Shown piece after piece: positions 1-64,000 of a stretch of DNA of 64,000 nt. Below the pieces are notes generated by a model that ran no database searches, was not told the origin of the DNA, and was given only the letters and a program-made list of their open reading frames with translations. The stretch is from Actinocorallia sp. API 0066 (GTDB lineage Bacteria > Actinomycetota > Actinomycetes > Streptosporangiales > Streptosporangiaceae), in the NCBI RefSeq assembly GCF_020991275.1, contig NZ_JAJLQY010000006.1, forward strand, positions 62,001-126,000, read 5' to 3'. Both the position numbers and the translations under genes were made by a program. Positions within the stretch are counted from its first letter, which is position 1; each line of letters opens with the position of its first letter.

Positions 1-450
1 GAGGACGAACGAGACGAGCCAGACCCCGCCGACCGCCGCCAGCCGCAGCACCTCGGGGCTCTCCCACTGCGTCGCCCCGTAGACCGCCCACGGCCCGCCG
101 AACGGGTGCCAGGACCGCAGGTACTCGCCCGCCACCCACACCGCGGGCAGCACCAGCACCCCGTCCCAGCCACGGCACACCCGCGCGGCGACCCCGAACG
201 GCGCCCACAGCGCCCCGAACCCGACGGCCACCAGCAGCAGCGCGGGCCCGATGTTGGGCGCCGTCCAGTACATCGCCGCGCCGATGTACCCGGCCCCGAA
301 CGCCCACCCCCGCCGCAGCGCCCCCCTGACGTCGTCCGCCCGCCGCGCCCAGAGCACCCCCGGCACCACCGCCGCCCAGGCGAGCCACCACAGCCCGACC
401 CCGGGAAACGCCAGCACCGGGACCACCCCGGCCAGGAACGCCCACCCCAT
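1..450 (-). CDS. lnt: Apolipoprotein N-acyltransferase, N-terminal part (runs off the left edge)
   Basis: The first 150 codons of a minus-strand gene are present. Lnt adds the third acyl chain to the N-terminal cysteine of lipoproteins at the membrane. The visible part is the hydrophobic N-terminal domain: an early FPG...WWLAW segment, a GWAFGAGY turn, then WVAGEYLRS, HPFGGPWA and GGVWLVSF blocks that are typical of the family just before the nitrilase-like domain. The catalytic Glu-Lys-Cys domain lies outside the window. The ATG at 448..450 is taken as start; it directly follows GGAGGG, which is too close for an ideal ribosome site, so a start a few codons upstream (TTG) is possible. Confidence 0.85.
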   Translation of the reverse strand, partial: MGWAFLAGVVPVLAFPGVGLWWLAWAAVVPGVLWARRADDVRGALRRGWAFGAGYIGAAMYWTAPNIGPALLLVAVGFGALWAPFGVAARVCRGWDGVLVLPAVWVAGEYLRSWHPFGGPWAVYGATQWESPEVLRLAAVGGVWLVSFVL

Positions 451-487
451 CCCTCCAGTCAAACCCCCACCGGGCCCCGCCCACAAC

Positions 488-509
488 CCCGCCGCTGATC
501 AGCGGCGGG
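488..509. terminator. Perfect 22-bp palindrome between lnt and the GNAT gene
   Basis: CCCGCCGCTGA is followed directly by its own reverse complement. It overlaps the GNAT stop codon (499..501) and lies just upstream of lnt. No T-tract follows, which is common for actinobacterial hairpin terminators. It could equally be an operator for lnt. Confidence 0.5.
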
Positions 510-1125
510 AGCCCGGCCACGGGCCTAGAGGCTTGGCCCAGACCTGCTCGACGGTCTTCCTGGTGTCGTAGACGCGGAAGCCGCGCGCCTCGTAGTTGGG
601 CAGGGCGGCCGGGCCGTCGAGGGAGCAGGTGTGAAGCCAGACCCGCGAGGTCGGCGGGAGCGGGTGGCGCTCGCCCAGCGTCCAGGCCCGACGGACGGCT
701 TCCGTGAGCAGATGACCGCCCAAACCCCGCCCGGTGAAAGCAGGCAGCAGACCAAAGCAGATGATCTCGACGTCGCCGTCAGCCCCAGGCGTGAACTCGG
801 CGTACCCGGCGGGCGTGCCGCGATCCCAGGCGATCCACGTCTCGACGCCGGGCCTGGCCAGCCAGTGCTCCCAGTGCTCGTACGACCAGGGCAGCCGGTC
901 CGACCACAGGTGGTCACCGCCCACGCCGAAGTACAGGTAGCGGCTCAGCTCCGGACTCGGCACCTCCGCCCTGACCACGTCGATCGGCGCGACCCTGCCC
1001 GGCCGCAGGTCGTCCAACGAGGTCTGCTCCAGGTACCACGTGGTTACGGCTTGGCTAACCGTTGCGCTAGCAGGCTCCCTACCAGGTCGTTCATGTCCGC
1101 TGTGCTTGTCGTTATCCTTGACCAC
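499..1125 (-). CDS. GNAT-family N-acetyltransferase, host 3' part with a phage-derived N terminus
   Basis: The protein is a GNAT acetyltransferase; its substrate is unknown. The core is visible as VEIICFGLLPAFTGRGLGGHLL, which contains the acetyl-CoA loop (R/Q-x-x-G-x-G/A), followed by a C-terminal NYEARGFRVYDTR motif. Codons downstream of 1044 are host sequence. The roughly 27 codons from the GTG at 1125 are prophage sequence, because the attL core 1037..1044 lies inside the frame. The native start (33699..33701 or 33672..33674) is 32.6 kb away at attR. The GTG at 1125 begins four bases after the stop of a phage ribbon-helix-helix gene, so the hybrid could be translated by coupling to it. 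Whether the hybrid is active is not known; the lost residues precede the acetyl-CoA core. Confidence 0.75.
   Translation of the reverse strand: MVKDNDKHSGHERPGREPASATVSQAVTTWYLEQTSLDDLRPGRVAPIDVVRAEVPSPELSRYLYFGVGGDHLWSDRLPWSYEHWEHWLARPGVETWIAWDRGTPAGYAEFTPGADGDVEIICFGLLPAFTGRGLGGHLLTEAVRRAWTLGERHPLPPTSRVWLHTCSLDGPAALPNYEARGFRVYDTRKTVEQVWAKPLGPWPGSRR
1037..1044. other. attL: attL core of the prophage
   Basis: CACGTGGT here matches 33643..33650. To the left the DNA continues the GNAT reading frame (host); to the right it is phage DNA. On the minus strand the core reads ACC ACG TG within the acetyltransferase frame. The shared core is short, so the exact crossover could differ by a base or two. 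Confidence 0.8.
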
Positions 1126-1129
1126 CAGA

Positions 1130-1303
1130 TCACCGCTTCCGCGCGACGTAGCGCCGTAGAGACTCCGTGATCACCTCAGTGATGGTCTTGCCCTCGGCAG
1201 ATGCCTTCTCGACTGCCGGGCCCCAGATGGTGTCGGGGACCCGAACACTCCGGACGGGCGTCTTGCCCGTGGCTGGCCTACCGATCTTGGGCTTTTCTGT
1301 CAT
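1130..1303 (-). CDS. Small ribbon-helix-helix DNA-binding protein (57 aa)
   Basis: A 57-codon minus-strand frame begins at the ATG 1301..1303 and ends at 1130. The sequence has the pattern of a ribbon-helix-helix protein: a basic, flexible N terminus (residues 1-17), the strand VRSVRVPDTIW, then helices across KASAEGKTITEVITESLRRY with a basic tail. Such proteins bind operators as dimers; in a prophage this could be a repressor, an excisionase-like factor or a silencer. It is the only clear DNA-binding gene at the attL end and is followed four bases later by the hybrid GNAT start. A TAAGAT element six bases before the ATG suggests a leaderless transcript. Confidence 0.7.
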   Translation of the reverse strand: MTEKPKIGRPATGKTPVRSVRVPDTIWGPAVEKASAEGKTITEVITESLRRYVARKR

Positions 1304-1315
1304 ACAAGAATCTTA
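1304..1315 (-). promoter_or_regulatory. Possible -10 of a leaderless promoter for the ribbon-helix-helix gene
   Basis: Reading the minus strand, TAAGAT (1310..1315) is six bases from the ATG at 1303. No good ribosome site lies at normal distance, which fits a leaderless mRNA. No convincing -35 is visible. Confidence 0.35.
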
Positions 1316-1325
1316 GCCAAGCTCC

Positions 1326-1355
1326 TTGACGGGACGCTACCACCCTGCTTAAGTG
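1326..1355 (+). promoter_or_regulatory. Possible sigma-70-type promoter for the left-arm plus-strand operon
   Basis: TTGACG at 1326..1331 is followed 18 bases later by TAAGTG at 1350..1355, about 80 bp before the GTG start at 1438. It lies in the 134-bp gap between the two divergent genes and would overlap control of the minus-strand neighbour. Confidence 0.35.
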
Positions 1356-1437
1356 TAATACAGAAAGCGGCCCCGGACGGTGTTGCAGCACCAGTCCAGG
1401 GCCTTGATCCACACCTTCAAGACAAGGCGAGGACCCA

Positions 1438-2085
1438 GTGTCAGATCTTAGCTTCGGCGTGCCCTTCGACGCCGCGAAGCTCGACCAGTCCCAGCGTGAC
1501 GGCCTGGCGTGCGTCGTCTGCCGTCGGGACCACGCGGCCGACCCGGCCCCGGCCCTGCCGGTGGGCGTGGTGGACGGTGGGCAGGTGTTCGCGTGCCGGG
1601 CGTGCGTCTTCCCGGAGGCCGCCTCCCCGGTGGTCGAGCTGCCCGACGGCCGGATCGTGGACGCGGCGGCGTGGGACCAGGGCCGGACCGTCCTGCGCCC
1701 CGGCCCCCTCGCTGCGGCGATCCGGGGCGAGTACCCCCTGCCCGCGCCCGCCCCGGTGCTGCACGACTCCCACGCGATCCCCGAGTGGGACGACCCGGCC
1801 CCGGTCGGGGTGTACGCGGCCGAGATGCGGTTCATGGTCGAGCGCGAGGGGATGTCGATGGTCGCGGTGCGGTGGGCGCGGCTGGGTGAGGCGCTGGGCC
1901 TGCCGACGACGGCGCCGGTGCTCGTGCTGCCGCTGTATGAGGCGGCGGAGCTGGCTCGGGTGCTGCTGGCCCGGCACGTCGAGATCGGCGACGCCGACGT
2001 CGAGCTGGCGGCCGAGTGCCTGGACGTGGCGGAGGCGCTGGCGCGGGCGGTGCTGCGGACGCTGCGGGCGGAGGCTGACCGATGA
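1438..2085 (+). CDS. Hypothetical protein with N-terminal zinc-ribbon-like cysteines
   Basis: The 215-aa protein starts at GTG 1438, preceded by a GAGG ribosome site. Near the N terminus two CxxC pairs (ACVVC and ACRAC) are separated by about 25 residues, the spacing of a zinc ribbon. The rest is acidic and helical (VELAAECLDVAEALARAVLRTL at the C terminus). I do not recognise a named family. The stop overlaps the start of the DUF2637 gene by ATGA, so the two are translationally coupled. In actinobacterial integrative elements, proteins like this often travel with DUF2637, but the function is unknown. Confidence 0.75.
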   Translation: MSDLSFGVPFDAAKLDQSQRDGLACVVCRRDHAADPAPALPVGVVDGGQVFACRACVFPEAASPVVELPDGRIVDAAAWDQGRTVLRPGPLAAAIRGEYPLPAPAPVLHDSHAIPEWDDPAPVGVYAAEMRFMVEREGMSMVAVRWARLGEALGLPTTAPVLVLPLYEAAELARVLLARHVEIGDADVELAAECLDVAEALARAVLRTLRAEADR

Positions 2086-2870
2086 GCCGGGCGGACAGGG
2101 CGATCCGGGCGCTGGCGGCCGTGACGGTGGTCGCCTTGGCGGTGATCGCGGCGGTGGTGTCCTACCAGCACGCCTACGCCATCGCGTCGGAGCACGGGCA
2201 GGATGGTTGGACGGCGCGGTTGACGCCGTTGACGATCGACGGGCTGGTGTTCGTGCCGGGTCTGGTGATGCTGGACGCGGCCCGGCGTGGGTCTCGTGCG
2301 CCGTTCCTGGCGTGGCTGGCGCTCGGGTTGGGCATCGGGGCGACGGGGGCGGTGAACGTGCTTCACGGGCTCGATCACGGCCCTGTGGGGGCTGCGGTGG
2401 CCGGGTGGCCCGCTGTCGCGCTTGTCCTCGCCCACGAGCTGCTGATGGGGATGATCCGGCGCGGCGGAGTTTCGTCACACACGGTCGGGCGTGAGGAAAG
2501 TCGGGAGTGGGCGGAGGTCTGGCGGTCGGTCTCCCGGGTCGTCGCGGAGGGAGCGAAGGGTACCCGGATCGTGGGTACCCCGGCTGCGGCCGTCAGGCTG
2601 ACGGGCGCGAACCGCGAGGTCCTCGCGGGACCTGGCGAGGGGGAGGGGGTCCACAGTGTGGACGCCCCTGGTTCCACTCGCTCGATCACGGTCCCGGCCG
2701 ACCACGCACTCAGCCACCCGGCCGTCATCGGCCCGCCTGGTCAGCCCTTGGTGGCCGACCTGGATTCGGCCATCGTTTCGGCCAGGTCGGCGGGGCGGTC
2801 GATCCGGGCAATCGCTGAGGAGTTCGGGGTGACCCGGTACAGGGTGCGCAAGGCCCTGGCGGCGGGGTAG
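2082..2870 (+). CDS. DUF2637 membrane protein with C-terminal helix-turn-helix-like tail
   Basis: The 262-aa protein has four predicted membrane segments in the first about 130 residues, with the DUF2637 pattern SYQHAYAIASEHGQDGWTARL and the segment LTIDGLVFVPGLVMLDAARR. A soluble tail ends with AIAEEFGVTRYRVRKALAAG, a short helix-turn-helix-like motif. DUF2637 proteins occur widely on actinobacterial conjugative plasmids, integrative elements and some phages; the Spd proteins linked to plasmid spread belong to this group. The role in a siphovirus is unclear. It is coupled to the upstream zinc-ribbon gene and followed at once by a strong hairpin. Confidence 0.82.
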   Translation: MSRADRAIRALAAVTVVALAVIAAVVSYQHAYAIASEHGQDGWTARLTPLTIDGLVFVPGLVMLDAARRGSRAPFLAWLALGLGIGATGAVNVLHGLDHGPVGAAVAGWPAVALVLAHELLMGMIRRGGVSSHTVGREESREWAEVWRSVSRVVAEGAKGTRIVGTPAAAVRLTGANREVLAGPGEGEGVHSVDAPGSTRSITVPADHALSHPAVIGPPGQPLVADLDSAIVSARSAGRSIRAIAEEFGVTRYRVRKALAAG

Positions 2871-2884
2871 CCGACGAGGAAGAC

Positions 2885-2912
2885 GAGGGGTACACGACAG
2901 CGTGTACCCCTC
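2885..2912 (+). terminator. 12-bp-stem hairpin after the DUF2637 gene
   Basis: GAGGGGTACACG (2885..2896) and its exact complement (2901..2912) flank a 4-nt loop, 14 bp after the stop codon. Position and strength suggest a terminator for the 1438..2870 operon. It is also the first of a run of hairpins in this tract. Confidence 0.6.
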
Positions 2913-2934
2913 ATCGCGTTCCTGCCCGCGAAAG

Positions 2935-3259
2935 GTGCCGCCCGCGCGTATGGGGGCTGAGGGGAGTTCGCGGCATTCAACATGAATGCCGCGATGTGCC
3001 GCCCGCGCGTATGGGGGCTGAGGGGTACGCGCAAAGTGCGCACCCCTGGCGGCCCGCGCTACCCGCGCGTACGGGGGAATGGGGGACGTCGAGGCGGCCC
3101 GGAGGAGGAGGCCAGGTCAATACCCTCTCGCGGGGTATTGCGTGCCGTCCGCGCGCGCGAGGGTGAGGGTGCCCAGTTCTCCCGCGCGGAACAACTGGAG
3201 TGCCGCCCGCGCCCATGGGGGCTGAGGACATCGCGGCACCCTTCGGGGGCGCCGCGATG
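2935..3259. repeat. Five 28-bp repeat units at about 60-bp spacing, with self-complementary spacers
   Basis: Units begin at 2935, 2996, 3056, 3142 and 3200. The first two are identical over 30 bp; the fifth matches at 26 of 28 positions; the third and fourth match at about 20. The core is GTGCCGCCCGCGCG, a variable trinucleotide, then GGGG..TGAGG. Distances are 61, 60, 86 and 58 bp, leaving spacers of 33, 32, 58 and 31 bp. Spacer 1 is a hairpin with a 12-bp perfect stem (2968..2994). Spacer 2 is a near-perfect one (3022..3046). Spacer 3 ends in an 8-bp stem (3118..3140). The last unit is followed by a 9-bp stem with an inner CCC/GGG (3229..3259). The repeat resembles type I-E CRISPR repeats, but no cas gene is present and palindromic spacers are not expected of captured DNA. 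No convincing gene lies here. Confidence 0.75.
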
Positions 3260-3681
3260 CCTGGGTCACGCGGGCAAGGAGACCTTCAGCCTGAATGCCT
3301 CCCTCGTAGCGGCTCATGCGCGCGCGGGCCAGGCTTTTCGGTACGGCAGTAAAAAGCCTGGTCAGATGGGGTGTGGGATGCGCGGTCATATTATTACCCC
3401 GAACTTCACACGTCGGCGCGCTCCGGCTCGGGGACCCGGGCGAGTTCGCGGGCCTGACCCTCGTTCGAGGGGGCGGGGAGACCGGTCCCCAAAATTTTGG
3501 GGACCACCGACGCGGCCTCGATGAACTGTGAGGCGCGCCGGTCCGAGAACCCCCACCGCTCGCGGCAGTAGTTCGGTCAGGTCGCGCGGCTGGCGCAAGT
3601 TCGCGGCGGGATTCGCTGTGAACGGCGAAGTCCCGCCCTTACCTTTGGAGTTGTCGAGGCTTCAAAGGAAGGTGCGGGACT
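3260..3681. promoter_or_regulatory. Non-coding tract with three further dyads upstream of the XRE-TPR gene
   Basis: No supported gene is seen. Three self-complementary sites stand out. A 10-bp stem lies at 3329..3338 with 3352..3361 (CCAGGCTTTT and its complement). A perfect 22-bp palindrome is at 3484..3505 (GGTCCCCAAAA followed by its complement). A dyad at 3606..3636 (GCGGGATTCGC against GCGAAGTCCCGC) sits about 45 bp before the ATG at 3682 and is well placed to be an operator for the regulator. The 22-bp palindrome is AT-rich at its centre, unlike its surroundings. Confidence 0.55.
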
Positions 3682-4914
3682 ATGCATCAAGGTAGCACTG
3701 GTCCGGTAGAGCCGGGCCTGTCCACTGGGGAGCGCATCAAGTTCTTCCGGATGCGCCGGGGGATGACGCGCGATGTTCTCGGCGGGCTCGTGGGTAAGTC
3801 GGGGCGGTGGGTGAAGGCGGTGGAATCCGGCCAGATCCAGACGCCGCGCCTGCCCGTGTTGGTGAGCATCGCCGAAGTTCTGAAAATCCGGGACCTCTCG
3901 GAGTTGACGGGCGGGCAGTCGATGCCGACGAACATGTTTCGGGGGCCGGGCCATCCGGCCCTTTCCGCTGTCCGGGATGCCGTCAACGAGGTCGGGAGTA
4001 GCGCCGACGTCGAAGCGCAGTCGGTCGCATCACTTCGGGCCCGGCTCGCGGCGGCCTGGCGGGCGCGGCACGCGGCACCGGATCATCGGACCGTGATCGG
4101 TGAACTGCTGCCGGGCCTGATCCGCGGCGGGAAGGCCACCGTGCGCGCGCGTCGCGGCGATGAGCGGCGGGAAGCACTCGCGACCTTGGCGGGGATCTAT
4201 CACCTCGCGCAGTTCTTCACCGCGTACCAGCCCGATACGGGGTTGCTGTGGCGGGTCGCCGAGCGGGGCTTGATGGCGGCGGAGGAGTCCGAAGACCCGA
4301 AGGCGCTCGCAGATTCGGCATGGCTGCTGGTCGAGGCACATCGCGATATCGGAGACTTCGACGCGGCGGAATCCGTCGCTCGTCGCGCTATCGAGCAGGT
4401 CGCGCCGCATCTCGACGGTGCGGGCGATGGCCTTGTCGGCGCGTGGGGTGGGCTGCACTTCGCTGCCGCGTACACGGCGGCGCGGGCGGGTGAGCGCGGC
4501 ACGGCTTGGCGGTGGTGGGAGAAAGCCGACGCGGTGGCGTCGCGTCTGCCTGCTGGCCATTACGATCCGATGACCTCGTTCGGCCGCGCGGTGATGCCCG
4601 CGCATGCGGTAACCGTCGCGGTCGAACTCCGGCAGAAGTCCGAGGCCGCCCAGCAGACGCGCCGCGCCGCGAACACCGCTATTCCGTCAGCGCCACGCCA
4701 GGCCAGGCACCTGGTCGAGATGGCGCGCGCACACCAGATCGGCGGGGACTCTGCCGATGCTCTCGCCACCTTGCGTACCGCGTTCGCCACGGCCCCCGAG
4801 ACGGTCCGGTTCAACGGGTACGCCCACCGTATGATCCGCGATCTGGCCGAAGGCCCGCTCCATCTCAGGGGGGACGCTCGCGTTCTCGCTGATCGGGTCG
4901 GTCTGCTCGTGTGA
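3682..4914 (+). CDS. XRE-family regulator with C-terminal TPR-like repeats
   Basis: The 410-aa protein carries an N-terminal helix-turn-helix at about residues 16-75 (GERIKFFRMRRGMTRDVLGGLVG, then GRWVKAVESGQ), followed by about 300 residues of alanine-rich helical hairpins of the TPR type (for example GIYHLAQFF, ADSAWLLVEAHRDIGDFDAAE). This architecture is very common in actinobacteria, where the repeat domain is thought to sense a ligand or protein. It heads a compact plus-strand cluster. In a prophage it is the best candidate for the lysogeny regulator, but it could be cargo. Dyads upstream, especially 3606..3636, may be its operators. Confidence 0.82.
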   Translation: MHQGSTGPVEPGLSTGERIKFFRMRRGMTRDVLGGLVGKSGRWVKAVESGQIQTPRLPVLVSIAEVLKIRDLSELTGGQSMPTNMFRGPGHPALSAVRDAVNEVGSSADVEAQSVASLRARLAAAWRARHAAPDHRTVIGELLPGLIRGGKATVRARRGDERREALATLAGIYHLAQFFTAYQPDTGLLWRVAERGLMAAEESEDPKALADSAWLLVEAHRDIGDFDAAESVARRAIEQVAPHLDGAGDGLVGAWGGLHFAAAYTAARAGERGTAWRWWEKADAVASRLPAGHYDPMTSFGRAVMPAHAVTVAVELRQKSEAAQQTRRAANTAIPSAPRQARHLVEMARAHQIGGDSADALATLRTAFATAPETVRFNGYAHRMIRDLAEGPLHLRGDARVLADRVGLLV

Positions 4915-4988
4915 CCAAGGGGACACGAACCGTGTCCCCTCGGGTGCGATTTCCACGCTTCCCTGTCGTCACGACGAAGGGAGGCGTG

Positions 4989-5324
4989 GTGACATACACG
5001 CAGACGGAGCGGGAGGCCGCCGAACTGGCGGAGCTGCGGGAGGAATACCCCGCGTGGAACGTGTGGCGGGCGTCGGGTGGGGCGTGGATGGCGTCCCGCC
5101 GCGCGGACCTGAACCTGCGTCAGACGCGGGCGGGGTGTTCGCCGACGTTGATGGAGGACACGCGCCGTCGGTTGCGCCGTCAGTTGGAGGCGGAGTCGCG
5201 GGCGGATCGGCACACGGCGGATGGCTACCTGTGCAGTGTGGAAGCGGCGTGGTGGCACCTGCTGGACGGGCGGGCGTGCTGCGCGGTGACCGGCGGGGCG
5301 GTGGAGGCGGTGGAGCGGCTGTGA
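4989..5324 (+). CDS. Conserved actinobacterial small protein (111 aa)
   Basis: The GTG at 4989 is chosen because AAGGGAGG lies just upstream; an earlier in-frame start at 4911 has no such site and would overlap the regulator gene. The protein reads ELAELREEYPAWNVWRAS near its start, then WMASRRADL, a pattern of small proteins that often follow XRE-TPR regulators in actinobacteria. No enzyme motif is seen; three cysteines lie in the C-terminal half. Its stop overlaps the next GTG start (GTGA). Function unknown. Confidence 0.7.
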   Translation: MTYTQTEREAAELAELREEYPAWNVWRASGGAWMASRRADLNLRQTRAGCSPTLMEDTRRRLRRQLEAESRADRHTADGYLCSVEAAWWHLLDGRACCAVTGGAVEAVERL

Positions 5325-5413
5325 CGGACCTGATCGTGGCCGGGATCATCGCCGTGCTGTTGTGGGTGGTCCTGATGGTCGCCCTGGTGGTGTGGGCGAG
5401 GGCGGGCCGGTGA
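5321..5413 (+). CDS. 30-aa single-pass membrane peptide
   Basis: A GTG start at 5321 overlaps the upstream stop, and the stop at 5411..5413 overlaps the next GTG. The peptide is almost one transmembrane helix (LIVAGIIAVLLWVVLMVALV) followed by a basic WARAGR end. Tight coupling on both sides supports translation. The role is unknown; small membrane peptides in prophage arms can act in exclusion or lysis control, which is speculation here. Confidence 0.6.
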   Translation: MTDLIVAGIIAVLLWVVLMVALVVWARAGR

Positions 5414-5694
5414 GGGCGCGCCGTCAGTGCACCGGCCTGCATGTCGCGCTCGGCGGCGACGCGGAGCCCCTGGAGTGGGTGCCGTGGCCGGGTGGTACCG
5501 CGCGGGTGGTGGAGTCCACGTGTGCCCGGTGCGGGGACGGGGCGATGTATGAGTGGGCGATGGTCGGGGGCGCGTACCGGGTCATGCGGCATGACCGCGC
5601 GGGCCGGGTGTCCATGTATCCCTCGGGGCTGGTGGCGCGCCGGGCGCAGGCGCGGGACGCGTGGGGCCGCATCCTGGCTGGCGAGGCCCGGTAG
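5410..5694 (+). CDS. Hypothetical protein, last gene of the XRE-led cluster (94 aa)
   Basis: The GTG at 5410 overlaps the preceding stop. The protein contains one CARCG pair and aromatic-rich strands (VPWPGG, MYEWAMVGGAYRVMRHDRAGRVSMYP), then a basic helix at the C terminus. It is not recognised as a named family. A strong terminator follows 12 bp after the stop. Confidence 0.6.
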   Translation: MRARRQCTGLHVALGGDAEPLEWVPWPGGTARVVESTCARCGDGAMYEWAMVGGAYRVMRHDRAGRVSMYPSGLVARRAQARDAWGRILAGEAR

Positions 5695-5706
5695 GGACGT
5701 GAAAGA

Positions 5707-5741
5707 GCCGCCCCCGACCTCCGGAGAGGTGCGGGGGCGGC
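5707..5741. terminator. Bidirectional hairpin terminator between converging operons
   Basis: GCCGCCCCCG (5707..5716) pairs with CGGGGGCGGC (5732..5741), with a shorter CCT/AGG stem inside. It lies between the plus-strand cluster ending at 5694 and the late minus-strand operon ending at 5754. Confidence 0.75.
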
Positions 5742-5753
5742 GTGCTGTGCGGG

Positions 5754-6023
5754 CTACCGGGCGTCGTAGCCGCGCGGCGGTGCGCTCTCGGTCGGCCGGT
5801 AGACGGGCTGGGTGTCCACGATCCCGAGACCGAGCAGCCACCGGCCGATGACCGGCCAGCGGCTCTCGGCCCAGCGGATCACCCAGTAGGCGGTGCCGCC
5901 GACCGTGGCGGTGACGACGATCTCCACCGCCGCCGAGTCCAGGGTGATCCCGGCCTTGGCGGCGAGGGTCAGCAGGTGGGCGATGACGATCGCGGACACG
6001 GTCCGGATCACGGAGTCGATCAC
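5754..6023 (-). CDS. Small membrane protein, probable holin
   Basis: The 89-aa protein starts at GTG 6021..6023, overlapping the amidase stop as GTGA. Two hydrophobic helices are visible: VIRTVSAIVIAHLLTLAAKAG and, after a short acidic link, VEIVVTATVGGTAYWVIRWAE; a charged tail follows. A small protein with this layout directly downstream of the endolysin is the usual position of a holin in actinobacterial phages. Family membership is inferred from context and topology. It is the last gene of the late operon. Confidence 0.65.
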   Translation of the reverse strand: MIDSVIRTVSAIVIAHLLTLAAKAGITLDSAAVEIVVTATVGGTAYWVIRWAESRWPVIGRWLLGLGIVDTQPVYRPTESAPPRGYDAR

Positions 6024-6778
6024 GAGGGGCTTCCTTCGGGCTTGAGGAGTTCCAGGACCTGGTCGAGCTTGGCGTTGGTGGTGGCGAGCTGCGACTTGAG
6101 GCTCGACACCTCGGTCTGGAGCGCGCGGACCTTCTTGTTCACGTCGGTGAGCACCGACGACGGCATCCACGTCGGGTTGGTGGGGTCACCGTTCGGGGCA
6201 GGCATGGCGTCCCGCTGCCAGACGGCCTTGTAGATCTGTTCGGGAGTCATGCCGTCGTCCTCCGTGGTGGTGGTGTCGGGGCGGGGTGCTCCGGCCTTCA
6301 CCCACGCGTACAGGGGGCCGCCGGGGCAGCTCGTCGCGTAGCCGTCGCGGTGGCCCTTGATCTCGGTTCCGGCGCCGCCCTTGGCGCGCAGGTGCTCGAT
6401 GGCGTCGCGGATGCCGTGCAGCATCTCGTCGTTCGGCACGACGAGCCCGCTGTTGCCGACCATGCCGAGCACCGCGTAGTGCCCGCTGTTCAGGCCCGGG
6501 CCGTTGGCGGCGGGCAGCTTGTGCAGGCCGCGCCCCTCGAAGACGAACCGGTGCGGACAGCACAGGAACGAGTACCCGATGTCCGCCCACCCGTTGTCGT
6601 CCATGTGGCCGTTCTGGATCTGGCGGACGAGCGCGTAACACAGGTCATGGTCGGTGGCGAGGCGCGGGTCCACCCGGCTGCCGGTGTAGTGCACCTTCAC
6701 CCCGCGTGTGCTGGCGAGGTGGGACGCCGCCGAGCGGGGCGCGCGTGCGCCCCACTGGGCGCGGGTGATCAGCTTCAC
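6020..6778 (-). CDS. Endolysin: PGRP-type N-acetylmuramoyl-L-alanine amidase
   Basis: The GTG at 6776..6778 with GAGGAG just upstream is preferred over a TTG six codons earlier. Amidase domain: TRAQWGARAP near the start, then VHYTG with the zinc ligand His30, GWADIGYSFL around residue 64, and GHRDGYATSCPGG with ligands His143 and Cys151. This is the peptidoglycan-recognition/amidase-2 fold that cuts the bond between muramic acid and the peptide. After residue 165 an acidic, threonine-rich linker leads to a C-terminal coiled coil (VRALQTEVSSLKSQLATTNAKLDQVLELL), which may allow oligomerisation. The gene overlaps the putative holin. No lysin B (mycolyl esterase) is seen, which fits a host without mycolic acids. 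Confidence 0.9.
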   Translation of the reverse strand: MKLITRAQWGARAPRSAASHLASTRGVKVHYTGSRVDPRLATDHDLCYALVRQIQNGHMDDNGWADIGYSFLCCPHRFVFEGRGLHKLPAANGPGLNSGHYAVLGMVGNSGLVVPNDEMLHGIRDAIEHLRAKGGAGTEIKGHRDGYATSCPGGPLYAWVKAGAPRPDTTTTEDDGMTPEQIYKAVWQRDAMPAPNGDPTNPTWMPSSVLTDVNKKVRALQTEVSSLKSQLATTNAKLDQVLELLKPEGSPS

Positions 6779-6785
6779 GGGCTCC

Positions 6786-7109
6786 TCATTTCGCAACGAG
6801 CGGCATGACCACGGCGGCGATCAGCCCGCCACCTCCGACGATCGCCGCGACGGTCTGGATGGTGCGGGTCTTGGCGGCGGTCATGTCGGCGCGGATCTCG
6901 GCCAGGTCGGCGCGGGTCGCCATCACCTGCTCGGCCCGGTCCTGCCGCTCGTCCATACGGCGCATGTCGCCGTGCAGACCGGTGTACTGCTCGGTAAGCC
7001 GATCGACCTTGCCGTCCATGCGGTCGACCTTGCGGTCCACGTCGCCGAGCCGGTCGTAGATCTCGCGCGCTCCGATCTGGACGCCGCCGAGCGGATCGGG
7101 GGTGGTCAT
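6786..7109 (-). CDS. Small coiled-coil protein with C-terminal membrane segment
   Basis: The 107-aa protein starts at ATG 7107..7109, overlapping the upstream stop. Residues 18-80 form a charged heptad-like coiled coil (REIYDRLGDVDRKVDRMDGK, then DRLTEQYTGL). The C terminus is one hydrophobic helix (VAAIVGGGGLIAAVVMPLV). Proteins with this layout beside actinophage endolysins are sometimes annotated as lysis or membrane accessory proteins, so it is a second holin candidate. Confidence 0.65.
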   Translation of the reverse strand: MTTPDPLGGVQIGAREIYDRLGDVDRKVDRMDGKVDRLTEQYTGLHGDMRRMDERQDRAEQVMATRADLAEIRADMTAAKTRTIQTVAAIVGGGGLIAAVVMPLVAK

Positions 7110-7609
7110 GCCAGCCTCGTGTAGACGAGGAGGCTGGAGTCGCGGACGGTGGCGGTGCCGGAGGCGTTCGCGGCGAACTGGGCGGTAACCCACCCGTCCG
7201 TCCCGGCCGTGTGGAGCATGGACGTCTCGTGGTAAACCGAGTAGCCGTTGGCGGTTCCGCCCGGTCCGCCGACCGCTTGGGCGGTGCCGGGGCCGCGCCG
7301 GATCGCCATCATGTTGCTGTTGACGTTGGTGGTGGTGCCGGTCTCTAGGGCGAGGATGTTCCGCTCCATCGCCCCGTTCGCCGACCACCACTGGAACTTG
7401 GCGTCGGTCGCGGTCGGCGCGTCGTACGCGATCCACAGCTCACACAGATAATGGGCGTTCGCGAGCGCCCAGAATCCCAACCCGAGGATGTCGGCGACGG
7501 TGGTCGTGGTGTTCGCCTGGTCGCCGGACGTCATCGTGTACTCGGGCTTGCCCGCGTTGAGCAGGGCGGCGGTGACGATCTGCCCCGCTCGGAAGTTCGG
7601 GTACGGCAA
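7106..7609 (-). CDS. Hypothetical virion-type protein downstream of the minor tail gene
   Basis: The 167-aa protein begins MPYPNFRAGQIVTAALLNAG, a start often seen in phage tail-tip and appendage proteins. The rest is beta-rich and small-residue-rich (AQAVGGPGGTANGYSVYHETS, then GTDGWVTAQFAANASGTATVRD). It is likely a structural protein of the tail tip or an appendage. No enzyme motif is seen. It sits between the large tail protein and the lysis genes. Confidence 0.65.
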   Translation of the reverse strand: MPYPNFRAGQIVTAALLNAGKPEYTMTSGDQANTTTTVADILGLGFWALANAHYLCELWIAYDAPTATDAKFQWWSANGAMERNILALETGTTTNVNSNMMAIRRGPGTAQAVGGPGGTANGYSVYHETSMLHTAGTDGWVTAQFAANASGTATVRDSSLLVYTRLA

Positions 7610-7619
7610 AAGGCACCTC

Positions 7620-10600
7620 CTACAGGGCGAGGGTCATGGGCTGGGCGAGGCGGACCGGCGTTCCGGCCGGGTGGGGTTTGGTGATGCCGTTGATGCCGCG
7701 CTGGACGGTGAAGATCTGCCGCTCGATCCGGCCGAACTCGACGTGGTCGAACCACACCTCGGTTCCGGCGCCGGGGCTGCCGCCGATGGTGGGCCCGTAT
7801 CCGGCGGCCGCCGCGTTCGCGGGGGCGACGCTGGTCAGGGTGTGGTGGGTCCAGGTGGCGGCGGGCAGGGCCTTGGTGGCGGTGGAGGTGGTGATGTAGC
7901 CGCCCGCGCCGGTGAACCAGTCGATGGCGGCGGCCACGGTGCCGTGTCCGGCCACGCTGTAGGCCCGGAACGAGGTGGCGTAGGCGGTGCCGGGGGTGAC
8001 CAGGGCGCGGTGCGTCCCGGTGGGGCGGGCGTAGTTCTGGGTGGGGGTGCCGGTGGTGGTGAGCAGCGCGGACGCGGGGCCTGTCCAGGCGCGGGTGGTG
8101 GAGCGGGTGATGGTGCAGTCGGCGGCGGACCATCCGTGCGTGTCCGTCTCGAACGTCCAGGTGGGCCCGGCAACGGCGGTGACGCGCATGACCTCGCCGC
8201 CGACGAGGATGTCGAACGGGAACTCGGTGGCGGGTTCCCAGATCCATTCGGGGCCGCTGGTGATCGCGACGGTGAAGGTGGTCGAGCTGGCGGTGATGTC
8301 CGTGGCGAGTTCAGAGCCCGACGTGTCGGCGCGTCCAAGAACGGGGTCGTCGGCGGTGGCGACGCGCCAGGGCGCGTAGGGCGCGCCGACCACGCGCCCG
8401 TAGTGGGTCTGGCTGGTGATGGTCTCCGACAGCCCTACCGCCATCTGGTCGATGGCGGCGGGCGGTAGCCACGGTGGCGGCGAGGTGATGGTGAGGCGTC
8501 CGCCGACGTCCAGGCGGCGGGCGGCCTCCACCTGCGCGGGGGTGGTGTAGGCGTGGTCCCACAGCGTGAGCGGGATGGACGGGTGGCGCGCCTCGTCCAC
8601 CGTGCCCAGATGCAGCCGCCAGCCCGCGATGTCGCGGAGCTGGTCGTCGGTGAGGACGTTGACGGTCTCGCTCGTCTCGTACCTGCCGACGCCGTTCGGC
8701 GGCGGCTGGATCGAGAGCGTCCCGGCCTCCAGTTCGGCGACGGCCGATGATCCGCCCTGGCGGGTGATGGTGACGGCGTTGCGGGTGGCCTGGTCGTCGT
8801 CCACAGGTGCGAGCTCGCCGAGTTCGCGGTCCTGCCCGAACTCCAGTTCCAGCGTCGGGTCGAGGTTGTAGAGGGCCTGGCGGGTCCGGTAGGCCAGGGC
8901 GAGCCTCCAGCGCGGCTCGTACAGGATGCCGCCGTCAGCCCGCGCACACTCGTCTAGCAGTTCCAGGAGTGTGCCTGACCGCTGCGGTCCCATCGGGGCG
9001 GTCCCATCGGGGTTGCCGAGCACTACGACGGGCACGCCCTGCTCGCGGCACAGCCGGATGATCCGGTGCGCGGCCAGTTCCCCGGTCCAGGCGTCCATCT
9101 GGCGGCGCAGGTCGAAGATGGACGTGATGCGGTTGTGGACGCTGATGTGGCCGAACACGGCGGTGCCGGTGGTCAGGCCGCCCCCGGCGTTGACGCCGAC
9201 GCCCGACACCCGGCCGAACGTCTGGCTGCTCAGGGTGACGGTGGCCGTCTGGCCGACCGTCTGCCCGACGTCCAGGGCGACGAGTGCGAACTCGACGTCC
9301 GCGCCGATCTGGGTGGCCTGCAACGCCATGCGGGACAGCCGGTCGTTGATGTTGAAGTCCATGTAGCCGGTGTCCAGGACTTGGGTGCCGTCCCACGTGT
9401 GGGCGCGGATGGCCAGGTCGCCGCCGGTGCCGCCGTAGAAGACGGCGACCCGCTGGAGGCTGCCGCCGGTGAAGTACAGGGTGATGACGCGTTCACCGGC
9501 GACTCCGGCGTCGATGTGGAACAGCCAGCGCAGTTGCGCCGTGCCGCCCGAGGCGTCGTAGGCCGGGACGGTCCCCATCCACTGGCTGTCGGTGAGGGTC
9601 GGTAGCGGGTCCGAGCACGCGAAGCCGTCGAAGTTCGCGTAGTCGGGCTGCTCGATCGTGACGGCCATCGCGGGGTGTCCCTCGATCGCGGAGGCGATCT
9701 GGGTGGAGTCCTGGCCGTCCTCGCACGGCCAGTACGCCACCAGGTCGCCCTGTTGCAGTAGGGCGTGTTTGAGGGTGGAGGCGACGGGCGCGTCGCCTTG
9801 GCCGAGCCGCCGGGTGATCCCGGCGGCCTCCACCTGGGCGCGAACGTCCGGCGAGGCCGGGGCCCAGCGCGGCGCCCATGAGGACACCTCGGCGTGGGCA
9901 CGGTAGTCCCTATCGGTGACCTCGGCCGGAGGCATGACCACCCACGTCAACCCCGCCCCGTCCACGATCGCGCCGTCGCCGGGGGCGGCCGCCGACACGT
10001 CGAGGTCGGCGGCGAGAGAACCGCCGATGCCGTCGCGCAACTGGAACCCGTGCAGCCGCCCGCACGCCGGTAGCAGCGTCTCGACCGAGTCGCCCCCGAT
10101 CGACAGCGCGGAGCACGCTTCGAGGTCGGCGTTCCCGGCGTGGACGCTGGTGGTCGCGCCGAGCGTGATCGAGTCGCCGAGCACGGTCCACGGGCCGCCG
10201 ATGGTGGGGCCGGTGTGGAAGGTGACGACACTGCCGCCCGCCCCGTTGTCCACGTCCAGCGTCACGCGCAGGCACAGCCGCCCGCCGGTAGCGGGGATGT
10301 GGGTGGTGGAGGAGGCGACGCCGATATTGCCGGTGCCGCCGTCCGGCGTCCAGAAGAACCGGAGCCGCCCGGTGCCGTGCAGCGTCCACAGCCACGACCG
10401 GTCGCCGGTCCCGGCCGACCAGCGGGAGGCCAGCACGCACGGGGTCCGCCAGGACTCGGCGTCCAGGTCGATCCGCATGTCCAGATCGCCCGTCAGCGCC
10501 ACGGACGGGTCGTAGGGCGCGAGGAGGGACGCTTCGGCGTCGCCGGGCAGCAGCGCGTACGTCTCCCCGGCCGGGACGGAGACCCGGATGGGGGTGTTGC

Positions 10601-10823
10601 GGCCGATCTGCCCATACCAGGGGCCGCGCGGGTTGCGGGGGGAGAACCGGCCGTCCCGGTTGTCGAGCGTCAACGTCAATGACGTGGGTTCCAGGGTCGC
10701 GGACTGTTCGGACGTCCGCCCCCGCCCACCGATCTCGACGGGCGTGTCCTCACGCACCCACCCCGTGACGTCGGTCCAGGTGGTCCCGTCGAGGGACAGC
10801 TCGGTACGCGGATCGACACTCAT
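7620..10823 (-). CDS. Large minor tail protein (1067 aa), probable tail-tip component
   Basis: The protein follows the tape measure gene, where distal tail and minor tail proteins lie in siphoviruses. The N-terminal about 80 residues have the WTDVTGWVREDTPVEIGG...LTLDNRDGRFSPRNP pattern of actinophage minor tail proteins. Two jelly-roll, carbohydrate-binding-like parts can be inferred: residues about 95-270 (LamG-like, DMRIDLDAESW..., RLHGFQLRDG) and 870-1030 (WSAADCTITRSTTRAWTGPASALL...WTHHTL). The central part (about 560-850) has a PRWRLALAYRTRQALYNLDPTLEL block, which I read as a baseplate-hub-like region. It probably contacts the cell surface. The stop of this gene lies 11 bp before the next gene; its start overlaps the tape measure stop. 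Confidence 0.8.
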   Translation of the reverse strand: MSVDPRTELSLDGTTWTDVTGWVREDTPVEIGGRGRTSEQSATLEPTSLTLTLDNRDGRFSPRNPRGPWYGQIGRNTPIRVSVPAGETYALLPGDAEASLLAPYDPSVALTGDLDMRIDLDAESWRTPCVLASRWSAGTGDRSWLWTLHGTGRLRFFWTPDGGTGNIGVASSTTHIPATGGRLCLRVTLDVDNGAGGSVVTFHTGPTIGGPWTVLGDSITLGATTSVHAGNADLEACSALSIGGDSVETLLPACGRLHGFQLRDGIGGSLAADLDVSAAAPGDGAIVDGAGLTWVVMPPAEVTDRDYRAHAEVSSWAPRWAPASPDVRAQVEAAGITRRLGQGDAPVASTLKHALLQQGDLVAYWPCEDGQDSTQIASAIEGHPAMAVTIEQPDYANFDGFACSDPLPTLTDSQWMGTVPAYDASGGTAQLRWLFHIDAGVAGERVITLYFTGGSLQRVAVFYGGTGGDLAIRAHTWDGTQVLDTGYMDFNINDRLSRMALQATQIGADVEFALVALDVGQTVGQTATVTLSSQTFGRVSGVGVNAGGGLTTGTAVFGHISVHNRITSIFDLRRQMDAWTGELAAHRIIRLCREQGVPVVVLGNPDGTAPMGPQRSGTLLELLDECARADGGILYEPRWRLALAYRTRQALYNLDPTLELEFGQDRELGELAPVDDDQATRNAVTITRQGGSSAVAELEAGTLSIQPPPNGVGRYETSETVNVLTDDQLRDIAGWRLHLGTVDEARHPSIPLTLWDHAYTTPAQVEAARRLDVGGRLTITSPPPWLPPAAIDQMAVGLSETITSQTHYGRVVGAPYAPWRVATADDPVLGRADTSGSELATDITASSTTFTVAITSGPEWIWEPATEFPFDILVGGEVMRVTAVAGPTWTFETDTHGWSAADCTITRSTTRAWTGPASALLTTTGTPTQNYARPTGTHRALVTPGTAYATSFRAYSVAGHGTVAAAIDWFTGAGGYITTSTATKALPAATWTHHTLTSVAPANAAAAGYGPTIGGSPGAGTEVWFDHVEFGRIERQIFTVQRGINGITKPHPAGTPVRLAQPMTLAL

Positions 10824-13180
10824 CGGGCGGACCCTCTCGCGAGCCTGGAGCCGAGCACGAGCTGGACATCGCCGCCCTTGACGGCGATCCGGTGGCGCAG
10901 CTCCTCAACCAGCAGGTCCCCGTACCGGGACCCGTCCCCCCGGATCTCGATCACGGTCTTCTCGCGGGCAGCGGGGGCGGGCGAGTACGCCCACGCCGAC
11001 CCGACCGACGTGTTCGGGCTGGCGGGCGCGGTCGCCCCGGCGAGCTTCGGCTTGGCCGGAGAGACGCCCCTGGTGAACATGTTCGGGGGCGCGGCGGCGG
11101 CGGCGAGTTGCATGGACGCGCCTCGGACGAGGGTGGCCGACGAGGTGATGCCGTCGGCGAGCATCCCGCCGATCTTCGCGCCCGCCAGGTCTGGAGAGCC
11201 CTTCCCGCTCAACGGGCCCTCCTTCGCCGGGGAGAAAGGAAGGAAGTTTCTGATCCGGCTGGCGATGCCGGACATGGCTGAGCCCACGCGGCCGATCATG
11301 GACGTGATGCCGTTGATCAGGCCCGTGATCACGTTCCGCCCGGCGTTGTACAGCAACATGTTGAGCCGCCCGAGCGCGGCCAGGATGCGGCCGGGCAGGC
11401 CGCGCAGCCACGCGACGAGGTTCTGGGCCCGGCTGACGGCGGCGTCTCGGACGCGTCCGAACCACCCGGCCACCCGGCCGGGCAGGGCCGCGATCCAGCC
11501 GACAGCGGCCAGCGTGCCCCGCACCGCCGTCTGGACGCGAGCGACCACCCAGGCCCACGTGCTCGACGTGGCGTTACGGACCGTTGTCCAATGCTTGATG
11601 ATCAAGCCGGGCCCGGTAAAGTTCAAGAAGAGGTTGGCGAGGAACCGGAGGACGCGCACGAACACGGCGCGGATGGCCTCCCACGCGGCGGCGGTCTTGT
11701 TGGTGACCCAGTTCCACGTCGCCCCGGTGTAGGTCTTGACCTTGTCCCAGTTCAGGGCGACCAGGGCGACCAGGGCGAGGACGGCGGCGATGACGAGGGC
11801 GGCGGGTCCCATGGCGATGAGCCAGGCCAACGCCACCCGCCCGGCGGCGAGCGTCGATTGCGTGCCCATGACCACCCACCCCGCGACGTAGCGGGCGGAC
11901 GTCACGGTCATGGCGGCGCTCGTCCGCGCCATGCTGGCGACCATCGACGCCGTGCCGGACGCGACGGCGGTCGCCGCCATCGCCGCGCCGCGTGCCATCG
12001 CGGGGAGCAGTTGGGCCCCGGCGATGGCGGCCATGGCCAGGCCGCCGAGTCCCGAGGCGGCCGGGGCGAGGGCCTGGGCCATGCCGGTAGCGGCCTGGGC
12101 GGTGTCGCCGAGCACGCCGGGCGCGCCGACGAGCGAGGCCATCGCGGACTCCGTCTTGCGCTTCCAGGACTCGATGCCGGTGGCGGCGTTGTCGTTGAGG
12201 GTGTCGCCCATGCGCTGTGCGGCGCCTTCGACGTCGCCGAGCGCGGACACGGCCGACGACGGGTCGAGCGCGTACAAGGAGTCACCGAGGTCTTCGGCTT
12301 TGGTGCCGAACAGCTCGACGGCCATGGCGTTCCGCTTCACCGGGTCCTGGATCGCGCGGAGCTTGTCCAGCGTGAGGTCGAGGGCTTGGGCGGCTTCGGG
12401 GCCGCCCTTGCCGAGCGCGGCGAACATCTTGTCGGCGTTCAGCCCGAGTTCGTCGTAGGCGTCGCGGATCTTGTCGGACCCGGCGACGGCCTCGATCGAG
12501 AACTCCTTGATGGCGTCGGCGACGACGTCGGCGTCGCGGGCACCGGCCTTGAGCCCTTGCGACAACAGGCCCATCGCGGTCTGTCCGTCCAGCCCCATGT
12601 TCCGGAACTGGGTGGAGTACTCGGTGAACGTGTCGAGAAGGTCGGCTGCCTCGTTCGCCCCCGACTGGAACCCGACCGTCAGGATGTCCAGGGCCTCCGT
12701 GGCGTCCTTGGCGAGCCCCGTCTTGATCATCTTGCCGACGGCGCGGGACACCTCACCCACGTCCTCGCCAAAGGCCGTGCCGAGATTGACGACGCTGCCG
12801 GTGACGGCCTTCAAGTCGGCCTCGCTCGCCGCCGCCATCCCGTCGATGTTGGTGACTACGCCCCGGATCGCGTTGTTGACCTCCTCCAGTCCAGAGCCCA
12901 GCCCCTGGGCATACAGGTCACCAGCGGCCTTTCCGAGCCGCTGCGCCTCAGCCTCGCTCCCACCGAGCTGCGCGGCGAGCTTGTCGCCCAGGCGCTCCTT
13001 CTCCAGCGCGGCGGTGACGCCGACGCCGATCGCGGCGGCGGCCCCCGCCCCGATCGCCGCCCCGGCCACGGCCAGCTTCTGCCCGTGCCGCTCGAAGAAC
13101 CCCTGCGTGCGCTCAAGGTCCCGCCCCACCTGGTCGGCGTCCACGCCGATCCGGACCATGAGGTCACCCAGACTCGCCAC
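10820..13180 (-). CDS. Tape measure protein (786 aa)
   Basis: GTG start at 13178..13180. The N terminus reads MVRIGVDADQVGRDLERTQ, then a hydrophobic AGAAIGAGAAAAIGVGVTAAL stretch, then the long helical GTAFGEDVGEVSRAVGKMIK and FRNMGLDGQTAMGLLSQGLK segments typical of TP901-type tape measure proteins. Two strongly hydrophobic clusters lie at about residues 360-480, and a repeated VIGLINGITSMIGRVGSAMSG/FLPFSPAKEGPLSGKG motif occurs near the C terminus. It sets tail length; 786 residues would imply a tail of roughly 115-120 nm if the usual 1.5 angstrom per residue rule holds. It overlaps the next gene by ATGA. Confidence 0.92.
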   Translation of the reverse strand: MASLGDLMVRIGVDADQVGRDLERTQGFFERHGQKLAVAGAAIGAGAAAAIGVGVTAALEKERLGDKLAAQLGGSEAEAQRLGKAAGDLYAQGLGSGLEEVNNAIRGVVTNIDGMAAASEADLKAVTGSVVNLGTAFGEDVGEVSRAVGKMIKTGLAKDATEALDILTVGFQSGANEAADLLDTFTEYSTQFRNMGLDGQTAMGLLSQGLKAGARDADVVADAIKEFSIEAVAGSDKIRDAYDELGLNADKMFAALGKGGPEAAQALDLTLDKLRAIQDPVKRNAMAVELFGTKAEDLGDSLYALDPSSAVSALGDVEGAAQRMGDTLNDNAATGIESWKRKTESAMASLVGAPGVLGDTAQAATGMAQALAPAASGLGGLAMAAIAGAQLLPAMARGAAMAATAVASGTASMVASMARTSAAMTVTSARYVAGWVVMGTQSTLAAGRVALAWLIAMGPAALVIAAVLALVALVALNWDKVKTYTGATWNWVTNKTAAAWEAIRAVFVRVLRFLANLFLNFTGPGLIIKHWTTVRNATSSTWAWVVARVQTAVRGTLAAVGWIAALPGRVAGWFGRVRDAAVSRAQNLVAWLRGLPGRILAALGRLNMLLYNAGRNVITGLINGITSMIGRVGSAMSGIASRIRNFLPFSPAKEGPLSGKGSPDLAGAKIGGMLADGITSSATLVRGASMQLAAAAAPPNMFTRGVSPAKPKLAGATAPASPNTSVGSAWAYSPAPAAREKTVIEIRGDGSRYGDLLVEELRHRIAVKGGDVQLVLGSRLARGSAR

Positions 13181-13183
13181 CGG

Positions 13184-13887
13184 TCACCCCCTTGCGTTGG
13201 TGGTGCCGCCCAAGCGGCGGTGGTGGGCCTTGATAGCCGCGATCTGCTCGTGCAGGGATTGGGGTTGCCGGTCCCAGGCCGGCATGAAGTCGGCCGGGGT
13301 GAAGCGGCGGCCCTTTCCCCGGTTGGCGTTGGCGATGACGGACGCGACGAGCGCGGCCTGGGCGTCGGCGCGTGCCGGGCCGAGCGGCCCGGCGATCTGC
13401 TCATACGCCATCCACTGGGTCAGCTCGGCTGAGGAGGTGCGGGCGAGCAGCTCGGCGACCGTGCAGCCTAGCGAGAGCGCTAGCCGGTGGTAGAACCGTC
13501 GCTCGGGTCGGGCTCGGAGTCGTCTTTTCCCTCGGCTTCCGCGTCGTCGTCCATCCCGGACAGCTCGCGGGCGATGTCGAAGAGCCGGTCCACGACGGCG
13601 GCGGACTTCTGACCCAGCTCCGTCGCGTCGGCGTTGGTGAACAGCCGGTTCCCCTGGTCGTCGACGAGGCACTTCACCAGCAGCTTCGCGCGGAAGTTGT
13701 GGAGGCGGACGGACGCGGACGGGCCGCCCTTGCCTCCCTTTGCGTCCACGAACGCCGCCTCGAACGCGTCGCGGTCGGTGCCCGACAGGGCCATCACGCG
13801 GACCGTGCCGCCCCACTCCGGGACGTCTACGTCGCGGTGGGCGCGGTCGGAGGCTGCGAGGATCGCGTCTTTGGTCAGGAACGCCAT
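13184..13887 (-). CDS. Tail assembly chaperone, long form made by -1 frameshift
   Basis: The long form joins the first 121 codons of the upstream frame (13887 to 13525) to 113 codons of the -1 frame that ends at 13184, giving about 234 residues. The downstream part reads LGCTVAELLARTSSAELTQW and FTPADFMPAWDR, a pattern typical of the second-frame portion of G/GT chaperones. Such proteins bind tape measure protein during tail assembly and are absent from the virion. The heptamer G GGA AAA at 13531..13525 is in the correct phase for slippage. Position, directly upstream of the tape measure gene, is diagnostic. Confidence 0.85.
13480..13887 (-). CDS. Tail assembly chaperone, short form (135 aa)
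   Basis: This is the unshifted product. It starts MAFLTKDAILAASDRAHRDV and has the VRVMALSGTDRDAFEAAF segment common to G-type tail chaperones, followed by an acidic, serine-rich C terminus. Most ribosomes are expected to finish here; a small fraction shift at the heptamer 15 codons before the stop. It lies between the tail tube and tape measure genes, as in lambda-like tails. Confidence 0.88.
   Translation of the reverse strand: MAFLTKDAILAASDRAHRDVDVPEWGGTVRVMALSGTDRDAFEAAFVDAKGGKGGPSASVRLHNFRAKLLVKCLVDDQGNRLFTNADATELGQKSAAVVDRLFDIARELSGMDDDAEAEGKDDSEPDPSDGSTTG
13525..13531 (-). other. Slippery heptamer G GGA AAA for programmed -1 frameshifting
   Basis: On the coding strand the heptamer reads GGGAAAA, phased as X XXY YYZ in the upstream frame. 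After a -1 slip the reading continues AGA CGA CTC into the second frame, which is open to 13184. Confidence 0.85.
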
Positions 13888-13888
13888 G

Positions 13889-14314
13889 TCAGGACTCCTC
13901 GGACAGGTCCGGCGCTCCGGACACCTTGAACGTGACGGACGCGGACAGCTTGTCGTCGTGCGGCGCTTCCGGCTCGAAGCCGGTCATGATCGCCGCGAAC
14001 GTCCAGGTGGTCAGCGCCGGGTCGGGAAACTGGATCTGGTAGTTGCGCGGGTCCACGTCGTCGAAGTCCGCGACGAGCACGTCGTGCAGCGCCGGGTCGT
14101 AGTTGATCTCGATGGAGACCTCGCCCGCGTCCACCAGGCCGCCGATGAACTCCCGTCGCCTGTTGGGGCTGTCGTGCGAGGTGACGTCGTAGGTGTCCCG
14201 GCTCATGCCGGGCGGGGTCACGTTCGTGACCTCGGCGATCGCGACGAACGCCTCGGTGGGGGTCGCTCCGTTCCCGCGCAGGAACTTCGTTCCGAAGCCG
14301 TCGATGCCTGCCAT
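13889..14314 (-). CDS. Major tail (tube) protein (141 aa)
   Basis: The ATG at 14312..14314 is the start. The sequence MAGIDGFGTKFLRGNG, then AIAEVTNVTPPGMSRDTYDVTSH and RREFIGGLVDAGEVSIEINYDP is the pattern of the lambda gpV/SPP1-like tube protein family (phage tail tube protein). Subunits stack as hexameric rings around the tape measure. At 141 residues it is close to the usual size without an extra Ig-like C-terminal domain. It lies just upstream of the chaperone gene. Confidence 0.87.
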   Translation of the reverse strand: MAGIDGFGTKFLRGNGATPTEAFVAIAEVTNVTPPGMSRDTYDVTSHDSPNRRREFIGGLVDAGEVSIEINYDPALHDVLVADFDDVDPRNYQIQFPDPALTTWTFAAIMTGFEPEAPHDDKLSASVTFKVSGAPDLSEES

Positions 14315-14319
14315 GGGCT

Positions 14320-14514
14320 TTACTCCTGTTCTGTGTCGTCTTCGAGGACGTCGGCCAGTGCGCGCAGCGCCTCGGCCAGTGCGCGCCGGGCTTGGGCGTC
14401 CCGTATGGTGACGGCCGCGCCGTCCACGCGCGCGGGGATGTCCACGGTGGCGACCTCGATCGGGTCGCTGTCGCCGATGGCCAGCCAGATCGGAAGGCCG
14501 ATGAGCGCGCCCAT
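14320..14514 (-). CDS. Small phage protein between connector and tube genes (64 aa)
   Basis: Begins MGALIGLPIWLAIGDSDPIE and ends with a helical DAQARRALAEALRALADVL segment. It stops 5 bp before the tube start and begins directly after the upstream stop. No family is recognised; the tight packing in the late operon supports that it is translated. Confidence 0.6.
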   Translation of the reverse strand: MGALIGLPIWLAIGDSDPIEVATVDIPARVDGAAVTIRDAQARRALAEALRALADVLEDDTEQE

Positions 14515-14925
14515 TCACGGCTCCTGTTCGGTGAAGATCCGGTACCGCTGTATGCCGTGCCGGAGCTTGGGGTTGGGGTCGCGCAACACCTGCGCGAACT
14601 CGTAGCGGGTGGCCACGTGATGGAGGCCGGAGATGATGAGCGGCTGGTGGTCGAGCAGGGCGACGAGCCGGGACATGATCGCCTTGCCCTGAGCCATGCC
14701 GAGCCGGTCCCACCACACGTGCAGGGTCTCCACCGTCTGGCGGCCGAACCCGCCGTGCCGGTTGTCGGGTTGCTCCATCGACTCGCCCAGCACCACGTAG
14801 GGGAACGACGTGCCCTCGGGGACCTCGTCGTAGACGCCGGTGACGAGGTGCCCCAGCATGGTGTCGGCGGTGAGCCGGTTGTAGACGGCCTGCTGGACTG
14901 CGCCCATCGGGCTCGTCGCGTTCAC
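14515..14925 (-). CDS. Tail completion / terminator protein (DUF3168-like, 136 aa)
   Basis: The sequence GAVQQAVYNRLTADTMLGHLVTGVYDEVPEGTSFPYVVLGE, then HVWWDRLGMAQGKAIMSRLVALL matches the tail-to-head joining family (SPP1 gp17-like, DUF3168). These form a ring that caps the tube and binds the head. The stop lies directly before the next gene, and its start overlaps the upstream gp10-like gene (ATGA). Confidence 0.85.
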   Translation of the reverse strand: MNATSPMGAVQQAVYNRLTADTMLGHLVTGVYDEVPEGTSFPYVVLGESMEQPDNRHGGFGRQTVETLHVWWDRLGMAQGKAIMSRLVALLDHQPLIISGLHHVATRYEFAQVLRDPNPKLRHGIQRYRIFTEQEP

Positions 14926-15272
14926 CGGCCGATCTCCCGCTCGATCTCAGCAGCCAGGCGGCGGGGGAAGCGGGGCCGCTCAGACTCGGCGGCGCTGGTG
15001 AGCGCCGGGTTGGCGGGGATCGAGCTGGTGCCGTGCTCCTGGAAGGCCGCGTAGTAGAGCTTCGGGTCGAACCAGCCGACTTCGGCGAGCAGGCGCGCCC
15101 GGTCCACCCGGACGGTCAAGCCGCGCTGGAGACGGCCGGTGTCCACCCGGACCGCGCCGCGCGCGTCCGTACGGACGGCTTGCGCGGACTCCTCTACGGC
15201 CTTGAGAACCCCGGCCTCGATCCGCGCCCCGAGCCGGTCGAGCTCCCGCATCAGCTCGGGCAGCCCGGACAC
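14922..15272 (-). CDS. HK97 gp10-like head-tail/tail component (116 aa)
   Basis: The GTG at 15270..15272 follows AGGGG seven bases upstream. The protein reads LPELMRELDRLGARIEAGVLKAVEESAQAVRTDARGAVRVDTGRLQRGL, then KLYYAAFQEHGTSS with PANPAL, the signature of the HK97 gp10 family. In other phages this protein lies with head-closure and tail-completion proteins. Here it is separated from the head-closure gene by two sugar/methyl-transfer genes. Confidence 0.87.
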   Translation of the reverse strand: MSGLPELMRELDRLGARIEAGVLKAVEESAQAVRTDARGAVRVDTGRLQRGLTVRVDRARLLAEVGWFDPKLYYAAFQEHGTSSIPANPALTSAAESERPRFPRRLAAEIEREIGR

Positions 15273-15282
15273 ACCCACGCCC

Positions 15283-16257
15283 CTAGCCACGGCCGCGCCA
15301 CTTCGCCGCGTCCAGCCCGGCCAGGAACTCGGCGTGCAGCTCGCCGCCACGCCCGCGCACCTCGGGCGGCAGGACTCCGGCGACGAACTGCACGGCGCGC
15401 TCGCCCTGGCCCTCCTCGGCCGCCTGGGCGACGAGGTCGGCGAGGTGCTGCGGGCTGTCGGCGTGATAGCCGATCCGCTCCCGGTAGATGCGGGCTTCCA
15501 GCGTCGCGCCGCCCGCGCGTTCCAGGTTCCGGTCACGGGTGACCCACGACGGGAAGACGACGGGCAGGCCGAGCGCCCACGCCTCGTAAATCGTGGACCC
15601 GCCGTCCGCGATGACCACGTCGGCGCTGGCGTACTCGGCGAGGGTGGCGCGCTTGTCGGGACGGTGGCGGGGGTGCGGGGCCTCCGTCAGCTCGAACAGG
15701 TCGGGGTCGAGCGCCGACAGCACTTCTTCGCGGGCCCACCAGGAGGTAGCGCCCGCGCCGGGCGCGGCCCGGTTACCGTCCTGCCATGCCTCCGAGCCGC
15801 CGCCGTGGGTGGGCGCCCACAGCACCCGAATCCGCCCGCCTGCGGGGCGGGGGACGCGCGGGACATCGCCGTTGAACAGCGGATCGAGCTTCGGGTAGCC
15901 GACCTGCACCACCTTGCGGCGGGGGACGCCGCCCGACACCACCCGGTCGGCCACCGTGGGGCCGGGCACTGTGACGTAGTGGAACGTGGACATCTTCAGG
16001 CCGCGCCGATAGTCCTTGTCGGCGATGCCGTGGTCGATCATCACGCCGACCTTGCCGATCTCCCGGCGCACCCGGTACCGTCCGCGCATCGACAGGTAGG
16101 CGTTCACCGCGCCGGGCCGCGGCTGCCGCTCCACCCGGTAGGCGGACGGGTCCAGGTGGGCGAGGATCGGGGAGATGTAGGCGTCCACCATCCCGCCGGG
16201 GATGAGCGCCTGGGCCTGCTCGTCCCAGCCGGTCGCGTTGCTCGCGAAGACGATCAC
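15283..16257 (-). CDS. CDP-glycerol glycerophosphotransferase-like glycosyltransferase (324 aa)
   Basis: Starts at GTG 16255..16257, overlapping the methyltransferase stop as GTGA. The C-terminal half has the GT-B/CDP-glycerophosphotransferase pattern: RIRVLWAPTHGGG, then LAEYASADVVIADGGSTIYEAWALGLPVVFP, which is the nucleotide-sugar binding region with the conserved acidic and Ser-Thr residues. The N-terminal part holds HLDPSAYRVERQ and VGVMIDHGIADKDY (an acceptor-side His). It has no signal peptide and no membrane helix. In this position it could decorate virion proteins; wall-polymer or DNA modification are alternatives. It is not a normal part of the connector cassette. Confidence 0.78.
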   Translation of the reverse strand: MIVFASNATGWDEQAQALIPGGMVDAYISPILAHLDPSAYRVERQPRPGAVNAYLSMRGRYRVRREIGKVGVMIDHGIADKDYRRGLKMSTFHYVTVPGPTVADRVVSGGVPRRKVVQVGYPKLDPLFNGDVPRVPRPAGGRIRVLWAPTHGGGSEAWQDGNRAAPGAGATSWWAREEVLSALDPDLFELTEAPHPRHRPDKRATLAEYASADVVIADGGSTIYEAWALGLPVVFPSWVTRDRNLERAGGATLEARIYRERIGYHADSPQHLADLVAQAAEEGQGERAVQFVAGVLPPEVRGRGGELHAEFLAGLDAAKWRGRG

Positions 16258-16877
16258 GCGGACCGCCTCACGATCAGCGCGCCGCGCCGGTTCGGGCGGC
16301 GGTCCCACGCCATGACCTCGCGGCCGTCCCAGTCCCACCCGTCGGCGGTCAGGACGCGCGCCGCGCCCTCGATCACGCCCCACTCGGGGCGGCCCGCATC
16401 GTGCAGGACCACCACGGCGTCATCGGACAGGTGCGGCTCCCACGCGCGCAGGTCCGCCGTGACCGCGTCAGCGGTGTGCTCGGCGTCGTGGAACAGCAGC
16501 CCGACCGGCCTGCCGTCCCACTTCGCCGCGACGGTCGCGCCGAGCGCCCGGCGGACGGTGTGCGCGCCGGGCGGGACGCCGATCCGGTCCATGTGCTCGC
16601 AGAACGCGGCGTAGGTGTCCGGCGCGTTGTACTTCGGGCTGCCCGACTCATACGCCTTGCGGCGCAGGTTCCACGGGTCCACGGTCGTCACGTGCGCGCC
16701 GTTCCCCTCGCCCGCGCCCAGCAGCAGCCAGCCGGTGGAGCGGCCCCGATACGCGCCGAGTTCCACGATGGCCTGGTCGGCCGGGACCTCGGCGGCCAGC
16801 GCGCGGAGCCGCTCGCACACCGCCCGCTCGACCTGGCCGACCGCGATCTTGCGGTTGGTGATGGCCTCTACGTTCAT
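16254..16877 (-). CDS. Class I SAM-dependent methyltransferase (207 aa)
   Basis: The ATG at 16875..16877 overlaps the upstream stop (ATGA). Motif I is IVELGAYRGRSTGWLLLGAG at about residues 38-57. The acidic residue after strand 2 is in VTTVDPWNL. Post-motif segments read VGLLFHDAEHTADAVTADLRAW and DDAVVVLHDAG. This matches the Methyltransf_24/CmcI-like group, many of which methylate sugars or hydroxyls. It is coupled to the glycosyltransferase-like gene, suggesting that the two act on the same product, for example a methylated sugar on virions. The substrate is not known. Confidence 0.82.
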   Translation of the reverse strand: MNVEAITNRKIAVGQVERAVCERLRALAAEVPADQAIVELGAYRGRSTGWLLLGAGEGNGAHVTTVDPWNLRRKAYESGSPKYNAPDTYAAFCEHMDRIGVPPGAHTVRRALGATVAAKWDGRPVGLLFHDAEHTADAVTADLRAWEPHLSDDAVVVLHDAGRPEWGVIEGAARVLTADGWDWDGREVMAWDRRPNRRGALIVRRSA

Positions 16878-17257
16878 GACTCCTCCGGGGGCGGCTCGTG
16901 CTCGGTGCGCTCGGCCGGGGCCTTGGTGTAGGTGTTGCGGCTCGGCGAGATGGTGGCCAGGACCCGGTACGTCTCGCCGTCGCCGCGCAGCTCGTCGCCG
17001 CGCGCCACGTCCGCGCTGGGGCTGAAGTAGACGGTGTTGGTGTGCTCCGCGCCCCACTGGTCGGCCGTCGCCTTCTCCGTCGCGGACGGCTGGTCGACCT
17101 TCGCGGCGATGTCGCCGATGTAGGCGAACAGCATGGTCTGCCCGCCGGAGCCGTCCGGAGCGTGCTCCGGCCTCCACACCTCCAGGACCCGGTTCAGCAG
17201 GTGGGTGATCACGGGGGCCTCCTGAGGGGTGTCCAGGGGCGGCAGGACGTCAGCCAT
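16874..17257 (-). CDS. Head closure / head-tail adaptor protein (127 aa)
   Basis: The sequence THLLNRVLEVWRPEHAPDGSGGQTMLFAYIGDIAAKVDQPSATEK, then ADVARGDELRGDGETYRVLA fits the SPP1 gp16/Phage_H_T_join family: an SH3-like barrel with an RGDELR...YRV strand pair. It forms a ring under the portal and adaptor. The gene overlaps neighbours on both sides by a few bases. Confidence 0.83.
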   Translation of the reverse strand: MADVLPPLDTPQEAPVITHLLNRVLEVWRPEHAPDGSGGQTMLFAYIGDIAAKVDQPSATEKATADQWGAEHTNTVYFSPSADVARGDELRGDGETYRVLATISPSRNTYTKAPAERTEHEPPPEES

Positions 17258-17669
17258 CCATCGCCTCCAGTAGTCCGTCCTCGAACGCCGTCCCGGCGTA
17301 CGGCGGAAGGGGAAGGTCGGAGTCCAGACCGGCGTTGCCCGCGCCCAGCCGCCCGGCCGCGCGCCGGACGATGCGTTCCTCGTGCCGGGTCAGGAACAGG
17401 CCGGTGCTGGCCTGCCCCCCGGCCTGCCACCCGTAGTCGCCGAGCTGCTCGCCCGACAGGCCGCGCGGGTTGTGCAGGCCGCGCCGGGCGGCGGCGACGA
17501 TGACGGGCACGATCGCGGGCGGCAGCGTCCCCGCCGTCAGCACGACGGGGGACGCCACCAGTGCCACGAGCGCCGACACGTCCTCAAGGACGGCCTCGGC
17601 CTGGGCCTCGCTCACCCCGTCGAAGCCTGGCCGGGCGAGTAGCTGCTCAACGGTGATGAGCGCGGCCAC
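17250..17669 (-). CDS. Head-tail connector (adaptor) protein (139 aa)
   Basis: Reads LITVEQLLARPGFDGVSEAQAEAVLEDVSALVALVAS, then PPAIVPVIVAAARRGLHNPRGL and a C-terminal HEERIVRRAAG. This is the all-helical SPP1 gp15/phage Gp19-like adaptor pattern that follows the capsid gene in many actinophages. It stops 8 bp inside the next gene and starts 4 bp downstream of the capsid stop. Confidence 0.83.
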   Translation of the reverse strand: MAALITVEQLLARPGFDGVSEAQAEAVLEDVSALVALVASPVVLTAGTLPPAIVPVIVAAARRGLHNPRGLSGEQLGDYGWQAGGQASTGLFLTRHEERIVRRAAGRLGAGNAGLDSDLPLPPYAGTAFEDGLLEAMDG

Positions 17670-17672
17670 GGC

Positions 17673-18548
17673 TCAGGACTCGCCGTCGACGGCCAGCTTG
17701 AAGACCCTGGGACGCTGCACGACGTTCGCGCCCGCGAAGGTGCTCAGCACGGACTGGTCGCGCAGGTTCTTGGTCTCATACTGGAAGATCTGCCGCATGC
17801 TGATCCCGCCGGATGTAGCGGTGCCGACCTGGTTGGACGGCAGGCCGCGCGGCGCGACGGGAACCCGGTTGGCGAAGGCGAAACCCGACCGGTGGTAGGC
17901 CAGCGCGGTCCCGGCGTCCAGGCCGTTGGACTCCACCACGGTGAACCCGTAGATACGGCCCATGATCGCCTCGCGGATCGCGGTCCCGTCGCCGACCGCG
18001 TCCGCGCGCACGAACTTCTCCACCTTCAGCAGGCGGGTGGTGATGTCCGGCGCGACCGCCAGGAACCGGTCACCAGCCGGGACGTCGGCCGAGCTGAGTG
18101 CCTCGCGGGCGGCCAGGATCGCGTCGTCGGTGTCGGACGGCGTGGCCGTCTCGGCGAACGCCGCGTCCGGGGTGAGCACGTTCATCGCCGCCGCCAGCTC
18201 GTCCTCGGCACCGATGCCGACTGCGGCGACCTGCGGCTGCGTGACCTGGACGCCGAAGTCGACGATGTCCAGCGACATCTCCTCGTCGGTGAGGCGGGCC
18301 GCGTCGTACAGGTGGGTCAGGGTGACCTCGACAGGCACCTCGTTGATCGCGTCGAACACGATGTCGGTGCCGGGGGTGACCTGCTTGCGGGCCGCGCGGG
18401 GCTGACGCACCCGGACGGTGATCTTGTCGCCGTTGTCGCCGGAGAACTCGGCACCCGGGATACGGGAGACGGTCATCGGCAGGACCAGGGAGCGGGTCAG
18501 CAGGGCCACGGCCAGGCTGGAAATCCGCTGAGCGGTCAGTACCGCCAT
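17673..18548 (-). CDS. Major capsid protein (291 aa)
   Basis: Starts MAVLTAQRISSLAVALLTRSLVLPMTVSR with GGAGG five bases before the ATG. Middle segments GDKITVRVRQPRAARKQVTPGTDIVFDAINEVPVEVTL and LTDEEMSLDIVDFGVQVTQPQ fit the P22 coat-like/HK97-fold family common in actinophages. It has FLAVAPDITTRLLKVEKFVRAD and IYGFTVVESNGLDAG in the C-terminal half. It follows a scaffold gene and precedes the connector genes, the expected order. Confidence 0.9.
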   Translation of the reverse strand: MAVLTAQRISSLAVALLTRSLVLPMTVSRIPGAEFSGDNGDKITVRVRQPRAARKQVTPGTDIVFDAINEVPVEVTLTHLYDAARLTDEEMSLDIVDFGVQVTQPQVAAVGIGAEDELAAAMNVLTPDAAFAETATPSDTDDAILAAREALSSADVPAGDRFLAVAPDITTRLLKVEKFVRADAVGDGTAIREAIMGRIYGFTVVESNGLDAGTALAYHRSGFAFANRVPVAPRGLPSNQVGTATSGGISMRQIFQYETKNLRDQSVLSTFAGANVVQRPRVFKLAVDGES

Positions 18549-18587
18549 GATTCCTCCGTTCTCGCCACGGCGCGCGGCCGTGGGTTG

Positions 18588-19154
18588 CTACAGGCCGCGG
18601 GTCCTCTTGAGGACCGCGTCGGCCAGGTCGTCGTTTGGTTCCTCCGGCTTGGCCTCGGGCGCGGCGCCCGGCACCAGCCGTTCCTTCGGCCTCCCGAACG
18701 GCGACGCCTCGGTGCGCTCGTCCGGCTCGTCCTTCTTGCCGTCACCCTCGGTCTCCTTGTCGGTGTCCTTGGGCTCGTCCTTCTTGCTGCCGCCGAACGC
18801 CTCCAAGAGGTCGTCGGCGTCGGCCTCCAGCTCCTCGCGGGTGCTGCCCTGGAGACGCCGGGCCTGGGAGGGCGTGAGCCCCTTGGCCTGGGCGATCTCG
18901 GACTTCAGCGCCTTCAGCTCCGAGGCGGCGGCCTTCTTCTCGGCGGCCTCGACCCGGGCGGTGAGCTTCTGGAGTTCGGTCTTGCTCGAATCCGCCGCCT
19001 GATCGGCTGCCTGGGCGCGCTGCTTCAGCTCGTCGTAGTCGGCGTACTTCTCCCGCTCACGCTTCAGCCGCTCGGCAATGAGCCTGTCGAGGTCGGCCTG
19101 GGTGAACGTCTTGTCTCCCCCGGCGGGCGGGGTGGGCTTGTCGTCGTCGGACAT
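18588..19154 (-). CDS. Scaffolding protein (188 aa)
   Basis: A very charged helical protein (about residues 20-120 form a coiled coil rich in Lys, Glu and Ala, for example LKREREKYADYDELKQRAQAAD) with an acidic low-complexity stretch and a C-terminal LADAVLKRTRGL tail. It lies directly upstream of the capsid gene. This is the DUF4355-like scaffold pattern; the basic end probably contacts the coat. GAGGAG lies upstream of the ATG at 19154. Confidence 0.85.
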   Translation of the reverse strand: MSDDDKPTPPAGGDKTFTQADLDRLIAERLKREREKYADYDELKQRAQAADQAADSSKTELQKLTARVEAAEKKAAASELKALKSEIAQAKGLTPSQARRLQGSTREELEADADDLLEAFGGSKKDEPKDTDKETEGDGKKDEPDERTEASPFGRPKERLVPGAAPEAKPEEPNDDLADAVLKRTRGL

Positions 19155-19212
19155 GGTGGAACTCCTCGAATGAGTGGCGTCCGGCCGTACGAAGCGCGGC
19201 CGTGGCGCTGGT

Positions 19213-19950
19213 TCAGCCCTCGATCAGTCGCCGGAAGGCGGTGAGGGCCGGGTGCTTGGTGTCGGTGTCGGACACGTCCACGTCGCGGGACTGCTCCCAC
19301 AGCCGCGCGTACCGCTCGCTCGTGGCGGGCAGGCGGGACCCGGCGTAGAACGGCTCGGGCGAGCAGCCGCATCCGTCGTGCGCCTGGAAGGCCGCGCCGC
19401 GCTCGCGGGTGTAGGCGTTGCCTCGGCTGGCGAGCATCGCGCAGAACGCGCACGCGTTCCCTGACGCGACCCGTATCCAGCCCTGGGCGCGGCCGTCGCG
19501 CTGTGACGAGGCGGTGACGGTGTCGCGTCCGCCGGACAAGGCCAGGCGCGTCGCGCTGGCCTGGGCGAGCACGAACCCGGCGCGGCTGGCGGCCTGTGGC
19601 GAGTGTCCAGCGCGTAGCGCCCGCATCGTTCCGGCCAGGCCCGTTGCGCGCAGGCTCGCGGCGATGTCGGCCGGGTTCAGCCGGGGCGCGAGGCGCGGTT
19701 CGGCCGTCCCTGCGACGTCCTCGGCGGCGCGGAACTGGCGGAAGTACCGGGCAGCGATGGCGGCGCTGTCGGTGTGCCCGGCTTGGATCAGGGAGACGGC
19801 GACGTCGAGGAACGCGCTGAACTCGGCGACCTCGCCGACCGCCCACAGCGGCCACACCGCTTGCAGGTCCCGGATCAGCCCGGCGCGCAGCGCGAGCTGC
19901 TGGCGGGTGTGCTGGGCGGTGAGGGCCGCGCCCTCAGCCGTCCGTGCCAC
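19213..19950 (-). CDS. MuF-like minor capsid / capsid morphogenesis protein (245 aa)
   Basis: The first about 130 residues are helical. The C-terminal domain carries GWIRVASGNACAFCAMLASRGNAYTRERGAAFQAHDGCGCSPEPFY, with the cysteines, AFQAHDGC histidine and CxP of the phage minor head protein (MuF) family. In actinophages this gene follows the portal and is often called capsid maturation or MuF-like protein; a few copies enter the head. The start overlaps the portal gene by 17 bp. Confidence 0.85.
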   Translation of the reverse strand: MARTAEGAALTAQHTRQQLALRAGLIRDLQAVWPLWAVGEVAEFSAFLDVAVSLIQAGHTDSAAIAARYFRQFRAAEDVAGTAEPRLAPRLNPADIAASLRATGLAGTMRALRAGHSPQAASRAGFVLAQASATRLALSGGRDTVTASSQRDGRAQGWIRVASGNACAFCAMLASRGNAYTRERGAAFQAHDGCGCSPEPFYAGSRLPATSERYARLWEQSRDVDVSDTDTKHPALTAFRRLIEG

Positions 19951-21250
19951 CGGGCACCGGGTTCATCTGCCGCTCGATCGTGGCCTGTAGCCGGGCGAAC
20001 GCGTCGCCCTCAGCCGCCAGGGTCCGCCACCGCTCCAGATCGTCGTCGCTGACGCCGGGGACCCGCTCCCACAGGGCTTGCGGAGGGATGCCGAGCATCT
20101 GCGCCATCTTCCCGAGCGCGTCCACCACCAGCCCCAAGCTCCGGGCCTCGGTGTCGCGCCACCTGACGGCAGCGCTGGGGTCAGGTGCGAGCCCCTGATA
20201 CGCCCCCGCCAGAGCGAGGGCCTGCTCGTGGGCTTCGCCGATCACCGTCTGGTTCTCGGCGACGGCCCGGCGCTGCCCGGCCTCAGCGGCGGCGAGCGCC
20301 TCGGCGGACAGGTTCACGAGCTGACCCAGCAGCTCGTGCGCCGGAGTCTGGGAGACGGTCGCCAGATGGCGTAGCGACGCCTCCCGAGACTCGATGTAAC
20401 CGCCCAGGTCCGTCTGGCCGAACTCTCCGACCTTGACGTCGGGGTCATCAAACGTCCACAGCTTGCTCGCGCTGGCCTTCAGGCGCTGCTCCTCCGACTC
20501 GCCCAGCCAGCCCAGAATGTAACGCTGGCGGTGCGCGCCGTAGTGCTGGGCGACGTGCAGCCCGAACGAGGTGATGTTGATCTGGTCCTGAAGGTCCATG
20601 TGCGGCTCGGCCAGCCCCACGACGGGGTCGTCCAGGTCGTCGGTCTCCCGGTAGCGGACCACCGGGCACACAGGGACGCCGTGCAGGGTCGCGCCGTGCA
20701 GCTCGACGCCGACCGTCCGGAACGTGTCGCCTTCGCGGAGGAGGGTGCAGACGGCCTCGGCATCGATCAGCCGCCACGAGCTGCGCCGCTTCTGCAACGC
20801 CAGCTCCGGCCAATCGTCATCATCGCCGTACATGGCGGTCATGTCCCGCGGGCTGACTCCGCGCATCACCGGTACCGGGTCGCCCGGCAGCACGGTCACG
20901 TACGACGCGCCGTAGGTCATCGCCGCGCGGTGGACGCCGATCTGGCGGGCGTCGAAGGCGTTGGCCTGCCACGTCGCCCACACCGGGGCGTCGTCCGCGC
21001 TGCGGGGGGTGCGGTAGCCGTCCACGTAGAGGTTCTGCACGCGGGCCGACACGACGAACGCGAGCATGTTCACGCGGGACACCTCGGCCAGGCGCCGGAC
21101 CTCGTGCGGGGCACTGGCCGACAGCCACGGGGGACGCCAGTTCGGGTCGGTCCTCACATACTCGTGGATGCGGTCCAGCCGCCTCGCCTCGGCGCGGCGG
21201 AACTCCAGCAGTTCCCGCGCCCGCGCGGCGGCCTCGTCACTGGACAACAC
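19934..21250 (-). CDS. Portal protein (438 aa)
   Basis: SPP1 gp6-like portal. Visible blocks are: EYVRTDPNWRPPWLSASAPHEVRRLAEVSRVNMLAFVV, ASYVTVLPGDPVPVMRGVSPRDMTAMYGD, PVVRYRETDDLDDPVVGLAEPHMDLQDQINITSF, and a C-terminal crown region (AAEAGQRRAVAENQTVIGEAHEQALALAG). GTG start at 21248..21250. It follows the large terminase in the usual order. Confidence 0.93.
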   Translation of the reverse strand: MLSSDEAAARARELLEFRRAEARRLDRIHEYVRTDPNWRPPWLSASAPHEVRRLAEVSRVNMLAFVVSARVQNLYVDGYRTPRSADDAPVWATWQANAFDARQIGVHRAAMTYGASYVTVLPGDPVPVMRGVSPRDMTAMYGDDDDWPELALQKRRSSWRLIDAEAVCTLLREGDTFRTVGVELHGATLHGVPVCPVVRYRETDDLDDPVVGLAEPHMDLQDQINITSFGLHVAQHYGAHRQRYILGWLGESEEQRLKASASKLWTFDDPDVKVGEFGQTDLGGYIESREASLRHLATVSQTPAHELLGQLVNLSAEALAAAEAGQRRAVAENQTVIGEAHEQALALAGAYQGLAPDPSAAVRWRDTEARSLGLVVDALGKMAQMLGIPPQALWERVPGVSDDDLERWRTLAAEGDAFARLQATIERQMNPVPGGTDG

Positions 21251-21434
21251 TGGGCAGCACCTCTACGGCCTCCCCGGAGACGAGGAAACCCCGCGCTCCA
21301 ATCCGGTCGGCCGCGCGGCTCAGCACCTCGGGGTCGGGCGCAGGTTCGTCAACCTCCGACAGGACGACCATGAACGGAGTCTCGACGTTCTCGCCGACGA
21401 CCACGGACGGAAGTTCGACGACCTGAAGCTTCAT
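21237..21434 (-). CDS. Small protein between terminase and portal (65 aa)
   Basis: The ATG at 21432..21434 has GGAGG five bases upstream, which supports translation. The peptide MKLQVVELPSVVVGENVETPFMVV continues with SEVDEPAPDPEVLSRAADRIGARGF. It is beta-rich then helical, with no recognised family. Its stop overlaps the portal start. Confidence 0.6.
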   Translation of the reverse strand: MKLQVVELPSVVVGENVETPFMVVLSEVDEPAPDPEVLSRAADRIGARGFLVSGEAVEVLPSVVQ

Positions 21435-21444
21435 CACATCCTCC

Positions 21445-23112
21445 TCAGACGAACGCGGCGCGCCCGCGCTTGCGGGAGCGTTTGGCCCATTTCGGATGGG
21501 CCAGGACCTGCCGCCGGACCATCCGCGCGCCGATCGCGCAGACGGCCAGGTCGATCTTCCTCGGGGACTCGCGCCCCTCCTTGGTGATGCTCACGCCGTA
21601 CCGGTTCGGGCGGCGGCGCGCGTTCAGCACGTGCCGGGTCAGACGCGGGTCACCGGGGTGGGTGACGTCCTGCTCCCGGATGTCGGTGGCCATCCGCTCG
21701 CACGCCTCGGTGAACTCGCGCTCGCGACCGCGCATGTCCCACGCGACCGCGTGACGGGACCGGCCCGGCGTCGCATCCAGCAGCAGGCCGGACCCGAACT
21801 CGTTGCCCCACAAGTCGATGTAGGACTCGAAGCCGTACACATCGGCGAAGAACGCCACCACGTCGTACCGGCCGAAGACGGCCCGGACCACCCGGTCAAC
21901 GTCCTGCTTGTCCACGCGCCAGCCGTCACCCTCGGCCCCCGCCTCACGCTCCCAGCAGCCGAGCACGAACACGTGCCCGGTCTCCATGTGACAGCCCACC
22001 AGGGCGGTCGCGTCGTCGGCGAGCGAGCCGTCGAAGAACATGACGATCGCCGACCCGTCCGGAACGGCCAGGTCCGGGGCCGCGCACGCCTGCCACGCCG
22101 GATGCGCCACCCACGCGTCGCGGGCAGCGGTCGGCTGGTTGAAGAAGTACCGGCAGGACTCCTCGGGGTCCTTCTCCGTGTTCCAGAACTCGTTCTCGAT
22201 GATCCCGTTGAGGTCCAGCACGTCAGCGAACGGTCCATAGACCTCTCGCAGGGCGGCGGTGAGCTGCGCCCGATCTGTCAGATCGACGTCGGCGGGGGCC
22301 TCGCGGTGATCGAACAGCAGCCGGGTCGCACGGGTCTTGCCCTCGGCGATCAGCCGCGCCCGCTCGTGCGTCTTCTCGGCCACCGAACCGTCGCCCGGCT
22401 GGTACATCGTCGTGGTCTGGAGCCCCCACGGCTCGGCAGACCGCCGCTTGCGCAGGTTCCGGTCCACCGTCTTGTACATGCGGTGCAGCTCGGGCTGCGT
22501 GTACAGGTGCGTCTCGTCAAAAACGACGTGCGACTCCTTGCCGCCGTCCTTCGCTGCCGACGACGCGGTGGACGGGACGATCTCGCCGCCGCCCGGCAGG
22601 AACACGCGGGTCAGCCCGGCCGCGCCGGAGGGGAGCCCCTCCGACAAGGCCCCCTCGGTCAGGTTGAAGTGGATGTTGTCGTAGGTGTTCCCGGCCTGCC
22701 CCTCCTCGGTGGCCAGGCAGCGGATGAACGGGTACGTCACCAGGCGCCCCATCGGCTCGCCGGGCTCGTAGGCGTAGACGAAATCGCGCCAGACGTAGGT
22801 CTCGCCGCCCTCGGCGAACCCGGCGAACCGGCACGGGCCGAACGCCTCGAACAGGGCAATGAACGCGGCCAGCTCGGACTTCGCCCGGCCCTTGCCCCGG
22901 CTAATGACGGCCGAGTCGTAGAGCCTCCGACCCTCAGGACGCAGCGCGTAGGCGTCGACGATGAACCCGCCGAACTCCCCGTCCAGCTCGACCGGATCGC
23001 CCTGGACGTCACCGGGCCCGTGAACGGCGAAGTGCTCAATCCACGCCCACGCGAGGTTGCCTAGGGAGCGGTCCCGGTCGTGACCGGGCGCGCGCAGCAG
23101 CTCACGAGGCAT
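21445..23112 (-). CDS. terL: Terminase large subunit (555 aa)
   Basis: The ATPase-nuclease packages DNA into the prohead. The N-terminal ATPase shows a Walker A-like SRGKGRAKSELAAFIALFEAFG (Ala where Gly is usual before Lys-Ser), then HVVFDETHLYT as Walker B with the following catalytic acid, and GLQTTTMYQPGDGS near motif III. The nuclease half has VMFFDGSLADDATALVG (first Asp), then FFADVYGFESYIDLW. It overlaps the terS stop by 11 bp. With the nearby HNH gene, a cos-type packaging system is likely but not shown. Confidence 0.93.
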   Translation of the reverse strand: MPRELLRAPGHDRDRSLGNLAWAWIEHFAVHGPGDVQGDPVELDGEFGGFIVDAYALRPEGRRLYDSAVISRGKGRAKSELAAFIALFEAFGPCRFAGFAEGGETYVWRDFVYAYEPGEPMGRLVTYPFIRCLATEEGQAGNTYDNIHFNLTEGALSEGLPSGAAGLTRVFLPGGGEIVPSTASSAAKDGGKESHVVFDETHLYTQPELHRMYKTVDRNLRKRRSAEPWGLQTTTMYQPGDGSVAEKTHERARLIAEGKTRATRLLFDHREAPADVDLTDRAQLTAALREVYGPFADVLDLNGIIENEFWNTEKDPEESCRYFFNQPTAARDAWVAHPAWQACAAPDLAVPDGSAIVMFFDGSLADDATALVGCHMETGHVFVLGCWEREAGAEGDGWRVDKQDVDRVVRAVFGRYDVVAFFADVYGFESYIDLWGNEFGSGLLLDATPGRSRHAVAWDMRGREREFTEACERMATDIREQDVTHPGDPRLTRHVLNARRRPNRYGVSITKEGRESPRKIDLAVCAIGARMVRRQVLAHPKWAKRSRKRGRAAFV

Positions 23113-23536
23113 CCGTCATGCGCTTCCGGCGCGCCTGCCTCAGGTCCGCCACCCCGGCGGGCGCGGCCTCCGGCGCAGGCTCCGGCCGCTCGATCGTGAT
23201 CCGGGCCCGGAGACGGTCCAGATGCGTCGCGCCCAGCGACGCTTCCGACAGCCGGATCTCGGCCATCAGCTTCGTGGATGGTTTCGACCAGTACTGGTCG
23301 ACCAGCGGGGCGAGCATGACGAGCCGCTGCCAGTCTGTCGCGGTGAACAGCGCCGCCTGAGGCGCAGCGCACCACGTGTTCCACCACGCCAACGTGGGAG
23401 TGGAGTACCCCTCCCAGCCCGGCAGCTCATCCGGAGGCGGACACGGCCCGGCCTGAACCGCCACCGCGCCCTCAGCGAAGGCGTCCTTGTTGCGACGGCG
23501 CTTGTTCACTGCGGGCGGGGGCCCCATACCGGCCAT
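23102..23536 (-). CDS. terS: Terminase small subunit (144 aa)
   Basis: The ATG at 23534..23536 follows GAGGGGG. Reads NKRRRNKDAFAEGAVAVQAG, then LPGWEGYSTPTLAWWNTWCAAPQAALFTATDWQRLVMLAPLVDQYW, a pattern of the actinophage terminase small subunit. It binds the packaging site and regulates the large subunit. It overlaps terL and has HNH upstream. Confidence 0.82.
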   Translation of the reverse strand: MAGMGPPPAVNKRRRNKDAFAEGAVAVQAGPCPPPDELPGWEGYSTPTLAWWNTWCAAPQAALFTATDWQRLVMLAPLVDQYWSKPSTKLMAEIRLSEASLGATHLDRLRARITIERPEPAPEAAPAGVADLRQARRKRMTDAS

Positions 23537-23677
23537 CAGGCACCCCCTCACGGACAGCACGCGCGGTGATCGCCGAAACTACCCAGAGTCGTACACGGAG
23601 CGAGCAGCTAACCCCTGCCGTTCGGGGACCCCCTGACCGGGGGCCCTCCCCCACCCCGTCACTGACGGAGCGTGAGG
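23537..23677. other. Possible packaging-site region between HNH and terS
   Basis: The 141-bp gap between HNH and terS holds GC-rich blocks and a CCCC/GGGG dyad at about 23617..23640. In cos phages the packaging site lies close to terS. No cos sequence can be identified directly. Confidence 0.25.
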
Positions 23678-23962
23678 TCACAGCAGTCCGGGGTGTCCCT
23701 GTTCACGCGGCCTGGCCCGGCTCGGGCGCGGGCCGCGCGCTTTGGCTGCGTCCTTCCCGGTCTTGCTGGCGTGGCACGTCCTGCACACGGCGCGCAGGTT
23801 CTCGGCCCGGTGGTCGTCGGCGCGACCGATGTGGTCTACCTCGGTCGCGCCGGTCGTGCAGCGCGGGCCCTGAATCTGGCACGTGTGCGCGTCACGGGTC
23901 AGCACCATCTTGCGGACGCTCGGCCAGTTCTTCGGCAGCGGGGACGTACGCCATGCGGTCAC
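23678..23962 (-). CDS. HNH endonuclease (94 aa)
   Basis: GTG start at 23960..23962 with GAGGAGG five bases upstream; upstream in-frame ATG codons lack a site. The motif is CQIQGPRCTTGATEVDHIGRADDHRAENLRAVCRTCHASKTG: two CxxC-like zinc pairs flank DH...N...H. The C terminus is very basic. HNH enzymes next to terminase in HK97-like phages are needed for cos cleavage together with TerL, which fits this location. Confidence 0.88.
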   Translation of the reverse strand: MTAWRTSPLPKNWPSVRKMVLTRDAHTCQIQGPRCTTGATEVDHIGRADDHRAENLRAVCRTCHASKTGKDAAKARGPRPSRARPREQGHPGLL

Positions 23963-24107
23963 GCGCGCCTCCTCGGGGAGTGTGGGGGCGGGCTTGCCGT
24001 GGGGTGGGGTGCGTCGCCAGGGCGGGGTGGGTTCCGCATGCCCCCGGAAACGCGGATGCCCGGCGCTATGGCCGGGCATACCTCTCCTGTCGCTGCTGAT
24101 CATACCC

Positions 24108-24116
24108 TGTGGATAA
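24108..24116 (+). other. DnaA-box-like 9-mer TGTGGATAA
   Basis: The exact complement of TTATCCACA lies in the 290-bp gap between HNH and the plus-strand gene, within CCCTGTGGATAAC. The same 13-mer is at 32128..32140 and 36825..36837. One box does not prove an origin. Confidence 0.35.
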
Positions 24117-24252
24117 CCCGCATCAACCCACGATCACAAGATGCGATGACCCCTGGTCAGCAGCTCTACCTAATGCCCGCTTCGCATTTGTCTCACGCTC
24201 GCGTCCGGGCGGTCCCATAGCATCGAACTAAGCCCACGTGAAAGGAGATCTG

Positions 24253-24624
24253 ATGGACCTTGAGGCAGTGGCCCGCCAGATCCAGGACGCCGCATTCCAG
24301 TCCGGCTATATAGCCGGACTGGACGGGCCGGGCCGTGTCCGGGTATCGGGCTGGACAGGCGCCCCGGATGCGGTAACCCGGACAGCAGTGACCATCGTCC
24401 CATCGGAGCTCGGCGCGTCGGAGTGGCAGTACCACTACGAGCGTGAAGACGGTTCCAAGCAGCTCCCGTTCCGCGCGGGCACCGGGATCGTCGCGGAGGC
24501 CGTCGGAGGGCTGCTCCCGATGATGCGACGACTGCCCTACAACCACGCGGAGCACATGGTCGCAGTGGCCCAGATGATCCACTCCCAGGGCTGGGGTCAG
24601 GCAGGCCGCCATTCCTCCCGGTAG
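24253..24624 (+). CDS. Orphan plus-strand gene in the minus-strand operon (123 aa)
   Basis: The ATG at 24253 has AAAGGAG at good spacing; a GTG 15 bases earlier is less likely. Reads MDLEAVARQIQDAAFQSGYIAGLDGPGRVRVSGWTGAPDAV, then WQYHYEREDGSKQLPFRAGTGIVAEAVG and a helical C terminus. No known family is recognised. It is the only plus-strand gene between 5.7 and 33.6 kb and converges on the next gene, overlapping it by 28 bp at the 3' ends. Codons 15 to 24 are part of a 28-bp perfect palindrome. Confidence 0.65.
   Translation: MDLEAVARQIQDAAFQSGYIAGLDGPGRVRVSGWTGAPDAVTRTAVTIVPSELGASEWQYHYEREDGSKQLPFRAGTGIVAEAVGGLLPMMRRLPYNHAEHMVAVAQMIHSQGWGQAGRHSSR
24296..24323. repeat. Perfect 28-bp palindrome inside the orphan gene
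   Basis: TCCAGTCCGGCTAT is followed directly by its exact reverse complement. It encodes the FQSGYIAGLD segment. A palindrome this long is very unlikely by chance and may be an operator, a recombination site or a hairpin in mRNA. Confidence 0.85.
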
Positions 24625-24980
24625 TCGGAGTGGTTGGCGTAGGCGATGGCGAGCGCCTTGAGCGCCCACCAGTGGGCGGCGTCGTACGTCTCGCCGCCCC
24701 TGGACGTCGTCTCGCAGGCGCCCTTGCACCACTTCTCGTGCGCGCGGACGATCATGCGCTTGGCCTCCACCTCGCACAGCACGCGCGCCGGGTCGTGGCG
24801 GGCGATGTGCTCGGCATTGTGCGGGCCACAGTACGCCTCGCCATCGCCGACCACGGTGTGCCGCATGTCGTCGAGGCACCACGTCCCAGTCTCGGCCCAG
24901 ACGGCGGAGAACTCGCTCGCCTTCGTGGCCGCGACTTCATCCTCGTCGAGTCGCGCCTTGAGGAAGTCCACCAGGGTCAT
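24597..24980 (-). CDS. DUF6221-family protein (127 aa)
   Basis: ATG at 24978..24980 after a GAGAGGATGACC stretch. Begins MTLVDFLKARLDEDEVAATKAS and has EHIARHDPARVLCEVEAKRMIVRAHEKW, the conserved core of DUF6221 proteins, which are widespread in actinobacterial chromosomes, phages and integrative elements. The function is not known. It overlaps the upstream gene by ATGA. Confidence 0.8.
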   Translation of the reverse strand: MTLVDFLKARLDEDEVAATKASEFSAVWAETGTWCLDDMRHTVVGDGEAYCGPHNAEHIARHDPARVLCEVEAKRMIVRAHEKWCKGACETTSRGGETYDAAHWWALKALAIAYANHSDYREEWRPA

Positions 24981-25678
24981 GCGGTCATCCTCTCGCGTCC
25001 GTCTGCCCGGTACAGCTCGCGGGCGAGCCACCGCCATTGCTCGAATGGCCATGCGGGTCGGCCTCCCCACCACGTGCCGACCTTGCGGGCCGGGGGTTCG
25101 CACGGGATGTCGGACTCGCAGACGATGGCGGCGAGGTGCCCAGGCAGCAGTCGCACGCGCAGGCTGAACGCTCCCGTGAGCCCGCCCCGGCACCACGGGC
25201 AGACCACCCTGAGGGTCTGGCCGGACGGGTCGAGGAACAGCGCTCTGGTGACCTCGGAGGCCATCCGGTCGGCCGCACCCGCGACGTGCCGGAGGGCGGC
25301 GTGATCGAGCTGGTGGAGGTGCCGGGCGGCGAAGTCGAGCTGCGGGGCCGGGTCGGCGAACGCCGTCGTGGGCGGCGCGGGCGGCATGATGCCGAGCGCG
25401 GCGGCGATCTCATCGCACATCTCGTCGGCTCCCGCGACGAGCTGCGCCATCAGGTCGAGCACTTCGGCGCGCGCGGCGTCCCGGTGCGCGCCGGGCGCGT
25501 CGGCGTTGCGGTCGGCGCGTTCCTGCCGCGCCCGGTAGTCGAGTTCGGCGCGCTGCCTCAGGTCGATGACGCTGGAGGGGCGCGGGGCGTGGACGGCGGG
25601 GTCGCGCAGCTCGGCGATGGCGGGCCAGTAGTCGCTGACGAGCCGGAGGTTCGCGGCGGTGCGGTCGAGCAGGGTCAC
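24977..25678 (-). CDS. Hypothetical early protein with cysteine pairs (233 aa)
   Basis: GTG start at 25676..25678 overlapping the upstream stop. The N-terminal two thirds are helical (VIDLRQRAELDYRARQERADRNAD). Near the C terminus VVCPWCRGGLTGAFSLRV and VCESDIPCEPPARK suggest a zinc site, followed by WPFEQWRWLARELYRAD. The gene is not recognised as a named family; similar proteins occur in actinobacterial phages and plasmids. It is translationally coupled on both sides. Confidence 0.65.
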   Translation of the reverse strand: MTLLDRTAANLRLVSDYWPAIAELRDPAVHAPRPSSVIDLRQRAELDYRARQERADRNADAPGAHRDAARAEVLDLMAQLVAGADEMCDEIAAALGIMPPAPPTTAFADPAPQLDFAARHLHQLDHAALRHVAGAADRMASEVTRALFLDPSGQTLRVVCPWCRGGLTGAFSLRVRLLPGHLAAIVCESDIPCEPPARKVGTWWGGRPAWPFEQWRWLARELYRADGRERMTA

Positions 25679-25890
25679 GCGGCGTCCTTCCACAGGGTGG
25701 TGCAGTGTGTCAGGTGGGAGATGTAGGTCTCGCGGGCGATTTCGAGGGTTCGGCGGGCTGCGGCGGCGTCGTTTCGCGCGGCGGTCACCAGCTCGTCGGT
25801 GGTGGGGCGCTGGCGGCGGCCGAGCGTGAGTCCGGCCGCGAACGCCAGCATGGCCAGTGATGCGGCGACGGGGGCGAGGATGGCCGTCAC
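25675..25890 (-). CDS. Small membrane-anchored helical protein (71 aa)
   Basis: One N-terminal hydrophobic segment (AILAPVAASLAMLAFAAGLTLG) is followed by a charged helix (TTDELVTAARNDAAAARRTLEIARE) and a short HLTHC end. It overlaps both neighbours by four bases. No family is recognised. Confidence 0.62.
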   Translation of the reverse strand: MTAILAPVAASLAMLAFAAGLTLGRRQRPTTDELVTAARNDAAAARRTLEIARETYISHLTHCTTLWKDAA

Positions 25891-26240
25891 GGGGATTCTC
25901 CGTTCCGGCCGAACGCGCCCCAGCCGTCCAGCTCGATAAGGGCTTGGCGGACGGGTTCGGGACCGTACACACCGCCTGAGGCTTCCAGGCTGGCTCGTAC
26001 GCGACTCAGGGCGGTTTCGGCGGCGTCGGCGCGGCGTTGGGCTTCGGCGAGCGCGGTGTCGGTATCCGTCCGGGTGCGAAGGGCGTCCAGCCGTCCGACG
26101 AGCTGCGCGGCGAACTGGTCGAGGTGTTCGGCGAGGTCGCAGGCCGCGCAGGTGGGACAGTCGATCACGTCGGCCGGGTGCTTGGCGCGGTGCCGGGCGA
26201 CGACATCATCCGTGGGGTGCCAGGGGCGGGGTTCGGTCAC
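25887..26240 (-). CDS. Hypothetical early protein with DCPTCAACD motif (117 aa)
   Basis: GTG start at 26238..26240 preceded by GGAGG. Contains HPTDDVVARHRAKHPADVIDCPTCAACDLAEHLDQF, with a Cys-rich knuckle, then a coiled coil (TALAEAQRRADAAETALSRVRASLEASGG). Function unknown; it heads a three-gene coupled set. Confidence 0.63.
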   Translation of the reverse strand: MTEPRPWHPTDDVVARHRAKHPADVIDCPTCAACDLAEHLDQFAAQLVGRLDALRTRTDTDTALAEAQRRADAAETALSRVRASLEASGGVYGPEPVRQALIELDGWGAFGRNGESP

Positions 26241-26299
26241 GGGTTCCTCCGATCTGGTGGGGCCGCCACGGCGTGCGCACGCCGTGGCGGCCGGGCGGG

Positions 26300-27175
26300 C
26301 TAGTCCTGGTCGTCGGGCAAGCCGGGGCCGCGGATCGCGCGGCGGGCGGCCTCTTCCTCGGTGAGCCCCTCGGTGTCGCCCAGGAAGTCAGCGGCGGACT
26401 TGCCGGGGATGGCGTTTCCATCGCTGTCGAACACGGGGGACTCGGCGAGCTTGTCGCCGAAGGCGTGACGGAAGGCGTGGCCCCACAGGGCGCTGGAGTT
26501 GTCGAGGAACTCGCGGTTCCACGGGCTGATGGTCATGAACGACAGGAGGCGGTCGGCTTCGATCAGGGCGTCGCTGGCGTGGGACCGGCGGCGACCGTCG
26601 CGGTCGGGCTTGGCCTCCGGGTCGTCAACGATCATGTCGAGACCGAGGTCGATGACGTCGAGGACGTAGTCCCATCCGAGGGTTCCGGCCTCCTCGTCAT
26701 GCTCCCGCTGGGCGCGTAGGGCCTGTTCCTGCTCCATGTGCAGCCACTTGTCCGCGTGGGCGGGGTGGACGGCGAGCGCTTCGGCCAGCTCGGACATGAG
26801 GACGTAGCGGTGGGTGGCCTTGTCGTCGGGTCCGAAGGTCACGAAGTGGACCTGGACCCCGCCGAAGCCCCACAGGTTGATCATGACCGTGGGGTCCAGG
26901 ACGGGGAAGAGCTTGCGGTGGGCGTAGACCCGGTTCAGGTTCTCCAGGCCGCGCTTGGCCTGCTCGGCGGGACCCTCGTTCATCAGGGTGTAGGTCTGGC
27001 CGGCCTCGTGCCGCGAGGCGAGGCCGAGTGCGAATGTCTCCAGGGAGGTGCGGGCGAGCTGGTCCCACATGTCGCCGGTGCCCATGGCCTCGATCTCGGC
27101 GAGCGGCTTGCCGGTGAGTTCGGCGATCTGCCGATGGAGGGAGGCGAGGCGGTCGGCGTCGTGCTGTTCGGTCAT
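26300..27175 (-). CDS. Hypothetical protein downstream of dnaB (291 aa)
   Basis: The ATG at 27173..27175 follows AGAAGGAG at six bases, so it is preferred to an ATG 21 codons earlier that overlaps dnaB. Reads LHRQIAELTGKPLAEIEAMGTGDMWDQLARTSLETFALGLASRH, then a beta-rich VMINLWGFGGVQVHFVTFGPDD and an acidic C terminus with ADFLGDTEGLTEEEAARRA. Not recognised; the position suggests a role in replication or its control. Confidence 0.7.
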   Translation of the reverse strand: MTEQHDADRLASLHRQIAELTGKPLAEIEAMGTGDMWDQLARTSLETFALGLASRHEAGQTYTLMNEGPAEQAKRGLENLNRVYAHRKLFPVLDPTVMINLWGFGGVQVHFVTFGPDDKATHRYVLMSELAEALAVHPAHADKWLHMEQEQALRAQREHDEEAGTLGWDYVLDVIDLGLDMIVDDPEAKPDRDGRRRSHASDALIEADRLLSFMTISPWNREFLDNSSALWGHAFRHAFGDKLAESPVFDSDGNAIPGKSAADFLGDTEGLTEEEAARRAIRGPGLPDDQD

Positions 27176-27234
27176 GGGAGACTCCTTCTGAACGGGCCTG
27201 CTAGAGACGGGCCCGTTCGTGTTGGTGGTGTGGG

Positions 27235-28575
27235 TCATCGGTCGGTGGCCATGTCCATGAAGCGGCTGTGATGGCCCTGGAACGCGGCGGTGACGGTCGA
27301 GGTGGGGCCGTTGCGGTGCTTGGCCACGATGAAGTCGGCCTCACCGGCGCGCGGGGCCTCTTTGTCGTAGGCGTCTTCGCGGTGCAGCATGATCACGATG
27401 TCGGCGTCCTGCTCGATCGAGCCGGACTCGCGCAGGTCGGCGAGGATCGGTCGTTTGTCGGTGCGCTTTTCGACCTCGCGGTTCAGCTGCGCGCCGACGA
27501 CGACGGGGATGTCGAACTCCTTCGCGAGCAGCTTCAACGCGCGGCTGAGCTGTGACACCTCGGCCACCCGGTTGTCGGCGCGGCGGCCCTCGCTCTGCAT
27601 GAGCTGGAGGTAGTCCACGACCAGGAGGCGGGCGGGGTCGCCGGAGCGGCGCATCTTGCGGAGCCGGGCGCGGATGCCGGTGAGGCCGACGCCGGGGTCG
27701 TCGTCCAGGACGAGGTGTTCGACGTCGCCGAGACGGTCGATGGACCGAGCGACCCGGCCCCACTGGTCTTCGGTCAGGTTCCGCTCGCGAAGCGCGGTGA
27801 GATCGACGTTGGCGGCGTGGGAGACGATCCGGTCCATCAGCTCGGTCCGGCTCATCTCCAGCGATGCGAACAGGGCGGGGACGCGGAGTGTCACTGCCGC
27901 GTGGTAGGCGGCGTTGAGCATGAACACGGACTTGCCCATGCCGGGCCGGGCCCCGACGACGACGAGCTGGCCGGGGCGCAGGCCGCCGCCCAACAGCCGG
28001 TCGAGGTCGGTCCAGCCGGTGGGGAGCGTCTGGTCGGGGGTCTTGTCCTCCAGGCGGTCGAGGTATCCGGGCAGGGCGGCGGCAAGGGTGGGGGCGGTGT
28101 CGGCGAGCTGGTCGGAGACGTCGGTGTGTTCGGCGAGGGCGTCGGCGGCGAGTCCGATCCGTTCCTCGGTGCCGATGTCACCGGTGCGGGCAAGCCGCCG
28201 GAGCCGGGTCGCTGCGGCGTCCAGCCCACGCCGTGACGCCCAGTCCACGAGGATGGGGGCGTAGTGGTAGGCGTTCTGCGGGACGGGCGCCGCCTCGAAG
28301 ATGTCGATGACGAACTTCCCGGTGCCGCCCAGGATCTGCTGGAGCTCCCCGCGCGCGTCGAGCCAGGCGCGGACGGCATGCGGCTCGGTGGGGGCACCGG
28401 CCTCCCGCAGGGCCTTCAGGGCCCTGAAGGCGGCGCCGTGCGCTGCGGGGAAGTGGGATTCGTTGAGTCCTGCGATCATGTCGTCGGCGACGTCGGCCGA
28501 GTTCATCATGGCGCTCAGCACGATCCGCTCGGCGTGCTCGTCCCGCATCGGGTCGGTGTCGAACTCGGGGGTCAC
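27235..28575 (-). CDS. dnaB: Replicative DNA helicase, DnaB family (446 aa)
   Basis: GTG start at 28573..28575. The N-terminal domain (about 1-100) reads HAERIVLSAMMNSADVADDM. The RecA-like domain has Walker A GARPGMGKS, LFASLEMSRTELMDRIVSHA, Walker B LLVVDYLQLMQ, and VVVGAQLNREVEKRTDKRPILADLRESGSIEQDADIVIMLHR (H4 and sensor region). It unwinds phage DNA at the fork. It overlaps the DnaC-like gene by ATGA-type coupling, so loader and helicase are made together. Confidence 0.95.
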   Translation of the reverse strand: MTPEFDTDPMRDEHAERIVLSAMMNSADVADDMIAGLNESHFPAAHGAAFRALKALREAGAPTEPHAVRAWLDARGELQQILGGTGKFVIDIFEAAPVPQNAYHYAPILVDWASRRGLDAAATRLRRLARTGDIGTEERIGLAADALAEHTDVSDQLADTAPTLAAALPGYLDRLEDKTPDQTLPTGWTDLDRLLGGGLRPGQLVVVGARPGMGKSVFMLNAAYHAAVTLRVPALFASLEMSRTELMDRIVSHAANVDLTALRERNLTEDQWGRVARSIDRLGDVEHLVLDDDPGVGLTGIRARLRKMRRSGDPARLLVVDYLQLMQSEGRRADNRVAEVSQLSRALKLLAKEFDIPVVVGAQLNREVEKRTDKRPILADLRESGSIEQDADIVIMLHREDAYDKEAPRAGEADFIVAKHRNGPTSTVTAAFQGHHSRFMDMATDR

Positions 28576-29135
28576 CGGGCCCTCCTGTCCTGGCCGTTGA
28601 GGATGACGACGGTGGCCCGGTCGGCGAGGCGGGAGACGATGCGCTCGCCGAACGCGGCGGTGAGGTCGGGGGTGTTGGTGGTGGTGATGGTCGGGCGGCG
28701 GTGGGCCCAGCGCTCATCGGCGACGCCGAGCAGCAGCTCGCGTTCCCACTCATTGCCGCGCCCGGCGCCCAGGTCGTCCAGGAGCAGGATGTCGGCCGCG
28801 GTCATCGCGGCGAGCGCAGACCGGTCGGTGGGCGGCGCGATGGCCGTACGCCAGCGGGAGCCGGAGACGACCATGACGCGGCCGGGGTAGCCGTCGGAGA
28901 TCGCGCGTTCCAGGACCTCGAACGCGCTCCAGGTCTTGCCGGTGCCAACCTGGCCCGCCAGGACGAGGTTGGCGGCGTCGCCGTCGAGGAGGCGGCGGCC
29001 CCAGGCGGCGACGTCGGGGTGCAGGTCGCCGGCGTCGCGGAGGTTGGCGGGGCGCTGGCGGCAGAAGATTTCCAGCCGGTGGCGGCGGCGCTCCTCGTGC
29101 CATTCGCGCATGGCGTCGTCTTCGTAGAACGTCAT
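28572..29135 (-). CDS. DnaC-like helicase loader ATPase (187 aa)
   Basis: Contains Walker A LAGQVGTGKTWSAFEV, Walker B DILLLDDLGAGRGNEWE, a sensor-type RRPTITTTNTPDLTAAFGERIVSRLADRA with the arginine finger region, and an N-terminal region that would bind DnaB (EWHEERRRHRLEIFCRQR). This is the AAA+ DnaC/IstB family. It lies between the O-like gene and dnaB, as in lambda-like (O-P) or DnaC-type modules. Confidence 0.88.
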   Translation of the reverse strand: MTFYEDDAMREWHEERRRHRLEIFCRQRPANLRDAGDLHPDVAAWGRRLLDGDAANLVLAGQVGTGKTWSAFEVLERAISDGYPGRVMVVSGSRWRTAIAPPTDRSALAAMTAADILLLDDLGAGRGNEWERELLLGVADERWAHRRPTITTTNTPDLTAAFGERIVSRLADRATVVILNGQDRRAR

Positions 29136-30187
29136 CGTCCAATAAGTCCTTTCTCGGTGTACTCGAAGCCCCGGGCCGGGACCTGGGAGCCGGTGCCGGG
29201 GGCGTGGCGGGTGTCAGGCGGCGGGGCGGCGAGCCGGAAGTACTCGATCCCCAAGTTGTGGAAGCCAAGCTGAACTTTGCGGCCGAGTGCGTGGGCGGCT
29301 TTAACGAGCCGTTCGGGGTCCTTGCTCTCGGCGAGCAATTCCTTGGCCTGCCTGCCGATGTTGGCGATCTGGCGGCGGGTGGGGTCCTCGCCGTTGGTGG
29401 CGGCGCGCACGCCGTCGATGTAGGCGGCGACGACGGCGTCGGCTTTCGGCGACGCCTCCGGCTTGGCGGCCTTCGGTTTGGCGCGACTCCGCTTCGGCTT
29501 CCCTTCGGGTGACGGGGTGGGCAGCGGGACCACGATCCCGCCGTCGTCGCCGATCTGGGTCTGTCCGTCGAGCTGTCCCGCGCCCGCCGTCGCCGGAGGC
29601 GGCGGGGAGGGGGGTACAGGGGCGGTACAGAGGGGCGGTAGGACGGTATGGGGGTCAAGTTGTCCCGGATTCCGGTCAACTTGTCCCGGACATTGGCTTT
29701 GTCCGGTCAAGTTGTCCTGGACTCCGGTCAACTTGTCCTGGACATCCACCGCCGTCCCTGACAAGTTGTCCTGGACGGTTCCGGTCAAGTTGTCCTGGAC
29801 GGCGCGGGTCTGCCGCTTGCGGGCCGCGTCTTTCTGGCGTTCGGCTTCAGCCTTCTCCTCAAGAGCCTTCCGCTCGGCCTCAAGGTCGCGGCGGCGGTGC
29901 ATCGCGAGGTTCCACCGGTTACAGCCGCCCGCCGTCGCCCCAGCGCGGACGATCAGGTCGGCGGCCTCCAGGCGGGCGAGGGCACGTTGAATCGTCCGGC
30001 GGTCCTGCCCGGTCCGGAGCTGGAGTTCGGTCATCGCGGGCCAGGAGTCGCGGCCCTGCTTATCGGCGCGTTCGGCGAGGGCGATCAAGACGAGCCGGGC
30101 GGCGCTATCCGCCGTCGGCTTCCTGTCGCCGCCCGTGGCGGGGATGGGGGCGTGGTCGAGCGCCCACAGGATGGCCTCGACACTCAC
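29132..30187 (-). CDS. O-like replication initiator with internal iterons (351 aa)
   Basis: The GTG at 30185..30187 overlaps the upstream stop. The N-terminal domain (about 1-95) is a winged helix: LVLIALAERADKQGRDSWPAMTELQLRTGQDRRTIQRALARLEAADLIVRAGATAGGCNRWNL, a pattern of phage replication initiators. Then comes a basic coiled coil, a repeat region with VQDNLTG/VQDKLTG units (about residues 127-180), a Pro/Thr-rich linker, a Lys-rich stretch and a helical C-terminal domain (AVVAAYIDGVRAATNGEDP, then GRQAKELLAESKDPERLVKAAH). The repeats encode 16-bp DNA iterons. This is the layout of lambda O, in which ori lies inside the gene. Confidence 0.83.
   Translation of the reverse strand: MSVEAILWALDHAPIPATGGDRKPTADSAARLVLIALAERADKQGRDSWPAMTELQLRTGQDRRTIQRALARLEAADLIVRAGATAGGCNRWNLAMHRRRDLEAERKALEEKAEAERQKDAARKRQTRAVQDNLTGTVQDNLSGTAVDVQDKLTGVQDNLTGQSQCPGQVDRNPGQLDPHTVLPPLCTAPVPPSPPPPATAGAGQLDGQTQIGDDGGIVVPLPTPSPEGKPKRSRAKPKAAKPEASPKADAVVAAYIDGVRAATNGEDPTRRQIANIGRQAKELLAESKDPERLVKAAHALGRKVQLGFHNLGIEYFRLAAPPPDTRHAPGTGSQVPARGFEYTEKGLIGR
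29654..29799. repeat. Six 16-bp iterons inside the initiator gene, candidate prophage origin
   Basis: The consensus is GTCAASTTGTCCYGGA (S is G or C; Y is C or T). Copies start at 29654, 29675, 29706, 29727, 29760 (GACAAG... variant) and 29784. Distances are 21, 31, 21, 33 and 24 bp, so two pairs are two helical turns apart. A weaker copy may lie at 29567. They fall in the non-domain linker of the protein. Confidence 0.75.
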
Positions 30188-30534
30188 CCGCGCCCGCCGT
30201 CCAGCTCGTCGCGGAGCCAGCCGTCGATGTCGGCACGCAGGGCAGCCACGATGGGCGCCCGGTCGGGCTCGGCCATCTGCCCGGTGCGCTCGGCGCGCCG
30301 GGCGAGCACGACCTCGGACATGTCGGCGAGGTAGGCGCGGATGAGATGGTGGATCGCCTCGCGGCAGTCGGCGGCGTGGTCGGCCCGCTGCTGGACGGGA
30401 CACTGCCGGGCGCGCTCAGCGCGGCCCTCGGCCGCACGCCGGGCGGCAAGCTGCCTGCGGGCGTCCTCGCGGCGGTGGCGGAGCTGCTGGGCGACGCGGC
30501 GGGCGGCAGCGTGGCCGTCGTCGGTCTCAGACAT
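30184..30534 (-). CDS. Hypothetical helical early protein (116 aa)
   Basis: The ATG at 30532..30534 follows GGGGGACCC. The protein is almost wholly basic-acidic helix (RRVAQQLRHRREDARRQLAARRAAEGRAERARQ) with CREAIHHLIRAYLADMSEVVL near the middle. No family is recognised. It overlaps the O-like gene by GTGA. Confidence 0.65.
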   Translation of the reverse strand: MSETDDGHAAARRVAQQLRHRREDARRQLAARRAAEGRAERARQCPVQQRADHAADCREAIHHLIRAYLADMSEVVLARRAERTGQMAEPDRAPIVAALRADIDGWLRDELDGGRG

Positions 30535-30610
30535 GGGTCCCCCGTTCTGAGGGTGCGTTGAGGGGCCCGGCGGCGGGGGGAGACCGCCGGGCAGGGGATG
30601 GGGCTGTGGG

Positions 30611-31486
30611 CTACGCGGGCAGGCTGAGCTGCCGCCCGTGGGCGTCGAGACGGCCGGTGCCACCGAGACGCCGGTGCAGGGCCTCCAAGCCCTTGACGGT
30701 CACGCGGACCTGCGGCGGGTCGAGGACCAGCAGACCGGTACGCGGGTGGTAGTGGGACTGGGGCAGGATCGACAGGTGGCCGCTGGTCACACGGTCCTGC
30801 TTGGGCGTCCACGCGCCGTCCGGCCCGGACCGGAAGATCCAGCCGAGCCGCTCCAGCTCCCGGAACAGGCGGCGCTGCCCGATCTCGATCGACGGGTCGC
30901 GGGAAAGCAGTTTCGCGGCCTGGGCGACATCGACGTCGCCGTCGGCGGTCGCCAGCACGTCCCACGCCTCGGCCTTGGGCTCGGCCTCGGCGAGCCGCTC
31001 TTTGGCCTCCTGGCGGGCGGCCCGCTCGGTGCGGGCGATCTGCACGGCGCGGGTGGCCTTGGCCGCCAGCGTCTCGATCAGGTCCAGCTCGCCGCCCTCA
31101 GTGATGGCGGGTGCGGCGTCGGCGACCTCGGCCTGGCGGGCCCTCGTCGCGAAGTACACCTTCGCGTCGGCGACGGCCTGCTTGGAGCCGTCGCACTCCA
31201 GGGCGACCATGTACGCGCCGAACCTGGTCAGGCGATGGTCGGCGACCTCGCGACTCGCTCCCGAGCCGATCGGGACCATACTGCCGGTGTCGGCAATATG
31301 GTCGTGACCTGCGCCTTCGCCCAGCGCAAGGTCGATAGCGGTACGGGCGGACAGAACGCGGTCCTCGAAGTTCCCCCAGCGGGAGTAGCCCAGCAAGGGC
31401 ATGAGGTCGCGGGCGGTCCAGTACTCGCCGCGCTCGTCCATGCGCCTGATCGCGTCGAAGGGCGAGGTGTGGGCGAGGCCGCTCAC
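30611..31486 (-). CDS. Phage antirepressor with C-terminal KilA/ANT-type domain (291 aa)
   Basis: The N-terminal part (about 1-130) reads SPFDAIRRMDERGEYWTARDLMPLLGYSRWGNFEDRV and RLTRFGAYMVALECDGSKQAVADAKVYFATRARQAEV, matching the DinD/BRO-N-like damage-inducible group. The C-terminal part (about 175-290) has AAKLLSRDPSIEIGQRRLFRELERLGWIFR and VRVTVKGLEALHRRLGG, the ANT/KilAC domain. Such proteins lift repression or act in the SOS switch. It is first but one in the early operon. Confidence 0.88.
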   Translation of the reverse strand: MSGLAHTSPFDAIRRMDERGEYWTARDLMPLLGYSRWGNFEDRVLSARTAIDLALGEGAGHDHIADTGSMVPIGSGASREVADHRLTRFGAYMVALECDGSKQAVADAKVYFATRARQAEVADAAPAITEGGELDLIETLAAKATRAVQIARTERAARQEAKERLAEAEPKAEAWDVLATADGDVDVAQAAKLLSRDPSIEIGQRRLFRELERLGWIFRSGPDGAWTPKQDRVTSGHLSILPQSHYHPRTGLLVLDPPQVRVTVKGLEALHRRLGGTGRLDAHGRQLSLPA

Positions 31487-31845
31487 CGGGCGGCCTCATC
31501 GGCCTCGCGCTCCCCGGCCTCGGCGCGGTCGCGGGCGCGCGCCCGCTCCAGCGTCTCGGCGTCGCGGGCGGCCTTGCGCTCCTCGCGGGCCTTCCGCGCG
31601 GCCTTCGCGGCCAGGAACGACATCCTGGCCATGTGGGCGCGACGAGCGTTCTCGACGGCCGCCGCGCGGGTCTCGGGGTCCATGACCCCCTCGGGGTCCA
31701 CCTCGCGCTCCAGCTTGGCCAGCCACCCCTCGCGGGCGGGGGCGGTGGCGGCGGTGCGGTCGGTGACCTTGGCCCAGGTCGCGTTCCCCGCCATGCGGGC
31801 GCGGAGCACCCGCTCCTCGGCGGTCAGGGTCTTGCTGGCTGCCAC
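31483..31845 (-). CDS. Conserved actinobacterial small basic protein (120 aa)
   Basis: GTG start at 31843..31845 after GAGGAG. Reads ASKTLTAEERVLRARMAGNATWAKVTDRTAATAPAREGWLAKLEREVDPEGVMDPETRAAAVENARRAHMARMSF, then a Lys/Arg/Ala-rich tail. The same pattern is common as a chromosomal conserved hypothetical in actinobacteria. Function unknown; it is the first gene of the early operon and overlaps the antirepressor start. Confidence 0.72.
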   Translation of the reverse strand: MAASKTLTAEERVLRARMAGNATWAKVTDRTAATAPAREGWLAKLEREVDPEGVMDPETRAAAVENARRAHMARMSFLAAKAARKAREERKAARDAETLERARARDRAEAGEREADEAAR

Positions 31846-32643
31846 TCCGGGCTCCTCTCGTGGGGCCCAGCAGCACCTAGTCACTCAACGTAGTCTGCGT
31901 GTCACTGCGAGGTGACTTGCACAGCGGTTCGCTGTAGACATACATTGATGAACCGGTGAGCGTCGCCTGAGAAGCGACGCCCACCGAACAGACTCGGCAC
32001 TGCCGGGCTGCTCTCAGGCCCACTGCGGGAAAAGATGCTTCCTACGGCATCCCGCGGTGGGCCTTCCGGCGTCTTCGCTGAAGATTAGCCGAGAGGCACT
32101 GCGTAGACAACACGACTCGCCTACGTGCCCTGTGGATAACCCCAGAAGCCCATGCGCGAGCCTAGCGCGCCCTAGCGGCCGTCCCCCGAATCCACCCACC
32201 TTCCCCCGCACCCACCTGCGACTTCCTGCGCGCCGCTGCCTGTGTTCTCCTAGGCGAACTCCCACGATTTGCGCGCGGAGCAATGCACACATCCACAGCA
32301 GCGTCCACAGCAGCGTCCACGGCGCCGCCCACCGCGCGCCACGCGCCGGTAGGCACTGGTAGACACTGGTGGGGGTTGCTGTGGGACTCCACCGGCGTCC
32401 GCCGGTGTCCAGGGCGTACCGAAGCGTGCCAAGGCGTTCGCGAAGAACTGCGAAGAGCCAGCGGTGCAAGGAAACGCAAGAAAATACAGGAAGGCGCAAC
32501 CCGAGATAACCTAAGGCGCACCAAATGACCCCGAGCCACTGTGCGGCCCGCATTGTTGCACGATAAGAAACAGCAATTCGCCAGCGCTAGACAACGCTAG
32601 CCGACGCCAATCAACGCCAATAGGGTTCGCGCCGTAGACCGCG
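31846..32643. promoter_or_regulatory. 800-bp control region between the early operon and int
   Basis: No convincing gene is seen. Elements, left to right: GTCAC/GTGAC dyad at 31901..31916; ACAGCG/CGCTGT dyad at 31921..31935; a 7-bp-stem hairpin at 31960..31980; a DnaA-box-like TGTGGATAA at 32131..32139; a 12-bp tandem repeat at 32293..32316; a purine-rich tract with about 10-bp periodicity at 32420..32520; four 10-bp phased repeats at 32585..32624. The first two dyads lie where the early minus-strand promoter is expected. Exact promoter boxes are not clear. Confidence 0.5.
32585..32624. repeat. Four phased 10-bp repeats downstream of int
   Basis: CGCTAGACAA, CGCTAGCCGA, CGCCAATCAA and CGCCAATAGG follow each other at exactly 10-bp steps, 20 bp after the int stop. 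CGCTAGACAA occurs again at 33628..33637, 6 bp before the attR core. This suggests arm-type integrase or excisionase sites. Confidence 0.55.
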
Positions 32644-33537
32644 TCACACGTCCCCGAGCCCGAGCCTGCGGGCCTCCTCGATCGCCCGCTTCTGGGACGT
32701 TGACCGGCTGTACCTGTCGATCATGGCCCGCGACGACCACCCCGCCGACGCCAGCAGGCCGTTCTCCGAGCCCCCGGCCTCCAGCCAGCGCCCAGCGAAG
32801 GTGTGCCGGAGTATGTGCGGGTGAAGCCACGGCATCCCGGCGGCGGCCCCGCGTTGCTTGAACATCTGGTGGAGCGCGTAATACCCGAAACCCTGCCCTC
32901 GATCCCCCAGCCACAACGCGGGAGTCTCAGCAAGCTTGTGAGAGCGCCGTAGTCTCAGGTACCGGTCGATGGCGCGGGCGGTTTGCGGACCAAAGGCGAC
33001 GCGGCGGCCCTTGCCGCCCTTTCCCCGCCGGATCGTCGCGACACCGTCGCGGATACTCACATCTTGCATGCTCATTCCGACGACTTCACCGGCCCTCGCG
33101 CCCGTCTCGGCCATGAGCCGGATGATCGCCTCGTCCCGCCGCGCCCGCAGGTCCCTGCCCGCGCACGCAGCGATGAGGTCGGCCAGTTGCTCTTCGGTGA
33201 GTTCCGGGACGACGGGGTCGTCCGCCTTCGGCAGCGTGAGGGTGGCCAGCTCGTGGTGGTCGGTCTCCTCCTCTTCGGCCAGCCACCGGGAGAATTGCTT
33301 CAGCGCCTTGGCGCGGGTGCGGACCGTCTCGGCGGACGCCCCAGCCCTCAGGAGGTCGGCGAGGAACGCGGCGGCACTCCGGCGGTCAAGGGTGTGGTCG
33401 CCCCCGTTGTCGCGCGCCCACGCGCCGAAGCGGCGGGCGGCCGTGCCATAGCCCCGGAGCGTCTGGGGACTCTTCCGCTCGGCGGTGAGGTGGATCAGCC
33501 AGGACTCGGTCAAGGCGTCGTACTCCGCAGCTTCCAT
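32644..33537 (-). CDS. int: Tyrosine integrase (297 aa)
   Basis: A XerD/lambda-Int-type recombinase. The N-terminal core-binding SAM-like domain spans about 8-92 (LTESWLIHLTAERKSPQTLRGY). Catalytic residues seen: Arg148 in ETGARAGEV, a Lys in RGKGGKGRR, His241 and Arg244 in HPHILRHTF, Trp267 in GWSS (in place of the usual His) and nucleophile Tyr276 in RYSRST. There is no large arm-binding N-terminal domain, as in simple integrases. It lies 106 bp from the attR core. A TAGCGC/GCGCTA dyad at 33556..33568, just upstream of the start, may control it. Confidence 0.93.
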   Translation of the reverse strand: MEAAEYDALTESWLIHLTAERKSPQTLRGYGTAARRFGAWARDNGGDHTLDRRSAAAFLADLLRAGASAETVRTRAKALKQFSRWLAEEEETDHHELATLTLPKADDPVVPELTEEQLADLIAACAGRDLRARRDEAIIRLMAETGARAGEVVGMSMQDVSIRDGVATIRRGKGGKGRRVAFGPQTARAIDRYLRLRRSHKLAETPALWLGDRGQGFGYYALHQMFKQRGAAAGMPWLHPHILRHTFAGRWLEAGGSENGLLASAGWSSRAMIDRYSRSTSQKRAIEEARRLGLGDV

Positions 33538-33555
33538 GCCCGTTATCTTGACCTA

Positions 33556-33568
33556 TAGCGCTGCGCTA
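33556..33568. promoter_or_regulatory. Short dyad upstream of int
   Basis: TAGCGC-T-GCGCTA lies 19 bp upstream of the int start and within 80 bp of the attR core. The motif GCGCTAG recurs near attL (1064..1070). It could be an operator or an arm site. Confidence 0.4.
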
Positions 33569-33642
33569 GGCAAGTAGCTCATGAACTCTCATCAAAGTGC
33601 CAGCTCAGAGCCGGTAGTACCCAAGTCCGCTAGACAAGATAA

Positions 33643-33650
33643 CACGTGGT
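33643..33650. other. attR: attR core of the prophage
   Basis: The copy of CACGTGGT at the right junction. To the left is phage; to the right the minus strand continues the 5' end of the GNAT gene (ATC ACC ACG TG). Confidence 0.8.
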
Positions 33651-33701
33651 GATCTCGGTCTCGACGGTCTCCATCCGCCAGATCCTAGGCCGCCTCCCCA
33701 T
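33643..33701 (-). pseudogene. 5' fragment of the host GNAT gene, cut off by the prophage
   Basis: On the minus strand an ATG at 33699..33701 (AGGGG five bases upstream) opens MGRRPRIWRMETVETEITT, ending at the att core. A second ATG at 33672..33674 is a possible alternative start. The frame continues directly into TWYLEQTSLDDLRPG at attL when the prophage is removed. The fragment overlaps no other gene. In the lysogen transcription from the native promoter would run into phage DNA. Confidence 0.8.
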
Positions 33702-33774
33702 CCGTGCCCCTACCTGCGGCGGCGCCCCGCGCGCGGCGAACCCGCGAGCCCCGGAGGGTGATCAAGGGGGCCGG

Positions 33775-33780
33775 TACAAT
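33775..33780 (+). promoter_or_regulatory. Possible -10 box of the TetR gene
   Basis: TACAAT lies nine bases before the ATG at 33790, which would give a leaderless or near-leaderless transcript. No matching -35 is clear. Confidence 0.35.
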
Positions 33781-33789
33781 CCGGGCATC

Positions 33790-34434
33790 ATGACGATGTC
33801 CTCACGGCCGCTGCGCAGGGACGCGGAGCGCAACCGGCAGCGGGTGCTCGACGCCGCCCAGCGCGCGTTCGCCGAGCGCGGCGTCGAGACGACCCTGGAG
33901 GAGGTCGCCAGGGCGGCGGGCGTCGGCATCGGCACCGTCTACCGGCGCTTCCCGAGCCGCGACGCGCTGGTCGAGGCGGTGTTCGAACGGCAGCTCGGCT
34001 GCCTCGTCCGGCTCTCCGACGAGGCGCTCGCCGAACCCGACCCCTGGACGGGCCTCACCGGCTTCCTGCACACGATCGCCGTCGACCACCTCACCGACCG
34101 GGGCCTGCGCGAGATCACGCTCGCGCCGACGTCCGGCGAGGACAGGCTCAGCCGCGTCTTCGCCGCGCTCGTCCCACCCGCCGAACGCCTGCTCGACCGG
34201 GCCCGCACCGCCGGGGTCGTCCGGCCCGACGTCGAGATCGGCGACCTGGTCCTGGCGATGCTCGCGGTCGCGGACGTCGCCGAGCACACCCGGCACGCCC
34301 CCGGCCGTCCCTGGCTCCGCTACCACGCCCTCGTCCTCGAGGGCCTGCGCGCCACCTCCGCCGACGTCCCCCGCTCCCCCCTCACCGAACCCGACCTCAA
34401 CGCCGCCGTCCGGGCCTGGGCCACCACCCGCTGA
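33790..34434 (+). CDS. TetR-family transcriptional regulator (214 aa)
   Basis: The N-terminal DNA-binding domain reads AERNRQRVLDAAQRAFAERGVETTLEEVARAAGVGIGTVYRRFPSRDALVEAVF, a classic TetR helix-turn-helix. The C-terminal ligand domain has LTGFLHTIAVDHLTDRGLREITL. The start at 33790 is used because upstream sequence is the host GNAT 5' end and attR on the other strand. The target and ligand are not known. It was divergent from the GNAT gene before integration, so it may have controlled it; the prophage now separates them. Confidence 0.9.
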   Translation: MTMSSRPLRRDAERNRQRVLDAAQRAFAERGVETTLEEVARAAGVGIGTVYRRFPSRDALVEAVFERQLGCLVRLSDEALAEPDPWTGLTGFLHTIAVDHLTDRGLREITLAPTSGEDRLSRVFAALVPPAERLLDRARTAGVVRPDVEIGDLVLAMLAVADVAEHTRHAPGRPWLRYHALVLEGLRATSADVPRSPLTEPDLNAAVRAWATTR

Positions 34435-34516
34435 CGCCGGTGTGGCGTCGTGGGTCGAGGGGCGCGAGTAGGCTTGCGGCGGCCAACCGACCAGGACCGA
34501 CGTACGGGAAACGTGT

Positions 34517-35980
34517 ATGAACACCTCCGAGGACGCCCGCTTTGTGACCGGCAGCCATGACCTGCCCGTGAGCGCGGCGCTCGCGGAGTTCTTCCAGCGG
34601 GGGTGGGCCCCGAGCGACCTGCCCGTGGCGTCGGTGCCCGCCGCCGTGTACGCGGCGAAGCGGCGGGCCGCGGTGTCGGCCCGGTTCCCCGGCGAGCGCC
34701 TGGTGATCCCGGCGGGCGGGCTCAAGGTCCGCAGCAACGACTGCGACTACCCGTTCCGGCCGCACACCGCGTACGCGCACCTCACCGCCGAGACCGCCGC
34801 CGAGGCGGTGCCCGACGCGGTGCTGGTGCTGGAGCCGACGCCGTCGGGCCACGAGGCGGTCGTCTACACGCATCCGCGCTCCCCGCGCGACGGCAGCCCG
34901 ATGGGCGCCCAGTTCTACCGGGACCGCAGGCACGGCGAGCTGTGGGTCGGTCGCCGCCGCACCCTCACCGAGACCGAGGCCGCGCTCGGCCTCGCCGCCG
35001 CCGACCTGGCGACGCTGCCCGCCCGGATCGCCTCGGGCGCCGCGCCCGTCCGGGTGGTGCGCGGCGTGGACGAGGCGGTGGACGGCCTGGTGCCCGCGCC
35101 CGCCGACGGGGCCGCCGACGACGAGCTGCACGCCGTGCTCGCCGAACTGCGCCTCGTCAAGGACGAGTACGAGGCCGGGCAGCTCCAGGCCGCCGTCGAC
35201 TTCACCATCGCCGGGTTCGGCGACGTGGCCGCCGCGCTGCCCGCCGCGATCGCACACCCGCGCGGCGAGCGCTGGATCGAGGCGACCTTCAACCGCCGCG
35301 CCCGCCTGGAGGGCAACGGCACCGGCTACGAGACGATCGCCGCGGCCGGGGCGCACGCCTGCGTGCTGCACTGGATCCGCAACGACGGCCCGGTGCCCGG
35401 CGACCAGCTCCTCCTGCTCGACGCCGGGGTCGAGGCCGACTCGTTCTACACCGCCGACGTGACCCGCACGATCCCGGCGGGCGGCACCTTCACCGACGCG
35501 CAGCGCCGGGTCTACGACCTGGTGTACGCGGCGCAGGAGGCGGCGATCGCCGCGGTCCGGCCCGGCGCGCGGTTCCGCGACTTCCACAACGCGGCGACGC
35601 GGGTGATCGCCGAGGGCCTCGACGACTGGGGCCTGCTGCCCGGCGGCGCCGAAGCCGCCCTGGACCCCGACTCCGGCCTGTACCGCCGCTACACCCTGTG
35701 CAGCTCGGGCCACATGCTCGGCATGGACGTGCACGACTGCGCCAAGGCCCGCGCCGAGACGTACCTGGACGGCGTGATCGAGCCGGGCCACGTGCTCACC
35801 GTCGAGCCCGGCCTCTACCTCCAGCCCGACGACCTGACGCTGCCCGCCGAGCTGCGCGGCATCGGCGTCCGCATCGAGGACGACCTGCTGGTCACCGAGA
35901 CCGGCGCCGTCAACCTCTCCGCCGCGCTGCCCCGCCAGGCCGACGACATCGAAGCCTGGCTCGCCGACCACCGAGGCTGA
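34517..35980 (+). CDS. pepP: Aminopeptidase P family protein (Xaa-Pro aminopeptidase, 487 aa)
   Basis: The N-terminal creatinase-like domain (about 1-220) includes GGLKVRSNDCDYPFRPHTAYAHLT. The pita-bread metallopeptidase domain carries the metal ligands: LLLLDAGVE and FYTADVTRTIP (two Asp), SGHMLGMDVHD (His), TVEPGLYL (Glu) and GVRIEDDLLVT (Glu). It removes N-terminal residues followed by proline. There is a long upstream gap of 80 bp from the TetR gene and a short gap to the convergent phzF-like gene. Confidence 0.92.
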   Translation: MNTSEDARFVTGSHDLPVSAALAEFFQRGWAPSDLPVASVPAAVYAAKRRAAVSARFPGERLVIPAGGLKVRSNDCDYPFRPHTAYAHLTAETAAEAVPDAVLVLEPTPSGHEAVVYTHPRSPRDGSPMGAQFYRDRRHGELWVGRRRTLTETEAALGLAAADLATLPARIASGAAPVRVVRGVDEAVDGLVPAPADGAADDELHAVLAELRLVKDEYEAGQLQAAVDFTIAGFGDVAAALPAAIAHPRGERWIEATFNRRARLEGNGTGYETIAAAGAHACVLHWIRNDGPVPGDQLLLLDAGVEADSFYTADVTRTIPAGGTFTDAQRRVYDLVYAAQEAAIAAVRPGARFRDFHNAATRVIAEGLDDWGLLPGGAEAALDPDSGLYRRYTLCSSGHMLGMDVHDCAKARAETYLDGVIEPGHVLTVEPGLYLQPDDLTLPAELRGIGVRIEDDLLVTETGAVNLSAALPRQADDIEAWLADHRG

Positions 35981-35992
35981 CCCGCGCGCTCT

Positions 35993-36784
35993 TCACACCA
36001 TGAGTTCGCCGATCAGGACGATCACCGCCTCTCCGGTGAGCGCGACCCGGCCGTCCGCCAGCTCGACGCCGACCCGGCCGGGCCGGGACGACACCTGGAG
36101 CCCGGTGAGGGCGGACCTGCCGAGCCGTTCGGCCCAGTAGGGCGCCAGCATGCAGTGCGCCGAGCCCGTCACCGGATCCTCGGGGACGCCGACGGACGGC
36201 GCGAAGAAGCGGGACACGAAGTCGGCGTCCGCGTCGGCGTCGCCCGGCGCCGTCGCGCAGACGCCGCGCGCGTCGAGGGTGGCGAGCAGCGCCATGTCCG
36301 GCCGCAGCCGCCGCACCGTCGCCGCGTCGGGCAGCACCGCGAGGATGTCGTTCTGTGTGTTCCGCGCCGTGAACACCGGTTCCGCGCCGAGCGCCGCGGC
36401 GAGCCCCGGTGGTGCCTCGATCCGTTCGGCGGGCACCGACGGGAAGTCCAGCCGCAGTCCCGCCCCCTCCTGCCGCACCGTCAGCACCCCGCTGAGCGTG
36501 CTGAACTCGATCTCCTCCCCCGCCCCCACCAGCCCTTCGGCATAGAGCGCCCGCGCCGCCGCCAGCGTGGCGTGCCCGCACAACCTCACCTCCGTCTCCG
36601 GCGTGAACCACCGCAACTCGAACCCCTGATCGAGCGCCCGCACGAACGCCGTCTCCGAGTGCCGCATCTCCGCGGCCACCGCCTGCATCCACCCCGGCTC
36701 CACCGGTTTCTCCAGCAGGCACACCCCCGCCGGATTCCCCGCGAACGCCCGATCCGTGAACGCGTCAACAACAAAGATCCGCAT
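35993..36784 (-). CDS. PhzF-family isomerase/epimerase-like protein (263 aa)
   Basis: Reads MRIFVVDAFTDRAFAGNPAGVCLL, then MQAVAAEMRHSETAFV with the catalytic Glu44, and FTPETEVRLCGHATLAAARAL and GVPEDPVTGSAHCMLAPYW, all signatures of the PhzF fold (diaminopimelate-epimerase-like). Family members isomerise varied small acids; the substrate here is unknown. It is convergent with pepP. Confidence 0.9.
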   Translation of the reverse strand: MRIFVVDAFTDRAFAGNPAGVCLLEKPVEPGWMQAVAAEMRHSETAFVRALDQGFELRWFTPETEVRLCGHATLAAARALYAEGLVGAGEEIEFSTLSGVLTVRQEGAGLRLDFPSVPAERIEAPPGLAAALGAEPVFTARNTQNDILAVLPDAATVRRLRPDMALLATLDARGVCATAPGDADADADFVSRFFAPSVGVPEDPVTGSAHCMLAPYWAERLGRSALTGLQVSSRPGRVGVELADGRVALTGEAVIVLIGELMV

Positions 36785-36827
36785 ACCCCCACCCTAAACA
36801 CACACCCCGACACTCTCCGCGACCCCT

Positions 36828-36836
36828 GTGGATAAC
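36828..36836 (+). other. DnaA-box-like 9-mer upstream of the phzF-like gene
   Basis: TGTGGATAA within CCCTGTGGATAAC, the same 13-mer as in two prophage intergenic regions. Confidence 0.25.
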
Positions 36837-36873
36837 TCGGAACGCCGAAGGGCGCGCCCGCCAGTCCACGACC

Positions 36874-37122
36874 CTAGACATGGCGCGCCCGCCCCGCACC
36901 CGGCCACCCGATCATCAACTCACGCAGCCGCCCCAACGTCGCGGCCTCCACCAGACGGGCTCTCCCGCGTTCCGACCCCGGCACGTAGGCGAACCACACA
37001 CCACACGCCTCCCCCCACCACACCAAGGCCCCCGGAACCTCCCGCGCCAACTCCGCCGCCACACAGGCCCGCTCCCGCCTCGCCCGCTCAGCCTCGGCGG
37101 CCGCACGACTCAACCGCACCAT
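36874..37122 (-). CDS. Conserved small basic protein (82 aa)
   Basis: The ATG at 37120..37122 shares its first base with the upstream TGA. The protein reads MVRLSRAAAEAERARRERACV, then ELAREVPGALVWWGEACGVWFAYVPGSERGRARLVEA, with aromatic residues in the middle. Similar short proteins follow one another in Streptosporangiales chromosomes. Function unknown. Confidence 0.6.
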   Translation of the reverse strand: MVRLSRAAAEAERARRERACVAAELAREVPGALVWWGEACGVWFAYVPGSERGRARLVEAATLGRLRELMIGWPGAGRARHV

Positions 37123-37460
37123 CACCGACCACCCCGCCCCACCGCACGCAGATGACCCACCAGGGCGGGCCTGGACGTCTCCCACACGATCAACGCCAAC
37201 AACGCCCGCACATCCCGAACCGGACACTCCACCAGCCCGTCATCCCCCACCTCCAACACGAACCCACCCCCGACCAAACGACGCGGATACACACACGTCC
37301 CCACCACCGAACCCCACCGACTCACCAACAGATACGGCCGCCGCCCCTCCCACCGCACCCGCCCCCGCACCCCGAGCACCCCCAACGGCACCCGCAACAC
37401 CATCAACACCCACCACTCCCCCCGCGCCCGACGAACCGGACACCCCATATCCCCGCCCAT
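37122..37460 (-). CDS. Conserved small protein (112 aa)
   Basis: GAGAGGGG lies 8 bases before the ATG at 37460. Reads RGEWWVLMVLRVPLGVLGVRGRVRWEGRRPYLLVSRWGS and VYPRRLVGGGFVLEVGDDGLVECPVRDVRALL, beta-rich. It is coupled to the downstream 82-aa gene (TGATG). Function unknown. Confidence 0.6.
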   Translation of the reverse strand: MGGDMGCPVRRARGEWWVLMVLRVPLGVLGVRGRVRWEGRRPYLLVSRWGSVVGTCVYPRRLVGGGFVLEVGDDGLVECPVRDVRALLALIVWETSRPALVGHLRAVGRGGR

Positions 37461-37621
37461 CGATCAGACCCCTCTCCGGTCGAGGCCCCGGCCCAGTGGA
37501 TGAGATCACGGCACCGGGGGCCGCCTATGAAGGCCGCACGGAGAAGGGATACTGACCGCGCCGCCGACTCTGGCTTTCCGTTGTCCAGCGGTTCGATGGT
37601 CTTGTATCTGTCCCTACCAAA

Positions 37622-37640
37622 GTGACACAGCTTGTGTCAC
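37622..37640. promoter_or_regulatory. 19-bp dyad between the small-gene pair and the XRE gene
   Basis: GTGACACA-GCT-TGTGTCAC is a perfect dyad with a 3-nt centre, 20 bp past the stop of the minus-strand XRE gene. It could be a weak terminator or a binding site for a helix-turn-helix regulator. Confidence 0.45.
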
Positions 37641-37659
37641 CCCTCTTGCGGAGGGGCTG

Positions 37660-38835
37660 TTATATCGCCCCCACCCATTCCGCGTAGCTGATGAGAGACT
37701 GGGGAGGAGTCCTATGCAGACGGAGAAGAGTGCCGAGCGCCTCGCGAACTTGGGGATGCTCGCGAACGTGTTGCGGCGCGATCCGGCGTGCGTTCTGGAG
37801 GGACCGGAAGGCATCGTCGCGTCGCCCGGTCCAGAGCTGGGCACGCGCTACCTCAAGGAAGTAGTGGGAGCGTCGTTCGGCCGGGAATCCGGTCGGCGGG
37901 CTCCAACCACCCGCAGCTGTGACCGCCCGACCTCCGTCACCAAGTTCCACTGCCATGGATACCTCATGCACCCGCATCGAGTCTGGGCCGAAAGCCGTGC
38001 CGCTATAGACGCCCTCAGGGACGAGCGAAGCGAACTTGCGGGCCTGCCTCATGTGCTCGTCAGGGACTTCTGAATCCGCTAGCAGGCGAGCGGCCACGAC
38101 TGCGGCACGCATATGCAGCGCGCCAAGAGCGGCAACCTCTCTCGTGGTTCGTGGTGTCGGAATGACCTTCAGAGAATCTTGGAGAGCACGCAACCCAGGT
38201 GCTAGGTTGCGGCTCGCGAAGAACGTCTCTGTCCGGACATAGGCGACAGTCGCCGTCAAGACCCTATCCTCCGCCAGTTCGGCCGACTGGCGCATGATCT
38301 CGATCATGCGCGCGGACAGGTCGTAGTAGCCATATTTGTAAGCGATCGAGTCCGCCGCGCGATAAGCAGTTGTGAACAGCGCAGTAGCCTGCCGCCGGTG
38401 ATCGGGGCTTCCGGTGTGGAGCGCTCTGGACAACTCGCTCAAGAGATCCGCGATCGTCCCGCTGAGGCGGGTGTACTGCGACGCGAGTCTCTGCGCTGTA
38501 GCTTCATGGACAGCCGTCCGCAATTCGTTCAGCGGGCGAACGGCCCCCTCTTCCGGAAGATCGTAGGCGTCTACTGCCCGGCGGATCTCGGGTATCGCTC
38601 CGTGGACACGGCTGTTCGACCTACCTTCCACTCCTGTCAACCGTTCCGGCTCGACTCCCAGCGCATCGGCGACCGCGAAGAGAACAGGTTCAGTGACCGC
38701 TCTGCTACCTTGTTCGATCTTCCGGAGCGTGCTCAACGAGATGTGTGCGGCTTCGGCCAGCTCTGGCTGGGACATGCGCCGAGCCGTACGAGTGGCAGCG
38801 ATCTGCTTACCGATCGATGGTGCGGGAACCGCCAT
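37660..38835 (-). CDS. XRE-family regulator with TPR-like C-terminal part (391 aa)
   Basis: N-terminal helix-turn-helix at about residues 8-65: GKQIAATRTARRMSQPELAEAAHISLSTLRKIEQGSRAVTEPVLFAVADALG. The rest is helical-repeat-like (RRQATALFTTAYRAADSIAYKYGYYDLSARMIEIMRQSAELAED, ALGALHMRAAVVAARLLADS). It resembles in layout the prophage regulator at 3682 but its sequence differs. It lies upstream of the small-gene pair on the same strand. Codon use is less GC-rich in places than neighbours. Confidence 0.85.
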   Translation of the reverse strand: MAVPAPSIGKQIAATRTARRMSQPELAEAAHISLSTLRKIEQGSRAVTEPVLFAVADALGVEPERLTGVEGRSNSRVHGAIPEIRRAVDAYDLPEEGAVRPLNELRTAVHEATAQRLASQYTRLSGTIADLLSELSRALHTGSPDHRRQATALFTTAYRAADSIAYKYGYYDLSARMIEIMRQSAELAEDRVLTATVAYVRTETFFASRNLAPGLRALQDSLKVIPTPRTTREVAALGALHMRAAVVAARLLADSEVPDEHMRQARKFASLVPEGVYSGTAFGPDSMRVHEVSMAVELGDGGRAVTAAGGWSPPTGFPAERRSHYFLEVARAQLWTGRRDDAFRSLQNARRIAPQHVREHPQVREALGTLLRLHRTPPQSLISYAEWVGAI

Positions 38836-38896
38836 CAGAGACTCCGATCAGGTCTCTGCGTAACATACCTCTCAGCAAGGATCTCTTGGCTGAGAG

Positions 38897-39544
38897 TCAC
38901 AAAACGGGTGTCAGGAGATCGGGGAGTTCGAGCAGATCATTGATTCGCCAGTCGGCGCGGGCTGCCGTCTCCCGTTCGTCGGACCACAGGTAGCCCCACG
39001 GCCCGCGACGAATCAACGCTGTACGCAGACCCGCTGCCTGAGCGGCGAGCACATCGTTGTCCAGATGATCGCCGACGTAAAGGATCTGGTGAGGCAGCCG
39101 CTGAGCCCAGGTGCTGACCTGCGAGTAGAACCGAGGATCTGGCTTGGCCACTGACCAGTCCCCGGACGTGGCCACGGCATCAACGGGGAGGTTCAGATTC
39201 CTGAGTAGTTCACCCGCTCGGACCGTCTGGTTGCCGGCCGCACCCACCCAGAGGCCGCGAGCGCGCAGCTCGGAGAGCGTGGGCCGGACGTCCGGATAGA
39301 GGTCCGACTCCGAGATCTGCTCGCCGCATCCCGCCGCTTCCCGTGCGGCGCGTTCGGCGGCCACATCGAGCCCCGGACGAATCAGCCGCAACGCATCCGC
39401 GTTATCGCGACCCACCGCAGTGACCGCCCCGACCAGCGCCGAGAGCGTATGCGGCGGAACGCCCAGCCACGCGGCCCAAGCTCCCCACTCCCGAGTGTCA
39501 TCAACCAGGGTCTCGCCAATGTCGAACACCACCGCTGTGATCAC
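38897..39544 (-). CDS. HAD-family hydrolase (215 aa)
   Basis: The motifs are visible: VVFDIGETLVDDT (motif I, Asp nucleophile; the usual second Asp is Glu), WVGAAGNQTV (motif II region), AKPDPRFY (motif III Lys) and ILYVGDHLDNDVLAAQAAG (motif IV). The cap is helical. It is a phosphatase-like HAD of unknown substrate. It lies 61 bp upstream of the XRE gene on the same strand. Confidence 0.88.
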   Translation of the reverse strand: MITAVVFDIGETLVDDTREWGAWAAWLGVPPHTLSALVGAVTAVGRDNADALRLIRPGLDVAAERAAREAAGCGEQISESDLYPDVRPTLSELRARGLWVGAAGNQTVRAGELLRNLNLPVDAVATSGDWSVAKPDPRFYSQVSTWAQRLPHQILYVGDHLDNDVLAAQAAGLRTALIRRGPWGYLWSDERETAARADWRINDLLELPDLLTPVL

Positions 39545-39601
39545 CGCGCCAGTTTAGGGGGCGCTCGGGGGGTTCGGGACTGGGTGGTTGAGGGGAAGTG
39601 T

Positions 39602-39636
39602 GAAGGGCGCGTCCCCTGGTCGGGGGCGCGCCCTTC
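39602..39636. terminator. Hairpin terminator after gltD
   Basis: GAAGGGCGCG (39602..39611) pairs with CGCGCCCTTC (39627..39636), with an inner CCCC/GGGG stem. It lies 13 bp after the gltD stop. Confidence 0.75.
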
Positions 39637-39648
39637 TGGTGACGGTAG

Positions 39649-41115
39649 TTAGGCGATGGGGCGGGCGGTGGGGGGGATGGGGTAGGGGAGGGCGGTGGTG
39701 CCCTGGAGGTCGCGGTCTACTCGGGAGGCGGCGGCTCGGCCTTCGGCGATGGCCCAGACGATGAGGGACTGGCCTCGGCCCATGTCGCCGGCGACGTAGA
39801 CGCCGTCTACGGAGGTGCGGTAGTCCAGGTTGCGGACTACGTTGCCCCGGCCGTCGAGGTCGACGCCGAGCTGCTCCAGCAGGCCCTCGCGCTGCGGGCC
39901 GAGGAAGCCCATGGAGAGGGTGACGAGTTCGGCGGGGATCTCCCGCTCGGTGCCCTCGATCGGCTTGAAGCCGGTCTGGGGGCCTTCGACGTCCACGAGG
40001 CGCAGCGTCTTGACGTTGCCGTCCTCGTCGGCGGTGAAGCCGAGCGTGTTGACCGCGTAGACCCGGGGGCCGCCCGCGGCCTCCAGCTCCTCGTGCGCGC
40101 TCTCGGTCTTGAACAGGATCGGGAACGTCGGCCACGGCTGGCCGCCGGGCCGCGCGGCGGGCGGCTTCGGCATGATCTCCAGCTGGGTCACCGACGCGGC
40201 GCCCTGGCGCAGCGCGGTGCCGATGCAGTCGGCGCCGGTGTCGCCGCCGCCGATGACGACGACGTGCTTGCCCTCCGCCGAGATCGTCGGCTCCGGCAGG
40301 ACACCCTCGGCGACCTGGTTCGCGATCGGCAGGTACTCCATCGCCTGGTAGACGCCCTTGGCCTCGCGGCCCGGCACGCTGAGGTCGCGCCACACCGTCG
40401 CGCCGCCCGCCAGCACCACCGCGTCGTACTCGGCGCGCAACTCCTCGGCGGTGACGTCCACACCGACGTTGACGCCGGTCCTGAACACCGTGCCCTCGGC
40501 GCGCATCTGGTCGAGCCGCCGCTCGACGTGCCGCTTCTCCATCTTGAACTCGGGGATGCCACGGCGCAGCAGGCCGCCCGCCGCGTCCGCCCGCTCGTAG
40601 ACGACGACGTCGTGCCCGGCGCGCGTCAACTGCTGCGCGGCGGCCAGGCCAGCGGGCCCGGAGCCGACGACGGCGACCTTCTTGCCGGTCTTGACGGCCG
40701 GAGGCTCCGGCTTGACCCAGCCCTCGGCGAACGCCCGGTCGATGATCTCGACCTCGACGCGCTTGATCGTCACCGGGTCCTGGTTGATGCCGAGAACACA
40801 GGCCGTCTCGCAGGGCGCGGGGCACAGCCGCCCGGTGAACTCCGGGAAGTTGTTGGTGGCGTGCAGCCGTTCGATGGCCTCGCGCCAGTCCTGCTTGTAG
40901 ACCAGGTTGTTCCACTCGGGGATGAGGTTCCCCAGGGGACAGCCCTGGTGGCAGAACGGGATGCCGCAGTCCATGCACCGGCTCGCCTGGCGCTCCAGGG
41001 TGGGCCGCTGGAAGTCCTCGTAGACCTCCTTCCAGTCACGGATGCGCACGTCCACCGGCCGCCGGGCCGGCAGCTCCCGCTGCGTGACCTTCAGAAACCC
41101 CTTGGGGTCTGCCAT
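39649..41115 (-). CDS. gltD: Glutamate synthase small subunit (488 aa)
   Basis: Supplies electrons from NADPH to the large subunit. Visible: CMDCGIPFCHQGCPLGN and GRLCPAPCETACVLG (cysteines of the [4Fe-4S] clusters), VAVVGSGPAGLAAAQQLTRAGHDV (FAD) and VVVIGGGDTGADCIGTALRQG (NADPH). The C terminus has DGVYVAGDMGRGQSLIVWAIAEGR. It is 12 bp downstream of gltB, so the two form one operon. Confidence 0.97.
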   Translation of the reverse strand: MADPKGFLKVTQRELPARRPVDVRIRDWKEVYEDFQRPTLERQASRCMDCGIPFCHQGCPLGNLIPEWNNLVYKQDWREAIERLHATNNFPEFTGRLCPAPCETACVLGINQDPVTIKRVEVEIIDRAFAEGWVKPEPPAVKTGKKVAVVGSGPAGLAAAQQLTRAGHDVVVYERADAAGGLLRRGIPEFKMEKRHVERRLDQMRAEGTVFRTGVNVGVDVTAEELRAEYDAVVLAGGATVWRDLSVPGREAKGVYQAMEYLPIANQVAEGVLPEPTISAEGKHVVVIGGGDTGADCIGTALRQGAASVTQLEIMPKPPAARPGGQPWPTFPILFKTESAHEELEAAGGPRVYAVNTLGFTADEDGNVKTLRLVDVEGPQTGFKPIEGTEREIPAELVTLSMGFLGPQREGLLEQLGVDLDGRGNVVRNLDYRTSVDGVYVAGDMGRGQSLIVWAIAEGRAAASRVDRDLQGTTALPYPIPPTARPIA

Positions 41116-41127
41116 TTTCCTCGCCCC

Positions 41128-44100
41128 CTATCCCTGAGCCGCGGCCATGATGGCCTCGTTGACGTCACGGCCCTCGGCCTCGGCCGCGGCCTTGGCTTCG
41201 AGCACCCGCTTGTAGTCGCGCGGCATGATCTTGCTGAACCGCTCCACCGCGGACTCCCACTCGGCGAGCAGCTTCGCCGCGACGGTCGAGCCGGTCTCCT
41301 CGGCGTGCCGGGTGACGAGCGCGTGCAGCGCCTCCCGCTCGTCGTCCGCCAGCGCCTCGATCTCGACCATCTCGGGGTTGACCCGCTGCGGCTTGAGGTC
41401 GAGCACGTAGGCGACGCCGCCGGACATGCCGGCCGCGAGGTTGCGTCCGGTCTGTCCGAGGATGACGACGCGGCCGCCGGTCATGTACTCGAGGCCGTGG
41501 TCGCCCACGCCCTCGACGACGGCCGTCGCGCCGGAGTTCCGGACGCAGAACCGCTCGCCGACCAGGCCGCGCAGGAACACCTCGCCGGAGGTCGCGCCGT
41601 ACAGGAGCACGTTGCCCGCGATGATCTGGTCCTCGGCGTTGAACTGGGCGGCCGGGTCGGGCTGGACGGTGATCCGCCCGCCGGACAGGCCCTTGCCCAG
41701 GTAGTCGTTGGAGTCGCCGACCAGGCGCAGCGTGATGCCGCGCGGCACGAACGCGCCGAACGAGTTCCCGGCCGAGCCGGTGAAGGTGATGTCGATGGTG
41801 TCGTCGGGCAGGCCCTCGCCGCCCCACTTCTTGGTGACCTCGTGGCCGAGCATGGTGCCGACGGTCCGGTTGACGTTCCGGATCGGCAGCTCCAGGCGTA
41901 CCCGGTCGCCGAACGCGACGGCGCCCTCGGCGAGCTGGATCAGCGTGTTGTCGAGCGCCTTCTCCAGCCCGTGGTCCTGGACGGTGACGCAGCGCAGCGC
42001 GGCGCCCTCGCGCAGTTCGGGCGTGTGGAAGATCGGCGACAGGTCGAGGCCGGACGCCTTCCAGTGGTCCACCGCGGCCCGGGTCTCCAGCACGCCGACC
42101 TGGCCGATGGCCTCGTCCAGGGTGCGGAAGCCGAGTTCGGCGAGCAGCTCGCGGACCTCCTGCGCGACGAACTCGAAGAAGTTCACCACAAACTCGGGCT
42201 TGCCGGAGAACCGCTCGCGCAGCACCGGGTTCTGGGTGGCGACGCCGACCGGGCAGGTGTCCAGGTGGCAGACGCGCATCATGACGCAGCCGGACACGAC
42301 GAGCGGCGCGGTAGCGAAGCCGTACTCTTCGGCGCCCAGGAGGGCGGCGATGACGACGTCGCGGCCGGTCTTCATCTGCCCGTCGGCCTGGACGACGATC
42401 CTGTCGCGCAGGCCGTTCAGCAGCAGCGTCTGCTGGGTCTCGGCGAGGCCGAGCTCCCAGGGGGCGCCCGCGTGCTTGAGCGACGTCAGCGGGGACGCGC
42501 CGGTGCCGCCGTCGTGGCCGGAGATGAGCACCACGTCGGCGTGCGCCTTGGACACGCCGGCCGCGACCGTGCCGACGCCGACCTCGGAGACGAGCTTCAC
42601 GTGGACGCGCGCCGCCGGGTTGGCGTTCTTCAGGTCGTGGATGAGCTGGGCGAGGTCCTCGATCGAGTAGATGTCGTGGTGCGGGGGCGGCGAGATGAGG
42701 CCGACGCCGGGCGTGGAGTGCCGGGTCTTCGCCACCCACGGGTACACCTTGTGGCCGGGCAGCTGGCCGCCCTCGCCGGGCTTGGCGCCCTGCGCCATCT
42801 TGATCTGGATGTCGTCGGCGTTCGTCAGGTACTCCGACGTCACGCCGAACCGGCCGGACGCGACCTGCTTGATCGCCGAGCGGCGGGAGTCGCCGTTGGC
42901 GTCGGGGGTGAACCGGGCCGGGTCCTCGCCGCCCTCACCGGTGTTGGACTTGGCGCCCAGCCGGTTCATCGCGATCGCGAGGGTCTCGTGCGCCTCGGCG
43001 GAGATCGAGCCGTAGGACATCGCGCCGGTGGAGAACCGCTTCACGATCTCCGCGACGGACTCGACCTCGTCGATCGGCACGGGCCGCCGGTCGGCCTTGA
43101 ACCCGAACAGGCCGCGCAGCGTCATCAGCTGGGCGGACTGGTCGTCGACCAGCCGGGTGTACTCCTTGAAGATCTCGTACTGCCGCGTCCGGGTGGCGTG
43201 CTGCAGCTTGAAGACGGTCTGCGGGTTGAACAGGTGCGGTTCGCCCTCGCGCCGCCACTGGTACTCGCCGCCGACCTCAAGGGTGCGGTGGGACAGCTCG
43301 TTGCCGTTGGCCGGGTAGGCGCGGACGTGCCGGGCGGCGACCTCGCGGGCCACCTCGGCGAACCCGATGCCGCCCATCTCCGAGGACGTGCCGGTGAAGG
43401 CGTAGTCGACGACCTCGGCGCCCAGGCCGATCGCCTGGAAGATCTGCGCGCCGGTGTAGGACGCGACGGTCGAGACGCCGATCTTGGACATGACCTTGAG
43501 GACGCCCTTGCCGTACGCCTTGACGAGGTTGCGCGCGGCCTTGGTCTCGTCGACGGCGGTGAGGTCGCCGGAGCGGACGAGGTCCTGGACCGTCTCGATC
43601 GCCAGGTACGGGTTGACGGCGGAGGCGCCGTAGCCGATGAGGAGCGCCATGTGGTGGCACTCGCGGGCGTCGCCCGCCTCGACCACAAGGCCGACCCGGG
43701 TGCGGGTCTTCTCGCGGATGAGGTGGTGGTGCACGGTGCCGGTGAGCAGCAGCGACGGGATCGCGGCGAGCGCGGAGTCGGCGCCGCGGTCGGAGAGCAC
43801 GATCATCCGGGCGCCGGCGGCGATCTCGCGGGACACCTCGGAGCAGATCTCGTCGAGGCGCTTGCGCAGGGCCTCGCCGCCGCCCGCCACCGGGTAGGTG
43901 CCGTGCACGACGTGCGCCTGGAGGTGCGGCAGCGAGCCTTCGTCGTTGATGTGGATGATCTTGGCGAGCTCGTCGTTGTCGATGATCGGGGTCGACAGGA
44001 CGAGACGCTGACAGGAGTGCGGGCCCGGGTCGAGCAGGTTGCCCTCGGGGCCGAGCGTGGACTGCAGCGAAGTGATCATCTCTTCGCGGATGGCGTCCAG

Positions 44101-45681
44101 CGGCGGGTTGGTGACCTGCGCGAACAGCTGCTTGAAGTACTCGAACAGCAGCCGCGGCCGCTCCGACAGGGCGGCGACGGGCGTGTCGGTGCCCATCGAG
44201 CCGATCGGCTCGGCGCCGGTGGTGGCCATCGGCGACAGGATGATCCGCAGTTCCTCGTTGGTGTAGCCGAAGGTCTGCTGGCGCCGGACCAGGGTGTCGT
44301 GGGTGGGCACCTCGCGCTCGCGCGGAGGCAGCTCCTCAAAGCGGACGAGGCCCTCGTCGAGCCACTCCTGGTAGGGGTGCTCGGCCGCGAGTGACGCCTT
44401 GACCTCGTCGTCCTCGACGATCCGGCCGGCCTCGGTGTCCACCACAAAGATCTTGCCGGGCTGGAGGCGGCCCTTGCGGACGACCTTGGCCGGGTCGATG
44501 TCGAGCACGCCGGACTCCGACGACAGCACGACGAGGCCGTCCTCGGTCACCCAGAAGCGGCCGGGACGCAGCCCGTTGCGGTCCAGCACGGCGCCGACGA
44601 CGGTGCCGTCGGTGAAGGAGACGGACGCGGGGCCGTCCCACGCCTCCATCAGGGTCGAGTGGAACTCGTAGAACGCCCGCCGGGCGGGGTCCATCTCGGT
44701 GTGGTTCTCCCACGCCTCGGGGATCATCATGAGCACCGCGTGGGGCAGCGACCGGCCGCCCAGGTGCAGCAGCTCCAGCGCCTCGTCGAACGACGCGGTG
44801 TCGGACGCCTCGATGTCGATCACCGGGAAGATCCGGGAGATGTCGCCGGGCAGCACGTCGGAGGCGAGCAGCGCCTCGCGCGCGCGCATCCAGTTCCGGT
44901 TCCCCTTGACGGTGTTGATCTCACCGTTGTGAGCGAGGTACCGGTACGGGTGCGCCAGCTCCCACGCCGGGAAGGTGTTGGTGGAGAACCGCGAGTGGAC
45001 GAGCGCGATCGCCGAGTCGAAGCGGCGGTCGGACAGGTCGGGGAAGAACGGCTCCAGCTGGGGCGTGGTCAGCATGCCCTTGTAGACGATGGTCCGGCTG
45101 GACAGGCTCGGGAAGTACACCCGGACGTCCTGCTCGATCCGCTCGCGGGCGCAGAACACCACGCGGTCCAGCTCCAGGCCGGTGCGTCCGGCGAAGGGGC
45201 CGTCGGCGGAGGCGGTCAGGAACAGCTGGCTGAAGTGCGGCATGACGCGGCGGGCCGCGGGGCCGCAGAAGTTCGGGTCGACGGGCAGCTCACGCCAGCC
45301 CAGCACGGTCAGCCCCTCCTCGGCCGCGACGGCGTGGATGTGCGCCACCGCGGCGGCACGTTCCTCGGCGTCGGCGGGCAGGAAGGCGAGGCCCGCGGCG
45401 TAGGCGCCGGCCTCGGGCAGGTCGAAGTCCACGACAGTGCGGAAGAACGCGTCGGGGATCTGGGTGAGGATGCCGACACCGTCGCCGTCATCGGGCTCGG
45501 CGCCGACCGCGCCGCGGTGGTCGAGGTTCCGCAGGACCGTCAGGGCGTGCTCGACGATCTCGTGGCTCTTGCGCCCGTGCAGGTCGGCCACCATGCCGAC
45601 GCCGCAGGCGTCGTGCTCGTTGGCCGGGTCGTAGAGCCCCTGCGCTTCGGGCTGACCAGGTGTGAGGGCAGCAGCCGCCAT
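41128..45681 (-). CDS. gltB: Glutamate synthase large subunit (1517 aa)
   Basis: Makes two glutamates from glutamine and 2-oxoglutarate. The ATG at 45681 is preceded by GGGAGG and is preferred to a TTG nine codons earlier. The N-terminal amidotransferase begins at Cys26 ([16 protein letters not shown]), a short propeptide being removed. The central domain includes [29 protein letters not shown]. The FMN/Fe-S part has [19 protein letters not shown] and [21 protein letters not shown] (3Fe-4S). The C-terminal beta helix has [10 protein letters not shown] and [22 protein letters not shown]. Full length for the family. Confidence 0.97.
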
Positions 45682-45708
45682 CAACCCTCCCGTAAAGTTC
45701 ACTGTCAA

Positions 45709-45998
45709 CTGACCAGTGCAGTTCGGGACGGCGTTGGCCCTGCTGCGAGTATTACTTAAAGGTTACATCAATGCCCAGATCATGCCCGACTGGGTGGGTT
45801 GGCGAAACTTTCGAGTTCGAATCCTTTCGCCGGTAGCTGTCTTCGTCGATCAGCTCCAGGGCACGCCGTCGGCCGGTCCTTGAATCCTTACGGGTCAAGG
45901 CCGTCCTGTATGCCTACCCCATCATAGCCGGACAAACCAGACCCTCCAGGTCTAGACCTGTCCGTTCACCCGTGATCAACCTCACGGAAACACGCAGG
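45709..45998. promoter_or_regulatory. gltB upstream region with a GlnR-like half site
   Basis: No gene is seen in these 290 bp. On the minus strand GTAAC-N6-GTAAT (45751..45766) resembles part of a GlnR box. A GGCGAAACTTTCGAG segment at about 45801 could be a second element. The region is less GC-rich than its surroundings. The right part also holds the 3' end of the 46-kb gene pair. Confidence 0.35.
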
Positions 45999-46934
45999 TC
46001 ATCCGGCCGCGCGGGTGTAGAGCGCGTCCGCCTCGGCCGCCGTCACCAGCAGTGAGAGCAGCGGGCGGCTGCCCTCGTCACCGGTGCCATCGAAGCGTTG
46101 CACCCAGCTCACAACCGCGTAGTGCCCCATCGCTATTCCACGGGCCATGCTGTACCCCTGCCCGAAGAACTCGGGCGCGGCGTCGGGGACCCTGACAAAA
46201 CCGGCGCGACCTGCCCCAAAGGCCCTGACGACGGCGTCGGCGGCGTCGGAGTCCTTGAGGTTGTAGACGGCGACGAGGGCCGCGAACCCCTTCTTCGGGT
46301 CCGTGTAAAGTCCGCGCACCGCCTGACTGCATCCGGCCTTGCCGAGCGCGTCGGTCAGGCCGGTGCCCCAGACCGCGTCCGCGCAGTCCTCGTCGAGCAC
46401 CGCCGCCCGCCGGACGATCTTGGCGTCGGCCGTCTCGTCGGTGAGCGAGCCCTTGGGGAACATCTCCTCGGCTGTCAGGGGCTCCGGATCCTCCGCCCTG
46501 CTGGCGATCTCGGTGAACACGTCGGTGGAAGGCGAGAACGAGTAGGTGCCGGGCGCGAAACCCGTCAGCTCCGGCTGACCCAGTTGGACCGCGCCATCAT
46601 CGGCGCCGCCTCCGTCGTCGCCGGGCCACAGGACGACGACCAGGGCCAGCGCCACCACGGCCAGGGCGACCAGGGCGGCGGCCGCGCCGAAGAACAGCCG
46701 GGACTGCTTCTTCCGGCGGGCGCGCGCCTGCGGGCCTCCCCCGCCCGGCTTACCCGGCGTGCCCTTGCGCGCACCCTCGCGGCCGCCTTCGGCCTTCCTC
46801 CGCGCCTCCCGCGCGTCCTCCGGCCGCACGACGGGGTTGGGCCCCGTGGGCGCGGCGGGCGGCACCGGACGCCGGGCGGGCCCCGGCCCCGGACGGGGTG
46901 CGGGGTGCCCTGGACGGCGGTAGGGGTCGCTCAT
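45999..46934 (-). CDS. Single-pass membrane protein of unknown function, copy 1 (311 aa)
   Basis: A proline-rich cytoplasmic head (1-70), a basic stretch, one membrane helix (about 80-103), then an extracellular domain. The outer domain has DEDCADAVWGTGLTDALGKAGCSQAVRGLYTDPKKGFAALVAVYNLKDSDAADAVV and GIAMGHYAVVSWVQRFDG, which match the neighbour at 46931. Two cysteines may form a disulphide. The function is not known. Confidence 0.75.
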   Translation of the reverse strand: MSDPYRRPGHPAPRPGPGPARRPVPPAAPTGPNPVVRPEDAREARRKAEGGREGARKGTPGKPGGGGPQARARRKKQSRLFFGAAAALVALAVVALALVVVLWPGDDGGGADDGAVQLGQPELTGFAPGTYSFSPSTDVFTEIASRAEDPEPLTAEEMFPKGSLTDETADAKIVRRAAVLDEDCADAVWGTGLTDALGKAGCSQAVRGLYTDPKKGFAALVAVYNLKDSDAADAVVRAFGAGRAGFVRVPDAAPEFFGQGYSMARGIAMGHYAVVSWVQRFDGTGDEGSRPLLSLLVTAAEADALYTRAAG

Positions 46935-47722
46935 CGGGGGTCGAGCAGCACGATCCGGCCCCAGGCGAACTCCTCGGGCTTCTGCACGGCGAGGCTCGTG
47001 TCGATCAGCTCGTTCATCGCCGCCGGCGGCTCGCCGTCCGCCCTGCCGACCCAGCTCATGATCACGTAGTGGCCGATGGCCTGGCTGTAGGCGGCGGTGA
47101 ACCCCGACCCGAAGTCGGGCGCGCCCTCGATCTCCGGCGCCCGGACAAAACCGCCGTTCAGCGCCGGATCAAGCGAGTTCAGGACCTGCTGGGCCGCCCG
47201 CTGGTCCACGACGTTCACCGCGACGAACACGCCCGCGTACTGACCGTCGTCGGACAGGTAGCCCGCGCGGGCCACCTGGGTGCACTTGCCGCGCGCCAGC
47301 GTCTGCGGGAGCAGCTCGCCCCAGACGGCGGCGGCGCAGTCCTCGGTGACCTCGGCGGTCTTCAGGGTGAACGTGTACTTGCGGTAGGTGACCTTCTTCA
47401 TGCCGTCGAAGAGCTCGCCCTTGGTGAACGGGCGGATGTCGCCGTCACGCGAGGCGACCTTGCCCGCGTCCTGGCCCGGCGACTGCGGCACGTACACGTC
47501 GGGGACGGGGCCCTGCGCCGTCTCCTCGCCCGCGGCGCCGTCGGACGGCCGGAAGAGGAACCACGCGGCGGCGCCAGCGGCGACCAGCACGAGGACGACG
47601 AGCACGGCGACGACCGCCTTGCCCACACCCCCGCGACCCGCCGGCTCCGGCCAGATCTCCTCGTCGGCGGGCTTCGTCCGCGCGCTCGTTCCGCCCACCG
47701 CTCCTCCAGACATTCCAGACAT
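46931..47722 (-). CDS. Single-pass membrane protein of unknown function, copy 2 (263 aa)
   Basis: Layout as in the next gene: short head, membrane helix at about 35-57, outer domain with TEDCAAAVWGELLPQTLARGKCTQVARAGYLSDDGQYAGVFVAVNVVDQRAAQQV and AIGHYVIMSWVGRADGE. It overlaps the copy 1 start (ATGA), so both are made together. The pair clearly arose by duplication. Confidence 0.75.
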   Translation of the reverse strand: MSGMSGGAVGGTSARTKPADEEIWPEPAGRGGVGKAVVAVLVVLVLVAAGAAAWFLFRPSDGAAGEETAQGPVPDVYVPQSPGQDAGKVASRDGDIRPFTKGELFDGMKKVTYRKYTFTLKTAEVTEDCAAAVWGELLPQTLARGKCTQVARAGYLSDDGQYAGVFVAVNVVDQRAAQQVLNSLDPALNGGFVRAPEIEGAPDFGSGFTAAYSQAIGHYVIMSWVGRADGEPPAAMNELIDTSLAVQKPEEFAWGRIVLLDPR

Positions 47723-47772
47723 CGCGTCGAGAGCTTACCGATCCCGGCCGCTCCCGGCCCGTCAAACGCCGT

Positions 47773-47796
47773 CCCCGGACCCGCGCGGGCCCGGGG
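47773..47796. terminator. Hairpin after lgt
   Basis: CCCCGG-A-CCCGC pairs with GCGGG-C-CCGGGG, 13 bp past the lgt stop, with one mismatch. A likely terminator for the lgt gene. Confidence 0.5.
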
Positions 47797-47808
47797 CGGC
47801 ACGAGGGG

Positions 47809-49047
47809 TCAGGCGCGGTCCTTGACCGCCTCTCCTTCGCGCTCAGGGTCCTCGGCGTGCTCCTGCGCGGAGCCGCCCGGCTCCTGGACGGGCGTCGCCT
47901 CGGCGGCGGCCTCGTCCCCGGCGTCCTCGGTCTTGGCCTTGGGCTCGTCTTCCGCGTCTGTGTCCGCGGCCTCGGCCTTCGTCGCCTCCGGGGCGTCGTC
48001 CTCCGGCTCGTCCGGCGCGGCCTTGGCGCTCTTCGGCTCGTCGCCGTCCTCCGCCGCCTCCTCGGCTGCCTCGGCTTCGGCGGCCGCCTTCTCGGCGGCC
48101 TCGGCGCGGCGCTCCGGCGGGATCGCCGACAGGTCCTCGGTCGGCTCGGTGTCGGCGGGGTCGAGCGGCGCGGCGGCGGCGGGCGCGTCCGGGAAGTAGC
48201 TGTGGCCGCCGTCCAGGCGCTCGGGGACGCTCCCCTTGCCGCGGTTCAGGTACAGGTAGGCGACGGCCGCCAGGAACAGCACGACCGACGTGTAGAGGTT
48301 CAGCCGCAGGCCCAGGAACTCGTGCGCGTTGTCGACGCGCAGCAGCTCGATCCAGCCACGGCCCAGCGTGTAACCCGCGACGTACAGCGCGAACGTGCGG
48401 CCGTGGTTGAGGTTCCACCTCTTGCCCGCCCAGATCAGCACGACGGCCAGGGCCGCGCACCAGAGCGACTCGTACAGGAACGTCGGGTGGTAGGTGCCCA
48501 CGTCCGCGTACTCCGGGAGCACCATGCCGTAGGTGTCCTTCGGCCTGTGCGCGAGGTCGATCTCCACCGCCCACGGCAGCGAACTCGGCCGTCCGTAGAG
48601 CTCCTGGTTCCACCAGTTGCCCCACCTGCCGATCGCCTGCGCCAGCGCGATGCCCGGCGCGACCGCGTCGGCCAGCGGCGCCAGCCGCACCCCCTTCTGG
48701 CGGCAGCCGATCCAGGCGCCCAGCGCGCCCAGCGCGACGGCCCCCCAGATGCCCAGGCCGCCCTGCCAGATCTTCAGCGCGTCCACCGGGTTCCGGCCGT
48801 CGCCGAAGTACATCTGGTAGTCGGTGACCACGTGGTACAGACGCCCGCCGACCAGGCCGAACGGGACGGCCCACACCGCCACGTCGATGACGGTGCCGGG
48901 CTCACCGCCCTTGGCGACCCAGCGCCGGTCACCCAGCCAGACGGCGACGATCACACCGAGGATGATCATCAGGGCGTAGGCGCGGAGCGGGAACGGACCG
49001 AGGTGCCAGACGCCCTGCGACGGGCTCGGGATCGAGGCGAGCTGCAT
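47809..49047 (-). CDS. lgt: Prolipoprotein diacylglyceryl transferase (412 aa, long acidic tail)
   Basis: Transfers diacylglycerol to the lipobox cysteine. The ATG at 49047 begins MQLASIPSPSQGVWHLGPFPLRAYALMIILG; a start 13 codons upstream is less likely. The Lgt signature is IALAQAIGRWGNWWNQELYGRPSSLPWAVEI, with Arg and Asn residues of the active site. About seven membrane segments end near residue 275. After that about 135 residues are acidic, Ala/Glu/Asp-rich and low complexity (EAAEKAAAEAEAAEEAAED). Such tails are common in actinobacterial Lgt, but this one is long. Confidence 0.95.
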   Translation of the reverse strand: MQLASIPSPSQGVWHLGPFPLRAYALMIILGVIVAVWLGDRRWVAKGGEPGTVIDVAVWAVPFGLVGGRLYHVVTDYQMYFGDGRNPVDALKIWQGGLGIWGAVALGALGAWIGCRQKGVRLAPLADAVAPGIALAQAIGRWGNWWNQELYGRPSSLPWAVEIDLAHRPKDTYGMVLPEYADVGTYHPTFLYESLWCAALAVVLIWAGKRWNLNHGRTFALYVAGYTLGRGWIELLRVDNAHEFLGLRLNLYTSVVLFLAAVAYLYLNRGKGSVPERLDGGHSYFPDAPAAAAPLDPADTEPTEDLSAIPPERRAEAAEKAAAEAEAAEEAAEDGDEPKSAKAAPDEPEDDAPEATKAEAADTDAEDEPKAKTEDAGDEAAAEATPVQEPGGSAQEHAEDPEREGEAVKDRA

Positions 49048-49090
49048 GACGGTGACGTTACCGCGTCCGGCGGCCTTCTCGGGCACAGGA

Positions 49091-49118
49091 AAGGCGGCGG
49101 GATCACGCCCGCCGCCTT
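49091..49118. terminator. Hairpin after the DsbA-like gene
   Basis: AAGGCGGCGGG (49091..49101) pairs with CCCGCCGCCTT (49108..49118) 13 bp after the stop. Confidence 0.7.
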
Positions 49119-49131
49119 ACGGAGCCGTCCG

Positions 49132-49875
49132 TCAGGACGCCTCTTGGACCGCCTTGGCGAGATCGTCTCCCGACCACGCCTGATCGGTGACGTTCTTGCC
49201 GTTCAGCACGATCGTCGGGGTGGACTGCACGCCCGCCGTGTTGAACGCGTGGTCCGTCATCGCCTGGACCTGCGCGCCCTTCTCGCCGTTGTTCACGCAC
49301 GACTCGAACGCGGCGCCGCTGACGCCGTAGTCGGCGGCCCAGGAGATGAGGTCGGCGTTCTCGAACCCGACCTTGCCCTCCTTGGGCTGCTCGGCGAACA
49401 GCCGGTCGTGGAACTTGATCCAGTTGTCGCCGGGGGCGCACAGCGCGGCGTTGGCGGCCCGCTCGGAGTTGCCCTTCAGCGGGTCCTGCCCGAACAGCCG
49501 GAACGGCCGGTAGACGACCTTGACCTTGCCCTCGGCGGCGAGCTGCTTGATGGTGTTGCCCGAGCTCTCCTCCAGGCCCTTGCAGGCCGGGCACTGGAAG
49601 TCCTCGTAGACCTCCAGGACGGGCGCGGTGACGCCCTCCTTGGCCATCACGACCGAGCCGTCGTCCTGACGGCTCGTGGGCGCCAGCGGCCCGGTGTAGG
49701 CGGGCTCGTCCTTGCCGGCGTCCGCCATCACCACGACGCCCACGGCCACCGCGATCAGCGCGAGCGCGCCGCCCGCCACCGCCAGCGTCTTGACCTGCTT
49801 GTCGCGGCGCGCCTCCAGCTTGCGCTGCTCGGCGATCCGCTCCCGCGCGGAACGCTCCCGCGAAGCCTTGCCCAT
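49132..49875 (-). CDS. DsbA-like thiol-disulphide oxidoreductase, membrane-anchored (247 aa)
   Basis: ATG at 49873..49875 with AGGGG upstream. A basic N terminus is followed by one membrane helix (about 30-51), then a thioredoxin-fold domain with EVYEDFQCPACKGLEESSG (CPAC active site), a helical insert, and TPTIVLNGKNV with the cis-Pro. It belongs to the DsbA/thioredoxin_4 family. It is 74 bp downstream of the MauE-like gene and was probably made together with it. Confidence 0.88.
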   Translation of the reverse strand: MGKASRERSARERIAEQRKLEARRDKQVKTLAVAGGALALIAVAVGVVVMADAGKDEPAYTGPLAPTSRQDDGSVVMAKEGVTAPVLEVYEDFQCPACKGLEESSGNTIKQLAAEGKVKVVYRPFRLFGQDPLKGNSERAANAALCAPGDNWIKFHDRLFAEQPKEGKVGFENADLISWAADYGVSGAAFESCVNNGEKGAQVQAMTDHAFNTAGVQSTPTIVLNGKNVTDQAWSGDDLAKAVQEAS

Positions 49876-49949
49876 CGCGATCCCCTTCGATCGTTTGTCT
49901 TTCGCCGCGCCCGGCGCGTGTGTCTCTCGTCGCGCGGGGCGGGAGGCCC

Positions 49950-50471
49950 CTAGAGGCCGAGTTTGCGGTCGACGGCGAGCCGACCGGGCGCGAACACCGT
50001 GATCCACACCGCGAGCGCCAGGAAGCCCACGTCCCGGACGATCTCCTGGAGGTACTTGGTCTCGCCCTCGGCGACCGGCCCCCCGCCGCCGAAGCAGCCG
50101 CAGTCGATCGCGAGGCCGCGGGCCCACGCCGACGCTATCCCGGCGATGAACAGAGCCATCAGCACCCCCGAGATGACGGCCGTCAGCCGGGTCGCGAAGC
50201 CCACGACCAGCAGCAGCGCCAGCACCATCTCCAGCACGGGCAGCCCCACCCCGACGGGCCCGACCAGCGCCTCGGGCAGGATCTGGTAGGCGTCCACGGC
50301 CTGCCGCTGGAGCACGACCGGCTCGGTGAACTTCGTCCACCCGGCCCAGAACAGCACACCGGCCAGCCCGAGCCGCGCCGCGAACGTCACCCACCCGATC
50401 CAGGCCGCGCGCTCCCGCCCGCCGGACTCCGCCCACGCCTCCACGTCCGGCTCCCCGCGCGTCTCGGTCAC
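49950..50471 (-). CDS. MauE/DoxX-family membrane protein (173 aa)
   Basis: GTG at 50469..50471 with GAGGAG upstream. Four membrane segments are visible (WVTFAARLGLAGVLFWAGW, VGVGLPVLEMVLALLLVVGFATRL, AVISGVLMALFIAGI and VRDVGFLALAVWITVFAPG). A conserved IDCGCFGGG loop sits after the third segment. MauE-like proteins work with thioredoxin-fold partners in disulphide exchange, which fits the adjacent DsbA-like gene. Function by context, not proven. Confidence 0.85.
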   Translation of the reverse strand: MTETRGEPDVEAWAESGGRERAAWIGWVTFAARLGLAGVLFWAGWTKFTEPVVLQRQAVDAYQILPEALVGPVGVGLPVLEMVLALLLVVGFATRLTAVISGVLMALFIAGIASAWARGLAIDCGCFGGGGPVAEGETKYLQEIVRDVGFLALAVWITVFAPGRLAVDRKLGL

Positions 50472-50607
50472 CCAACTCTCCTCGCGTCGACACCGGGCCC
50501 CTCCCGGCCCCGGCGAGCCGCACGCTAGCCAACCCGCCATAAGGCCACGATGAGCTACCCAGCGCCACACCCGACTACACCGAGCGAGCTTATAGGCACA
50601 TACACGT

Positions 50608-50644
50608 AACGCGCCCCCGGGATCGGTGATCGCGGGGGCGCGTT
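50608..50644. terminator. Strong hairpin terminator after trpA
   Basis: AACGCGCCCCCG (50608..50619) pairs exactly with CGGGGGCGCGTT (50633..50644), 15 bp after the trpA stop. It also lies upstream of the MauE-like gene, so it ends trp transcription before that pair. Confidence 0.8.
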
Positions 50645-50659
50645 GCGCTGTTCAGACCC

Positions 50660-51457
50660 TCAGGCTCTGGCCCTGACTCCTTCGGCGAGTTCTTCGGCTA
50701 GGGCGTGGGCGTCGCGGAGGCCGTCGGCGAGGGTGGGGGCGTCCAGGAGGCGGCGGATGAAGGCGGAGCCGACGATGACGCCGTCGGCGAAGCCCGCGAC
50801 CTCGGCGGCCTGTGCGCCGGTGCTGACGCCCAGGCCGAGCCCGACCGGCAGCGAGGTGTGCGCCTTGGTCCTGGCGACGAGGCCCGGCGCACCGGTGTCG
50901 ATGGCGCTGCGCGCGCCCGTGACGCCCATGAGGGACGCCGCGTAGACGAAGCCGCGGCAGACGTCCACGATCTTCTCGATGCGCTCCTCGGTGGAGCTGA
51001 GCGCCACCAGGAAGACCTTGTCGAGGTCGTAGGCGTCGGCGACGTCAAGCCACTCCTGGCCCTCCTCGGGCGTCAGGTCGGGCGTGATGAGGCCCGAGCC
51101 GCCCGCGTCGCGCAGCTCACGCGCGAACCGCTCGACGCCGTACCGGTCCACCGGGTTCCAGTACGTCATGACGAGGGTGGCCGCGCCGGTCGCGGCGACG
51201 GCCTCGACGGTGGCGAACACGTCGGCGAGGCGGGTGCCGCCCGTCAGGGACCGGTGCACGGCGTCCTGGATGGTCGGGCCGTCCATCAGCGGGTCGGTGT
51301 AGGGCAGGCCGATCTCGATGACGTCGCAGCCGCCGTCCACCATCGCCCTGGCCGCCTCGACGGCGCCGGTGACGCTCGGGAACCCGGCGGGCAGGTAGCC
51401 GACCAGGGCCGCGCGGTTCTCCGCCTTGGCCTTCTCGAAGGCCGTCGCAACGCTCAC
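50660..51457 (-). CDS. trpA: Tryptophan synthase alpha subunit (265 aa)
   Basis: GTG start overlaps the trpB stop (GTGA). Visible: [49 protein letters not shown] (catalytic Glu and Asp), [14 protein letters not shown] and [33 protein letters not shown]. It cleaves indole-glycerol phosphate to indole, which passes to TrpB. Confidence 0.96.
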
Positions 51458-52668
51458 TTGCCGTCCTCCGGCATCAGGCCGAAGTACGCGGCCGCGGTGT
51501 GCATGTCCTTGTCCCCGCGCCCCGACAGGGACACCAGGAGGGTGGCCTCGGGGCCCAGCTCCTTGCCGACCTTGACGGCCCCGGCCAGCGCGTGCGAGGA
51601 CTCGATCGCCGGGATGATGCCCTCGGTGCGGCACAGCAGCGCGAACGCCTCCATCGCCTCGGCGTCGGTGATCGAGTCGTAGGTGGCGCGGCCGGTGTCC
51701 TTCAGCCACGAGTGCTCGGGGCCGACGCCCGGGTAGTCGAGCCCGGCGGAGATCGAGTGCGACTCGATCGTCTGGCCCTCTTCGTCCTGCAGCACGTAGG
51801 TGCGCATGCCGTGGATGACGCCGACGGCCCCGGCCGTCATCGTCGCGGCGTGCCTGCCGGTCTCCAGGCCCTCACCCGCGGCCTCGAACCCGTACAGCCG
51901 CACACCCTCGTCGGGGATGAACTCGTGGAAGATCCCGATCGCGTTGGAGCCGCCGCCGACGCAGGCGAGCACCGCGTCGGGCAGCCGCCCGAGCTGCTCC
52001 AGGCACTGCGCGCGGGCCTCGACGCCGACGACCCTGACGAAGTCGCGGACCATCATCGGGAACGGGTGCGGCCCCATCACCGTGCCGATCACGTAGTGCG
52101 TGTCGTCCACGGTGGCGACCCAGTCGCGGAACGCCTCGTTCACCGCGTCCTTGAGGGTGCGGCTGCCGTTCTTGACCGGCACGACGGTGGCGCCGAGCAT
52201 CCGCATCCGCGCGACGTTGAGCGCCTGCCGGGCGGTGTCGACCTCGCCCATGTAGACGGTGCACTCCAGGCCGAGCAGGGCGGCTGCCGTCGCGGTGGCG
52301 ACGCCGTGCTGGCCCGCGCCGGTCTCGGCGATCACCCGGGTCTTGCCCATGCGCCTGGTCATGAGCGCCTGGCCCAGCACGTTGTTGATCTTGTGTGAGC
52401 CGGTGTGGTTGAGGTCCTCGCGCTTGAGCAGGATCCGGGCGCCGCCCGCGTGCTCGGCGAAGCGCGGCGCCTCGGTCAGCAGGCTCGGCCGACCCGCGTA
52501 GTTCGTCAGCAGGTCCTGGAACTCCGCCTGGAACTGCGGGTCCTGCTTGGCCTTCTCGTACTCGGTCTCGAGCTGGTCGAGCGCCGCCATGAGCGCCTCG
52601 GGGGCGAACCGGCCCCCGAACCGGCCGAAGCGCCCCGCGGCGTCCGGCACGGTGTTTTCGATGGTCAT
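51454..52668 (-). CDS. trpB: Tryptophan synthase beta subunit (404 aa)
   Basis: PLP enzyme joining indole and serine. [20 protein letters not shown] at the N terminus; the PLP lysine in [41 protein letters not shown]; phosphate-binding [15 protein letters not shown]. Standard length. It overlaps trpA and follows trpC by 48 bp. Confidence 0.97.
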
Positions 52669-52716
52669 GAAGACTTCCTCAAGCGGAACGGATGTCGGGC
52701 CCCTCGGCGGGGCGGG

Positions 52717-53523
52717 TCACTTGCCCTGGCGGAGCGCGGGGTGGGTGCCCGCGGCGACGAGGTCGGCGACGGCCGCGCGCGGGTCCTTGCCCGTCACCAG
52801 GCTCTCGCCGACCAGGACGGCGTCCGCGCCCGCCGACGCGTAGGACAGCAGGTCGTGCGGGCCGCGCACCCCCGACTCGGCGATCTTGATCCGGTCGGCG
52901 GGGATGAGCGGGGCGAGCCGGGCGAAAGTGCCACGGTCCACCTCAAGGGTCTTGAGGTCGCGCGCGTTCACGCCGATCACCTTGGCGCCCGCGGCGACGG
53001 CCCGCTCGACCTCCTCCTCGGTGTGCACCTCGACCAGCGGGGTGAGCCCGATGGACTCGGCCCGCTCGATGAGGGACACCAGCGGCTCCTGCTCCAGCGC
53101 CGCCACGATGAGCAGAGCCATGTCGGCGCCGTGCGCGCGCGCCTCCCACAGCTGGTAGGAGGTGACGATGAAGTCCTTGCGCAGCACGCAGATGTCCACG
53201 TTCGCGCGGACCTCGGCGAGGTCGTCGAGGCTGCCGCCGAAGCGGCGGCGCTCGGTGAGCACGCTGATGACCTTCGCGCCCCCGGCCTCGTAGTCGCGGG
53301 CGAGGGCCGCCGGATCGGCGATGGCGGCCAGCGCGCCCTTGGAGGGGCTGCTGCGCTTGACCTCGGCGATCACCGAGACCCCGTCGCCGCCGAGCGCGGC
53401 GAGCGCGTCGCGGGGCGGCGCGGCGGCCGCGGCCCGGTCCTTCAGCTCCGCCAGCGAAACGGTGCGCTGCCGGTCCGCGAGATCCGCGCGCACTCCGTCG
53501 ATGATCTCGTCGAGAACGCTCAC
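52717..53523 (-). CDS. trpC: Indole-3-glycerol phosphate synthase (268 aa)
   Basis: A TIM barrel: [43 protein letters not shown] (catalytic Lys and Glu), [49 protein letters not shown] and [31 protein letters not shown]. It makes indole-glycerol phosphate for TrpA. It is the first gene of the visible trpCBA set. Confidence 0.96.
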
Positions 53524-53646
53524 GGTTGTCCCCTCGTCACGGTTCTTGTCTGCCCGATGTTAGCCGCCTCACCGGCCCCCGCTCACACACGGCCCCCCGG
53601 GCCAGGGGTGCGGCCGCCAGGCGGCCGATCCCGCGCGGGTGCGGGG

Positions 53647-54063
53647 TCACGGGGCCAGTGCCTGCCCGAACGGCAGATTGCGGACGATCCAGAAGACCAA
53701 GATCGTACCGGTGAGCGCCCACACCGCCCACCTGGCCCCCAGGCCCGTCCGCACCGGGGTGCCGCGTGCCGCCGCGACGGTCCACGCCACCCACAGGTAG
53801 GCCGCGAGGGGGATCAGCGCGAAAGCCAGCGGGTTGAGGCCGAACGCCTCCACGAGCCTGCCGTGCGCGAGCGCGTGCGTCATCCGCAGGCCCCCGCAGC
53901 CCGGACAGGCCCAGCCCGTCAACGCCAGGAAAGGGCACGTCGGATAGTGCCCCGCCTCGTTCGGATCGACCGCCGCCACCAGGGCGACGCCCACGGCTCC
54001 CGCCGCCAGCACCGCCAGCGGCCCGGCCAAGGCCCGCCCCCGGACCCCCTGAAGCCCCGTCAC
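53647..54063 (-). CDS. DUF2752 membrane protein (138 aa)
   Basis: GTG at 54061..54063. Three to four membrane segments; the family motif YPTCPFLALTGWACPGCGGLRMTHALAHG is near residue 40-67. This gene type is often found next to actinobacterial trp genes. Function unknown. It lies 123 bp upstream of trpC. Confidence 0.85.
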   Translation of the reverse strand: MTGLQGVRGRALAGPLAVLAAGAVGVALVAAVDPNEAGHYPTCPFLALTGWACPGCGGLRMTHALAHGRLVEAFGLNPLAFALIPLAAYLWVAWTVAAARGTPVRTGLGARWAVWALTGTILVFWIVRNLPFGQALAP

Positions 54064-54130
54064 GCGTCCCACGGTACCGACCCCGCCCACCCGCGCCCAG
54101 CCCCCACCCCGCCGACGGTCGGCGGAGCGG

Positions 54131-54817
54131 TCAGATGTCGGCGGCGTAGCCGACGCCCCGGACCGTGCGGATGGGGCTGGCGGGGCCCAGCTTGGCGCGC
54201 AGCTGGGCCACGTGGACGTCCACGGTACGGACGCCCGCGGCGGCCCCGGACGTCCAGGCGGCGGCCAGGAGCTGCTCGCGGGTGAAGACCCGGCCCGGAT
54301 GGCGCAGGAGGTGCGCGAGGAGGTCGAACTCGGTGGCGGTGAGCGTCGCGGGCCGGTCTCCGGCGCGGACGGAGCGGGTACGCGGGTCCAGCACGAGGGC
54401 GCCCGCGCGGAGCACGTCGGCGGCGGTGTCCTCGGCGTGCGCGCGCAGCGCGGCCGCGACGGCGGCCACCAGCGCGCGCGGGCTGAACGGCCGGACCACC
54501 GCGCGGTCGCCCGCCGGTTCGGCGCGGCCCGGCGGCAGCACCCTGATGACGGGCGCGGGCCGCGCCGCCTCGGCGACCCGCCGGTACAGCTCGGCCGCGC
54601 CCAGCGGCGGCGGCAGCGCGGAAAGGTCGAGCACGACGGCGTCAGGCGCGACCTCGGCGACGACGGCGACGGCCCGCGCCCGATCCGACTCGACGACGAC
54701 GCGGTAACCCTCACGCGCCAGATAGACGCGCTCCAACTCGGCCACGGCCGGATCGTGCTCGAAGACCAGGACGGTGCCGCCGGACTCGGCGGGGCGGGGG
54801 ACCTCGGAGTTCAGCAC
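54131..54817 (-). CDS. OmpR/PhoB-type response regulator with a degenerate receiver (228 aa)
   Basis: GTG at 54815..54817 with GGAGG. The receiver domain (about 15-120) retains an acidic FEHDP start and the probable phospho-acceptor in DAVVLDLSALPP. The position of the usual Thr/Ser (PVIRVLPPG) is not typical, and the invariant Lys of the K-P-F loop is Arg (VVRPFSPRALVAAV). The C-terminal winged helix is normal: LTATEFDLLAHLLRHPGRVFTREQLLAAAWTSG, then VRTVDVHVAQLRAKLG and IRTVRGVGYAADI. No histidine kinase gene is near. Phosphorylation-independent action is possible. Confidence 0.85.
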   Translation of the reverse strand: MLNSEVPRPAESGGTVLVFEHDPAVAELERVYLAREGYRVVVESDRARAVAVVAEVAPDAVVLDLSALPPPLGAAELYRRVAEAARPAPVIRVLPPGRAEPAGDRAVVRPFSPRALVAAVAAALRAHAEDTAADVLRAGALVLDPRTRSVRAGDRPATLTATEFDLLAHLLRHPGRVFTREQLLAAAWTSGAAAGVRTVDVHVAQLRAKLGPASPIRTVRGVGYAADI

Positions 54818-54857
54818 GTCACCTCCGGGCGCTCGGCCACCACGAGCCCCACCGACC

Positions 54858-55523
54858 TCACGCACCGCCACCCGACGTGTCGGCGGTGGGATCCTCACCA
54901 CGGTCGAGGGACTTCCAGAGGGCGGAGGGATCGTCCGGGGAAGCGGCCCTGACGGGACGTGAGCCGCGCTCGTAGCGGGCCGACATGCCGGGCCAGGCGT
55001 GGCCGCGCACCGCCGTCCACAGGCCGCTCAGCGCCACCACGACGCCGCCCGCGGCGGCCAGCCACGGCCAGACCGTCGCGTCGGCGGCGATCCGCTCGCC
55101 CGCGACGAGAAGCGTCCGGTCGACGAGCGCGGCGCGGACCGACGCGTCGTCCACGGCCGTCAGCGCGAGCGGCACGGTGAGCGCGCCGAGCAGGGCGAGC
55201 AGCACACCGACCGCGATCCGGCCGACCCCGCGCACCGCGAACACCGCCGCCGTCGCGGCCAGCGCCGCCCAGCCGAGCGCCGCCGTCGCCGCGAGATCAC
55301 CACCCGCGACCTCCCACGAGCCGATCGCGATCGTCGCGCCGCCGTGCGGCGACGCCTGCCCGGCGTCCCCGACGAGCTCGGCGAACGCCCAGACCCGGCC
55401 GGACGCGAAGAGCGTGAGGGCGGCGCCCGCCACGGCGACGAGCGCGACAGCCGTCATCTCACGGCGTGCGGAACCGCGCCCGGGCGTGCCGGACGCGGCG
55501 AGAGGGGCGGCGGGCGCTGTCAC
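54858..55523 (-). CDS. Trp-biosynthesis-associated membrane protein (TIGR02234-like, 221 aa)
   Basis: Four membrane segments: [62 protein letters not shown] and [24 protein letters not shown], with a C-terminal polar tail. It matches the membrane protein that follows trpE in actinobacteria. Here it overlaps hisI by ATGA, so trpE is absent from this place. Function unknown. Confidence 0.85.
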
Positions 55524-55915
55524 GGCTCCGGGCGCTCACCGACGACGGCGCCGAGATCATCGGCGTCCCAGCAGGTGCGGTCACCGGTGTGGCAGGCCGC
55601 GCCGACCTGGTCGACCCGGACGAGCAGCACATCCCCGTCACAGTCCAACGCGACGGACTTCACCCACTGGGCGTGCCCCGACGTCGCGCCCTTCACCCAG
55701 TACTCCTTACGGCTGCGCGACCAGAACGTGCACCGCCCGGTCGTCAGGGTGCGGTGCAACGCCTCGTCGTCCATCCACCCCATCATCAGCACCTCCAACG
55801 AGTCGTGCTGCTGCACGACCGCGGGCACAAGCCCGTCCTCGGTGCGCTTGAGACGGGAGGCGATCTTCGGGTCGAGCTCCGTACTGTTCGGAGCCGCAGG
55901 CGCTGGCGCTGACAT
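55520..55915 (-). CDS. hisI: Phosphoribosyl-AMP cyclohydrolase (131 aa)
   Basis: Reads [84 protein letters not shown]. The cysteines in LDCDGD and [11 protein letters not shown] bind zinc; it opens the purine ring in histidine synthesis. It is the first gene of a unit that continues with the Trp membrane protein. hisF is on the same strand 7.4 kb away. Confidence 0.95.
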
Positions 55916-55980
55916 GGGGAAAGCCTATAGCTAGTGTTAGCTGGCCTCACCTCCGGCCTTGGCGGCCTGCGGTGCGGCGG

Positions 55981-56056
55981 GGATCGGGCGCTTGCGAGCT
56001 TCGGGAGGGTCCAAACGCCCTGGGGGCGTTTGGACCCTCCCGAAGGCGCCCGATCC
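55981..56056. repeat. 76-bp snap-back structure: 22-bp and 11-bp stems
   Basis: The 22-bp left arm 55999..56020 pairs perfectly with 56024..56045 around a 3-nt TGG loop. Outside a 7-nt bulge on the left (55992..55998), 55981..55991 pairs perfectly with 56046..56056 (11 bp). It lies 66 bp upstream of the hisI start. It could be a terminator, a MITE-like remnant or an RNA structure. Confidence 0.9.
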
Positions 56057-56062
56057 GTCCGT

Positions 56063-56121
56063 GGCTGGGCTGGAAAAACCCCCCGGGGGCTGGGCTGGAA
56101 GCCCACTTGGCTGGGCTGGAA
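56063..56121. repeat. Three 13-bp direct repeats beside the long hairpin
   Basis: GGCTGGGCTGGAA at 56063, 56088 and 56109 (steps of 25 and 21 bp), each separated by C/G-rich DNA. A truncated copy follows at about 56131. No gene is supported in 55916..56213. Confidence 0.75.
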
Positions 56122-56162
56122 ACACCTAGGGGCTGGGGGTGGACCAGACGCCCCTCAACTAG

Positions 56163-56198
56163 CAAGACCCGCGTCGAGGGTGCTCGGCGCGGGTCTTG
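56163..56198. terminator. Hairpin terminator of the cold-shock gene
   Basis: CAAGACCCGCG (56163..56173) pairs with CGCGGGTCTTG (56188..56198), 16 bp past the stop. Confidence 0.75.
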
Positions 56199-56213
56199 TG
56201 GGGTCTGCGCGTG

Positions 56214-56420
56214 CTACAGGGGGCGGACCTGGTCGGCCTGCGGGCCCCGGTTGCCCTGGGTCACCTCGAACTCGACGCGCTGGGCCTCCTCCAGGCTCCG
56301 GTATCCGGAGGACTGGATGGCCGAGTAGTGGACGAAGACGTCGGGTCCGCCGCCGTCCACGGCGATGAAGCCGTAGCCCTTCTCGGCGTTGAACCACTTC
56401 ACGGTGCCCTGCTGGGGCAT
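56214..56420 (-). CDS. Cold-shock protein, CspA family (68 aa)
   Basis: ATG at 56418..56420: [71 protein letters not shown]1 (KGYGFI) and RNP2 (VFVHY) are intact. Single-stranded nucleic acid chaperone. It has its own terminator and a long leader (56421..56803) expected for a csp gene. Confidence 0.96.
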
Positions 56421-56803
56421 GGTCTTTCTCCTTGCGGCAAAACAACGGCGCCACACCTCGTGGCCCCACCGCGGCCTGCACGGGGGGTCCTCGCCCCCGG
56501 GTACCGTCCCCGGGAAAGCCAAGACGCCCGCTGTCCATCGTTCGCGCGGGCGTTATACCACTGGCAGAACACGTAACGAACCAAGACTGCTACCGCTGGG
56601 GCGAGAGTATCACCGTTTGGTGACGGCCCGCGAGGTCCGAAAACCCCTGCCCAGTAAGGGATTTCACCCCTCGTCATGCCTTAGCGGGCCGCCACCGCCG
56701 AACCGTTACACTCCCACCCCGACACCCTCCGATCCGGTGGTCGGCGCCCCCGCCGCACACGGACTTGATCACACAATCCTCACGGACCGGCGACAGCTCC
56801 GTC
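56421..56803. promoter_or_regulatory. Intergenic leader of the cold-shock gene
   Basis: No gene is supported in this 383-bp stretch. On the minus strand TATAAC (forward 56552..56557) is a possible -10, about 130 bp before the ATG, giving a long 5' leader like other csp mRNAs. A TCACC/GGTGA dyad at about 56611..56624 may be an operator. Confidence 0.4.
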
Positions 56804-58621
56804 TCAGTTCGGTCCGCTCTTCCCGCTCTGTGGGCCGCCCCGACCCGTGGACGCGTTCCGCCAGGACGTGTGCAGGTCCGCGTAGACGCCGGGGGTGCCT
56901 ACGAGGGCGCTGTGGTGGCCGCGTTGGACGATGCGGCCCTTGTCGAAGACGAGGATCTCGTCGGCGGCTTCGGCGGTGGAGAGCCGGTGCGCGATCGCGA
57001 CGGACGTCCGGCCGCGCGTGACGCCGTCCAGGGCGCGCTGGATGCGGACCTCGGTGGCCGGGTCGACGGCCGACGTCGCCTCGTCCAGGACGAGCAGGTC
57101 GGGGTCGGCGAGGTAGGCGCGGGCGAGCGCGACGAGCTGCCGCTCCCCCGCCGACAGGGACTCGCCGCGCTGCCCGACGGGTGTCTCCAGGCCGCGCGGC
57201 AGCCCTTCCAGCCAGTCGCCGAGGCCCAGCTCGCCCAGCGCGGCGACGATCTCCGCGTCGGACGCGCCGGGCCGTCCGTACCTGATGTTCTCGCCGAGTG
57301 TGGTGTCGAAGAGGAACCCGTCCTGCGGGACGATGACGATCCGCTCGCGCAGGGAGGCGAACCGGACGCGGTGCAGCGGCACCCCGTCGACCCGGACGGC
57401 GCCCTCCACGGGGTCCATGAGCCGGGTGAGGAGCTTCGCGAAGGTGGTCTTGCCCGAGCCGGTCTCGCCGACCACGGCGATCCGGGCCTGCGGCGGGATC
57501 TCGACGGTCACGCCCTCCAGGACGCGCGGCCCCGACGGGTAGGCGAACGCGACGTCCTCGAAGGCGACGCCCACGGGCCCTCGTGGCAGGGTGTGACCCT
57601 TCGGGCCGGGGTCGGCGACGTCCGGGTCGGTGTCCAGGACGCCCAGGACGCGGCGCCAGCCCGCGATGGCGTTCTGCGCCTCGTTGAGGATCTCGGTGGC
57701 CTGCTGCATCGGGCTGACGAACAGCGTCACCAGGAACAGGAACGCGACGAGCTCGCCCGCGCTGATGTCCCCGCCGACGCCGAGCAGCACCCCGCCGGCC
57801 ACGACGGCGGCGGTGGCCATGGCCGCGACGATCTCGCTGGTCGGGAAGGTCAGCGCGACGAGCCCCTGGGCGCGCTTCTGAGCGACCCTGCCCCGCTCGA
57901 CGGCGCGGTCCACCCGTTCGGCGGTCCGCCGCTCGGCCGCGTACGCCTTGATCACGGGCGCGCCTATGACGGACTCGCTGACGGCCGCCAGGAGGTCGCC
58001 CATCCGCTCCCGGACCGTCATGTAGGCGCGGGAGATGAGCCGCTGGAAGTGGCGCAAGGCGAGCGCCAGTGGCACGAACGCGATCCACACGACGAGGGTG
58101 AGCTGCCAGGAGTAGACGGCCATGAGCGCGGTCACGACGACGATCTCGCCCGCCGAGATGAGGAACATCAGCCCGCCCCACTGCATGAACTGGCTGATCT
58201 GGTCGACGTCTCCGGTGACGCGGGACACGAGGCCGCCCTTGCGCTGCCCGCTCTGGGTGAGCATCGACAGGTCGTGCACGTGCCGGAACGCCTTGACGCG
58301 CAGGGACGCGAGGGACGTCTCGGTGCTGCGGTACAGGCGGACGTTCATGAGGTAGGCGCACAGGGCCGTCACGACGATGGCCGCCGCGCAGATCAGCACC
58401 GCGCTCCGGATGTAGGCGAGGTCGGGCGATCCGGCCAGGGGCAGGCCGTGGTCGATGGTCTGCTGGACGGCCACGGGGGTGACGACCCGCCCGGCCGTGG
58501 CGACCAGCGCCAGCACGATCGTCAGAGCGATGCCGCGCCGGAACTCGGGGGTGATCGCCAGGCCGCGCCGCAGGGTGGCGAACGCGCCTTCGCGTAGGGC
58601 CGTCTCGTTCAGCACGGTCAT
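56804..58621 (-). CDS. ABC exporter half, canonical ATPase (605 aa)
   Basis: Type IV exporter (ABC transmembrane domain with six helices, about 30-320) fused to an ATPase. Walker A VVGETGSGKTT, Q-loop IVPQDGFLFDT, signature LSAGERQ, Walker B LLVLDEATSAVDP with the catalytic Glu, H-loop AHRLST. It overlaps the upstream gene by ATGA and forms a heterodimer with it. Confidence 0.94.
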   Translation of the reverse strand: MTVLNETALREGAFATLRRGLAITPEFRRGIALTIVLALVATAGRVVTPVAVQQTIDHGLPLAGSPDLAYIRSAVLICAAAIVVTALCAYLMNVRLYRSTETSLASLRVKAFRHVHDLSMLTQSGQRKGGLVSRVTGDVDQISQFMQWGGLMFLISAGEIVVVTALMAVYSWQLTLVVWIAFVPLALALRHFQRLISRAYMTVRERMGDLLAAVSESVIGAPVIKAYAAERRTAERVDRAVERGRVAQKRAQGLVALTFPTSEIVAAMATAAVVAGGVLLGVGGDISAGELVAFLFLVTLFVSPMQQATEILNEAQNAIAGWRRVLGVLDTDPDVADPGPKGHTLPRGPVGVAFEDVAFAYPSGPRVLEGVTVEIPPQARIAVVGETGSGKTTFAKLLTRLMDPVEGAVRVDGVPLHRVRFASLRERIVIVPQDGFLFDTTLGENIRYGRPGASDAEIVAALGELGLGDWLEGLPRGLETPVGQRGESLSAGERQLVALARAYLADPDLLVLDEATSAVDPATEVRIQRALDGVTRGRTSVAIAHRLSTAEAADEILVFDKGRIVQRGHHSALVGTPGVYADLHTSWRNASTGRGGPQSGKSGPN

Positions 58622-60444
58622 GCCTTCACGTCCTCGTCTATCCCGTCGGCGTCTATGCCGTCGGCCTGGAGCGCTTCCTCCGCGTGCTCGGCCTCGGCGT
58701 TCTCGTAGGCGTTCACCAGGTTCCGGTAGGCCGGTGAGCGCGCCAGCAGCTCCGCGTGGGCGCCCCGGTCGGCGACGCGTCCGCGCACGAGGTGCACGAC
58801 CTCGTCGGCGAGCGCGATGGTCGCCTTGCGGTAGGCGACGACCACGACGCTGGCCTCGGTGTCCCTGAGCCCGCCCAGGATGCGCGCCTCGACCTGTGGA
58901 TCGACGCTGGAGGTCGCGTCGTCCAGGACGAGCAGGCGGGGCCCGCGCGCCAGCGCCCGGGCGAGGGCGAGCCGCTGCCGCTGGCCGCCGGACAGGGTGG
59001 CGCCGCGCTCGCCGAGCCGGGTGTCGAGGCCGTCGGGCAGCCCGGCGACGAACCCGTCGGCCTGGGCGAGGCGCAGCGCGGCCCAGATGTCGGCGTCGGG
59101 CAGGTCGCCTTCGAGGGCGATGTTGCCGCGCACCGTGTCGTCGAACAGGAAGGTGTCCTGTGGGACGAGGGCGGCGGCGCGGGCGACCTCGCCGGGGGCG
59201 AGCTCCCGCACGTCCACGCCGTCGAGCCGGACGACGCCCTCCTCCGGGTCCACCAGGCGGACGAGGAGGGAGGCGAGGGTGGACTTGCCCGAGCCCGTCG
59301 CCCCGACGAGCGCGACGGTGCGCCCCGGCGCGACGGACAGCCCCGCGCCCTTCAGGACCGTGGCGTCGCCGTACCCGAACGTCAGCTCCTTGGCCTCCAG
59401 GGCGGCCGCCCGGGGTGAGTCAAGGGACTCCTCCCCGTAGGGCATGGCTCCGCGCGCGTCCAGGACGGCCCGCACCCGGTTCCACCCGACGACGCTCCTA
59501 GGCAGCTCCGCCAGTACCCATCCGAGCGACCTGACGGGCCACGACAGCAGCGTGAACAGATAGCAGACCTGGACGAGGTCGCCCGCGTTGATCGCGCCCG
59601 CGTCCAGCCGGACCGAGCCGAACAGCAGCACCGCCAGCACCCCGAACCGGGGCAGGGACTCCAGCACGGGGTCGAACAGGCCGCGGACCCGTCCGACGGT
59701 GATGTTGGCGTCCCGCAGCCGCTCGGCCGCTGCCTGGAACCGCTCGGTCTCGGCTGCCTCCCGGCCGAGGGTCTTGACGACGAGGCCGCCCTCGAAGCTC
59801 TCGTGCGCGACCTCGCTGACCTCGGCCCGGAGCTGCTGCGCCCGCGCCACCTTCGGCGACAGGACGCGCTGGTAGGCGAGGTTCAGCAGCGCGATCATCG
59901 GGAAGAGCAGGAAGCCGACGACGGCCAGCGGCAGGTCGATCGCGAGGATCGACACGGCCGCGAAGAACAGCATGAAGACGACGCCGACGGCCATCGGCAG
60001 CGGCGCGATGGGCGCCCACGCCGCCTCGACGTCGCTGCTGGCGTTGGACAGCAGTTGGCCCGTCGGGTGCTTCTGGTGCCAGGCCAGCGGCAGCCGCAGG
60101 TACTGCCGCGTCACCTCGCGGCGGTAGCGGGCCTGCAGGTTGTACTGCATGAGCCCGGCCCAGAACCGGCGGCCCGCGACGCCCAGCGCCTTGAGCACGG
60201 CGACCGCGACGATCGCGGCGGCGCCCGCCGCGAGCGCGCCCCGGCCCGGCTCGCCCGAGGCGAACGCCGGCAGGATCACCCGCTCGACGACCCGGCCCAG
60301 CACCCACGCGCTCGCCACCGTCATGCCGCCGTAGAGCGCGCTGGCGGCGACCGACAGCCCGAACGTCAGCGGCTCGGTGCGGATCGCCACCCCCAGTACC
60401 CGCAGGCCCTCACGCAGGACCTGGGGGCTGACCCGTTCTGTCAC
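58618..60444 (-). CDS. ABC exporter half, degenerate ATPase site (608 aa)
   Basis: GTG at 60442..60444 with GGGGAG seven bases upstream; an ATG 12 codons earlier is less favoured. Same layout as the partner. Walker A LVGATGSGKST, signature LSGGQRQ. Walker B reads LLVLDDATSSVDP: the catalytic Glu is Asp, and the switch loop is AYRKAT without His. Such asymmetric pairs are known in heterodimeric exporters (TM287/288-type). The substrate (drug, peptide or lipid) is unknown. Confidence 0.93.
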   Translation of the reverse strand: MTERVSPQVLREGLRVLGVAIRTEPLTFGLSVAASALYGGMTVASAWVLGRVVERVILPAFASGEPGRGALAAGAAAIVAVAVLKALGVAGRRFWAGLMQYNLQARYRREVTRQYLRLPLAWHQKHPTGQLLSNASSDVEAAWAPIAPLPMAVGVVFMLFFAAVSILAIDLPLAVVGFLLFPMIALLNLAYQRVLSPKVARAQQLRAEVSEVAHESFEGGLVVKTLGREAAETERFQAAAERLRDANITVGRVRGLFDPVLESLPRFGVLAVLLFGSVRLDAGAINAGDLVQVCYLFTLLSWPVRSLGWVLAELPRSVVGWNRVRAVLDARGAMPYGEESLDSPRAAALEAKELTFGYGDATVLKGAGLSVAPGRTVALVGATGSGKSTLASLLVRLVDPEEGVVRLDGVDVRELAPGEVARAAALVPQDTFLFDDTVRGNIALEGDLPDADIWAALRLAQADGFVAGLPDGLDTRLGERGATLSGGQRQRLALARALARGPRLLVLDDATSSVDPQVEARILGGLRDTEASVVVVAYRKATIALADEVVHLVRGRVADRGAHAELLARSPAYRNLVNAYENAEAEHAEEALQADGIDADGIDEDVKA

Positions 60445-60640
60445 GAAAGATCTCCCCGTGTCACTCATATGTTTCGGCACCCATGCCTACCATCGGGGTA
60501 CGACAGTTATTCCCGAAGATCACTTTCCGGGCAGGAGAACCTCACCTCGGGGCGGGCCGGAGGCGCCCACGGATGATCGTCCATTCCCGTCAGGTAAAAG
60601 GCACTTGCCCCACGTGTCCTCACCTGCGCATGCTGGCCTG

Positions 60641-61888
60641 GTGGACGCCAACGTGATTCAGCCCGTCGACACCCTGCACGGACAGCTACAGCGCGGCCTC
60701 GGCAGGGCCGCGCGCCGGGCGGCGCGGACGCGGGGCGCCGGAGAGTTCGTGTACGACTGCGTCCGCCGGGACCCCAGGTGGGACAGGCAGGTCGAGTCGC
60801 GCAGCCTCTACTACGCGCGCCTCATCGTCGATCTGGAACTGCCCGTCCATCCGCTCTCGGACCATCTGTTCGATCCGGCCGACGCCTCCGACGGCGACGA
60901 GTGGCGCGCCTCCCTCGCCATCGACACCCTCACCGACCTGGTGCGCCTCAGCCGTCGCGAGGCCGCCTCGCCGCTGCGCCGCTACGCCGAGCAGGGCGCC
61001 GGGTGGTTCGAGGCGCTGGACGCGCTCGTCTCGCTCGGCGACCCGGCCCTGGTGCACGGGCTCGGCGCGGTCGCCGCGGCCCGCTGCGACGAGGACGACC
61101 TGCACTGGCTCGTCGACGATCCCGGCAATCCCGTCATCCGGCAGTGGGCGGCCGAGCACCGGGTGATCGCCGACGCGGTCGCCCGAAGGCGCGGCGGCCC
61201 CACCCCGAGACCGCGCGAGCACACCCGCCCGACCGGCTCCGACGCCCAGCTCGTCGCGCTCGCCCACCAGCGCTCGGACGCGTCGGTGGAAGCGATCCTG
61301 GAACTGGGCAGGCGGCGCAGTCCGGCCCTGTTCGACCTGGCCGAGGAGTTCCTCCCCGAGGGGCCCGGTAGGTGGCGCGGCGTCATCTGCCGGGCCCTGC
61401 GCGAGTGCGGGTCGGCCGCGCTGCCCAGGGCGCGCGCGTGGGCGGGCGGGACACCGGGGTGCAGGAAGGTCGCGATAACGATCCTCGCCGGGCACGGCAC
61501 CGCCCAGGACGTCCCCGTGCTCATCGACGACCTGGAGACGGCCCTGGGCGCCAAGAGCTGGGGCGCGGCGGCCCACCCGATCGAGGGGCTCGGCAGGCTC
61601 CGCGCGGGCGCCGCGGTGCCGCTGCTCAAGGAGGCGTGGACGGCCACCGAGTACGCCTACCTACGCCCGCGTCTCCTGACGGCGCTGCTCCGCACCGCCC
61701 CGCACACCGCCGAGTCCTACGCGGCCGAGGCCCTGTGGGACTGCGAGGAGGAGGCCCGCAAGATCGCCGCGGCGGCCGCCCCGCTCACCGAGGACAACGC
61801 GCTGCGGCTGCGCCGCCTGGCCGGATGCGCCGCCGAGGAGCCCGGCGTCGTCTCGGCCGCCGTCGACAGGGCGGCGCCCGAACTGTGA
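60641..61888 (+). CDS. HEAT-repeat-like helical protein (415 aa)
   Basis: GTG at 60641 is chosen; earlier starts in the same frame run over the ABC transporter start. The protein is a run of helical pairs: DTLTDLVRLSRREAASPLRRYAEQGAGWFEALDAL, VAARCDEDDLHWLVDDP, VEAILELGRRRSPALFDLAEEFL, VAITILAGHGTAQDVPVLIDDLE, IEGLGRLRAGAAVPLLKEAW. This is typical of PBS-lyase/HEAT repeats. No enzymatic motif. Function unknown. Confidence 0.75.
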   Translation: MDANVIQPVDTLHGQLQRGLGRAARRAARTRGAGEFVYDCVRRDPRWDRQVESRSLYYARLIVDLELPVHPLSDHLFDPADASDGDEWRASLAIDTLTDLVRLSRREAASPLRRYAEQGAGWFEALDALVSLGDPALVHGLGAVAAARCDEDDLHWLVDDPGNPVIRQWAAEHRVIADAVARRRGGPTPRPREHTRPTGSDAQLVALAHQRSDASVEAILELGRRRSPALFDLAEEFLPEGPGRWRGVICRALRECGSAALPRARAWAGGTPGCRKVAITILAGHGTAQDVPVLIDDLETALGAKSWGAAAHPIEGLGRLRAGAAVPLLKEAWTATEYAYLRPRLLTALLRTAPHTAESYAAEALWDCEEEARKIAAAAAPLTEDNALRLRRLAGCAAEEPGVVSAAVDRAAPEL

Positions 61889-62007
61889 ACCCCCGCTGAA
61901 GATCCTCTCCGGGTATCGGCCGGATCTCCTTCTCCTCCCCCGGACGCACGAGAGGGTGGTCCCGCAGCGCGATGTGCCGCCCCCGTTCGGCCGCCTACAC
62001 TCCAGGC

Positions 62008-62352
62008 ATGATCTCCGCTAAGACGCGCCTCCTGCTCGCCACCCCCCTGCTCGCCCTCGCCCTGGGCACGGCGTCGGCCTGCTCCAGCGAGAACGCCGAC
62101 TGCGCCCTCACCACGGGCAGCTGTACCGTCACCTTCGACCGCGGTGTGGACGCCAAGGCCAGCGTCCTCGGGGTGGACGCCCAGCTCGTCGAGGCCACCG
62201 ACTCGTCCGTGACCGTGAAGATCGGCGGCCAGAACGTCACGGTGCCGCTGGACGGCGAGGAGCAGTCCGGCAACTTCAGCGTCCGGGTGAAGTCCATCAC
62301 CCAGGACCAGGTCGTGCTGGAGATCGCGACGGGCGTCACCGTCACCGAGTAG
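62008..62352 (+). CDS. Small exported protein, possible lipoprotein (114 aa)
   Basis: ATG at 62008. N-terminal signal MISAKTRLLLATPLLALALG followed by TASAC: an approximate lipobox (Ala at -3, Ser, Ala, Cys). The mature part is beta-rich (GSCTVTFDRGVDAKASVLGVDAQLVEATDSSVTVKIGGQNVTVPLDGEEQSGNFSVRVKSI). If it is a lipoprotein, Lgt and Lnt encoded in this window would act on it. Function unknown. Confidence 0.8.
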   Translation: MISAKTRLLLATPLLALALGTASACSSENADCALTTGSCTVTFDRGVDAKASVLGVDAQLVEATDSSVTVKIGGQNVTVPLDGEEQSGNFSVRVKSITQDQVVLEIATGVTVTE

Positions 62353-62365
62353 CGGCGAAGGGCCG

Positions 62366-63229
62366 TCACCTGGCCAGTTCGGCCCCGCAGGTGAGCCGCC
62401 GCGCCAGCGCGGCGGCCAGCCGGGCGGCGGCGCCGGGCGCGTGCCCGAGGAACAGCGACGGCTCGGTGAGCTCCAGTTCCAGCAGGACGGGCGCGCCGTC
62501 CGGGCCGGGGATCAGGTCCACCCTGGCGTACAGCGGCCGCCCAGGGACGGTCTGGAGGACGCGCCCGCCCAGCGCCAGCTCCGCCGGGGAGGCGGCCCGC
62601 GCGGCGATCTGCTCCCGTTCGTCCTTGGTGTCGGCGATGGCCGGTTGGATCCCCGCGCCCGCCTTGAGGATCGGCGCCTTGCGGACGGCGTGGCTGAACA
62701 CGCCGTCGAAGAAGATCAGCGCCGTCTCGCCCGCCGAGTCCACCGCGTCCAGGTAGGGCTGGACCATGACGGTGCGGCCCTCGGAGCGCAGGCGTGACAG
62801 GTGCTCGGCCGCGGGCCCCGCCTCGTCCGCCGACCAGCGCGCGGTGTCCCGGGCGCCCGCCGACACCGCCGGCTTGATGACGTAGTCCGGCCATTCGGGC
62901 AGCCCGGCCGGATCCCACAGCGTCGGGACGACGGGGACGCCCGCCGCCTCCAGGTCGCGCAGGTAGCGCTTGTCGGTGTTCCAGGTGAGCACCTCGGCGG
63001 GGTTCTCCAGCCGGGGCACACTCCGCGCCCACTCCAGGAACTCCCCGCGACGGTCGTGGTAGTCCCACGTGCTGCGGACCATGACGAGGTCGTAGGCGGC
63101 CCAGTCGGCCGGACCGTCCCAGCGCACCGCCTCGGCGTGGTGGCCGAGCGCGGCGAGTTCGCCGATGAGCGCGGGGGTGTCCTCGTCTCCGGCGGGCAGG
63201 GCGGCACAGGTGGCGATCGCTACGTTCAC
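62366..63229 (-). CDS. ATP-grasp enzyme (287 aa)
   Basis: Reads [43 protein letters not shown], then a WDY motif, [35 protein letters not shown] (ATP-grasp lysine), VMVQPYL, and [25 protein letters not shown] with the metal-binding Glu. It is like glutathione synthetase/RimK. It ligates a carboxylate to an amine in an ATP-dependent way; substrates unknown. It converges on the small exported gene. Confidence 0.88.
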
Positions 63230-63292
63230 CCCGACAGGTTATGCGTATGACTGGAAAGAACCCATACATACCAACCCGAAATGTTTCCCGGA

Positions 63293-63315
63293 TGGGCGGC
63301 GCCCAACGCCGCCCA
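63293..63315. terminator. Hairpin after hisF
   Basis: TGGGCGGCG (63293..63301) pairs with CGCCGCCCA (63307..63315), 11 bp past the stop of hisF. Confidence 0.65.
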
Positions 63316-63325
63316 CCCGGCGCCG

Positions 63326-64000
63326 TCAACGAACCGGGTGCCCCGCCGCCGCGAGGGCGCCCTTGACCTCGGAGATCAGGAGGTCGCCGAAGTGGAAGAC
63401 CGAGGCGGCCAGCACCGCGTCGGCGCCCGCCTCCACCGCCGGAGGGAAGTGCGCCAGGGCGCCCGCTCCCCCACTGGCGATCACAGGGACGCTCACCACC
63501 TCACGGACCGCCCTCAGCATCTCCAGGTCGAAACCGTTCTTCGTGCCGTCGGCGTCCATCGAGTTCAGCAGGATCTCGCCGACGCCCAACTCCTCGGCGC
63601 GGCGGCACCACTCGATCGCGTCGATGCCGGTGCCCTTGCGGCCGCCGTGCGTCGTCACCTCGTAGCCCGAGGGGGCGTCGGCGCAGCGGCGCGCGTCGGC
63701 CGACAGCACGACGCACTGGCTGCCGTACCGGTGCGCCGCCTCCCGCAGGAACTCAGGACGGGCGATCGCGGCGGTGTTGATGGACACCTTGTCGGCTCCG
63801 GCCCGCAGCAGCCGGTCCACGTCCTCGACGGTCCGGATGCCGCCGCCGACCGTCAGGGGGATGAACACCTGCTCCGCGGTCCGCCGGACCACGTCGTAGG
63901 TGGTGGACCTGTCTCCGGACGAGGCCGTGATGTCCAGGAACGTCAGCTCGTCGGCGCCCTCGGCGTCGTAGCGGCGGGCCAGCTCCACCGGGTCGCCCGC
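63326..64000 (-). CDS. hisF: Imidazole glycerol phosphate synthase subunit, C-terminal part (runs off the right edge)
   Basis: The frame is open to the end of the window, reading [38 protein letters not shown] at the edge. Further signatures: [32 protein letters not shown] and [33 protein letters not shown]. It lacks the first about 30 residues, including the N-terminal Asp region. The cyclase half of the HisHF complex in histidine synthesis. Confidence 0.95.

Follow-up and report, generated by a model that had tools for sequence, protein, structure and literature searches.

A decayed CRISPR-like array with palindromic spacers in an Actinocorallia prophage and its sister arrays in related actinobacteria

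With five GC-rich units of 28 nt, and inverted repeats lying between and around them, the tract at positions 2882-3260 of the 64-kb stretch of Actinocorallia sp. DNA analysed here (hereafter the window) raises the question of how an array with CRISPR-like geometry came to lie in a prophage and what it might do there. The array is found between a DUF2637 gene (2082-2870, + strand; Pfam DUF2637, E 1.3e-17), on the 3' side of which it lies, and a gene for an HTH transcriptional regulator (3682-4914, + strand; phrog_5823, E 1.3e-96), at the left end of a prophage that spans at least the endolysin gene (6020), the tail, portal and terminase genes and a tyrosine integrase gene (32644-33537), after which ordinary host genes follow. 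A left border was not found; the host genes of the right flank align with relatives, and the left 6 kb does not. The array is placed inside the prophage because of the regulator and its phage homologues, which sit shortly past the endolysin gene in the Streptomyces phages OnionKnight, Cumberbatch and Chymera. DUF2637 relatives were detected neither in a protein scan of the viral collection nor in phage records. A further phrog_5823 regulator is encoded at 37660-38835, past the integrase and among host genes; it and the regulator at 3682 belong to one family.

The units start at 2935, 2996, 3056, 3142 and 3200, with steps of 61, 60, 86 and 58 bp that leave gaps of 33, 32, 58 and 30-31 bp, most of which are inverted repeats; this geometry, given in a preliminary description of the locus, was confirmed by repeat search and by the sequence. 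The same description spoke of a prophage array without cas genes, and none was indeed found in the subset of window proteins that was scanned, or seen beside the array. In the common orientation, the unit reads GTGCCGCCCGCGCGTATGGGGGCTGAGG. Units U1 (2935-2962) and U2 (2996-3023), both identified by repeat search, have the same sequence, with identity over 30 bp, and the copies at 3200 (87%) and 3056 (73%) belong to the same repeat family. U5 (3200-3227) differs from U1 by two mismatches in 28 nt, while U3 (3056-3083) and U4 (3142-3169) have diverged, all five being on the + strand. U3 is the most I-E-repeat-like of the window units tested; U4 is decayed, with a 1-nt deletion and a stem that appears broken by eye, and is absent from the repeat-finder list because its alignment requires a 1-nt gap. 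With two of the five units identical and steps ranging from 58 to 86 bp, the window array displays near-identical repeats at a period of about 61 bp only in part. By eye, its units do not form the I-E stem-loop of the Cas6e type, since U1, U2 and U5 offer four pairs including a G.U and U4 is broken. Type I-E adaptation would leave G as the first gap base, and G occupies this position in all four window gaps when U4 is counted as 27 nt. A sigma-70-type promoter for the array was looked for and not found. Searching 341 genomes of the family for the unit, with up to three mismatches, returned the array itself and five lone sites, one per genome and all in the same genus; the two of these sites that were inspected both fall inside ORFs. 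A 26-letter unit pattern had no match in the named genome collection, seven single matches in viral contigs were dismissed on reading as chance coding matches, and the tract, when compared by blast with phages and plasmids, had weak partial matches only.

Hairpins are clear in three of the four window gaps and imperfect in the second. The first, H1 (2968-2994, inside the 33-bp gap 2963-2995), has a perfect 12-bp stem and a 3-nt loop; H2 (3022-3046) is weaker, with one A.C and one G.U by eye and a strict Watson-Crick p of 0.38 against shuffles; H3 (3118-3140) is an 8-bp palindrome in the 58-bp gap 3; and H4 (3173-3198) comprises 6+3 bp with an internal loop. Outside the inter-unit gaps, hairpin H0 (2885-2912; 12 bp, 4-nt loop) lies directly 3' of the DUF2637 stop codon, and H5 (3229-3259), past the last unit, is in part like H1. 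The initial portrayal of the spacers as nearly perfect inverted repeats is true of gap 1 only, where 12 of 12 bp pair, because the strict Watson-Crick score gave p<=0.01 for two of the four gaps and 0.013 for a third. As an RNA, the tract folded better than each of 100 dinucleotide shuffles on both strands (z -3.2 for the + strand and -5.9 for the - strand), but the preference for the minus strand is not backed by mismatches, the imperfect pairs in the hairpins (tallied by eye) favouring neither strand. No Rfam family reached its gathering score anywhere in the 64-kb window, and the idea of a free-standing, structured regulatory RNA was rejected as unsupported on these two grounds.

Actinomadura, Streptosporangium and relatives were found to carry sister arrays with homologous units, and several of these share the window array's position on the 3' side of a DUF2637 gene; judging from their named members, the hosts would be Streptosporangiaceae in the GTDB sense. 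Repeat and palindrome scans of 90 DUF2637 rows (window and duplicates included) pointed to unit-like repeats with palindromes 3' of DUF2637 in Streptosporangium amethystogenes (NZ_JOEQ01000024; L021/L084) and in genome G275 (L026/L083). Scanning the named genome collection for a pattern of two units returned 87 stretches, including genuine CRISPR arrays and an array of Actinomadura meyerae (L145). DNA search of 340 genomes with the A. meyerae array retrieved G226, Actinomadura sp. NBRC 104412 (G205, NZ_BSTM01000038) and others, and blast of the same array against phages and plasmids gave weak partial matches only. The four A. meyerae units follow one another at steps of 61, 61 and 61 bp with gaps of 33, 33 and 33 bp, which is the exact type I-E geometry, and the steps and gaps of the NBRC 104412 array are the same. 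The G226 array has five units (two variants) in a 61-bp register, about 1.6 kb 3' of a DUF2637 gene. A regular period of about 61 bp with near-identical units is thus seen in these three arrays; unit spacing is 62 bp with a gap of 34 bp in S. amethystogenes, and G275, with spacings of 53 and 95 bp (gaps 25 and 67 bp), has no such period. In the common orientation, the units are GTCCGGCCCGTGCGCACGGGGGCGGGGA for A. meyerae, GTCCGGCCCGTACGCGCGGGGGCGGGCT for NBRC 104412 and GTGCGGCCCGTGCGCACGTGGGCAGGGG for G275. The first gap base is G in three of three NBRC 104412 gaps and in two of four A. meyerae gaps. The window copy is the decayed end of this array series, and the decayed mini-array, one of several readings offered in the preliminary description, is the one that fits it best. 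Salinisphaera orenii, a gammaproteobacterium whose genome gave no Cas6e match, also has a pair of I-E-like units (L215, reverse strand 5382-5470) spaced at 61 bp and separated by a 23-bp palindrome; upstream of the pair is a stretch that by eye resembles a tRNA.

Homology of the units is supported by shuffling. The scores of window U1 against the A. meyerae unit and one of the G275 units (G275b) were reached by 0/300 shuffles each, as were those of the A. meyerae unit against the NBRC 104412, G275a, G275b and S. amethystogenes units. The relationship of U1 to the remaining sister units is less clear (G275a, 0.013; S. amethystogenes, 0.010; NBRC 104412, 0.047; G226, 0.163). When 11 units were compared with I-E repeats, background p was at most 0.032 for eight and 0.073 for the other three (range 0.001 to 0.07). 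Such likeness is moderate and, taken from the unit sequences alone, would be weak evidence for I-E kinship. The kinship with I-E CRISPR suggested at the outset draws its support chiefly from the 28+33=61 geometry of the sister arrays and less from the units themselves.

The surroundings of the arrays lend themselves to another explanation, namely that regulatory palindromes (operators, terminators, or a replication or transfer site) of DUF2637/GntR elements make up an array, acting at the DNA or RNA level, whose CRISPR likeness in unit and spacing is coincidental or superficial. In the window, G275, G224, G108 and G226, the array has a DUF2637 gene on its 5' side. In G275, G224 and G108, it is flanked by DUF2637 on one side and by a small GntR or HTH regulator on the other, and the A. 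meyerae array adjoins a GntR gene. Unit-free palindromes follow DUF2637 genes on the 3' side in G275:C12 and G132, some of the screened DUF2637 loci have palindromes without clear units, and the units themselves hold palindromes, such as one of 7 bp (by eye) in those of A. meyerae. No DUF2637 gene was found in 8.0 kb around the A. meyerae array or in 6.6 kb around that of NBRC 104412. We nevertheless regard this explanation as unlikely: operators would hardly account for the gaps of exactly 33 bp that, in A. meyerae and NBRC 104412, separate 28-nt units of the same or nearly the same sequence, for a 33/33 match that is bounded by the gap, or for matched sites inside coding sequence (the antirepressor and DUF2637 genes and an ORF of L274), as detailed below.

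Where the spacers match bears directly on their origin. Two A. meyerae spacers have 33/33 matches at neighbouring sites elsewhere in their own genome, on a different contig, in an ORF beside a GntR-like gene (by eye). A spacer of NBRC 104412 is matched 33/33 in G275 by a palindrome that has DUF2637 on one side and a GntR-like frame (by eye) on the other; the match stops at the gap borders despite the longer query. A different NBRC 104412 spacer agrees with the DUF2637 gene of the window at 27/33 positions, 24 of them in a single uninterrupted block, with an AAG flank; this gene contains GGGTACCCGGATCGTGGGTACCCC at 2558-2581. The same spacer also matches window gap 2 (3023-3055; 26/33), ending exactly at the start of U3. 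A G226 spacer matches (28/33, ungapped) the antirepressor gene of the window prophage (30611-31486, - strand), at the palindrome it contains (31274-31303). A reversed-window control, made with other spacers, reached 25/33 at best, which the 26/33 and 27/33 matches only slightly exceed. Type I-E has a set of AAG-type PAMs; AGG and AAG flank two of the NBRC 104412 spacer matches, and CCC and CTG, neither of them an I-E PAM, flank the two A. meyerae matches. An origin of sister spacers in foreign or mobile DNA is thus indicated by three 33/33 matches, plus those of 28/33 and 27/33 to the window prophage.

The hairpins of the window have counterparts of the same kind. H3 recurs with 28/29 identity on the 3' side of a DUF2637-like gene in G132 and with 23/25 in an NBRC 104412 spacer, so that two window gaps resemble two spacers of one sister array. 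H0 matches 26/26 an antirepressor-like gene of G349, where it encodes KGYTTACTPGG; L305 and G349 give the same protein and probably represent one phage. The H0 palindrome occurs in six viral contigs, five times at KGYT.ACTPGG, a count from which its conservation cannot be judged because the search selects for the palindrome. Three KGYT.ACTPGG proteins were scanned, of which one had KilAC, one Bro-N above the cut-off and one Bro-N below it. H2 can be aligned to a stretch of viral contig L304 that encodes an antirepressor loop, with a local score of 20 where the highest among 60 shuffles was 17. For H1, only two exact palindrome matches in viral contigs were found, which are not a convincing source, and H4 has no source. 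When H1 to H5 were searched across the family, no match surpassed the H3 site; the exact patterns of H3 and H2 were absent from the viral collection, and joined spacers blasted against phages and plasmids gave weak partial matches only. The earlier statement that the spacers are not captured protospacers is contradicted by the 33/33 matches of sister spacers elsewhere and by the in-register 26/33 match of gap 2, and is further countered by the recurrence of tract hairpins in an antirepressor gene and beside a DUF2637-like gene. As a separate observation, positions 560-1010 of L304 (IMGVR_UViG_2597490183_000001) contain three in-frame palindromes encoding GYTSACTPGG, GTQIVGTPGG and GYELVRTPGG, which are antirepressor-loop-like, and a unit-like GTCCGGCCCG lies near this run.

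Self-complementarity sets these spacers apart. Across six mobile arrays, 12/16 gaps reached p<=0.01, compared with 4/145 ordinary CRISPR spacers: two of four in the window, three of three in A. meyerae, two of three in NBRC 104412, three of four in G226, and the single gap in each of S. amethystogenes and Salinisphaera. Each gap was scored against its own single-letter shuffles (300 for mobile arrays, 100 for controls), and the control spacers came from five genomes (G000 with two loci, G108, A. meyerae, G366, and L039 of G066). The sample is biased by selection, A. meyerae and Salinisphaera having been noticed for their palindromes among the 87 pattern matches and the window array having been singled out in the preliminary description; when these three arrays are set aside, the count is 6/8 gaps (NBRC 104412 2/3, G226 3/4, S. 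amethystogenes 1/1). The arrays of G275 and G108 were omitted because their gap borders are unclear. Also left out of the test were L144, L212, L165 and L180, which have a palindrome too, the second gap of L212 being without one. To our knowledge, palindromic spacers have no accepted rationale in CRISPR.

These counts weigh on the possibility that the prophage took up a leftover, ordinary host CRISPR array in which inverted repeats arose later, for instance by template switching. Capture of a host array is easy to imagine because ordinary CRISPR arrays occur near DUF2637 genes, being found within 1.3 kb 3' of such genes in 5/82 rows. The 82 rows include the window and one locus twice (L014, L080), and the comparison with the other side of the gene is weak because few loci had upstream sequence. 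Yet sister arrays with intact units already carry palindromic spacers, and the hosts' own arrays have other repeats and rarely palindromic spacers, which makes this scenario very improbable in our judgement. The five arrays near DUF2637 (L018, L038, L039, L090 and L097, in G154, G080, G066, G070 and G188) are ordinary and long, with several repeat types; near three of them, 10 neighbouring ORFs were scanned, and no cas family was matched.

The host possesses the machinery that such an array could exploit. Its assembly (G000; 7.0 Mb, 44 contigs) contains two type I-E loci, designated C3, with Cas3, Cse1, Cse2, Cas7, Cas5 and Cas6e by NCBIfam and Cas1 by Pfam, and C4, with Cas3, Cse1, Cas6e and Cas1e among the subset of C4 genes scanned. 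The host I-E arrays have a period of 61 and the repeats CGGTTGACCCCCGCCTGCGCGGGGCTGAC and CTCGCCCCCGCACCCGCGGGGATGCTCC, neither of which equals the window unit (global scores 6 and 9, maximum 28). The check proposed in the preliminary description, a host I-E search with repeat comparison, thus yielded two systems but no closely matching repeat. Window U1 scores best with the host C4 repeat (p 0.003, 300 shuffles; 0.02 for the G000a repeat). Mimicry of the own host's repeats is not supported, the A. meyerae units standing at 0.053 against their own host and at 0.017 against the G275 repeat. Cas6e was present in six of eight genomes tested (G000, G275, G108 and those of L145, L144 and L212), a raw count, and absent in G224 and the Salinisphaera genome; host Cascade would therefore often be available.

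Host spacers also match the window prophage. Of 57 compared with the window, one C4-locus spacer matches 33/33 in the tape-measure gene (11520-11552, - strand) with a GCC flank instead of AAG. C4-locus matches with AAG flanks were found at 13893-13925 (30/33) and 6002-6034 (26/33, with a 21-nt exact block), the latter barely exceeding the maximum of 25/33 in the reversed-window control. As proof of anti-CRISPR activity, this host immunity is weak, since the perfect match has a GCC flank and those with AAG are mismatched.

A CRISPR origin explains most economically the homology of the units, the 33-nt gaps at a 61-bp period in clean members, and the matches between gaps and other elements. We put at about even the chance that the tract is a decayed, cas-less mini-array of I-E geometry, belonging to a family on mobile elements, built by host I-E systems, transcribed and acting in trans as decoy or guides. 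Adaptation by the host I-E system would account for the 33-nt spacers and for the AGG and AAG flanks of two matches. The arrays would then be transcribed and act in trans through host Cas6e and Cascade, whether by supplying decoy crRNAs that tie up Cascade or by providing guides against rival elements. Because a palindromic guide would be expected to fold back on itself, it might be tolerated even where it matches resident DNA, as in A. meyerae, and might still load Cas proteins. With two units and one gap decayed in the prophage copy, the window array may be a relic.

A working weapon between elements, whose crRNAs direct host I-E Cascade and Cas3 against competing prophages and DUF2637 elements, would agree with sister spacers that match the antirepressor and DUF2637 genes of related elements, two of them with AAG or AGG flanks, and archaeal viral mini-arrays are described as acting in this way (PMC11656645). 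However, palindromic guides should self-fold, the units differ from host repeats, the window stem is short (four pairs with wobble, by eye), and two A. meyerae matches have CCC and CTG flanks. Activity would moreover be self-destructive because these two spacers match their own genome 33/33, and we hold a working weapon to be quite improbable. Returning to the mini-array that we favour, a bolder form of it would see cas-less arrays of I-E geometry as a distinct class in high-GC actinobacterial elements, with spacers chosen or retained as palindromes, that is, as self-folding guides drawn from antirepressor genes and the 3' hairpins of DUF2637 genes, which would jam Cascade without self-cutting or silence rivals through an identical RNA hairpin. 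This proposal is tentative, and we think it rather unlikely to hold as a whole.

Comparison with known systems places the arrays near several of them. As in actinobacterial type I-E arrays, their units are 28 nt long, GC-rich and built around a central inverted repeat, and their spacers are 33 nt at a period of 61 and match mobile DNA; they differ from these in that no cas genes were seen alongside, in their non-host repeats and palindromic spacers, and in having few units. The Racr RNA anti-CRISPRs (PMC10651486) are prophage intergenic repeat mimics in hosts with a matching subtype, and I-E Racrs are reported there, but a Racr is a solitary unit, unlike the array of five units with palindromic spacers found here. 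The window host does have the same subtype, I-E, and the unit is only moderately above background against the host repeats. An RNA anti-CRISPR decoy is a possible reading of the tract. Viral CRISPR mini-arrays (PMC11656645) share the short cas-less array on a mobile element and spacers against related elements; the known ones are described as having host-identical repeats and only one or two spacers. The SRUFinder survey of viral repeat mimics (PMC10651486) discards clustered repeats, so arrays of the type seen here would probably escape it. The 'self-complementary spacers' of PMC4814470 are pairs of spacers from the same protospacer and not palindromic spacers. Among titles and abstract openings of the open literature, arrays with palindromic spacers were not described, which is no proof of their absence.

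On sequence comparison, the sister copies point to a little-known kind of CRISPR-like array. If palindromic spacers are functional, they would represent CRISPR mimicry with a testable rule, that of self-complementary guides; if they were kept only as inert, they would offer a natural record of selection against autoimmunity. The association with the arrays also gives DUF2637, a family of unknown function, a testable context.

Two further features of the window deserve mention. At 29668-29780, short direct repeats at 52, 57 and 78 bp lie inside the replication-initiator-like gene and are possibly origin iterons. Over positions 1-64000, strong palindromes (score >=10) number 20, compared with 3-6 in eight order-2 Markov runs, and are thus four to five times as frequent; many of them may be terminators.
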